In this document: positions 1-32,578 of the stretch, piece by piece
Layout: each line of letters starts with the position of its first letter
How positions within the stretch are numbered: position 1 is the stretch's first letter
Origin: Ruminococcus sp.
GTDB lineage: Bacteria; Bacillota; Clostridia; Oscillospirales; Ruminococcaceae
Assembly: GCA_015066875.1 (NCBI GenBank)
Contig: SVNM01000022.1
Span: 1-32,578 of the forward strand
Length of the DNA: 32,578 nucleotides
Reading direction: 5' to 3'
Translations under genes and position numbers: made by a program
The notes under the pieces: generated by a model
What the model saw: only the letters and a program-made list of their open reading frames with translations
Told to the model about the DNA's origin: nothing
The model's database searches: none

Positions 1-21
1 AAAGCTTGCGATTTTTTCCAT
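1..21 (-). CDS. Start of a gene leaving the window (possibly luxS)
   Basis: Only the first seven codons are present, reading MEKIASF from an ATG at 21-19. A GGAGG lies ten bases upstream at 32-36, which supports a true start. It follows the pseudouridine synthase stop by about 36 bases on the same strand, so it is probably the next gene of that run. The heptapeptide matches my recollection of the N-terminus of some clostridial S-ribosylhomocysteine lyases (LuxS). Seven residues are too few to identify a protein, so the name is only a hint. Confidence 0.4.
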
Positions 22-56
22 AATAAAAGTACCTCCGTAAAAATAAGTATAGGGAT

Positions 57-902
57 TTATTCAATAAGTGAGAGCATATCCTGCGGAAGCTCAGCGGTTA
101 CAGTGATTTCCTCATTTGTGACGGGCTCGGCAAATGTCAGCTTTCCGCAGTGCAGAGCCTGTCTTGCAATGAACTGAGTACCTCCGCCGTACATATCGTC
201 TCCCGCAAGGGGAAAGCCTATGTGTGAAAAGTGAACGCGTATCTGATGTGTTCTTCCTGTTTCAAGGCGTATCTCCTCAAGAGAAAAGTCATTGGCATAC
301 TTTAATTTTTTATAGTGAGTAACGGCGCTCTGACCGTCCTCTCTGACGCATCTGAGGATAATAGACTCACGTTCACGGGCAATGGGAGCGTCAATTGTGC
401 CGTATTCGGGAGTATCGCCCTCTACAACGGCATAGTAGGTTTTATGAGCATTTCCCTGAAGTCTGTTGGCAGAGTGAGCATTCTTTGCCACAAGGCATAG
501 TCCCGAAGTATCCCTGTCCAGACGGTTTACGGGACGAAAGCATAAATCGGGATAAAGGAAAGCAAAGTAATTCCCCAGCGTATCGCCCTGATGCTTGATT
601 GATGGGTGCACGGGCATACCACAGGGCTTATTGAAAACCACAAGGTTTTCGTTTTCAAAGGCAATGGGGACGCAGAGGTTGCCGTTTGGCTCAAGCAGAC
701 TTGTATCCTCCCACTGAAGCACGATAACGTCGCCCTTTGAGACGGTATCAATGCTTCTGATTAGCATTCCGTTGCGTGTAATGCCCATAGGCATACGTTT
801 AAGTCTGGTCAGCAGTCTTTTTGAAACGCCTTTTTGTCCCAGAAGGAAGCACTGCAGAGTCATCGGTTTTTCCGATGTTACTGTAAATTCTATTTTTTTC
901 AA
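57..902 (-). CDS. RluA-family 23S rRNA pseudouridine synthase
   Basis: Predicted to isomerise uridine to pseudouridine in rRNA. The 281-residue protein has an N-terminal S4-like RNA-binding segment (about residues 14-60). The catalytic motif VNRLDRDTSG follows, with Asp at about 129, and then a conserved region with GRTHQIRVHF near residues 217-226. The usual His before RLD is Asn here. Translation probably starts at TTG (902-900), because AGAGAGGA sits eight bases upstream; a later ATG (codon 14) would trim the S4 region. The first 104 bases overlap the end of the upstream membrane-protein gene, which suggests translational coupling. The exact target (RluD, RluC or YtzG-like) cannot be told from this sequence alone. 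Confidence 0.9.
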   Translation of the reverse strand: MKKIEFTVTSEKPMTLQCFLLGQKGVSKRLLTRLKRMPMGITRNGMLIRSIDTVSKGDVIVLQWEDTSLLEPNGNLCVPIAFENENLVVFNKPCGMPVHPSIKHQGDTLGNYFAFLYPDLCFRPVNRLDRDTSGLCLVAKNAHSANRLQGNAHKTYYAVVEGDTPEYGTIDAPIARERESIILRCVREDGQSAVTHYKKLKYANDFSLEEIRLETGRTHQIRVHFSHIGFPLAGDDMYGGGTQFIARQALHCGKLTFAEPVTNEEITVTAELPQDMLSLIE

Positions 903-1674
903 GATATTCGTCCTCTCTGAGACTTATAGTGAAGTAAAGTGAAACTGCGGTAAAAAGCCGTGTGACAGCAACAGGAGCGGTCACAACGGGAAGCATAAGA
1001 GGGATATAGCTGAGGAAAATTTTTATAAGAGCTCCCTTGCGTTTTTTCATAAAGACAAAGCAGTATCTAATCACACGGGCAACGCTCAGGCGGGGAAATT
1101 TCACAAGCAGAAAGGGCAGAGCCGTAAGGGTAAGCTTTGTGCTCAGCCACATATATAAAGAGAAAAGAGTAAGCGTTATGGCGTGAACAGTCATAATCAG
1201 GTTGAAATCCCTGAGTCCGCTGACAGCGTCTGAAATCAGTCTGAATGTAAAATATCCGAAAACAACAGCCGGAATAAGAGCCGTAAGAGCTATAAGCTTT
1301 GAAAGGACAGCTCCACAGAAGCTACGACTGAATAATCCGGGGCTGAGCAGAGTTCTTGCGGTGGCGGATTTCCTTTCACATTGGTCATCGCACAGCTGAG
1401 CAAGCCACATTGCAGTGAAATAAACAAGGGGAGAAACCGCCGTTAATCTCACAATAGTAAACACAAGTGATATCATCTGCTGAAATATACTGTACCCCAG
1501 AAACAGTCCCACAGGCTTCATACCCGTATAGTAGAGAAAAAGGCTGTAGACCGTAGTTTCGGCAAAACGGAAGAGAAACGAGGCTCCCAACGGCATAGCG
1601 CACACAAGAAAAGCCATAGTCTGTCTGCCTTTAAGAAGCTGTGAAGTAAAGCCTGTAAGCTGTCTGATTTTCAT
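799..1674 (-). CDS. Hypothetical polytopic membrane protein
   Basis: I do not recognise this 291-residue protein. It has about six hydrophobic stretches (roughly residues 20-50, 57-90, 123-145, 155-176, 180-190 and 213-235), separated by short basic loops, and a hydrophilic C-terminal tail of about 40 residues. The start ATG at 1674 has GGAGG nine bases upstream. It lies 55 bases after the histidine phosphatase gene on the same strand. Its last 104 bases, which encode the charged tail, overlap the start of the pseudouridine synthase gene, so the tail may be a late extension through loss of an earlier stop. No enzymatic motif is visible. Confidence 0.75.
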   Translation of the reverse strand: MKIRQLTGFTSQLLKGRQTMAFLVCAMPLGASFLFRFAETTVYSLFLYYTGMKPVGLFLGYSIFQQMISLVFTIVRLTAVSPLVYFTAMWLAQLCDDQCERKSATARTLLSPGLFSRSFCGAVLSKLIALTALIPAVVFGYFTFRLISDAVSGLRDFNLIMTVHAITLTLFSLYMWLSTKLTLTALPFLLVKFPRLSVARVIRYCFVFMKKRKGALIKIFLSYIPLMLPVVTAPVAVTRLFTAVSLYFTISLREDEYLEKNRIYSNIGKTDDSAVLPSGTKRRFKKTADQT

Positions 1675-1729
1675 AATATAAGCCTCCCTGCGGAAAATCT
1701 GCTTATATTATTTATCCAACATATGAAAA

Positions 1730-2425
1730 TTATTCAAAAAAGGGGTCATCGTCGTACATTCCCGTATAGGAAGAGTCATCAACGAAAGAGTACTCATCTG
1801 ATTCGGGAAGCTTGTTGTAGGGCACAATGCCAAGCACCTCAAACGCCTGTGAGGTAAGCCACATCTGAGCAGTAACGATAATGTCAAAGCCTTCGCCGGG
1901 AAGAGCGTTGAGGTCTTTTGGATCGTATTTGGGAATTCCGAAGCAGGACATCATATTTGAGATAAGTCCCGCGTGAGTGATTACAGCGCAGTGAGTAATG
2001 CCGTCATTCATCATATCTGTGATGATTTCGTGCAGAGCCTTGAAGGTACGTGCGGTAAGCTCCTCAAGACTTTCACCGCCGGGTGGACGGTTATCCTTAC
2101 CGCCCTGAAGCCACTGCTGATAGTCCTCACGGTCGATAAGCTCGCTGACGCTTTTATTCTCGAAAATGCCCATATCGAGCTCTCTCAGGTCGTCAACGGT
2201 GCACATTTCCGTATAGGGAAAGAGAATTTCCGCAGTCTCGGTACAGCGCTTCAGCGGAGAAGAATATACTCTGTGGACATTGGGATAATCATATTCATCA
2301 GTTTTTGCAATAAGCTCGGCAGTGCCCTTCTGAGAAAGAGGCATATCCGTAGAGCCGATGTAGATAGCTTTTTCATTTGCCTCGGTCATACCGTGACGAA
2401 TGAGACTTATTCTGTAGCCTTTCAT
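1730..2425 (-). CDS. Histidine phosphatase family protein (phosphoglycerate mutase-like)
   Basis: A 231-residue member of the histidine phosphatase (PGAM/CobC) superfamily, which transfers phosphate through a phospho-histidine intermediate. The N-terminal LIRHGMTEAN motif supplies the nucleophile His11 and a binding Arg. SPLKRCTETAEIL and RELDMGIFENKS follow, and the second active-site histidine is in AVITHAGLISN. A C-terminal acidic tail (SDEYSFVDDSS onward) lies outside the fold. The substrate is not predictable; CobC-type ribazole phosphatase, cofactor-dependent mutase and broad phosphatase are all possible. GGGAG lies eight bases before the ATG. It is the first gene of the minus-strand run and is divergent from the XRE regulator. 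Confidence 0.9.
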   Translation of the reverse strand: MKGYRISLIRHGMTEANEKAIYIGSTDMPLSQKGTAELIAKTDEYDYPNVHRVYSSPLKRCTETAEILFPYTEMCTVDDLRELDMGIFENKSVSELIDREDYQQWLQGGKDNRPPGGESLEELTARTFKALHEIITDMMNDGITHCAVITHAGLISNMMSCFGIPKYDPKDLNALPGEGFDIIVTAQMWLTSQAFEVLGIVPYNKLPESDEYSFVDDSSYTGMYDDDPFFE

Positions 2426-2468
2426 AGCAAGCTCCCTTCATAGTGATTAAATGTATGGTAATGGTGCA

Positions 2469-2490
2469 CAAAAACTCGTCGGAGTTTTTG
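2469..2490. repeat. Perfect 9-bp inverted repeat in the divergent intergenic region
   Basis: CAAAAACTC and GAGTTTTTG are separated by GTCG. The repeat lies between the start of the histidine phosphatase gene and the two divergent promoters, so it would fall in the minus-strand 5' leader. It could be an operator, an RNA hairpin or a weak attenuator with a T-rich 3' arm. It is not followed by a clean T-tract in either direction. Confidence 0.55.
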
Positions 2491-2553
2491 ACTTGTTAGT
2501 AAATGTTACAAAAAAACGTCTGAATTTTCTCTATTCTTCCATATTTCAACATC

Positions 2554-2582
2554 TTTACTTATTATACCATTTGTATTATAAT
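2554..2582 (+). promoter_or_regulatory. Promoter of the XRE regulator gene
   Basis: TTTACT (2554-2559), a 17-bp spacer and a perfect TATAAT (2577-2582). The expected transcript start is near 2589, about 50 bases before the ATG. It overlaps a minus-strand extended -10 element, so the two divergent promoters may exclude each other. Confidence 0.6.
2561..2569 (-). promoter_or_regulatory. Extended -10 promoter element for the minus-strand run
   Basis: Read on the minus strand this is TGGTATAAT, an extended -10. No good -35 is seen upstream, as is common for extended -10 promoters. It would give the histidine phosphatase, membrane protein and pseudouridine synthase genes a leader of about 130 bases. 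It lies inside the spacer of the plus-strand promoter. Confidence 0.45.
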
Positions 2583-2640
2583 AGTAATGTATTATTTTTC
2601 GAGAAATTTTTTATTATATATATTTAGGAGGAAAATGCAA

Positions 2641-3360
2641 ATGAATTCCGATTTTGCACGAATAATTACTCTTCAGAGAAAAGAGCGTCATATAAGCCAG
2701 AAACAGGCTGCCGCCGACCTTGGTATTTCTCAGGCACTTCTTTCCCATTACGAAAAGGGAATAAGAGAATGTGGACTTAACTTTCTGGTGAAAATCGCAA
2801 ATTACTATAATGTTTCCTGTGATTATCTTCTCGGAAGAACAAACGAGCCTGAGGGCAAGACAATCTCAATCGAGGATATTCCCGATGATGACGGAAACAA
2901 CAAGATGCCTTCACCTGAGATTATCAACTTCAACAGAAGAATAATCAATAACTCAATCAGTCTTCTTTTCAATCTTGCGCAGAAGGCAAACAGCATTACC
3001 CTTATAAAAGAGGTATCTTCATATCTGATGCTTTCAGTGTACAAGCTTTTCAGAATTGTGTATAACGCAAATCCTCACAACGACCAGAAGCTTTTCAGAA
3101 TTCCCAAGGTAATCGCCAACGACAGCGCAAACGCCATTATTTCAATGAGCGAAGCTGACATCAAGGCTGCCTCAAGCGGAATTGCACTTGACGGAAACGA
3201 CTGCGTTGACAATTTCAATACATTGTACATAACAACAGCAACTCTTTCAAAGGATTACTCACAGTACTCATCATCTCTTCTTAATCTTATCAAGAGAAGT
3301 GAGGAGAGTATTTCACGCACAAGAGCTAAGTACCGCAGTGATGACGGTTCTGAAAACTGA
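2641..3360 (+). CDS. XRE-family helix-turn-helix transcriptional regulator
   Basis: A 239-residue DNA-binding protein. Residues 7-62 form a Cro/CI-type HTH (SQKQAAADLGISQALLSHYE is the helix-turn-helix core), ending with the common SCDYLLGRT motif. The C-terminal ~170 residues are mostly helical and carry no recognisable enzymatic or ligand-binding motif. The start was placed at ATG 2641 because AGGAGG (2626-2631) lies nine bases upstream; an ATG at 2635 would be only three bases from it. The overlapping divergent promoters just upstream suggest autoregulation and control of the minus-strand genes, which is inference. Confidence 0.85.
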   Translation: MNSDFARIITLQRKERHISQKQAAADLGISQALLSHYEKGIRECGLNFLVKIANYYNVSCDYLLGRTNEPEGKTISIEDIPDDDGNNKMPSPEIINFNRRIINNSISLLFNLAQKANSITLIKEVSSYLMLSVYKLFRIVYNANPHNDQKLFRIPKVIANDSANAIISMSEADIKAASSGIALDGNDCVDNFNTLYITTATLSKDYSQYSSSLLNLIKRSEESISRTRAKYRSDDGSEN

Positions 3361-3404
3361 CCGTAACAGGCCTGTCCTTCTATTTTAACATTTTTTCAGA
3401 CAAT

Positions 3405-3430
3405 TGAAAAGGGCTTTTCATAAATTTTTT
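3405..3430 (+). terminator. Weak terminator-like hairpin after the XRE gene
   Basis: TGAAAA and TTTTCA pair around a GGGC loop (3405-3420), followed after four bases by a six-T run (3425-3430). The stem is short and AT-rich and the T-tract is displaced, so termination would be inefficient at best. Confidence 0.35.
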
Positions 3431-3478
3431 CAAATTTGCTGTGAAACAGTCCTTTGGCTTGAGTGATGGCTTAATACG

Positions 3479-3601
3479 GCACAACTGAAAATCACTTTTA
3501 CCGCAGACGCTTTTAGGAAGTTCTGCGGTAAAATTCTGTATAGAGCGCAACAGCTTTTCTTGTCCGTCGCTTTTGCTAAATAAGACGGAGGTTTGTTGTG
3601 C
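3479..3601 (+). other. Structured non-coding region upstream of the acyltransferase gene
   Basis: This gap (3361-3688, about 330 bases without a gene) can fold extensively. A perfect 12-bp stem pairs 3496-3507 (TTTTACCGCAGA) with 3522-3533 around a 14-nt loop. A second domain pairs GCGCAACA (3545-3552) with TGTTGTGC (3594-3601, one G-U pair) and encloses a 6-bp stem, TCCGTC with GACGGA (3563-3568 and 3584-3589). GCACAAC at 3479-3485 could instead pair with 3595-3601, giving two mutually exclusive folds. It may be a cis-regulatory RNA, a small RNA or a palindromic repeat; I recognise no known riboswitch consensus. No convincing promoter is seen before 3689. Confidence 0.5.
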
Positions 3602-3688
3602 AATCCTACAAAACTTCAGGCTCGGCGTAAGAAATATTCACTCTCGCTACATTTATTATTGTATAAGTAAATTTACGGAGGTAAGCTT

Positions 3689-4858
3689 ATGAAAGAAAAC
3701 AAAGAAGCGGTAATCAAGGCTCCGAAAAATGCCTTGAAGGTTACAGACGGAGCAGAAAAGCCTTACTATGCGGGAATTGACATCATTAAAATTCTTGCGG
3801 TGTTTCTTGTAGTCTGCATACACTTTTTCCTGTATTCGGGATTTTATTCAACACATATCGCGTCAGAGAAATGGATCATTCCCATTGCTACAAGATGGCT
3901 TGCATATATCTGCGTGCCCCTGTTTATGATTTCTACAGGCTATCTTATGAAGAATAAGAAGATAAGCGCAGGGTATTACAAGGGACTTATAAAAATTATC
4001 GTTATTTATATAGTTGTAAGTCTTATATGTATGAAGTTCAACCACGATACGTATCAGCGTGAGTTTACTGCCTGGACCGCACTTAAAGGCTTTCTGGAGT
4101 ACTCCAACGCAAATTACGGCTGGTATGTAAACTACTATATATGTATATTTGCACTTGTTCCTTTCCTTAATCTTGCCTTCAACGGTCTTGAGACAAAGGG
4201 GCAGAGACTTACTCTTGTGGTTACGGTTACGCTTATTACCGTTTTTGCAAGAAGCTTATTCCTCGGCTTTGAGGCTAATGAGCAGATAAGACTCTTCCCG
4301 AATTATCTTGACGGAATGTGGCCTCTTGCATATTATTTCACGGGAGCTTTCATCAGAGAGTATCCTATAAAAAAGAAGAACAAGCTTCCCGCAAAGCTTC
4401 TTACAGGCGGAATTCTTCTGGGTGCAGTATGGTTTATCAGCGAGAGTACATATGCCCAAACCTGTGAAAACACTCTGAACAAGTTTGTGTTCTTCTCACG
4501 TCACTTCAACGACTACAGTACATATCCCGTATTTATCATTGCGGTGTGCGTGTTTATTCTTCTCTGCGATATCAAAACTACAAACAAGCCTGTAAAGTTT
4601 ATCCTCAGACAGCTTTCGGGCTGTACCTTTGCAACATATCTTATTTCCTATGTGTTTGATAACAAGTTCTATATGGATTTCAATGCGAAATACAGTGATG
4701 TTTACGATCGCTGGACTCACGCATACGAGATAATCGGCAAGGTGTTTATCTGCGCTCTCATTTGTGGACTTGCTATACATAACATATATAATGTTTGTGA
4801 GTTGTGCATAAAAAAGCTTACCACGAAAAAGGAAAAAGAAATTAGTCAAGAAAATTAA
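3689..4858 (+). CDS. Acyltransferase-3 family membrane protein
   Basis: A 389-residue integral membrane acyltransferase of the Acyl_transf_3 (PF01757) type. These enzymes move acetyl or similar groups onto cell-surface glycans, peptidoglycan or lipids. The first helix has the family signature GIDIIKILAVFLVVCIHFF (residues 29-47), with the conserved His at 45. About ten hydrophobic helices follow, with short loops, and the C-terminus is lysine-rich. There is no fused SGNH domain, so an OatA-like two-domain enzyme is unlikely. ACGGAGG lies eight bases before the ATG. It stands alone between the structured gap and the ribosomal operon promoter; the acceptor is unknown. Confidence 0.88.
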   Translation: MKENKEAVIKAPKNALKVTDGAEKPYYAGIDIIKILAVFLVVCIHFFLYSGFYSTHIASEKWIIPIATRWLAYICVPLFMISTGYLMKNKKISAGYYKGLIKIIVIYIVVSLICMKFNHDTYQREFTAWTALKGFLEYSNANYGWYVNYYICIFALVPFLNLAFNGLETKGQRLTLVVTVTLITVFARSLFLGFEANEQIRLFPNYLDGMWPLAYYFTGAFIREYPIKKKNKLPAKLLTGGILLGAVWFISESTYAQTCENTLNKFVFFSRHFNDYSTYPVFIIAVCVFILLCDIKTTNKPVKFILRQLSGCTFATYLISYVFDNKFYMDFNAKYSDVYDRWTHAYEIIGKVFICALICGLAIHNIYNVCELCIKKLTTKKEKEISQEN

Positions 4859-4899
4859 TTTGTTAACTAAAAATTTACAAAATAAAATTTCTCAAACGC

Positions 4900-4928
4900 T
4901 TGTATATATGGGCGGAATATGGTATAAT
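4900..4928 (+). promoter_or_regulatory. Main promoter of the S10-spc-alpha operon
   Basis: TTGTAT (4900-4905), a 17-bp spacer and a perfect TATAAT (4923-4928), preceded by TG to give an extended -10. Transcription should start near 4935, leaving a leader of about 325 nt before rpsJ. It is the only strong promoter seen for the ribosomal genes. Confidence 0.85.
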
Positions 4929-4934
4929 TGTACC

Positions 4935-5133
4935 TGTTGAGTGCGGTGTATATCGCACTGACTGCAGCAGATATGCGTTGAAGCGGAAGGTTGCCGGCGG
5001 TGTGCCGGGTAATTTCCGTGGAGTATGTCCGATTTAAAACCGGGCGATTGGGATATTGAACACAGTTTGTGGTTTAGTTTTGCAGCTTGCGTATGCAGTA
5101 ACTATGTCCATTTTGTGCTTTTATGATTCTAAG
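4935..5133 (+). promoter_or_regulatory. Structured 5' leader of the ribosomal protein operon
   Basis: There is no convincing gene in this stretch. Hairpin A pairs AGTGCG (4940-4945) with CGCACT (4954-4959) around an 8-nt loop. Hairpin B has an outer stem CGGAA/TTCCG (4984-4988, 5014-5018) and an inner stem CCGGC/GCCGG (4994-4998, 5004-5008). Further weak pairing is possible to 5100. Together with the terminator that follows, it looks like a regulatory leader, perhaps one that binds a ribosomal protein. I cannot match it to a named leader family. Confidence 0.6.
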
Positions 5134-5168
5134 AACTCGGAAAACAACAAGGTTTTTCGAGTTTTTTT
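5134..5168 (+). terminator. Intrinsic terminator (putative attenuator) in the operon leader
   Basis: AACTCGGAAAA (5134-5144) pairs with TTTTTCGAGTT (5153-5163) around an 8-nt loop, giving 11 pairs with one G-U. A seven-T run follows at 5162-5168. It lies about 200 nt after the predicted transcript start and 91 nt before rpsJ. Unconditional termination here would silence the whole operon, so it is most likely conditional or partial. Confidence 0.75.
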
Positions 5169-5259
5169 ATCAAAGAGAGCACGAAACACACGGCAACGTG
5201 TTAATAACTCAAGAGAGAAAATCTCAGCCCCCCTAAAATTTCTCAAGGAGGCGAAAAAA

Positions 5260-5574
5260 GTGGCAGTCAACGAAAAAATCAGATTCAAGATCAAGGGTTA
5301 TGATCACGCTACTGTTGATATTGCAGCAGCTAAGATCGTAGAGGCAGCTAAGAGAAGCGGTGCAAGAGTTTCAGGACCTATTCCGCTCCCTACAGACAAG
5401 GAAGTTGTTACAATTCTCCGTGCCGTTCATAAGTATAAGGACAGCCGTGAGCAGTTCGAAATGAGAACTCACAAGAGACTTGTAGACGTAATCCGTCCTA
5501 CAGACAAGACAACAGCTGCTCTTGAAAAGCTTGAAATTCCCGCAGGCGTAGACGTTGTAATGGAAGTTAAGTAA
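5260..5574 (+). CDS. rpsJ: 30S ribosomal protein S10
   Basis: First gene of the operon. S10 sits in the 30S head and also forms the antitermination complex with NusB. The 104-residue protein begins [16 protein letters not shown] and keeps the family core, including [10 protein letters not shown] and the [10 protein letters not shown] region. The start is GTG at 5260, with AAGGAGG at 5245-5251. The same frame stays open upstream to about 5056, but that stretch crosses the leader terminator and has no family similarity. A 102-base gap with three hairpins separates it from rplC. Confidence 0.97.
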
Positions 5575-5595
5575 TCCATTTACGCTCTGAAAACA

Positions 5596-5650
5596 CCGTT
5601 TGGGAAACGGAATGGCGGTAATCCGCCGGTCAAGTTGGTTTGATGCCAAC
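5596..5650 (+). other. Three tandem small hairpins between rpsJ and rplC
   Basis: CCGTTT-GGG-AAACGG (5596-5610), GGCGG-TAAT-CCGCC (5614-5627) and GTTGG-7nt-CCAAC (5634-5650) follow one another with almost no spacing, ending about ten bases before the rplC Shine-Dalgarno. None has a T-tract, so they are not terminators. They could bind a ribosomal protein, mark an mRNA processing site or tune rplC translation. Confidence 0.65.
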
Positions 5651-5676
5651 CAATAACCTAACAGGAGGAAATTGAT

Positions 5677-6309
5677 ATGCAGAAAGGCATTATCGGAAAG
5701 AAAATCGGTATGACACAGATTTTCGACGAAGCAGGAAAAGTTGTTCCTGTAACAGTAGTAGAAGCCGGTCCGTGTGTCGTTGTACAGAAGAAAACTGTTG
5801 AAAACGACGGCTATTCAGCTCTTCAGCTCGGTTACGGCGATGTTAAGGTTCAGAGAATGAACAAGCCTATGAAGGGTCACTTCGAAAAGGCAGACGTAGC
5901 TTGCAAGGCAACTCTTAAGGAGTTCAGACTTGAGGACTGCGATTCACTTAACGTTGGCGATATCATCAAGGCTGATACTTTTGCAGTGGGCGACGCAATC
6001 GACGTTGTCGGCACAAGCAAGGGTAAGGGCTTCCAGGGCGCAATCAAGCGTCACAACCAGCACAGACTCAAGGAAACTCACGGTACAGGCCCTGTTCACA
6101 GACAGGCTGGCTCAATGGGCGCTTGTTCATCACCCTCAAGAATCTACAAGGGTAAGGGCATGGCTGGTCACATGGGCGCAGAGCAGGTTACTGTTCAGAA
6201 TCTCGAAATAGTTAAAATAGACGCAGAAAACAATCTCATCGCTATCAAGGGTGCGGTTCCCGGACCTAAGGGCGGAATTGTTTACATCGTAAACAGCGTA
6301 AAGGCTTAA
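5677..6309 (+). CDS. rplC: 50S ribosomal protein L3
   Basis: L3 binds 23S rRNA early in assembly and reaches toward the peptidyl-transferase centre. The 210-residue protein begins [16 protein letters not shown] and carries the long loop with [29 protein letters not shown] and [10 protein letters not shown]. Length and motifs are normal for a bacterial L3. The position methylated as Gln in E. coli L3 is not Gln here. ACAGGAGG precedes the ATG. rplD follows after 17 bases. Confidence 0.98.
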
Positions 6310-6326
6310 GGAAGGAGGAAGCGTAA

Positions 6327-6950
6327 ATGTCTACAATTTCAGTATTTGATATGACAGGTAAGCAGGTTTCCGAAACAGAGCTTTCAGATGCAGTGTTCGG
6401 AATTACTCCCAACGAGGCTGTAATGCACGCAATGGTTGTTAATTACCTCGCTAACCAGAGACAGGGTACACAGTCAACACTTACAAGAACAGAAGTAAGC
6501 GGTGGCGGAAGAAAGCCCTGGAGACAGAAGGGTACAGGTCACGCAAGACAGGGCTCAACACGTGCTCCTCAGTGGTATCACGGTGGTGTTGCTCTCGGAC
6601 CCAAGCCCAGAGACTACAGCTACTCACTTAACAAGAAGGTTCGCAGACTTGCAATGAAGTCAGCACTTTCAACAAAGGTTCTCGATAACAATATGATCGT
6701 TCTTGATGCTCTTGAGCTTGACAGCTACAAGACAAAGACAATCGTAGAGATGCTCAAGGCTCTCGGCGTAAACGGTAAGGCTCTTATCGTAACAGCAGAG
6801 GCTGACAGCAAGGTAGTAAAGAGCGCTGCTAATATTCCCGGAATCAAGACAGCAGCAGTAAATACTCTCAACGTATACGATATTCTCAACTATGACAAGT
6901 TCATCGTAGTTAAGAATGCTGTAGGAAAAATTGAGGAGGTGTACGCATAA
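6327..6950 (+). CDS. rplD: 50S ribosomal protein L4
   Basis: L4 lines the peptide exit tunnel and, in some bacteria, represses its own S10 operon. The 207-residue protein contains the tunnel loop [19 protein letters not shown] (about residues 55-73). The C-terminal Rossmann-like part follows. AAGGAGG lies upstream of the ATG, and its stop overlaps the rplW start by one base. L4 is a natural candidate ligand for the operon leader by analogy with E. coli, but the sequence does not show this. Confidence 0.98.
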
Positions 6951-7243
6951 TGAAAGCACCGCAGGATATCATTCTCAAGCCCGTTATCACTGAAAAGAGC
7001 ATGGACGGACTTCAGGCTGGAAAGTACACCTTTAAGGTTGCTACAGATGCCAACAAGACAGAAATCAAGAGCGCTGTAGAAAAGCTCTTCGGCGTAAAGG
7101 TTGCTAAGGTAAACACAATGAACTGCACAGGACGCACAAAGCGTGTAGGCAGATATGTTGGCAAGAAGGCTGACTGGAAGAAGGCAATCATTACTCTTAC
7201 AGAGGATTCAAAGACAATTGAATTCTTCGATGGTATGTATTAA
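6950..7243 (+). CDS. rplW: 50S ribosomal protein L23
   Basis: L23 sits at the tunnel exit and docks trigger factor and SRP. The 97-residue protein begins [17 protein letters not shown], the normal N-terminal motif, and has the basic loop [21 protein letters not shown]. Translation starts at an ATG overlapping the rplD stop by one base (TAATG), with GAGGAGG upstream, so the two are probably coupled. A 74-base gap follows, containing a GGGAG-TAATG-CTCCC hairpin at 7275-7289. Confidence 0.97.
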
Positions 7244-7274
7244 TCAGATACACCTCGTAAAGTCAGACAAGTAT

Positions 7275-7289
7275 GGGAGTAATGCTCCC
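7275..7289 (+). other. Small hairpin between rplW and rplB
   Basis: GGGAG and CTCCC pair around TAATG in the 74-base gap. No T-tract follows, so it is not a terminator. It may be an mRNA processing or translational control element for rplB. Confidence 0.4.
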
Positions 7290-7317
7290 GCAAAAACGCA
7301 TTTAAGGAGTGAAATAA

Positions 7318-8151
7318 ATGGCTATTAAAAGCTACAAGCCTACGACACCTTCGAGACGTCAGATGACTGTAACTGACTACTCACAGCTGTCAAAGGTAGA
7401 GCCGGAGAAGAGCTTGCTCGAGCCCATGAAGAAGAAGTCGGGCCGAAACAGCTACGGCAGAATCACTGTTCGTCACAGAGGTGGCGGTAACAGAAGAAAG
7501 TATCGTGTTATAGATTTCAAGCGTGACAAGGATAACATGACTGCAACAGTTATGACACTTGAGTACGATCCTAACAGAAGCGCATTCATCGCACTCGTAC
7601 AGTACGAGGACGGCGAGAAGAGATACATCCTTGCTCCTCACGGACTTAAGGTTGGCGATAAGATCGAATCAGGTGCTGAGGCAGATATCAAGCCCGGTAA
7701 CGCGCTCAAGCTTGAGGATATCCCCGTTGGTACATTTATCCACGCTATCGAGCTTTACCCCGGAAAGGGCGCACAGCTCGTAAGAAGTGCCGGTAATATG
7801 GCTCAGCTTATGGGTAAGGAAGGTGCATATGCACTTATCAGACTTCCTTCAGGCGAAATGAGAAAGGTTCCGATCGGCTGTAAGGCAACTGTCGGACAGG
7901 TTTCAAACATTGATCACGAGAACGTAAACTTAGGTAAGGCCGGCCGTGTAAGAAACATGGGCTGGAGACCTACAGTAAGAGGTTCTGTAATGAACCCCTG
8001 CGATCACCCGCACGGTGGTGGTGAAGGTAAATCACCTATCGGTCGTCCCGGACCTGTTACTCCTTGGGGTAAGCCGGCTCTTGGATACAAGACACGTAAG
8101 AAGCACCACAGAACAGATAAGTTCATCGTAAAGCGCCGCAACGGCAAGTAA
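7318..8151 (+). CDS. rplB: 50S ribosomal protein L2
   Basis: L2 is needed for subunit joining and peptidyl-transferase activity. The 277-residue protein begins [17 protein letters not shown]. It has the RNA-binding [17 protein letters not shown] and the highly conserved C-terminal [19 protein letters not shown], whose His corresponds to the functionally important His229 of E. coli. The C-terminus [17 protein letters not shown] is typical. AAGGAG lies upstream of the ATG. Confidence 0.98.
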
Positions 8152-8172
8152 TCTGAAAGGAGGAACTGATTA

Positions 8173-8457
8173 ATGAGCAGAAGCATTAAAAAGGGACCTT
8201 ATGTCCAGGAGGTTCTTCTTAAGAGGGTTGTGGCTATGAACGAGGCAGGCGAGAAGAAGGTTCTCAAGACCTGGAGCCGTTCATCAACAATATTCCCTGA
8301 TTTTGTAGGACACACATTCGCTGTTCACGACGGACGCAAGCACGTTCCGGTATACGTAACAGAGGATATGGTAGGTCATAAGCTCGGCGAGTTTGCTCCC
8401 ACAAGAACATATAAGGGACACGCAGGCTCAAAGACATCAAATAACGGTAAGAAATAA
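8173..8457 (+). CDS. rpsS: 30S ribosomal protein S19
   Basis: S19 is a 30S head protein that contacts S13 and the A-site finger. The 94-residue sequence has the hallmark start [19 protein letters not shown] and the conserved [24 protein letters not shown] and [12 protein letters not shown] segments. AAAGGAGG precedes the ATG. It lies 21 bases after rplB and 18 bases before rplV. Confidence 0.98.
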
Positions 8458-8475
8458 GCGGAAGGAGGAGTTCAG

Positions 8476-8811
8476 ATGGAAGCAAGAGCTTATTTAAGAA
8501 ATGCTCGTATATCACCCAGAAAGGTACAGATTGTTCTTGATCTTATCAGAAACAAGCCTGTAGACATCGCACTGGCTACTTTAGATCTTACTCCGAAGGC
8601 TGCAAGTCCTATCGTTGCTAAGCTTGTAAAGTCCGCAATGGCAAATGCTGAGAACAATCACAGCATGGATAAGGATAATCTCTACGTTGCAGAGTGCTTC
8701 GTAACACCGGGCCCTATAATGAAGAGAATTATGCCAAGAGCTCAGGGCAGAGCATTCAGAATTTTAAAGAGAACATCACACATCACAGTTGTTCTCAAAG
8801 AAAAAGAATAA
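8476..8811 (+). CDS. rplV: 50S ribosomal protein L22
   Basis: L22 lines the exit tunnel; its beta-hairpin loop is a known site of macrolide-resistance changes. The 111-residue protein begins [20 protein letters not shown] and includes the hairpin [19 protein letters not shown] (about residues 79-97), which appears full length. GAAGGAGG lies upstream of the ATG. Confidence 0.98.
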
Positions 8812-8830
8812 TCCCAAGGAGGTTTGAATA

Positions 8831-9646
8831 ATGGGCCAGAAAGTTAATCCGCACGGACTTCGTGTCGGCGTTATTAAGGATTGGGATTCACGCTGGTTTG
8901 CTAACAAGGCAGATTTCGGCGATACTCTTGTTGAGGACTACAACGTTCGTAACTTCATAATGAAGTCACTGAACAGAAGATCAAAGAATCCCGCAGACAA
9001 GTGCGTATATGCAGGTGTTCCTAAGGTTGAGATCGAGAGATTCGCAGATAAGGTAAGAATCCACATTCACTGCGCAAAGCCCGGCATCATCATCGGCAGA
9101 CAGGGTGCAGAGATCGAAAAGCTCAGAACACAGCTTGAAGCAATGATGAAGAAGCAGGTTTTCATCAACATTTTAGAAGTTAAGCAGCCCGATATGGACG
9201 CTCAGCTCGTAGCAGAGAAGATTGCTCATGACCTTGAGGATCGTGTATCCTTCAGAAGAGCTATGAAGCAGTCAATCGGCAGATCAATGAGACTCGGCGC
9301 AAAGGGTATCAAGGTTAAGGTATCAGGCAGACTTGCCGGTGCTGAAATCGCAAGAAGCGAGAGCTACCACGAGGGTACAATTCCGCTTCAGACAATCCGT
9401 GCAGATATCGACTACGGTTTTGCTGAGGCAGATACAACTTACGGTAAGCTTGGCGTAAAGGTATGGATCTACAAGGGCGAAGTTCTCAAGGGCGACGCAG
9501 CAAAGGCTGCTGAGAAGAGAGAGAAGCTCGAAAGAAAGAACGACACAAGAAATAACGACAGACGTCGCCGTGATGACAGACGTGACGGCAACAGAAGAAA
9601 CAATTTCAAGGGTCGTGACGCAAAAAGAGAAGGAGGTAACCAGTAA
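8831..9646 (+). CDS. rpsC: 30S ribosomal protein S3 with long basic C-terminal tail
   Basis: S3 forms the mRNA entry channel with S4 and S5. The 271-residue protein starts [22 protein letters not shown]. It has the type-2 KH domain with GIIIGRQG at about 85-92 and the C-terminal domain with [12 protein letters not shown]. Many Firmicutes S3 proteins end soon after residue 215; here about 50 further residues are rich in Arg, Asp, Asn and Lys ([19 protein letters not shown]). Such low-complexity tails are found in some S3 homologues. The stop overlaps the rplP start by one base. Confidence 0.97.
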
Positions 9647-10071
9647 TGCTGCTTCCAAAGAGAGTAAAATACCGCAGAGTCCACAGAGGACGTCTGAAGG
9701 GTAAGGCATACAGAGGTAACAAGGTAACATACGGTGATTTCGGTCTCCAGGCACTTGAGCCCGCTTGGATTACTTCCAACCAGATCGAGTCAGCCCGTAT
9801 CGCTATGACACGTTACATCAAGAGAGGCGGTCAGGTATGGATCAAGATATTCCCTGACAAGCCCATCACAGAAAAGCCCGCTGAAACACGAATGGGTTCA
9901 GGTAAGGGTTCACCCGAGTACTGGGTAGCAGTAGTAAAGCCCGGCAGAGTTCTTTTTGAGATCAAGGGCGTTGCTGAAGAAACTGCAAGAGAAGCTATGC
10001 GTCTTGCAATGCACAAGCTTCCTATCAAGTGTAAATTCGTAACAAAGGCAGAGCAGGAGGTTGAGCAGTAA
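9646..10071 (+). CDS. rplP: 50S ribosomal protein L16
   Basis: L16 helps position the A- and P-site tRNAs on the 50S. The 141-residue protein begins [16 protein letters not shown] and carries the conserved [26 protein letters not shown]. The ATG overlaps the rpsC stop (TAATG). The Shine-Dalgarno GGAGG is inside the last rpsC codons, so translation is probably coupled. rpmC overlaps its stop in the same way. Confidence 0.98.
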
Positions 10072-10271
10072 TGAAAGCATCCGAAATCAAAGGTATGTCA
10101 GTTGACGAGATGAACGAGAAGCTTGCAAGCCTCAAGGAAGAGCTTTTTGCGCTCCGCTTTCAGCTTGCTGTAAATCAGCTTGAAAACACAGCTCGTCTTA
10201 AGGCTGTAAAGAAGGATATTGCCCGCATCAAGACATCTCTGCGCGCTGCAGAGCTGAATGCAGAGCAGTAA
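10071..10271 (+). CDS. rpmC: 50S ribosomal protein L29
   Basis: L29 is a small two-helix protein at the tunnel exit next to L23. The 66 residues form the expected helical hairpin, with the conserved [20 protein letters not shown] motif in the middle. Its ATG overlaps the rplP stop by one base and GCAGGAGG lies in the rplP end, so coupling is likely. rpsQ follows after 19 bases. Confidence 0.97.
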
Positions 10272-10290
10272 GAAAGGGAGGATTTAGCTA

Positions 10291-10551
10291 ATGTCTACTG
10301 AGAGAAACCTTAGAAAAACAAGAGTAGGTAAGGTTGTAAGCGATAAGATGGACAAAACCGTCGTAGTTGCTATCGTTGATAACGTTAAACACCCGCTTTA
10401 TAAGAAAATCATCAAGAGAACCGTAAAGCTCAAGGCTCACGATGAGCAGAACGAGTGCAGAATCGGCGATCGCGTTGAGGTTATGGAAACACGTCCGCTT
10501 TCAAAGGATAAGAGATGGCGTGTAACAAACATTATCGAAAGAGCTAAGTAA
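10291..10551 (+). CDS. rpsQ: 30S ribosomal protein S17
   Basis: S17 is a primary 16S rRNA binder with an OB fold. The 86-residue protein includes [21 protein letters not shown] and the signature [30 protein letters not shown] lies upstream of the ATG. A 42-base gap separates it from rplN. Confidence 0.97.
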
Positions 10552-10593
10552 TCTAATTGTATAAAGCTTAATGCTTGAAAGGAGGAACTCGCT

Positions 10594-10962
10594 GTGATAC
10601 AGATGCAGACTTATTTAAAAGTCGCTGACAACACAGGCGCTAAGGAGCTTATGTGTATCAGAGTTCTGGGAGGTACACGCAGAAGATATGCAAATATCGG
10701 CGATGTAGTAGTTGCTTCAGTAAAGAAAGCAACACCCGGAGGCGTTGTAAAGAAGGGCGATGTTGTAAAGGCAGTTATCGTTCGTTCAGCAAAGGGACTC
10801 AGAAGAGAGGATGGAACATACATCCGTTTCGATGAGAACGCTGCTGTAATTATTAAGGAAGATAAGAACCCCAAGGGAACCCGAATTTTCGGACCTGTTG
10901 CTAAGGAGCTCCGTGAGAAGGAGTATACAAAAATCCTCAGCCTGGCTCCCGAGGTACTTTAA
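10594..10962 (+). CDS. rplN: 50S ribosomal protein L14
   Basis: L14 forms part of the inter-subunit bridge with 16S rRNA. The 122-residue protein begins [19 protein letters not shown], matching the family N-terminus. This supports the GTG at 10594 over the ATG at 10603, although the AAAGGAGG is then ten bases away. The conserved [17 protein letters not shown] and C-terminal [11 protein letters not shown] segments are present. It is the first gene of the classical spc section, but no promoter is seen before it. Confidence 0.97.
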
Positions 10963-10979
10963 TGGAGGTGTCATAGGAA

Positions 10980-11321
10980 ATGAGTAAGGTTCATGTAAAA
11001 ACAGGTGACACTGTAATCCTTCTTACCGGTAAGTATGAAGACAAGTTCGAGAAAAACGGCGACAGAAAGACAGGTAAGGTAGTAGAGGTAAGCCCTAAGG
11101 AGGGTAAGGTTATCGTTGAGGGAATCAACGTAATCACAAAGCATGTAAAGCCCACAAGAATGGGTGAAAAGGGTGGCATCATCAAGACAGAGGCTCCCGT
11201 ATATGCATCAAAGGTACAGCTTGTATGCCCCAAGTGCGGCAAGCCTACAAGAGTAGGCCACACAATTGAGGACGACAAGAAGGTTCGCGTTTGCAAGAAA
11301 TGCGGCAAGTCATTTAAGTAA
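10980..11321 (+). CDS. rplX: 50S ribosomal protein L24
   Basis: L24 initiates 50S assembly and lies near the tunnel exit. The 113-residue protein has the KOW region ([21 protein letters not shown]) and a C-terminal zinc-ribbon-like segment with two CxxC pairs, CPKC and CKKC, about 23 residues apart. This cysteine-bearing form occurs in some bacteria. AATGGAGGTG lies ahead of the ATG. Confidence 0.97.
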
Positions 11322-11338
11322 TTAGAAGGAGAAACGAC

Positions 11339-11878
11339 ATGGCTAGATTAAAGGAATATTATGTTAGCACCGTTGCTCCTGCAATGATGAAGAAATTCGG
11401 CTACAAGAGCGTAATGCAGATTCCTAAGCTTGACAAGGTAGTAATCAATGTCGGCGCAGGAGAGGCAAAGGATAACGCAAAGGTTATCGACGCAATCATG
11501 ACTGATCTGGCAACAATCACAGGTCAGAAGCCTGTAGTCTGCAGAGCTAAGAAGTCAGTTGCTAACTTCAAGCTTCGTGAGGGAATGCCCATCGGCGTTA
11601 AGGTAACACTCAGAGGCGAAAAAATGTATGAATTCGTAGATAAGCTCTTCAACGTAGCATTCCCCCGAGTAAGAGACTTCAGAGGAATCAACGGCAATTC
11701 ATTTGACGGCAAGGGCAACTACTCAACAGGTATCAAGGAACAGCTCATCTTCCCTGAGATCGAGTATGACAAGATCGACAAGGTAAGAGGTATGGATATC
11801 AACTTCATCACAACAGCACAGACAGATGAAGAGTCTAAGGAGCTTTTGACACTTATGGGTGCTCCGTTCATCAAGTAA
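11339..11878 (+). CDS. rplE: 50S ribosomal protein L5
   Basis: L5 binds 5S rRNA and contacts P-site tRNA. The 179-residue protein starts [22 protein letters not shown]. It includes [40 protein letters not shown] and [20 protein letters not shown], all family landmarks. Length is normal. AGAAGGAG precedes the ATG. Confidence 0.98.
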
Positions 11879-11896
11879 TCAGGGAGGAAACAGATA

Positions 11897-12082
11897 ATGG
11901 CTAAAAAGGCAATGATCAATAAGCAGCAGAAGACTCCCAAGTATTCCACAAGAGCATACAACAGATGCAAGATTTGTGGCAGACCGCATGCATATCTCAG
12001 AAAGTTCGGCATCTGCCGTATCTGCTTCAGAGAGCTTGCACACGACGGTCAGATTCCGGGTGTTAAGAAAGCAAGCTGGTAA
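11897..12082 (+). CDS. rpsN: 30S ribosomal protein S14, zinc-binding type Z
   Basis: A 61-residue short S14 with two CxxC pairs (CKIC at about 24-27 and CRIC at about 39-42) that should bind zinc, and the typical end [17 protein letters not shown]. This is the C+ form found in most Gram-positive bacteria; the longer zinc-free S14 is not encoded here. GGGAGG lies upstream of the ATG, 18 bases after rplE. Confidence 0.98.
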
Positions 12083-12106
12083 AATACAAAAAGGAGGTCA
12101 TTCGGC

Positions 12107-12505
12107 ATGCAAATCACTGATACAATAGCAGATCTTTTAACAAGAATTCGTAATGCGAGTTCCGCAAAGCACGCCACAGTTGACGTTCCCGCTTCAAATG
12201 TAAAGAAGGCTATCACACAGATTCTCGTAGATGAGGGTTATGTAAAGGGCTTCCAGGTCATTGAAGATGGTAAGCAGGGTGTAATCAGAATCACACTGAA
12301 GTACGGCGACAACAAGTCACCCGTAATCACCGGCTTACGCAGGGTGTCAAAACCTGGTCTGCGTATATATTCAAGCTGCGCAGATATGCCTAAGGTAAGA
12401 AAAGGCCTTGGCGTAGCAATCGTTTCAACATCAAAGGGTATCGTAACAGACAAGAAGGCAAGAGAGCTTAATGTCGGCGGCGAAATCCTCGCATACATCT
12501 GGTAA
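12107..12505 (+). CDS. rpsH: 30S ribosomal protein S8
   Basis: S8 binds the central domain of 16S rRNA and, in E. coli, represses the spc operon. The 132-residue protein begins [22 protein letters not shown] and ends with the signature [33 protein letters not shown] lies upstream of the ATG. I did not see an obvious S8-type mRNA site near rplE, but the search was by eye. Confidence 0.98.
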
Positions 12506-12517
12506 GGAGGAACTGAT

Positions 12518-13063
12518 ATGTCAAGAATTGGTAAAATGCCTATCAGCGTTCCCGCAGGTGTAGAGGTTAAGAACGACAACAACTGCATCACTGTAAAGGG
12601 ACCTAAGGGCGAACTTACAAGACAGTTCAGCAAGAATCTCGGAATTGAGGTTGCTGAAGGTGTAATTACAGTAACAAGACCTAACGATGACAAGAAGAAT
12701 CGTTCACTTCACGGTCTTACAAGAACACTCATTGCCAACATGGTAGAGGGTGTAACAAACGGATATTCAAAGACTCTCGAAATCGAGGGTGTCGGCTACC
12801 GTGCAGCAAAGCAGGGCAATAAGATAACACTTAACCTTGGATTCTCACATCCTGTTGAGTTTACAGAGACAGACAGCATCAAGCTTGAAGTTCCTGCACC
12901 CAACAAGATTGTAGTAAGCGGTATCGACAAGCAGGCTGTAGGTCAGTTTGCAGCTGAGATTCGCGAAAAGCGTCCACCTGAGCCTTACAAGGGCAAGGGA
13001 ATCAGATATGCCGGCGAGCACATCATCCGCAAGGAAGGTAAGGCCGGTAAGGGCAAGAAGTAA
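12518..13063 (+). CDS. rplF: 50S ribosomal protein L6
   Basis: L6 sits near the factor-binding site of the 50S. The 181-residue protein starts [17 protein letters not shown], contains two similar domains with [19 protein letters not shown], and ends with the signature [38 protein letters not shown] precedes the ATG, 12 bases after the rpsH stop. Confidence 0.98.
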
Positions 13064-13082
13064 TTAAAAGGAGCAAATTGCT

Positions 13083-13442
13083 ATGATAAAGAAATTCGAC
13101 AGCAATAAGGCAAGATTAAAGAGACATCGCAGAGTTCGTGCAAAGATTTCAGGCACAGCAGAGCGTCCCCGTCTCAATGTGTTCCGTTCAACAAAGCACA
13201 TCTATGCTCAGCTCATTGATGATGTAAACGGAGTTACTCTTGCTTCAGCGTCAAGCATGGATAAGGGCTTTGAGGGCAACGGCGGAAACGTAGAAGGTGC
13301 TCGCAAGGTAGGCGAAATGATCGCAAAGAATGCTGCAGACAAGGGTATAACAGAGGTTGTATTCGACAGAGGCGGCTACCTTTACCACGGACGTGTAAAG
13401 GAACTTGCAGAAGGCGCAAGAGAAAACGGATTAAAATTCTAA
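13083..13442 (+). CDS. rplR: 50S ribosomal protein L18
   Basis: L18 brings 5S rRNA to the 50S together with L5. The 119-residue protein has the Arg-rich N-terminus ([23 protein letters not shown]), [13 protein letters not shown]-like RSTKHIYAQ, and the C-terminal [36 protein letters not shown] precedes the ATG. Confidence 0.98.
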
Positions 13443-13457
13443 GAGGGAGGTAAAACG

Positions 13458-13958
13458 ATGGCAAATATTGAAACACAGGGCACAGAGCTCGTAGAGAAGG
13501 TTGTTGCTATCAACCGTGTTTCCAAGACAGTAAAGGGCGGTCGTGTAATGAAGTTTGCAGCACTCGTAGTAGTGGGCGACGGAAACGGCACAGTAGGCTT
13601 TGGTCTCGGTAAGTCAGGCGAAGTTCCTGATGCAATCCGCAAGGGTATCGAGGACGCAAAGAAGAACCTCAAGAAGATTGCTCTTAAGGGAACAACAATT
13701 CCTCACGAAATCATCGGAGAATTCGGTGCAGGCAGAGTTCTTATGAAGCCCGCAGCACCCGGTACCGGAGTAATCGCAGGTGGTCCTGTACGTGCGGTAA
13801 TCGAGGTAGCAGGCATCAAGGATATCAGAACAAAGTCACTCCGTTCAAACAATCCCTGTAACGTGGTAAGAGCTACAATCAACGGTCTTACAGCTTGTAC
13901 AACAGCAAAGGAAGTTGCTGCTAAGAGAGGCAAGACAGTTAAGGAAATTTTAGGTTAA
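13458..13958 (+). CDS. rpsE: 30S ribosomal protein S5
   Basis: S5 helps form the mRNA entry channel and affects decoding accuracy. The 166-residue protein has the N-terminal [20 protein letters not shown] and the [17 protein letters not shown] loop. The C-terminal domain carries [28 protein letters not shown] lies upstream of the ATG; rpmD follows after 15 bases. Confidence 0.98.
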
Positions 13959-13973
13959 GAGGAGGCAGTAACA

Positions 13974-14150
13974 ATGGCAAAGGAAATCAAGCTTGTCAAG
14001 AGTCTTATCGGAAGAAAGAAAGACCAGATCGCTACTGCTCAGTCACTTGGCCTTAAGAAGGTGGGCGACGTAACAGTACAGCCCGACAATGAGCAGACAA
14101 ACGGCAAAATCAATAAGATAATCCACCTCGTTGAGGTACATGAAGCGTAA
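13974..14150 (+). CDS. rpmD: 50S ribosomal protein L30
   Basis: A 58-residue L30, a small single-domain 50S protein. It reads [18 protein letters not shown], then [19 protein letters not shown], and ends IHLVEVHEA, covering all the family's conserved points. GAGGAGG lies about eight bases before the ATG. It fills the usual place between rpsE and rplO, with 15 and 18 bases on each side. Confidence 0.96.
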
Positions 14151-14168
14151 GCAAGGAGGTGCAAGTAT

Positions 14169-14609
14169 ATGAAAATTCACGAATTAACACCCGCACTTGA
14201 TTCCAACAAGGCTTCCAAGAGAGTCGGCAGAGGTCATGGTTCAGGTAACGGAAAGACAGCCGGCAAGGGCCACAAGGGTCAGAACGCACGTTCAGGCGGC
14301 GGTGTAAGAATCGGCTTTGAGGGTGGACAGATGCCTCTGGCAAGACGTATCCCTAAGAGAGGATTCAACAACATATTTGCAACAAAGTATGCAGTTGTTA
14401 ACGTATCAGATCTTAACAAGTTCAAGGAAGGAACTGTAGTAGATACAGAGCTTCTCGTAGCAGCAGGTCTGGTAAAGAAGGCAAGTGATAACGTAAAGGT
14501 CCTCGGCAATGGCGAGCTTACTGTAAATCTTACAGTAAAGGCAGCTAAGTTCTCACAGAGTGCTATCGAGAAAATCGAAAAGGCTGGCGGGAAAGCTGAG
14601 GTGATGTAA
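14169..14609 (+). CDS. rplO: 50S ribosomal protein L15
   Basis: L15 is a late-assembling 50S protein. The 146-residue sequence has the glycine-rich N-terminal [21 protein letters not shown] and the motif [27 protein letters not shown] compact C-terminal domain with [23 protein letters not shown] follows. AAGGAGGTG lies upstream. Its stop is one base from the secY start, so secY is probably translationally coupled. Confidence 0.98.
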
Positions 14610-14610
14610 T

Positions 14611-15921
14611 GTGTTTCAGACGCTGAGAAAGGCATGGGGTGTACCCGACATTCGCAAAAAGCTTTTATACACATTACTCATGATAATCATATTCAGATTT
14701 GGAAGCGCAATAACAGTTCCCTTTCTCGACGCAAATGTCGTAAAGACATGGATGGACAGTAACGCAACAGGCGGAAACTTCCTTGAGTATCTGAATACAA
14801 TGACAGGTGGCGCCCTTTCACAGGCAACACTGTTCTCACTTTCAATCACACCTTATATCAATGCATCAATTATTATGCAGCTTCTCACATACGCACTTCC
14901 GCCTCTTGAGAGATTAAGAGACGAAGGCGAAGAGGGAAGAAAGAAAATCAACAAGATAACAGCTTACGTTGCACTTGGTCTTGGTATTTTTATGTCATTT
15001 GCTTACTATCTGACACTTAAGAATACTATGCAGGCTGTAACATATACAAAGGGCTGGGAGATGTACTTCGCAGCAGTTGTAATCATTGCTTGTCTTGTTG
15101 CAGGTTCACAGTTTGTAGTATGGATGGGTAACAGAATCAGCGATAAGGGTATCGGCAACGGTGTATCAATGATCCTTTTTGCCGGTATCGCAGCAAGATT
15201 CCCTGTAGATGCAGGTCACCTTATCAGTCTTACAATGGATGAGCCTAACCCCTATCTCTTCGTAACAATCGGTACAGTGATCTTCGTTATCGCTGAGCTC
15301 GCATTCGTTGTTTTAATGAACGAAGCCGAGAGAAGAATTCCGATTCAGTACGCAAAGAGAGTAGTAGGAAGAAAGCAGTATGGCGGACAGAAGACTCATA
15401 TTCCGATTAAGATCTGTATGAGCGGTGTAATGCCTATCATCTTCGCAATGTCATTTATGTCACTTCCCGCTACAATTCAGCTTTTCAAACCTGTAACAGA
15501 AGACTCATCAGGCTTCTATAAGGGCTTCTGTGAGTTCTTCAATACAAGAAGCGTACCTTATGCAATAATCTACTTTATCCTGATTATCGCATTCAACTAT
15601 TTCTACGTTTCAATTCAGTACAATCCCGTTGAGATCGCAAATAATCTTCGTCAGTCAAACGGCGGTATCCCCGGCATCAGACCCGGAAAGCCCACTTCAG
15701 ATTACATTCAGAAGGTTCTGTCAAAGATTACACTTGTAGGTGCGTTCTTCCTCGGCATAATCGCAGTTATTCCGATTATCGCAGCATGGATCGATCCTAA
15801 CCTTTCAACACTTTCAATGGGCGGTACAACACTTCTTATCGCTGTAAGCGTTGCTCTTGAGACAACACGTACTCTTGAGTCACAGCTTATGATGCGTCAC
15901 CATAAAGGCTTCTTAAAGTAA
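14611..15921 (+). CDS. secY: Protein translocase subunit SecY
   Basis: The pore subunit of the SecYEG translocon, in the cytoplasmic membrane. The 436-residue protein has the ten expected hydrophobic helices. Family landmarks include the N-terminal [13 protein letters not shown], the plug-region [27 protein letters not shown], the loop [12 protein letters not shown] and [12 protein letters not shown]. The start is GTG at 14611 with GAGGTG seven bases upstream, inside the rplO end. An overlapping ATG at 14609 is in another frame. Placement after rplO is universal. Confidence 0.98.
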
Positions 15922-15935
15922 GGAGGATACTAAGT

Positions 15936-16568
15936 ATGAATCTTATCTTTTTAGGTGCTCCCGGTGCAGGAAAGGGTACACAGGCTGAGGTAGTTTCCGA
16001 AGCTATGAACATTCCCCAGATCTCAACCGGAAACATTCTTCGTGAGGCTGCCAAGAACGGTACAGAGTACGGTCTCAAGGCAAAGGCTGCAATGGACTCA
16101 GGCGCTCTCGTTTCAGATGATATCGTAATCGGTATTCTGAAGGAAAGAATCGCTCAGGACGATTGCCAGAATGGCTTTATCCTCGACGGATTCCCAAGAA
16201 CAGTTCCTCAGGCAGAGGCTCTTGACGCAATGAACATCAAAATCGACAAGGTAATCGAAATCGCTGTAGCAGATGAAACAATCAAGCAGAGAGTTTCAGG
16301 CAGACGTGTCTGCGAAGTCTGCGGTGCTTCATACCACGTTGAGTATAAGCCTTCAAAGGTTGAGGGCAAGTGTGATAAGTGCGGTGGCAACACAATCATC
16401 CGTAAGGACGATCAGCCCGAAACAGTTCTTGAAAGACTGGCAGTTTATCACGAAAAGACAGCTCCCCTGAAGGAATACTATGCAAAGCAGGGCAAGCTTG
16501 TAACAGTAGAGGGTCAGGAAGAAGTAGCAGATACTTCAAAGCTCACTCTTGAAGCTGTAAAGGCGTAA
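15936..16568 (+). CDS. adk: Adenylate kinase
   Basis: Catalyses ATP + AMP to 2 ADP in the cytoplasm. The 210-residue protein has the P-loop GAPGAGKGT (7-15), the AMP-binding STGNILREA and the DGFPRT motif. The long LID domain carries two CxxC pairs (CEVC and CDKC), which in Gram-positive enzymes bind zinc. AAGGAGG lies upstream of the ATG. It is 14 bases after secY and five bases before map. Confidence 0.97.
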
Positions 16569-16573
16569 GCTGT

Positions 16574-17323
16574 ATGATTAGCATAAAATCAAAAACCGAT
16601 TTAGCTAAAATGCGTGAAGCCGGAAAAATCGCCGGCGGAGCGCTGAAGCTTGCGGGAGAATCAATTAAACCGGGGATGAGCACGCTTGATCTTGACAAAA
16701 TAGTTCACAACTATATTGTTGGATGCGGTGCAAAGCCCTCGTTCAAAGGGTATGGCGGATTTCCGGCAAGTGCCTGTATCTCAATAAATGATGAGGTAAT
16801 TCACGGAATACCCCGTGCCAACAGAATAATTCGTGAGGGCGATATCGTCAGCGTCGATGTGGGAGCTTTTTATAACGGCTTTCACGGAGATACCTGTGCA
16901 ACATTCCCTTGCGGAGAAATTTCTGAAGAAGCAAAAGCATTGCTTGAGGTTACAAAGGCAAGCCTCTATGAAGGAATTGCCAAAGCTCAGGTTGGCGCCA
17001 GACTCGGAGATGTATCTCATGCTGTCGAGGAGTACTGTGCCTCACGAGGCTACGGAATCGTAAGAAATTACTGCGGCCACGGAATCGGCAGAGAGCTTCA
17101 TGAATCACCCGAGGTCCCGAACTGGGGACGCGCAGGGCACGGTCCAAGACTGACAGCCGGAATGACAATCTGCATCGAACCAATGATTAATGCAAAGGGC
17201 GATGATGTGAAGGTTATGAAGGACGGCTGGACTGTTCTGACGGTAAGTGGTTCACTGTCTGCTCACTTTGAGCATACAATCGCAATAACTCCTGACGGTC
17301 CCGTCATTATGACACAACCCTGA
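16574..17323 (+). CDS. map: Type I methionine aminopeptidase
   Basis: Removes the initiator methionine from nascent proteins. The 249-residue protein shows the pita-bread fold motifs: SINDEVIHGIP, DVGAFYNGFHGD with the first metal-binding Asp residues, CGHGIGRELHE with the metal His, and ICIEPM and HFEHTIAI with the metal Glu residues. It lacks the N-terminal zinc finger of longer forms. The ATG at 16574 is five bases after adk with only a weak AAAGGC-like Shine-Dalgarno, so translation probably depends on coupling to adk. Confidence 0.97.
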   Translation: MISIKSKTDLAKMREAGKIAGGALKLAGESIKPGMSTLDLDKIVHNYIVGCGAKPSFKGYGGFPASACISINDEVIHGIPRANRIIREGDIVSVDVGAFYNGFHGDTCATFPCGEISEEAKALLEVTKASLYEGIAKAQVGARLGDVSHAVEEYCASRGYGIVRNYCGHGIGRELHESPEVPNWGRAGHGPRLTAGMTICIEPMINAKGDDVKVMKDGWTVLTVSGSLSAHFEHTIAITPDGPVIMTQP

Positions 17324-17336
17324 CGGAGGGATGCTT

Positions 17337-17579
17337 GTGAAGGTACAAAAAGGCTCGGTTGTAAAGGCCATCGCCGGAAGAGATAATGAAGGATACTTCG
17401 TTGTGACCGGTGTGGAAGACGGATACTGCTTTATAGCAGACGGCAAAAGCAGAAAGCTTGAAAGCCCGAAGCGAAAGAATATAAAGCATCTGCGCTTTAC
17501 AAACAGTATGATTGAATTAAACGATATAACTGATAAAAAACTCAGAACACAGCTGAGAGAATACTCTGCTGATGAGTAA
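17337..17579 (+). CDS. KOW-domain putative RNA-binding protein
   Basis: About 80 residues starting MKVQKGSVVKAIAGRDNEGYFVV, with a KOW-like segment over the first 30 residues. A lysine-rich stretch (KSRKLESPKRKNIKHLRF) follows and resembles archaeal/eukaryotic L14e-like proteins annotated in the same place in many Clostridia. The start was set at GTG 17337 because GGAGG (17325-17329) is seven bases upstream; an ATG at 17331 would be one base away. Its position between map and infA implies a role with the ribosome or mRNA, but no function is established here. Confidence 0.85.
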   Translation: MKVQKGSVVKAIAGRDNEGYFVVTGVEDGYCFIADGKSRKLESPKRKNIKHLRFTNSMIELNDITDKKLRTQLREYSADE

Positions 17580-17594
17580 GGGAGGTTATGCAAG

Positions 17595-17813
17595 GTGTCA
17601 AAAGAAGATGTAATCGAAGTAGAGGGAACCGTAACAGACGCGCTCCCCAATGCAATGTTCAAGGTTCAGCTTGAGAACGGACACGAGGTATTATCACACG
17701 TATCCGGAAAGCTCAGAATGAACTATATAAGAATAGTTCCCGGTGATAAGGTAAAGCTCGAAATGTCACCCTATGATCTGACAAAGGGCAGAATCACCTG
17801 GAGAGTTAAATAA
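17595..17813 (+). CDS. infA: Translation initiation factor IF-1
   Basis: IF-1 blocks the 30S A site during initiation. The 72-residue protein is a single OB fold: [30 protein letters not shown], then [32 protein letters not shown], an essentially canonical sequence. The start is GTG at 17595, with GGGAGG at about 17580-17585. A 45-base gap leads to rpmJ. Confidence 0.97.
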
Positions 17814-17858
17814 TAAAAGAGCAAGAAAGCTCGCTATCCGCTAAAGGAGGTATTTTCA

Positions 17859-17972
17859 ATGAAAGTCAGACCTTCAGTAAAACCTATTTGCGAAAAGTGC
17901 AAGGTTATTAAACGTAAAGGCAGAATCATGGTAATCTGCGAAAATCCAAAGCATAAGCAGCGTCAGGGTTAA
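17859..17972 (+). CDS. rpmJ: 50S ribosomal protein L36
   Basis: A 37-residue protein reading [20 protein letters not shown], then [17 protein letters not shown]. Cys11, Cys14, Cys27 and His32 form the zinc site of the C+ form of L36. AAAGGAGG lies eight bases before the ATG. It keeps the standard place between infA and rpsM. Confidence 0.96.
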
Positions 17973-18006
17973 TCCCACGCGCATTAATGGAGGTGCAAAT
18001 AACAAT

Positions 18007-18375
18007 ATGGCAAGAATAGCTGGTGTTGACCTTCCTAAGAATAAGAGAGTCGAGATTGGTCTTACTTATATCTACGGAATCGGTCGTCAGACTGCAACAA
18101 CAATCCTCGCAAACACAGGTGTTAACCCTGATACAAGAGTTAAGGACCTTACAGAGGAAGATGTAGCTAAGCTTCGTGACTTTATCGACGCAAACTATAC
18201 AGTTGAGGGTGATCTTCGCCGTGAAGTAGCTCTTAACATCAAGAGACTTGTAGAAATCGGTTGCTACAGAGGCGTACGTCACAGAAAGGGTCTGCCTGTA
18301 AGAGGACAGAGAACCAAGACAAACGCAAGAACTCGTAAGGGTCCTGTAAAGACAATCGCAAACAAGAAGAAGTAA
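18007..18375 (+). CDS. rpsM: 30S ribosomal protein S13
   Basis: S13 is in the 30S head and bridges to the 50S. The 122-residue protein begins [27 protein letters not shown] and has the helix-two-turns-helix region. The C-terminal [19 protein letters not shown] is typical. GGAGGTG precedes the ATG. It begins the classical alpha section, 34 bases after rpmJ. Confidence 0.98.
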
Positions 18376-18389
18376 GGAGGTTATGAGCT

Positions 18390-18794
18390 TTGGCACAGCA
18401 GAAAGGTAAAAAAGTTACTACAATCAGAAGACGTAGAGAACGTAAGAATATCGAAAGCGGCGCAGTTCATATTCAGTCCACTTTCAATAATACAATCGTA
18501 ACTATCACAGATACTCAGGGAAATGCAATCTCATGGGCAAGTGCAGGCGGACTTGGCTTCAGAGGCTCAAGAAAGTCAACACCCTTCGCAGCACAGACAG
18601 CAGCAGAAACAGCTGCAAAGGCTGCAATGGAGCACGGTCTTAAGAACGTAGAAGTATACGTAAAGGGACCCGGTTCAGGCCGTGAGGCTGCTATCAGAGC
18701 ACTTCAGACAGTAGGTCTCGAGGTTAAGATGATCAAGGACGTAACACCCATTCCTCACAATGGCTGCCGTCCGCCCAAGAGACGTCGTGTCTAA
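18390..18794 (+). CDS. rpsK: 30S ribosomal protein S11
   Basis: S11 forms the 30S platform beside the E site. The 134-residue protein has [39 protein letters not shown]-like [17 protein letters not shown], and the C-terminal [18 protein letters not shown]. It starts with TTG (18390), with AAGGAGG at 18374-18380 nine bases upstream. TTG is rare among the starts in this operon. Confidence 0.97.
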
Positions 18795-18818
18795 TCTTAC
18801 AGGAGGTGTTATTCTAAA

Positions 18819-19418
18819 ATGGCAGTACAGAAGGAACCAATTCTTAAGAGATGCAGATATTTAGGCATCAGCCCCGCAGTAATGGGCGTATCTAAGAAGG
18901 AATCAATCAGATTCAAGAATGCAAACAACAGAAAGAAGATTTCTGAATATGGCTTACAGCTTAAGGAAAAGCAGAAGCTGAAGTTTATCTACGGCGTTCT
19001 CGAGAAGCAGTTCTACCACTACTTTGAAATCGCTTCAAAGATGGAGGGTAAGGCCGGTGATAACCTTATCACATGTCTGGAATCAAGACTCGACAGCGTA
19101 GTATACAGAATGGGTCTCGCTCTTACAAGACGTGAGGCAAGACAGCTTGTAGTGCACAGCCACTACACTGTAAACGGCAAAAAGGTAAACATTCCTTCCT
19201 ACAGAGTAAAGGTTGGCGATGTAATCGCTCTTCGTGAGAAGGACAGAACTTCAGACAAGTTCAAGTCAACTGTAGAAGCAACAAAGGATAGAATCGTACC
19301 CCTTTGGCTTGAAGCTAAGAAGGACGATTTCTCAGCAACAGTAACACGTATGCCTTCAGTAGAAGACATCGATTACGAGGCTGCAACACACCTTATCGTC
19401 GAGCTCTACTCCAAGTAA
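18819..19418 (+). CDS. rpsD: 30S ribosomal protein S4
   Basis: S4 nucleates 30S assembly and is a known translational repressor in other bacteria. The 199-residue protein lacks the zinc-binding Cys cluster of C+ forms. It has the S4 RNA-binding domain CLESRLDSVVYRMGLALTRREARQLVVHSHYTVNGKKVNIPSYRVKVGD split by normal helices, and ends IVELYSK. AGGAGGTG lies upstream. Its stop lies inside a hairpin at 19412-19434. Confidence 0.98.
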   Translation: MAVQKEPILKRCRYLGISPAVMGVSKKESIRFKNANNRKKISEYGLQLKEKQKLKFIYGVLEKQFYHYFEIASKMEGKAGDNLITCLESRLDSVVYRMGLALTRREARQLVVHSHYTVNGKKVNIPSYRVKVGDVIALREKDRTSDKFKSTVEATKDRIVPLWLEAKKDDFSATVTRMPSVEDIDYEAATHLIVELYSK

Positions 19419-19434
19419 TAAGTAAGATTACTTG
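19412..19434 (+). other. Hairpin spanning the rpsD stop codon
   Basis: CAAGTAA (19412-19418) pairs with TTACTTG (19428-19434) around a 9-nt loop, in the 65-base gap before rpoA. No T-tract follows. It could stabilise or mark a cleavage site in the mRNA; this is only a structural observation. Confidence 0.4.
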
Positions 19435-19483
19435 AAGAAAAACAACTCGAAAAAAACAGTAATTGCGAAACAGGAGGGTTTTT

Positions 19484-20449
19484 ATGCTGGAAAAAATAAA
19501 TAAGCCGGATATCGAAATAGTCGAGCTTAAAAGTGACGGCAAATACGGCAAGTTCGTTTTAGCACCGTTGGAGCGTGGATACGGAATTACTCTGGGAAAC
19601 AGCCTCAGACGTGTGCTGCTCTCCTCACTTCCGGGTGTGGCTGTAACATCAGTAAAGCTTCAGGGCAATGATGGAACAGTACATCATGAGTTGTCAACAA
19701 TTCCGGGCGTTAAGGAAGATGTTACAGAGATAATACTCAGCATCAAGGGCTTGACAGCAAAGCTCTATGGTGAGGGTCCTAAGACAGTATATATCGAAGC
19801 AGAGGGCGAATGCGAAGTAAAGGCCGGCGATATAAAAACCGACTCTGAAGTAGATATTCTTGATCCGGGAATGCACATTGCAACACTGGGCAAGGACGCA
19901 AAGCTCTTTATGGAAATTACAATCGACAGAGGCAGAGGATATGTTTCAGCTGAACGTAATAAGAAGCAGACAAATCTTCCCGTAGATGTAATCGCCGTAG
20001 ACAGCATATATACACCTGTATTAAAGGTAAATTACACAGTAGAGGATACACGTCTTGGACAGGTAACCGATTACGATAAGCTTACCCTTGAAGTATGGAC
20101 CGACGGAACAGTATCAGCAAAGGAAGCACTGTCACAGGCAGCAAATCTTCTTAACGAACATCTGAAGCTGTTTATTGATCTCTCAGAAGAGGCAGGTCTT
20201 GCAGAGGTTCTTGTAGAAAAGGACGAAAAGGGCAAGGAGAAAATCCTTGAGATGACTATTGAGGATCTTGACTTATCAGTAAGATCATTCAATTGTCTCA
20301 AGCGTGCCGGAATTAATACAGTAGACGACTTGATCAACAAGTCTGAGGAAGAAATGATGAAGGTTAGAAACCTTGGAAAGAAATCTTTTGATGAGGTAAA
20401 GGAAAAGCTTCAGTCACTGGGCTTTGAGCTTTCATCAGAAGAGGAATAA
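19484..20449 (+). CDS. rpoA: DNA-directed RNA polymerase subunit alpha
   Basis: The alpha subunit dimerises to start RNA polymerase assembly. The 321-residue protein has the N-terminal assembly domain ([31 protein letters not shown] is split by its usual turn) and a linker rich in Glu/Lys. The C-terminal domain carries [22 protein letters not shown] and [15 protein letters not shown], which binds UP elements and activators. The start is ATG 19484, with AGGAGGG six bases upstream; an in-frame codon at 19463 adds seven poorly supported residues. Confidence 0.98.
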
Positions 20450-20464
20450 ACCGAAAACATAAAA

Positions 20465-20479
20465 GGTGCGCAAGGCACC
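20465..20479 (+). other. Small hairpin between rpoA and rplQ
   Basis: GGTGC and GCACC pair around a five-base loop. It lies about seven bases before the rplQ Shine-Dalgarno and has no T-tract. A processing or translation-tuning role is possible. Confidence 0.35.
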
Positions 20480-20501
20480 AATATGAAAAGGAGTGAATTA
20501 C

Positions 20502-20843
20502 ATGCCGGGTACAAGAAAGCTGGGCAGATCAACTGACCATAGAAAAGCAATGCTCAGAGGCATGGTAACTTTCCTTCTTGAGAACGGTCAGATTGAAACA
20601 ACCGTTACAAGAGCAAAGGAAGTACGTGCAGTAGCAGAAAAAATGATTACTATCGGTAAGAATAATGATCTGCACTCCAAGCGTCAGGTAATGGCTTACG
20701 TTACAAAGGAAAGCGTAGCAAAGAAGCTTTTCGATGAGATTTCACCTAAGTACGCAGAAAGAAACGGCGGATACACACAGATCGTAAAGATCGGTCCCCG
20801 TCGTGGAGACGCTGCTGAAATGGCAATCATCAAGCTTGTTTAA
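20502..20843 (+). CDS. rplQ: 50S ribosomal protein L17
   Basis: L17 is a 50S protein at the tunnel exit side. The 113-residue protein begins [21 protein letters not shown] and has [21 protein letters not shown]; it ends [14 protein letters not shown], all canonical. ATG 20502 was chosen because AAAGGAG (20487-20493) is well spaced and the family begins there; the in-frame GTG at 20493 is inside that site. It is the last gene of the operon, and a strong terminator follows after about 20 bases. Confidence 0.97.
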
Positions 20844-20862
20844 TAGCAGATTAAATAAAGAA

Positions 20863-20894
20863 AACCGTTCTCTTGAAAAAGGGGACGGTTTTTT
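20863..20894 (+). terminator. Terminator of the ribosomal operon
   Basis: AACCGTTCTC (20863-20872) pairs with GGGGACGGTT (20881-20890) around an 8-nt loop, with G-U pairs near the loop. A six-T run (20889-20894) follows. A clear rho-independent terminator just after rplQ. Confidence 0.88.
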
Positions 20895-21005
20895 CATATT
20901 AGGGAGAAAATTAAAAAACCCCCATATATAATAACAAATCAGAAGGGCATTTTCTGACAGATTTTGATGTAGAAAATAAAAAAATTTTTTTGTACATTTT
21001 GCTGA

Positions 21006-21035
21006 TTGACTGTATATAGTGCTGTATGCTATTAT
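21006..21035 (+). promoter_or_regulatory. Promoter of the metalloprotease-lipoprotein block
   Basis: TTGACT (21006-21011), an 18-bp spacer and TATTAT (21030-21035), preceded by TG as an extended -10. The transcript would begin near 21042, about 48 bases before the metalloprotease ATG. The flanking DNA is strongly AT-rich. Confidence 0.7.
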
Positions 21036-21089
21036 GTGGGTACAGGGCAGAGTTATTGCTTTGAATATTCATTATCAGGAGGAAGTATT

Positions 21090-21884
21090 ATGAAAAACCG
21101 TGTTTTAGCAGCAATTCTCAGTGTATGCATATTAACCAGTGTTCCCGCTTCCCGAAATGAGGTGAGTGCGGCAAGCAAGCAGTTAAATATCAACACAAGT
21201 TTTGGAGTAAGTGAGACATCTGTATACGGCGTACCAAACGGATTTACGGGAAGATTCTCAAGAATAAAAGGAAATGTGATAGGACTTTACAGAGAAGCAT
21301 TTGGAATAACATTAAATTTTATTGTTCCAAATTCAGGATTTGTGATCGAATCAGTAGCCGATATGTGTAAAAGTGATTCGATAAATGGATTTGATTCATT
21401 GTGTGATCATTGTTCTGCAAGTTTATGTTCAAATGAAGGACCTTTTCATTGCACAAATGCAACTGTAGTTAAGGAGGATATTTTTCTTTCAGCAAACAAT
21501 GTAAGAAATGCAGTACAACTACATATAACTGCAACAAGTCTATGTGCAGAAAACAATATTTCACATTTTGGCATAAATGGTGTTTGTTATCCTTTATCTA
21601 CGGATCAATGTTTGATAGTAAGGGATTATGACTATACTTTAGTTGATGAACCGCTAATTAATTTAACTCAATACGAAGTGACAATGGCACAAAAAACTTT
21701 GGCACACGAGATTGGTCATCTTTATGGTGTAGAGGATCATTATAGTAGTATTTATGATGGTGATCCAAACTGTATTTGGGGGTTTAATAAAGACAATGAA
21801 AATGTTGCATCAAGGTTAATGGTGTGTAGTGCCTGCAGAGAAACAATAAATGCAAATGCAAATAGATATAATCATTATTCATAA
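21090..21884 (+). CDS. Secreted zinc metalloprotease, HExxHxxGxxD type
   Basis: A 264-residue predicted extracellular protease. Residues 1-28 look like a signal peptide with an Ala-rich end (EVSAASK). The zinc motif HEIGHLYGVED starts at residue 206: His206 and His210 are ligands, Glu207 is catalytic, Gly213 is the metzincin glycine, and Asp216 is in the third-ligand place, as in snapalysin, with His217 next to it. A likely Met-turn, SRLMVCSAC, follows at 241-249. There are nine or more Cys after the signal region, including CDHC and CSAC. The start ATG has AGGAGG eight bases upstream. Substrate is unknown. It is followed after 13 bases by a lipoprotein gene. Confidence 0.85.
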   Translation: MKNRVLAAILSVCILTSVPASRNEVSAASKQLNINTSFGVSETSVYGVPNGFTGRFSRIKGNVIGLYREAFGITLNFIVPNSGFVIESVADMCKSDSINGFDSLCDHCSASLCSNEGPFHCTNATVVKEDIFLSANNVRNAVQLHITATSLCAENNISHFGINGVCYPLSTDQCLIVRDYDYTLVDEPLINLTQYEVTMAQKTLAHEIGHLYGVEDHYSSIYDGDPNCIWGFNKDNENVASRLMVCSACRETINANANRYNHYS

Positions 21885-21897
21885 AGGAGGAATCACT

Positions 21898-22515
21898 ATG
21901 AAAAAACTTATATGTACACTTATGATAACAACAATGCTTTTCGGGTGCAGTTCTGCCGATACTGAAAATAGCTCTATTACAGAAGAAAACAAAATTGAAA
22001 CGAAAGAAAGTATAACTGAAACAAAAGATGAAGAGAAAATGTATGTAGATGAAGACACTGTAATAATTTACGAAACTCAGGAAGAATTTAGAAACTCTGA
22101 TTTCTATAATAAAATAAAAAACGAAGGTTTTACTCCATACTTGCTGGAATTTGATGAAGAAAGATATGAGTTCAACAATATAAGGGCTGACAAGAGTTGG
22201 TATGATTTCTATTTATATGATATACAAACATCGAAAAATGTTTGTATATCAACTATTTATAATTCAGGAATAAAAACAATGAGCGAACTTCAAGAAACAT
22301 TTGGAAACGAAGATGATATAGTAACAACGGCTGAAATTAATGGACAGACTCATGATGTCTTGTTATCACAAAGACCGTATGTTGATTATGTAGAATACAG
22401 TTTGTTTTATCTTTTGGAAGAAGAATATCTTATATCTATAAATGTCGATAATGCTACCTCAGATGAAATCCTTGAATACTTCGACGATTTTGAGCTTGTG
22501 GCTGATAATGGATAG
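21898..22515 (+). CDS. Putative lipoprotein A, paralogue of the next gene
   Basis: A 205-residue protein with a lipoprotein signal, MKKLICTLMITTMLFGC, where Cys17 would be lipidated. A Ser/Thr/Glu-rich linker follows. The soluble domain carries TPYLLEFDEERYEF at about 78-91 and ends SDEILEYFDDFELVADNG. It has no family I can name. ATG 21898 has AAAGGAGG upstream. It begins 13 bases after the protease and is followed by a related lipoprotein, so the three may work together, for example as surface receptor, adaptor or inhibitor; that is inference. Confidence 0.8.
   Translation: MKKLICTLMITTMLFGCSSADTENSSITEENKIETKESITETKDEEKMYVDEDTVIIYETQEEFRNSDFYNKIKNEGFTPYLLEFDEERYEFNNIRADKSWYDFYLYDIQTSKNVCISTIYNSGIKTMSELQETFGNEDDIVTTAEINGQTHDVLLSQRPYVDYVEYSLFYLLEEEYLISINVDNATSDEILEYFDDFELVADNG
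22219..22250. repeat. Perfect 13-bp inverted repeat inside lipoprotein gene A
   Basis: GATATACAAACAT (22219-22231) and ATGTTTGTATATC (22238-22250) are separated by CGAAAA. It lies within the coding region, where such perfect symmetry is unusual. The corresponding stretch of the paralogue lacks it. No T-tract follows. Confidence 0.7.
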
Positions 22516-22545
22516 ATATGTTGATCCTGTAAAGGAGAAATCACT

Positions 22546-23319
22546 ATGAAAAAACTTATATGTACATTTATGATAACAACAATGCTTTTCGGGTGTAGTT
22601 CTGCCGATACTGAAAATAGTTCTGTACAGGAGGAAACAACTATAGCTACAGAATCTACCACCTCAATCGAAGAAATCGACTGGCTTTCTATGAGTGAAAC
22701 CGAAATTTCGGATAAATTTGACTCTATGACTGATGATGAGATAAAAAGAATGTGCGAGGATATGACCACTGAAGAGTTTGAACACATCAGGGCGGCATTA
22801 TCCGAACAGCAGCGTGATCGAGCCGCTGAGTATTACACATCTATTGATGCTGAAGAGGTATCTGATATAAGTTATTCTACAGTTAATGAATTCAAGGGCT
22901 CAACATTCTGCAGTACAATGAAATCTAAAGGCTATACACCATATCTGCTTGAATATGATGAAGAGCGTTATTCATTAGTAAGACTTTCATCTGAAAAAAC
23001 GTGGTATACATATAATCTATATGATAACATTGAAAAGAAAAACATCAGCTACACTATTATGTACGATTCGTATGCAGAGAAAATAGAGGATTTTGCTGAG
23101 TTTAGTGGTGGAACATCAGAAGATATCATAACTAAAGCCCAGCGAAACGGAACGGAATATGATGTTTATCTTTCTAAAACCCCATATATAGAGGATACAA
23201 ATTACGGATTGTTGTATATTCCAGCAGAAGGTTGTGAAGCTTGTATTTATGCAAACAATTCCACCTCAGACGAAATCCTTGAATATTTCGACGATTTTGA
23301 GCTTGTGGCTGAATCTTAA
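22546..23319 (+). CDS. Putative lipoprotein B, paralogue of lipoprotein A
   Basis: A 257-residue lipoprotein beginning MKKLICTFMITTMLFGC, with Cys17 in the lipobox. About 65 extra acidic residues follow (IDWLSMSETEISDKFDSMTDDE and beyond), which A lacks. The shared domain has TPYLLEYDEERYSL and ends SDEILEYFDDFELVAES. The DNA around the start (22531-22622) and near the end (23263-23312) is nearly identical to gene A, while the middle has diverged. AAAGGAG precedes the ATG. No known family was recognised. Confidence 0.8.
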   Translation: MKKLICTFMITTMLFGCSSADTENSSVQEETTIATESTTSIEEIDWLSMSETEISDKFDSMTDDEIKRMCEDMTTEEFEHIRAALSEQQRDRAAEYYTSIDAEEVSDISYSTVNEFKGSTFCSTMKSKGYTPYLLEYDEERYSLVRLSSEKTWYTYNLYDNIEKKNISYTIMYDSYAEKIEDFAEFSGGTSEDIITKAQRNGTEYDVYLSKTPYIEDTNYGLLYIPAEGCEACIYANNSTSDEILEYFDDFELVAES

Positions 23320-23328
23320 CAATAATAA

Positions 23329-23357
23329 AAGACCGTCTCTTTCGGGGGGGCGGTCTT
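23329..23357 (+). terminator. Terminator-like hairpin after lipoprotein B
   Basis: AAGACCG (23329-23335) pairs with CGGTCTT (23351-23357), and inner bases can pair through a G-rich run. Only a weak T-rich stretch follows, and the next promoter begins two bases later. Probably a terminator of moderate strength. Confidence 0.55.
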
Positions 23358-23358
23358 G

Positions 23359-23387
23359 TTGACTTTTCGGGGGAAATGTGCTATATT
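23359..23387 (+). promoter_or_regulatory. Promoter of lipoprotein C
   Basis: TTGACT (23359-23364), a 17-bp spacer and TATATT (23382-23387) with an upstream TG. It starts immediately after the preceding hairpin, so the lipoprotein C gene is probably a separate unit from the protease block. Confidence 0.65.
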
Positions 23388-23421
23388 ATTCTTTGGAAAT
23401 TATTATAGGAGAGCGATTTGA

Positions 23422-24231
23422 ATGAAAAAAGCAATGCTTCTTGCAGTCACACTTGTGCTTGCACTTACAGGCTGTGGAGCAAAATCAGATAAGAGCAACG
23501 CAGATAAGACTCAGGCAGAGTCATCGTATTTTCCCGACGGCTATAAAAGACTGATTTTCGGAGCATCTATCAGCGATGAAACGCTTGATAATATTATCGG
23601 CGATGCTTATGATAACGCAGAAAACAGCTCTGACAGCGGAAATACTGTGACAACATCTGCTGTAAGCGAAGGCAATGAGACTGTAACAACCACAACCAAA
23701 AAGGGAGCAGTGTCTACTGATTCATCGTCAACTGTAGTTTTCGAGGGCGATGACAGGGTGAAAGATGCCATAGAGCAGGGCTTTGCAGTGCCTGTTCCCG
23801 TTGATGACACATATAAGATTGACAGAATAGTCTCATATGGCGCAAGTAAGAAATCATACGGAATTTTCCCCACAGACAGCACAGGCAAAGATGCGGGAAC
23901 GATTATGGTTTTTTATCATACAGAGGCAGGTAATGTAAGGGATACCATAAGTCCTGATGGTATTGGAGAACGTGAGATAATTGATACGCAGATAGAGCTT
24001 GGCGGGAAAAAATATGACGCAGTCCTTGTGATAAATACACTTAATGTCGGCGGTACATCAAGCAAAACAAAAGCACTTCACTTTATGACCGATGAGCACA
24101 CAAAATTCAGCGTAAGTATTTCTGCATACAGCACGGATAAGAGCGACGAAGCTCTGATTGATTTTGTTCAGCATTTTGATTTCAGCAATGCGGTAATTGA
24201 TCCCGATCGTATTGAAGAGAAGGCAAAGTAA
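23422..24231 (+). CDS. Putative lipoprotein C
   Basis: A 269-residue lipoprotein with signal MKKAMLLAVTLVLALTGC, Cys18 lipidated. A Ser/Thr/Glu-rich, low-complexity linker (about residues 60-105, with TVTTTTKKGAVSTDSSS) precedes the C-terminal domain. That domain contains repeated beta-like segments such as GGKKYDAVLVINTLNVGG and ends LIDFVQHFDFSNAV, vaguely like the ends of lipoproteins A and B. I recognise no family. AGGAGAG lies nine bases before the ATG. It has its own promoter. Confidence 0.75.
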   Translation: MKKAMLLAVTLVLALTGCGAKSDKSNADKTQAESSYFPDGYKRLIFGASISDETLDNIIGDAYDNAENSSDSGNTVTTSAVSEGNETVTTTTKKGAVSTDSSSTVVFEGDDRVKDAIEQGFAVPVPVDDTYKIDRIVSYGASKKSYGIFPTDSTGKDAGTIMVFYHTEAGNVRDTISPDGIGEREIIDTQIELGGKKYDAVLVINTLNVGGTSSKTKALHFMTDEHTKFSVSISAYSTDKSDEALIDFVQHFDFSNAVIDPDRIEEKAK

Positions 24232-24264
24232 TTGTGAAAGTTACGTTAAATCGGCAAAAAACAC

Positions 24265-24293
24265 TTGCAATAGTATAAAGAATATGATATAAT
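24265..24293 (+). promoter_or_regulatory. Promoter of yajC
   Basis: TTGCAA (24265-24270), a 17-bp spacer and a perfect TATAAT (24288-24293). The predicted start near 24300 leaves a short leader of about 40 bases. Confidence 0.75.
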
Positions 24294-24341
24294 ATTATTT
24301 GTATTCAATAAAAAGTAAAGTTCAGAATGGAGATATTTCAG

Positions 24342-24860
24342 ATGACTAAAAAGAATTTTATCAAGGCTTTTGTACCTGCAGTTTCAGCAGTATCAACAAT
24401 GGCAATGCCCGCAATGGAGGCGCTTGCTTCAAGCGGTAGCGCATCGGCAAACGGAGGTACAGCAGGTGGCGGAGGAGCAATGCTCATTTCACTCGTTGTA
24501 ATGTTTGTGCTTCTTTATTTCCTTATGATCAGACCTCAGCGTAAGAAGGAAAAGGAAACAAAGGCAATGCAGGATAATATCCAGATTGGCGACGAGATCG
24601 TTACAATCGGCGGTATTGTGGGATTTGTTGTACGTAAGGGCGATGATAACGTTGTAATTGAAACAGGCGGAGAAAAGAACAAGATGAGAATCAAGCTTTG
24701 GGCTGTTTCAGAAAATACATCTGCTTTAGAGCGTGCTAAGGAAGCAAAGGAAGCTTCAAACAGCAAGCAGGTTGAGCCTGATGTTGCAGTAGGAAAGCTC
24801 AAGGACGACGAGGCTGACGAGAAGCCTAAGAAGAGCAAGAAAAACAAAGACGAAGAATAA
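24342..24860 (+). CDS. yajC: Preprotein translocase accessory subunit YajC
   Basis: YajC associates with SecDF near the Sec translocon. The 172-residue protein has a membrane helix at about 45-64, followed by the family signature MIRPQRKKEKE and the conserved QIGDEIVTIGGIVGFV. The C-terminus is a long Lys/Glu-rich tail. An extra hydrophobic stretch at the N-terminus (residues 8-30) resembles a signal sequence and is not in the shorter YajC proteins. ATG 24342 was chosen because TGGAGA lies eight bases upstream; an in-frame ATG at 24327 has no site. Confidence 0.92.
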   Translation: MTKKNFIKAFVPAVSAVSTMAMPAMEALASSGSASANGGTAGGGGAMLISLVVMFVLLYFLMIRPQRKKEKETKAMQDNIQIGDEIVTIGGIVGFVVRKGDDNVVIETGGEKNKMRIKLWAVSENTSALERAKEAKEASNSKQVEPDVAVGKLKDDEADEKPKKSKKNKDEE

Positions 24861-24867
24861 AAAAGAG

Positions 24868-24909
24868 AACCTCTGCATAGAATGTAACAATTCGATGTGG
24901 AGGTTTTTT
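24868..24909 (+). terminator. Terminator whose 3' arm holds the next gene's Shine-Dalgarno
   Basis: AACCTCTGCAT (24868-24878) pairs with ATGTGGAGGTT (24895-24905), 11 pairs with two G-U. A six-T run (24904-24909) ends exactly at the ATG of the next gene. The GGAGG that serves that gene (24899-24903) is inside the 3' arm, so folding would end transcription or hide the ribosome binding site. Confidence 0.75.
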
Positions 24910-25311
24910 ATGCATAAACGACGAGCAAGCCTGTGGACAAACATTATTTTTTCGGTGCTGATATCCGCAGTGGTCGGAGTCTGCGTGTCGCTGGCATTTA
25001 CTTTTTTGTCGGCGCTTTTTGTGATGTTTTTGATGGACAGTCTGCAGTATATCTCTTTTTTCAGCTATACTGCGTTAATTCTCGGAGGAGCGTCTGCGGG
25101 ATTTATATGCGGAAAAAGGCGCAGACGAAAGGGTCTTAAGGAGGGCGTTTTGTGCGGAGCTGTTGTTTATCTATTGATTTTTATTGGCGGAGTTATATTA
25201 AGCTCCACAGTGTTTTCCTTTAAAAAGCTTTTGCTTCTTGCTGTCACTGGAGCAATGGGCGGAGTTATGGGAGTAAACTCTAAACGTCCCGACAATATGA
25301 CATACAACTGA
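24910..25311 (+). CDS. TIGR04086-type membrane protein
   Basis: A 133-residue protein with four predicted membrane helices (about 12-34, 40-62, 77-94 and 97-118), basic loop GKRRRRKGLKEG, and a pattern like the TIGR04086 family seen next to yajC in Clostridia. No enzymatic motif. ATG 24910 has GGAGG six bases upstream, inside the preceding hairpin. The stop TGA (25309-25311) touches the nested palindrome. The function of the family is not known. Confidence 0.75.
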   Translation: MHKRRASLWTNIIFSVLISAVVGVCVSLAFTFLSALFVMFLMDSLQYISFFSYTALILGGASAGFICGKRRRRKGLKEGVLCGAVVYLLIFIGGVILSSTVFSFKKLLLLAVTGAMGGVMGVNSKRPDNMTYN

Positions 25312-25453
25312 CGATGTCTGCCTGTACAAAGCTCCGCTTTGTACAACTCTGCGGACAATCGGGACAAATCCCGAAAAAAAAGGAGCGTTAAGCTCCTTTT
25401 TTGTCCGCAGAGTGACAGTGAAAGCATACGCTTTCACTGTCGGCAGACATCGT
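25311..25453. repeat. 143-bp nested inverted-repeat element between convergent genes
   Basis: Outer 12-bp arms: ACGATGTCTGCC (25311-25322) and GGCAGACATCGT (25442-25453). Inside them are three domains. A 10-bp hairpin (TGTACAAAGC, loop TCC, 25323-25345) comes first. A central 13-bp stem (25346-25358 with 25401-25413) encloses a TCGGGA-CAAA-TCCCGA hairpin and a GGAGC terminator hairpin. A perfect 12-bp hairpin (GACAGTGAAAGC, loop ATAC, 25414-25441) comes last. All arms are perfect matches and almost every base is paired, in a cloverleaf arrangement. It fills the gap between the TIGR04086-type gene and htrA. Confidence 0.9.
25374..25402. terminator. Bidirectional terminator inside the nested element
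   Basis: GGAGC (25382-25386) pairs with GCTCC (25392-25396) around GTTAA. It is flanked by eight A on the left and six T on the right, so it works as a terminator on both strands. It serves both the plus-strand membrane-protein gene and the minus-strand htrA operon. Confidence 0.8.
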
Positions 25454-25462
25454 ATTCATTTA

Positions 25463-26878
25463 TCAGTAATCGCCTGAGGTATCCTCTAAGAGTTTAAACT
25501 CAATATCAAAATATTCAGGCTCAGACTCGCCTTCATCAAAGCGGGCACAGGTAGCAGGAACGTAGTCGCCTGCGCCGTACATACTGCTGATAGTATCATA
25601 GAACTCGTCATATGTGCTGACAGACTTTCCGTTAATGGCAGTAATAAAGTCACCCGGCTCAAGCTCGGTGTTGATAATATCGCTGTCCTCGGAAATTTCA
25701 GCGATATAAATTCCCTTGAAATCGTCGGGAAGCTCAAAGCCGATAGTTTCTTCAATGGAAGCCTTTTTGTAGTCGTTCTCCATATCAATCAGCTGAATAC
25801 CTATTCTGAATCTTCCGCCCACATAGCCCTGATTGATAAGCTCCTCAATAATAGGAACAGCGTCGTTAATGGTGATAGCAAAGCCCAGGCCCTCATAGCT
25901 TGAGCTTACATATTTTGAAGAGGTAATACCGATAACCTGACCGTACATATTGACAAGAGCTCCGCCTGAATTTCCGGGACTGATATCAGCATTTGTCTGG
26001 ATACAGTTCATTTCAAAGCCTGTAGAGTCAGACTTGATTTTACGGTTGACCGCTGAAACGATACCGTCAGTAACAGAACCTGAAAGTCCGGCGGGATTTC
26101 CAATAGCCATAACCTGTTCGCCGGGCACGATTTCATCTGAATCGCCAAGAACAGCGGGTTTAAGGTCAGGAGCGTCGATTTTCAGAATAGCGATATCGGT
26201 TTTAGAGTCTCTTCCGATGATTTTAGCGTCATACACCTTGTCATCTGAGGTAGTAACAGTATGATATCCGTCAGCATCAAGCACATGAGTATTTGTAACG
26301 ATGTAACCGTCCTCAGAGATAATAACGCCTGAGCCTGAACCTACCATAGTAGTATGACGGCTGTCGTCGTAAGCGTAAATCTCAACTATAGAGGGACGCA
26401 CAACAGAAGCGATACCCTCAGTTGTATATTTCCCCGTATCAGGGTCTTTATAGGAATTATCCTCTTCATCAGATTCGGGCTTTGATTCGCGATAGAGAAC
26501 AACATTTTCTGATTTTTTTATACCTGAAAAAACCTTTTCGCTGTTTGAAACATCGTTGACGATTGCAAAAACAGAGAGTCCCAGTGCGGTAAGAAAAATC
26601 AGCACAAGAAGCAGAATAATCACACGCTCATTGCGGTTAATGCGTTTCTTTTCACGAGCCACAGCCTGAGTCTTTTCCTCTTCCTGTTTCTGTTTATCAA
26701 GCTCTTCAAAGCCTATAGGCTGAAACATAAACTCATCATACTGAACATTTGCAGAGCTGTTTTCCTTATTTTCAGCATTTTCAGCGATGTTATCACTGCT
26801 CTGAACAGAATCTGAATCAGAAGTGTTGTTATCCGGGTTTTGGTTGCTTACGGTAAATAATTCATCTCGGTTGTCCAT
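25463..26878 (-). CDS. htrA: HtrA/DegP-type serine protease with PDZ domain
   Basis: A membrane-anchored envelope protease that degrades misfolded secreted proteins. The 471-residue protein has an acidic cytoplasmic N-terminus (1-80) and one membrane helix (86-107). The trypsin-like domain follows, with catalytic His198 (TNTHVLD), Asp228 (KTDIAILKI) and Ser304 (PGNSGGALVN). A C-terminal PDZ domain (about 370-450) has GIYIAEI and LEPGDFITAINGK. ATG 26878 was chosen because AAAGGA lies six bases upstream; the TTG at 26893 precedes it. It is 15 bases after the kinase gene, so the two-component system probably shares its transcript. The nested repeat ends the transcript. Confidence 0.95.
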   Translation of the reverse strand: MDNRDELFTVSNQNPDNNTSDSDSVQSSDNIAENAENKENSSANVQYDEFMFQPIGFEELDKQKQEEEKTQAVAREKKRINRNERVIILLLVLIFLTALGLSVFAIVNDVSNSEKVFSGIKKSENVVLYRESKPESDEEDNSYKDPDTGKYTTEGIASVVRPSIVEIYAYDDSRHTTMVGSGSGVIISEDGYIVTNTHVLDADGYHTVTTSDDKVYDAKIIGRDSKTDIAILKIDAPDLKPAVLGDSDEIVPGEQVMAIGNPAGLSGSVTDGIVSAVNRKIKSDSTGFEMNCIQTNADISPGNSGGALVNMYGQVIGITSSKYVSSSYEGLGFAITINDAVPIIEELINQGYVGGRFRIGIQLIDMENDYKKASIEETIGFELPDDFKGIYIAEISEDSDIINTELEPGDFITAINGKSVSTYDEFYDTISSMYGAGDYVPATCARFDEGESEPEYFDIEFKLLEDTSGDY

Positions 26879-26893
26879 AAATAGTCCTTTCAA

Positions 26894-28318
26894 TTATTCA
26901 TTCTGTTGCAGGGGAAGCTGAATAGCGAATTCTGTATATTCGCCGTAAACGCTCTTAACGATAATTCTTCCGTTATGAAGGTGCACAATTTTTCTTGAAA
27001 TGGAAAGTCCCAGACCAAGACCTGTAGCGTCCTTTCCGCGTGAAGAATCTGTTTTGTAAAATCTGTCGAAAACCTGCTGTATTTCATTGTTTTTAAGACC
27101 TTCGCCTGTATTTCTGATACTGATAGTAACCGTATCCGAAGCCTTTTCAAAGCTGAATGAGATAGTACCCTCAGGGTTAACGAACTTAACAGCATTTTCT
27201 ACGAGATTATAGATAACCTGTTGGATAAGGTCAGCGTCGATAACAGCGCTTACTGTTTCAGAGTCAAGTCCTTCTATTTCAAGCTTTTTATCATCAATTT
27301 TCTTTTCAAACATAAGAACGGTCTGAATAACCAGATCGGAAATATTAGTTTCCTTGAAATTCGGCTTAAGAGTACCCGATTCATATCGTGTCATATTAAG
27401 CATAGAAGAAATGAGAATTCTGAGACGCTTGATCTCCTTTGAAACAAGTATAAGGTACTCCTGCTGACGTGATTTAGGGATAGTACCATCGAGGATACCG
27501 TCAACGAAACCGCTGACAGTTGTAATGGGAGTTCTCAGCTCGTGTGAGACATTAGCGATAAAGGTTTTGCTTGTTTCATCGCTGTTTTCCATATTTGAAG
27601 CCATAGCGTTTACATAATTTGAAATTTCCTGTATGTTACCCGGAATAGTAACATTGATTTTTTCAGAAAAGTCGCCCTTTGAATACTGCTTGCTTATTCT
27701 GAGAAACTCAAGTGAGTTGTTGGTGTATTTTCGTTCGATTTTTCTGAGGATAACATAGGCTACAAAAATGCATACAGAGGAAATCAGAACATAGCAGATT
27801 ATAATTTTAATATTGAAAGAGTTGATATCATCAGCCGAGCTGTAAGCTGCAAGATAGAATCTTTTAGGCGCATTATCTCCGTACTTTACAAAAAAGCGGT
27901 TGCCGTAAAGAATAGAGGGCTCTTTATTTGAAACCTCATTGGCATCGTAATCAAGATAATAATCATCATCAAGCTTTTTCTTCAGACTGTTTGAGATAGG
28001 ACTTTTATTCTCATCATTAGGCGAAAGAACACAATTGCCGTCAGAATCATAAACGTACATAGAAATTCCGTAGTTATCAAAAAAACCTCTGTGGAAATCC
28101 AGTGTATCACCTGTGTACATACTGTTGGTAAGCTCGAAATCGTCCTTGATTCCGCCGATAAAAAGATCGCTTACAGCCTGAATTTCTCTGAATTTTTCAT
28201 CTTTGTACAGCTTAGAGCAAAAGGTTGTCATAAGAATACCGAGAAACAGAACGCACATAATAATTGAAACGAAAGCTGTTCTGAAAAATCTGAAATATGT
28301 ACTTGCAGAACGACTCAA
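26894..28318 (-). CDS. Sensor histidine kinase
   Basis: A 474-residue membrane kinase that autophosphorylates and passes phosphate to the partner regulator. Two membrane helices (about 13-34 and 170-192) flank an extracytoplasmic sensor domain of about 135 residues. A HAMP-like region, the H box ANVSHELRTPITTVSG (His259) and the ATP domain follow, with NLVENAVKF and DATGLGLGLSISRKIV. The start is TTG at 28318, with GAGGTGA six bases upstream. It lies 121 bases after the regulator gene and 15 bases before htrA. Architecture resembles PhoR-, WalK- or CssS-like kinases; the signal is unknown. Confidence 0.92.
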   Translation of the reverse strand: MSRSASTYFRFFRTAFVSIIMCVLFLGILMTTFCSKLYKDEKFREIQAVSDLFIGGIKDDFELTNSMYTGDTLDFHRGFFDNYGISMYVYDSDGNCVLSPNDENKSPISNSLKKKLDDDYYLDYDANEVSNKEPSILYGNRFFVKYGDNAPKRFYLAAYSSADDINSFNIKIIICYVLISSVCIFVAYVILRKIERKYTNNSLEFLRISKQYSKGDFSEKINVTIPGNIQEISNYVNAMASNMENSDETSKTFIANVSHELRTPITTVSGFVDGILDGTIPKSRQQEYLILVSKEIKRLRILISSMLNMTRYESGTLKPNFKETNISDLVIQTVLMFEKKIDDKKLEIEGLDSETVSAVIDADLIQQVIYNLVENAVKFVNPEGTISFSFEKASDTVTISIRNTGEGLKNNEIQQVFDRFYKTDSSRGKDATGLGLGLSISRKIVHLHNGRIIVKSVYGEYTEFAIQLPLQQNE

Positions 28319-28367
28319 GAAAAATCACCTCTGAATGTAAAGTATCAAGCGTTGATATAAAACAGAT

Positions 28368-28401
28368 ACAGGCTATCGGACAAAGATGCCCGGTAGCCTG
28401 T
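28368..28401 (-). other. Hairpin between the response regulator and the kinase
   Basis: ACAGGCTA (28368-28375) pairs with TAGCCTGT (28394-28401), with three more pairs after one mismatch. On the minus strand a few T residues follow after ATCTG. It may attenuate kinase and protease expression relative to the regulator, or mark mRNA cleavage. Confidence 0.5.
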
Positions 28402-28439
28402 TTTACTTTTATTAGGCAGAGCCGGAAAAAGGGGAGCTA

Positions 28440-29147
28440 TTATTCCTCGTCGGCAGATTCAAACTTGTATCCGACACCCCATACTGTCTTGAGCGACCAC
28501 TTTTCTGATACGCCCTCAAGCTTTTCACGAAGTCTCTTAATGTGAACATCTATAGTACGTGAATCACCGTAATACTCAAATCCCCATACCTCATCAAGAA
28601 GCTGGTCTCTTGTGTAAACTCTGTTAGGATTTGAAGCGAGATAGAAGAGAAGCTCAAGCTCCTTAGGCGGAGTATCAACCACCTTGCCGTTAACCTTAAG
28701 CTCATAGCGAGTCATATTAACGGAAAGCTTATCATAAGTAACTTCCTTAACCTCAACCTCAACATTGGAATTACCCACACGGCGGGTAACAGCATTTATA
28801 CGTGCAATAACCTCTTTAGCGTCAAAGGGCTTGACGATGTAATCGTCAGCACCAAGCTCAAGACCGATAACCTTATCAATAGTTTCGCCCTTAGCGGTGA
28901 TCATAATAATCGGAACATTCGATTTCTTTCTGATTTCACGGCATACCTGCCAGCCGTCGATACCGGGGAGCATTATATCAAGAAGAACCATATCAGGCTT
29001 AAGAGCGTTGAATTTTACAACAGCTTCTTCACCGTCGTGTGAGAGAATAACGCTATAGCCGTCCTTTTCAAGATATAATCTGAGCAGATCGCAGATATTT
29101 TTATCATCATCAACAATTAAAACCTTCAGGCTTTTTTCGTTTGCCAT
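28440..29147 (-). CDS. OmpR/PhoB-family response regulator
   Basis: A 235-residue transcription factor. The receiver domain has the acidic pocket VDDD (12-15), phospho-acceptor Asp57 in LLDIMLPG, and the Lys of IVKPFDAKE. The C-terminal winged helix (about 140-235) has DTPPKELELLFYLASNPNRVYTRDQLL and RTIDVHIKRLREKL. The start is ATG 29147 with AGAGGAAG upstream; an in-frame ATG at 29177 is poorly placed. It is the first gene of the operon with the kinase and htrA, an arrangement typical of envelope-stress control such as CssRS. Confidence 0.95.
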   Translation of the reverse strand: MANEKSLKVLIVDDDKNICDLLRLYLEKDGYSVILSHDGEEAVVKFNALKPDMVLLDIMLPGIDGWQVCREIRKKSNVPIIMITAKGETIDKVIGLELGADDYIVKPFDAKEVIARINAVTRRVGNSNVEVEVKEVTYDKLSVNMTRYELKVNGKVVDTPPKELELLFYLASNPNRVYTRDQLLDEVWGFEYYGDSRTIDVHIKRLREKLEGVSEKWSLKTVWGVGYKFESADEE

Positions 29148-29203
29148 AGTAACTTCCTCTTTTCTAATATAGTCCATAATTTATCAAAAAACTATTTATA
29201 ATT

Positions 29204-29232
29204 ATTATACCTCATATTACTTAAAATGTCAA
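29204..29232 (-). promoter_or_regulatory. Consensus promoter of the regulator-kinase-htrA operon
   Basis: On the minus strand, TTGACA (29232-29227), a 17-bp spacer and TATAAT (29209-29204). Both hexamers are perfect and the spacer is optimal, so this should be a strong housekeeping-sigma promoter. Transcription would start near 29197. Confidence 0.85.
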
Positions 29233-29242
29233 TTGCAAAAAT

Positions 29243-29269
29243 AAAAAAGACGGACAAAAAAGTCCGTCT
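29243..29269 (-). terminator. Terminator of the minus-strand lipoprotein gene
   Basis: On the minus strand AGACGGAC pairs with GTCCGTCT around six T, and a T-rich run follows. It is perfect over 8 bp and ends the lipoprotein gene transcript about 15 bases past its stop. Confidence 0.85.
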
Positions 29270-29282
29270 GAATTATATAAAA

Positions 29283-29918
29283 TCAAGCCTTTGAAATGGT
29301 GAAATCGTTGAGCAGGTCAAGGGCGAGGTCTTGGTATGATACTCCGTCGTTTATAGCCTGTTGAGCTAAGTCATCTTCCATACGGCAAGAAATATGCAGT
29401 TTGCATTTCTCATCGGTAACAAGTATGATGCCATATTTACTGATATCTCCCACAATTCGTATTTCGGTCTGGGGATTTCCCGAAAAATCCACTGTTACAG
29501 GATAAAAACCACCGGGAGTCCATACATCTTCAAGAGAGTTTGTTCCGTCGCCATAGCAGAACTCAAAATTGATTGTATTATTTGTTGATTTTTCTTTGAA
29601 AAAATACGTGTAGATATGGTAATCTATACGCATAACTTTGGTAAGGTCATACTTTTCCTCATCATATTCTACGGCATATGGAGTAATATTAATTTTTTCA
29701 TCAGAGCCGACTTTGTGGTAGAACATATACTTAGCGCCAGTTTCAAGAAAGTTTTTCATAGACTCATATTCGGCAGAGTGATCTTCCAGTATACAAAGCT
29801 CTACTTCACTTGATTCGGTAGTGTTGATAATTTCCGATGAAGCGTCTGAGGTTTTATCAGCTTTACTGCAACCCACAAGTGCAATAGTACATAATGCAAG
29901 ACAAATAAGTTTTTTCAT
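29283..29918 (-). CDS. Putative lipoprotein D, distant relative of lipoproteins A and B
   Basis: A 211-residue lipoprotein: signal MKKLICLALCTIALVGC with Cys17 in the lipobox, then SKADKTSDASSE. The soluble part includes YAVEYDEEKYDLTKVM, then DYHIYTYFFKEKSTNNTINF. This lines up with the YLLEYDEERYSLVRL and following region of lipoproteins A and B. It ends with LALDLLNDFTISKA, similar in position to their FDDFELVA end. AAAGGAGG lies upstream of the ATG. It has its own promoter and terminator, between the two-component operon and groEL. No function is known. Confidence 0.78.
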   Translation of the reverse strand: MKKLICLALCTIALVGCSKADKTSDASSEIINTTESSEVELCILEDHSAEYESMKNFLETGAKYMFYHKVGSDEKINITPYAVEYDEEKYDLTKVMRIDYHIYTYFFKEKSTNNTINFEFCYGDGTNSLEDVWTPGGFYPVTVDFSGNPQTEIRIVGDISKYGIILVTDEKCKLHISCRMEDDLAQQAINDGVSYQDLALDLLNDFTISKA

Positions 29919-29940
29919 ACAAATCGCCTCCTTTTACTAT

Positions 29941-29970
29941 ATAATACCATATAGAGAGGGATAGTTTCAA
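29941..29970 (-). promoter_or_regulatory. Promoter of the minus-strand lipoprotein gene
   Basis: On the minus strand TTGAAA (29970-29965), an 18-bp spacer and TATTAT (29946-29941). A plausible housekeeping promoter with a very short leader before the ATG at 29918. Confidence 0.55.
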
Positions 29971-30043
29971 TTGACATTCTGCTTGAAAATGAACGGGGGT
30001 TTTACTACATATTGTATAATGATTTATCCAAAACGTCGTGAAA

Positions 30044-30060
30044 TGTCGAATTTTGTCGAA
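30044..30060. promoter_or_regulatory. Two tandem TGTCGAA boxes (Spo0A-box-like)
   Basis: TGTCGAA occurs at 30044-30050 and 30054-30060, exactly ten bases apart, one helical turn. The heptamer equals the 0A box recognised by Spo0A. They lie about 75 bases upstream of the lipoprotein D promoter, between it and the groEL terminator. This 320-base gap (29919-30239) otherwise holds promoter, terminator and 3' hairpins. Confidence 0.4.
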
Positions 30061-30072
30061 AGTCGGTGATAA

Positions 30073-30103
30073 TAAAAAGGGGACGATGTGGGCATCATCC
30101 CCT
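30073..30103 (-). terminator. Terminator of the groESL operon
   Basis: On the minus strand AGGGGATGATG pairs with CATCGTCCCCT around a 4-nt loop, with one mismatch, followed by TTTTTATT. It lies 137 bases past the groEL stop. Between the two are further small hairpins. Confidence 0.75.
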
Positions 30104-30129
30104 ACAAATATTATATAGAAAATCCAGTA

Positions 30130-30239
30130 CAGGCTCCCCGCTTTATATAACTGCCCTTTGCCAGTACGTAACGTTACCGAGCCTGAAAGTATCGTTTCAG
30201 ATTTAGTTAATTACGAACTCGCCTGCACGGGCTCCGTGC
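30130..30239 (-). other. Structured 3' region of groEL mRNA
   Basis: A 7-bp pair (CAGGCTC at 30130-30136 with GAGCCTG at 30179-30185) encloses the palindrome GTAACGTTAC. CTGAAA pairs with TTTCAG (30183-30200), and GCACGG with CCGTGC (30225-30239) right at the groEL stop. They could protect the mRNA from 3' decay; no gene is seen. Confidence 0.4.
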
Positions 30240-31889
<1,650 letters not shown>

Positions 31890-31919
31890 TTATAATGTGT
31901 CAGCATCAAGCTTGTGTAA

Positions 31920-32195
<276 letters not shown>

Positions 32196-32225
32196 TTATT
32201 CCTCCTGAATAATTAATAAGCTTGT

Positions 32226-32252
32226 TTAGCACTCTGGTGTTTTGAGTGCTAA
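32226..32252 (-). promoter_or_regulatory. CIRCE operator for HrcA
   Basis: A perfect inverted repeat, TTAGCACTC-N9-GAGTGCTAA, identical to the CIRCE consensus. HrcA binding here represses groESL until heat shock. It lies in the transcribed leader, just after the -10 element. hrcA itself is not in the window. Confidence 0.97.
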
Positions 32253-32256
32253 GTAT

Positions 32257-32284
32257 ATTTTACCACCTTACGAGAAAAAATCAA
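32257..32284 (-). promoter_or_regulatory. Promoter of groESL
   Basis: On the minus strand TTGATT (32284-32279), a 16-bp spacer and TAAAAT (32262-32257) preceded by TG as an extended -10. It abuts the CIRCE operator, the normal layout for HrcA control. Confidence 0.8.
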
Positions 32285-32421
32285 GTATCTGAAGTAAACT
32301 TTCACAATTTTTGGATATCTGCACAATTATGCCTCATATAACAGTACATTTTCTGCCGTTTTAAATGATAAAAAATGTCGTAAAAAGTTTGCGGTAAACC
32401 GTGGAAAACAGTAAAAAACTA

Positions 32422-32450
32422 TTGACAGTTTTGCTTGCGGGGGTTATTAT
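32422..32450 (+). promoter_or_regulatory. Promoter of the last, partial gene
   Basis: A perfect TTGACA (32422-32427), a 17-bp spacer and TATTAT (32445-32450). The expected start near 32457 leaves about 30 bases before the ATG. It is divergent from the groESL promoter; the gap of about 140 bases between them shows nothing else. Confidence 0.8.
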
Positions 32451-32487
32451 ATTTATAGGAATATGAACTGAAAGCGGGTGAGTTTTT

Positions 32488-32578
32488 ATGTCTGAGAGGA
32501 TAGTTGTCTGCGATAATACTTCTTATTACGGCAGACTTTTTTCACGTTATCTTGAGAAAAAAACTGATATAAAAAGAT
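32488..32578 (+). CDS. Start of an unidentified gene, cut by the window edge
   Basis: Thirty codons are visible, reading MSERIVVCDNTSYYGRLFSR, then YLEKKTDIKR. An ATG at 32488 follows GGGTGAG, a fair Shine-Dalgarno. The pattern IVVCDN followed by a helix resembles the start of a receiver-like or CpaE-like Rossmann domain, but 30 residues do not settle this. It has a strong promoter, so it is probably a real gene. Confidence 0.6.
   Translation, partial: MSERIVVCDNTSYYGRLFSRYLEKKTDIKR

Follow-up and report, generated by a model that had tools for sequence, protein, structure and literature searches.

A nested cloverleaf palindrome around a putative two-way intrinsic terminator between convergent genes of a Ruminococcus genome

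Anatomy of the convergent junction

The window, that is, the whole stretch of 32,578 nucleotides that we analysed, is contig C85 of a Ruminococcus sp. genome of 2.25 Mb, which is divided into 107 contigs and 88% complete. Two open reading frames converge within it, one encoding a DUF3792 membrane protein (24895..25311, plus strand; PF12670, E 7.7e-13) and the other an HtrA/DegP-type serine protease (25463..26893, minus strand; PF13365, E 1.6e-34; PDZ domain PF00595, E 1.6e-5). Between them we find a palindrome of 143 bp (25311..25453), delimited by folds and inverted-repeat analysis, which takes the form of a nested cloverleaf with 62 Watson-Crick pairs and no mismatches, so that 124 of its 143 bases are paired when each base is used once; this count takes the central stem as 11 bp, two T of its right arm being also part of the terminator. 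The outer arms are formed by box A, ACGATGTCTGCC, at 25311..25322 on the plus strand and at 25442..25453 on the minus strand (12 bp, perfect in the inverted-repeat listing), and the first base of the left copy is the last base, A, of the DUF3792 stop codon TGA (25309-25311), on which the first gene therefore ends. Inside the outer arms stand two side hairpins, the left one with a 10-bp stem and the 3-nt loop TCC (25323..25345; fold and hairpin scan), the right one with a 12-bp stem and the 4-nt loop ATAC (25414..25441; inverted-repeat listing). The central stem is made by box B, ACTCTGCGGACAA, at 25346..25358 on the plus strand and 25401..25413 on the minus strand (13 bp, perfect in the same listing), and it encloses an inner hairpin of 6 bp, TCGGGA-CAAA-TCCCGA, which has no counterpart on the other side (25359..25374; folds), together with an A-run, the hairpin GGAGC-GTTAA-GCTCC and a T-run, which make up a putative two-way intrinsic terminator (25374..25402; sequence and a fold of the hairpin at 25376-25402). 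A spacer of 9 nt (25454..25462) separates the element from the protease stop codon (25463-25465). A preliminary description of this DNA had placed all of these arms and stems correctly, as well as the start of the element on a stop codon; its statement that the element ends ten bases before the other stop codon has to be corrected to nine.

Chance can be excluded for the cloverleaf, because shuffled DNA or RNA never matches its folding energy. As DNA, positions 25300-25465 fold at -66.2 kcal/mol, where shuffles give -17.4 ± 3.1 (z = -15.5; 0/200 as good), and as RNA the 143 nt fold at -97.1 (z = -17.7; 0/200 as good). Among 12,494 windows of 150 nt drawn from 315,140 bases of the same genome, none folds more stably than the one over the cloverleaf (-90.5 kcal/mol, against a mean of -32.6 and an sd of 7.5), with a window over the SRP RNA gene reaching only -67.4 in the same scan, and the lowest value among 12,049 windows from the loci of relatives is -81.8. 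Perfect hairpins with a stem of at least 9 bp and a loop of 3-8 nt occur 113 times in 714,623 bases of the genome (the window and 40 further stretches) vs 18 times in one Markov shuffle, and the only cluster of at least three of them, less than 60 nt apart, is the cloverleaf. No cluster of at least three perfect hairpins with a stem of at least 9 was found in the sequence of relatives (369,268 + 193,131 + 100,000 + 60,000 + 14,401 + 20,000 bases, and 14,070 junction bases). Lowering the stem cut-off to 7 raises the count to 12 clusters in the genome's own sample and 16 in that of the relatives, and of the other 11 in the own genome ten resemble copies of two kinds of repeat, with the stems judged by eye. 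Additionally, the 8-mers of the element that were listed all occur in the genome sample at no more than 1.4 times the expected number.

The core, AAAAAAAAGGAGC-GTTAA-GCTCCTTTTTT, has the textbook anatomy of an intrinsic terminator on either strand, being laid out as A8-GGAGC-GTTAA-GCTCC-T6 between two convergent stop codons, with positions 25375-25402 folding at -14.2 kcal/mol. A scan with a simple terminator consensus did not list the core, and on inspection both strands carry a GC-rich hairpin followed by a T-run at convergent gene ends, as bidirectional terminators do. Judged by this canonical anatomy, the core should halt RNA polymerase arriving from either side. Like a bidirectional intrinsic (Rho-independent) terminator, the element thus has a GC hairpin with an A-run before it and a T-run after it on both strands, whereas it differs in adding about 115 bases of perfectly paired, nested arms round a self-sufficient core. 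Since the core alone would suffice, termination does not explain the arms. At E. coli gene ends, longer inverted repeats are reported to belong mostly to intrinsic terminators (PMC6060812).

The RNAs that would end at the core are predicted to fold alike. On the DUF3792 side (25309-25402, plus strand; -43.4 kcal/mol, z = -8.4), the predicted structure has UGUCUGC paired with GCGGACA (7 bp, one G-U) below the 10-bp hairpin, then the inner hairpin and then the terminator, and on the protease side (25374-25465, minus strand; -41.0 kcal/mol, z = -8.7) the same design recurs, except that the 12-bp hairpin takes the place of the 10-bp one and the inner hairpin is missing. The predicted order on each mRNA is ACGAUGUCUGCC, hairpin, ACUCUGCGGACAA, terminator hairpin. 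The block can be read as two inverted copies of one tail module, which have the boxes (12 and 13 nt) in common and differ in the sequence of the apical hairpin, and, as the block is mirrored, the two mRNAs should carry the same folded tail at their ends. The identity of the boxes in the two halves follows from the palindrome itself, which does not imply that box should pair with box; this pairing is equalled by 191 of 20,000 shuffles and by 94 of 20,000 pairs of pieces taken at random from the window, a modest signal in a post hoc test.

Copy number and comparison with known repeats

Next, we investigated whether the element recurs elsewhere. A DNA search of the whole genome returned nothing besides the element and the match of its right hairpin to its own complement, and in 100 genomes of the genus, this one included, two others match briefly, over 28 and 39 bases. 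A covariance model of the whole cloverleaf (R1), built from the single element sequence given twice, found only the element's own locus in its genome at E 1, on both strands. The model scores the element's own minus strand, in which the side hairpins are swapped, at 66.9 bits and so has some reach; it could miss elements of wholly different sequence, and its filters are stricter when more than 40 genomes are searched. Under these terms it gave one other match in 125 genomes of the genus at E 0.1 (G073; 24.2 bits, E 0.09), which we rejected as a second copy, the sequence there being plain and terminator-like, and no further locus at E 0.01 among 347 genomes drawn from the family, this one and some others of the genus included. 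A model of the half-module, applied to the 125 genus genomes, recovered its two copies in the element and five other matches (E 0.018-0.94), all of them within open frames of at least 229 codons and none convincing as a copy. Phage and plasmid records contain no match to the element at 1e-5, and two exact 20-mers of it are absent from viral contigs. Looking through the 714,623 bases for places where the two boxes lie close together, with at most three mismatches allowed per box, we found the element on both strands and seven loose pairs. Rfam 15 gives no match above the gathering score at the element, the only match in the window being an S10-Clostridia ribosomal protein leader at 4970-5047 (45.7 bits). 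The search of related genomes with the whole element and a covariance model, proposed in the preliminary description as a check, places the design at this locus only in what was searched, which favours a local, elaborate terminator.

The same description had suggested a structured RNA, a DNA cruciform or a mobile element of REP or MITE type, with a local terminator as its fallback; to a REP or MITE, copy number, REP tags and target-site duplication lend no support. REPs lying between convergent genes are mostly within 20 bp of both 3' ends in the two genomes studied (PMC3733652), and the REP and REPIN palindromes described there, tagged with GTAG or CGTC, resemble the element in often adjoining both convergent stop codons and in forming larger hairpins from inverted pairs. 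Unlike them, the element is untagged, much larger and equipped with a terminator, and it lacks their high copy number, being single in the DNA and covariance searches of its own genome. The motifs GTAG, CTAC, CGTC and GACG are all absent from 25311-25453, the base preceding the element making a GACG across the left border. Three Y1-type (RAYT-like) transposase frames are found in the genome (L209:1321-1839; L210:1432-2028, minus strand; L211:1324-1863); the hairpins inside the L209 and L211 frames are of a GTAGGG type unrelated to the element, and we rejected a REP/RAYT link.

Nesting and terminator-like sequence are both reported for MITE-type repeats (PMC10969869), and MITEs together with the streptococcal BOX, RUP and SPRITE repeats treated there are similar to the element in being non-coding, forming stem-loops and in some cases nesting, with SPRITE including terminator-like sequence. 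The 12-bp perfect outer arms are terminal inverted repeats of the kind expected of a MITE, whereas the element differs from all of these in its single copy (neither the DNA search nor the covariance model found the several copies per genome typical of MITEs), in terminal repeats not common to other elements, and in the lack of a target-site duplication, of which, as the preliminary description had already remarked, none is visible by eye in the flanks. For comparison, a motif with dozens of copies per genome has been read as a likely selfish element (PMC11109978). We found no report of such a cloverleaf, or of palindromes in terminator loops, in Ruminococcus in the literature searched.

The junction and other palindromes across the genus

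We then examined the same gene pair across the genus. Of the 125 genomes of the genus, 122 have a match to DUF3792, and all 125, this genome included, have one to the protease query, for which paralogues are possible. Apart from the genome studied, the two matches converge on a single contig in 102 congeners, lie on separate contigs in 14 and are not convergent in five. Taken from match coordinates, the distance between the match ends in the 102 congeners is 33 nt or less in 74, 34-60 in seven, 61-120 in three, 121-400 in 15 and more in three, compared with 157 at the element's locus. Among the four nearest relatives by protease identity (67-69%; G110, G069, G030 and G118), the DUF3792 and protease stop codons overlap in TTAA in G110 and G069, whose loci (L137 and L138, respectively) show no visible hairpin between the convergent genes, and the gaps in G030 and G118 are 23 and 45 nt with weak folds only. 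In G030 we also observe, between yajC and DUF3792, a long imperfect palindrome of approximately 170 nt (L030 from about 1950), which lies upstream of DUF3792, the locus being read on the opposite strand. Given the near-absent spacer in most relatives, a block of about 150 bp was most likely gained in the lineage of this genome, loss in all the others being a less likely alternative. The scant spacer in most relatives, with the overlapping stop codons in two of the four nearest, favours a gained or inserted block, and both of the refuting conditions set out in the preliminary description apply together.

We fetched and read 20 of the 102 junctions in congeners, with a preference for wide gaps: 7 of 15 with gaps of 121-400 nt, all 10 of 34-120, 3 of 74 of at most 33 and none of the three above 400. 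A simple hairpin was read in 7 of the 10 with gaps of 34-120 nt, and large palindromes or hairpin arrays in 6 of the 7 with gaps of 121-400 nt, namely G089 (274 nt, -150 kcal/mol), G009 (276 nt, -193), G017 (391 nt, -216), G065, G059 and G074, the G050 junction in that class having neither. The palindrome at the G089 junction belongs to a family spread across the genus (G089:C38:6738-6962, E 5.9e-23), and the one in G009 resembles that family by eye.

This family consists of giant cloverleaf palindromes of about 300 bp with the core GCCCCATAGGG and the ends TAA[CG]GG..CC[CG]TTA, for which we found no published name, and it is possibly a more interesting object than the cloverleaf in the window. 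It occupies at least 40 places in the genome studied (40 of 105 candidates scored; for example L144:11395-11690) and, with E 0.001 as the cut-off, is found in 75 of the 125 genomes of the genus. Its copies have a cloverleaf layout whose outermost arms vary from copy to copy, because each pair of them is a host terminator split in two. The left and right flanks of one copy pair with each other at a mean of -17.5 kcal/mol vs -7.6 (sd 3.5) between copies (n = 18), in 13 of the 18 no right flank pairs better with the left one than that of the copy itself, the right flank is T-rich in 17, and one copy, L173, pairs poorly. These 18 were kept from 96 core matches, after dropping 42 without the right core (reverse-strand matches among them), 6 that were too short, 20 without a recognised boundary and 10 duplicates; copies in other species give the same picture by eye. 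The pairing of the flanks leads us to conclude that terminators in the genus are landing sites for these palindromes. Within one arm of several of the giant palindromes (L140, L145, L155 and L089 at about 5401), we also observe a hairpin compound, CTCCCCAC..GTGGGGAG with TGTCAGC..GCTGACA, which is found in a Ruminococcus flavefaciens record as well and looks as if one palindrome had been inserted in another.

The giant palindromes resemble the element in their cloverleaf layout, in their tie to terminators and in the copy at the same junction in G089. They differ from it in that the family has many copies and the element is single, and in that their copies sit inside terminator loops whereas the element's own terminator is innermost and intact. 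Furthermore, the outer arms of the element precede ATTCATTTA and not a T-run, unlike the flanks of an insertion into a terminator loop, and DNA searches of the genome found no sequence shared between the element and the core or arms of the family.

Origin and role of the element

On this evidence we consider it fairly probable that the element is a lineage-specific, over-built palindromic two-way intrinsic terminator, and it is most likely not a member of a repeat family. Counting against this reading are that the arms exceed what termination needs, that the consensus scan passed over the core, that the pairing of the boxes is a modest signal, and that G118 and G030 have short gaps in place of overlapping stop codons. 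The working core would be the central A-tract, GC hairpin and T-tract. In each predicted tail the 7-bp pairing of the boxes would cap the 3' end and may protect it from 3' exonucleases. The arms may have arisen at a terminator hot spot, by the insertion of palindromes or by inverted copying, in one step or several. Their perfection may reflect youth, or else template switching between the arms, a process reported to homogenise the arms of inverted repeats (PMC8604942). For the full cloverleaf to form, transcription would have to read through the block, or the DNA would have to be single-stranded or extruded.

A different account would make the element a member of a mobile palindromic family, be it a MITE, a REP/REPIN or a relative of the giant palindromes, that is single here by chance. 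The lineage-specific gain, the resemblance in layout to the GCCCCATAGGG family, the presence of a member of that family at the same junction in G089 and the three Y1-type transposase genes are in keeping with it, but there is one copy in 2.25 Mb, in the 125 genomes of the genus and the 347 of the family no match but the element itself reaches E 0.01, phage and plasmid records are without a match, there is neither a target duplication nor a GTAG or CGTC tag on either strand, and the giant palindromes share no sequence with it that a DNA search detects, and we regard this origin as unlikely, if worth serious consideration. The folded tails allow a more speculative proposal, which we hold only tentatively and think rather doubtful, that the block is a two-faced 3'-end device giving both mRNAs the same tail for their joint stabilisation or targeting, with arms built stepwise by the capture of palindromes at a terminator hot spot.

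It seems quite improbable that the element is instead a structured regulatory RNA, either a 3' UTR module common to both genes or an RNA made by read-through, which a protein or another RNA would bind and of which the terminator would be no more than the 3' end: both half-transcripts are predicted to fold alike despite different apical hairpins, but the likeness of the boxes comes with the palindrome, the half-module has no convincing copy in 125 genus genomes, and the sole Rfam match in the window is the S10 leader elsewhere. That congeners keep the same gene pair without the element speaks against a DNA cruciform with a chromosomal role such as protein docking, supercoil relief or fork pausing; such a role, suggested by the nearly complete predicted folding of the single-stranded DNA and by a junction that would leave no base unpaired, is in our estimation very unlikely. 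An assembly artefact, finally, is scarcely credible. The draft is fragmented, as its 107 contigs and 88% completeness indicate, and is presumably metagenome-assembled, judging from the named Ruminococcus records of its protease relatives, most of which are, but the flanking genes are open and full-length, the gene order on both sides is that of the genus, and a chimaera would yield one long inverted copy rather than nested hairpins that differ.

As an over-built two-way terminator, the element indicates how far a simple terminator of this kind can be elaborated in one lineage, at a site where relatives are mostly near spacer-free, and it does so in a genus that also hosts a widespread palindromic family placing itself within terminator loops. 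Should the two-faced device prove true, the locus would be a snapshot of bacterial terminators recruiting and nesting palindromes. Overall, the conserved junction offers a natural series, from overlapping stop codons through plain hairpins and hairpin arrays to giant palindromes, in which the growth of intergenic palindromes becomes testable.
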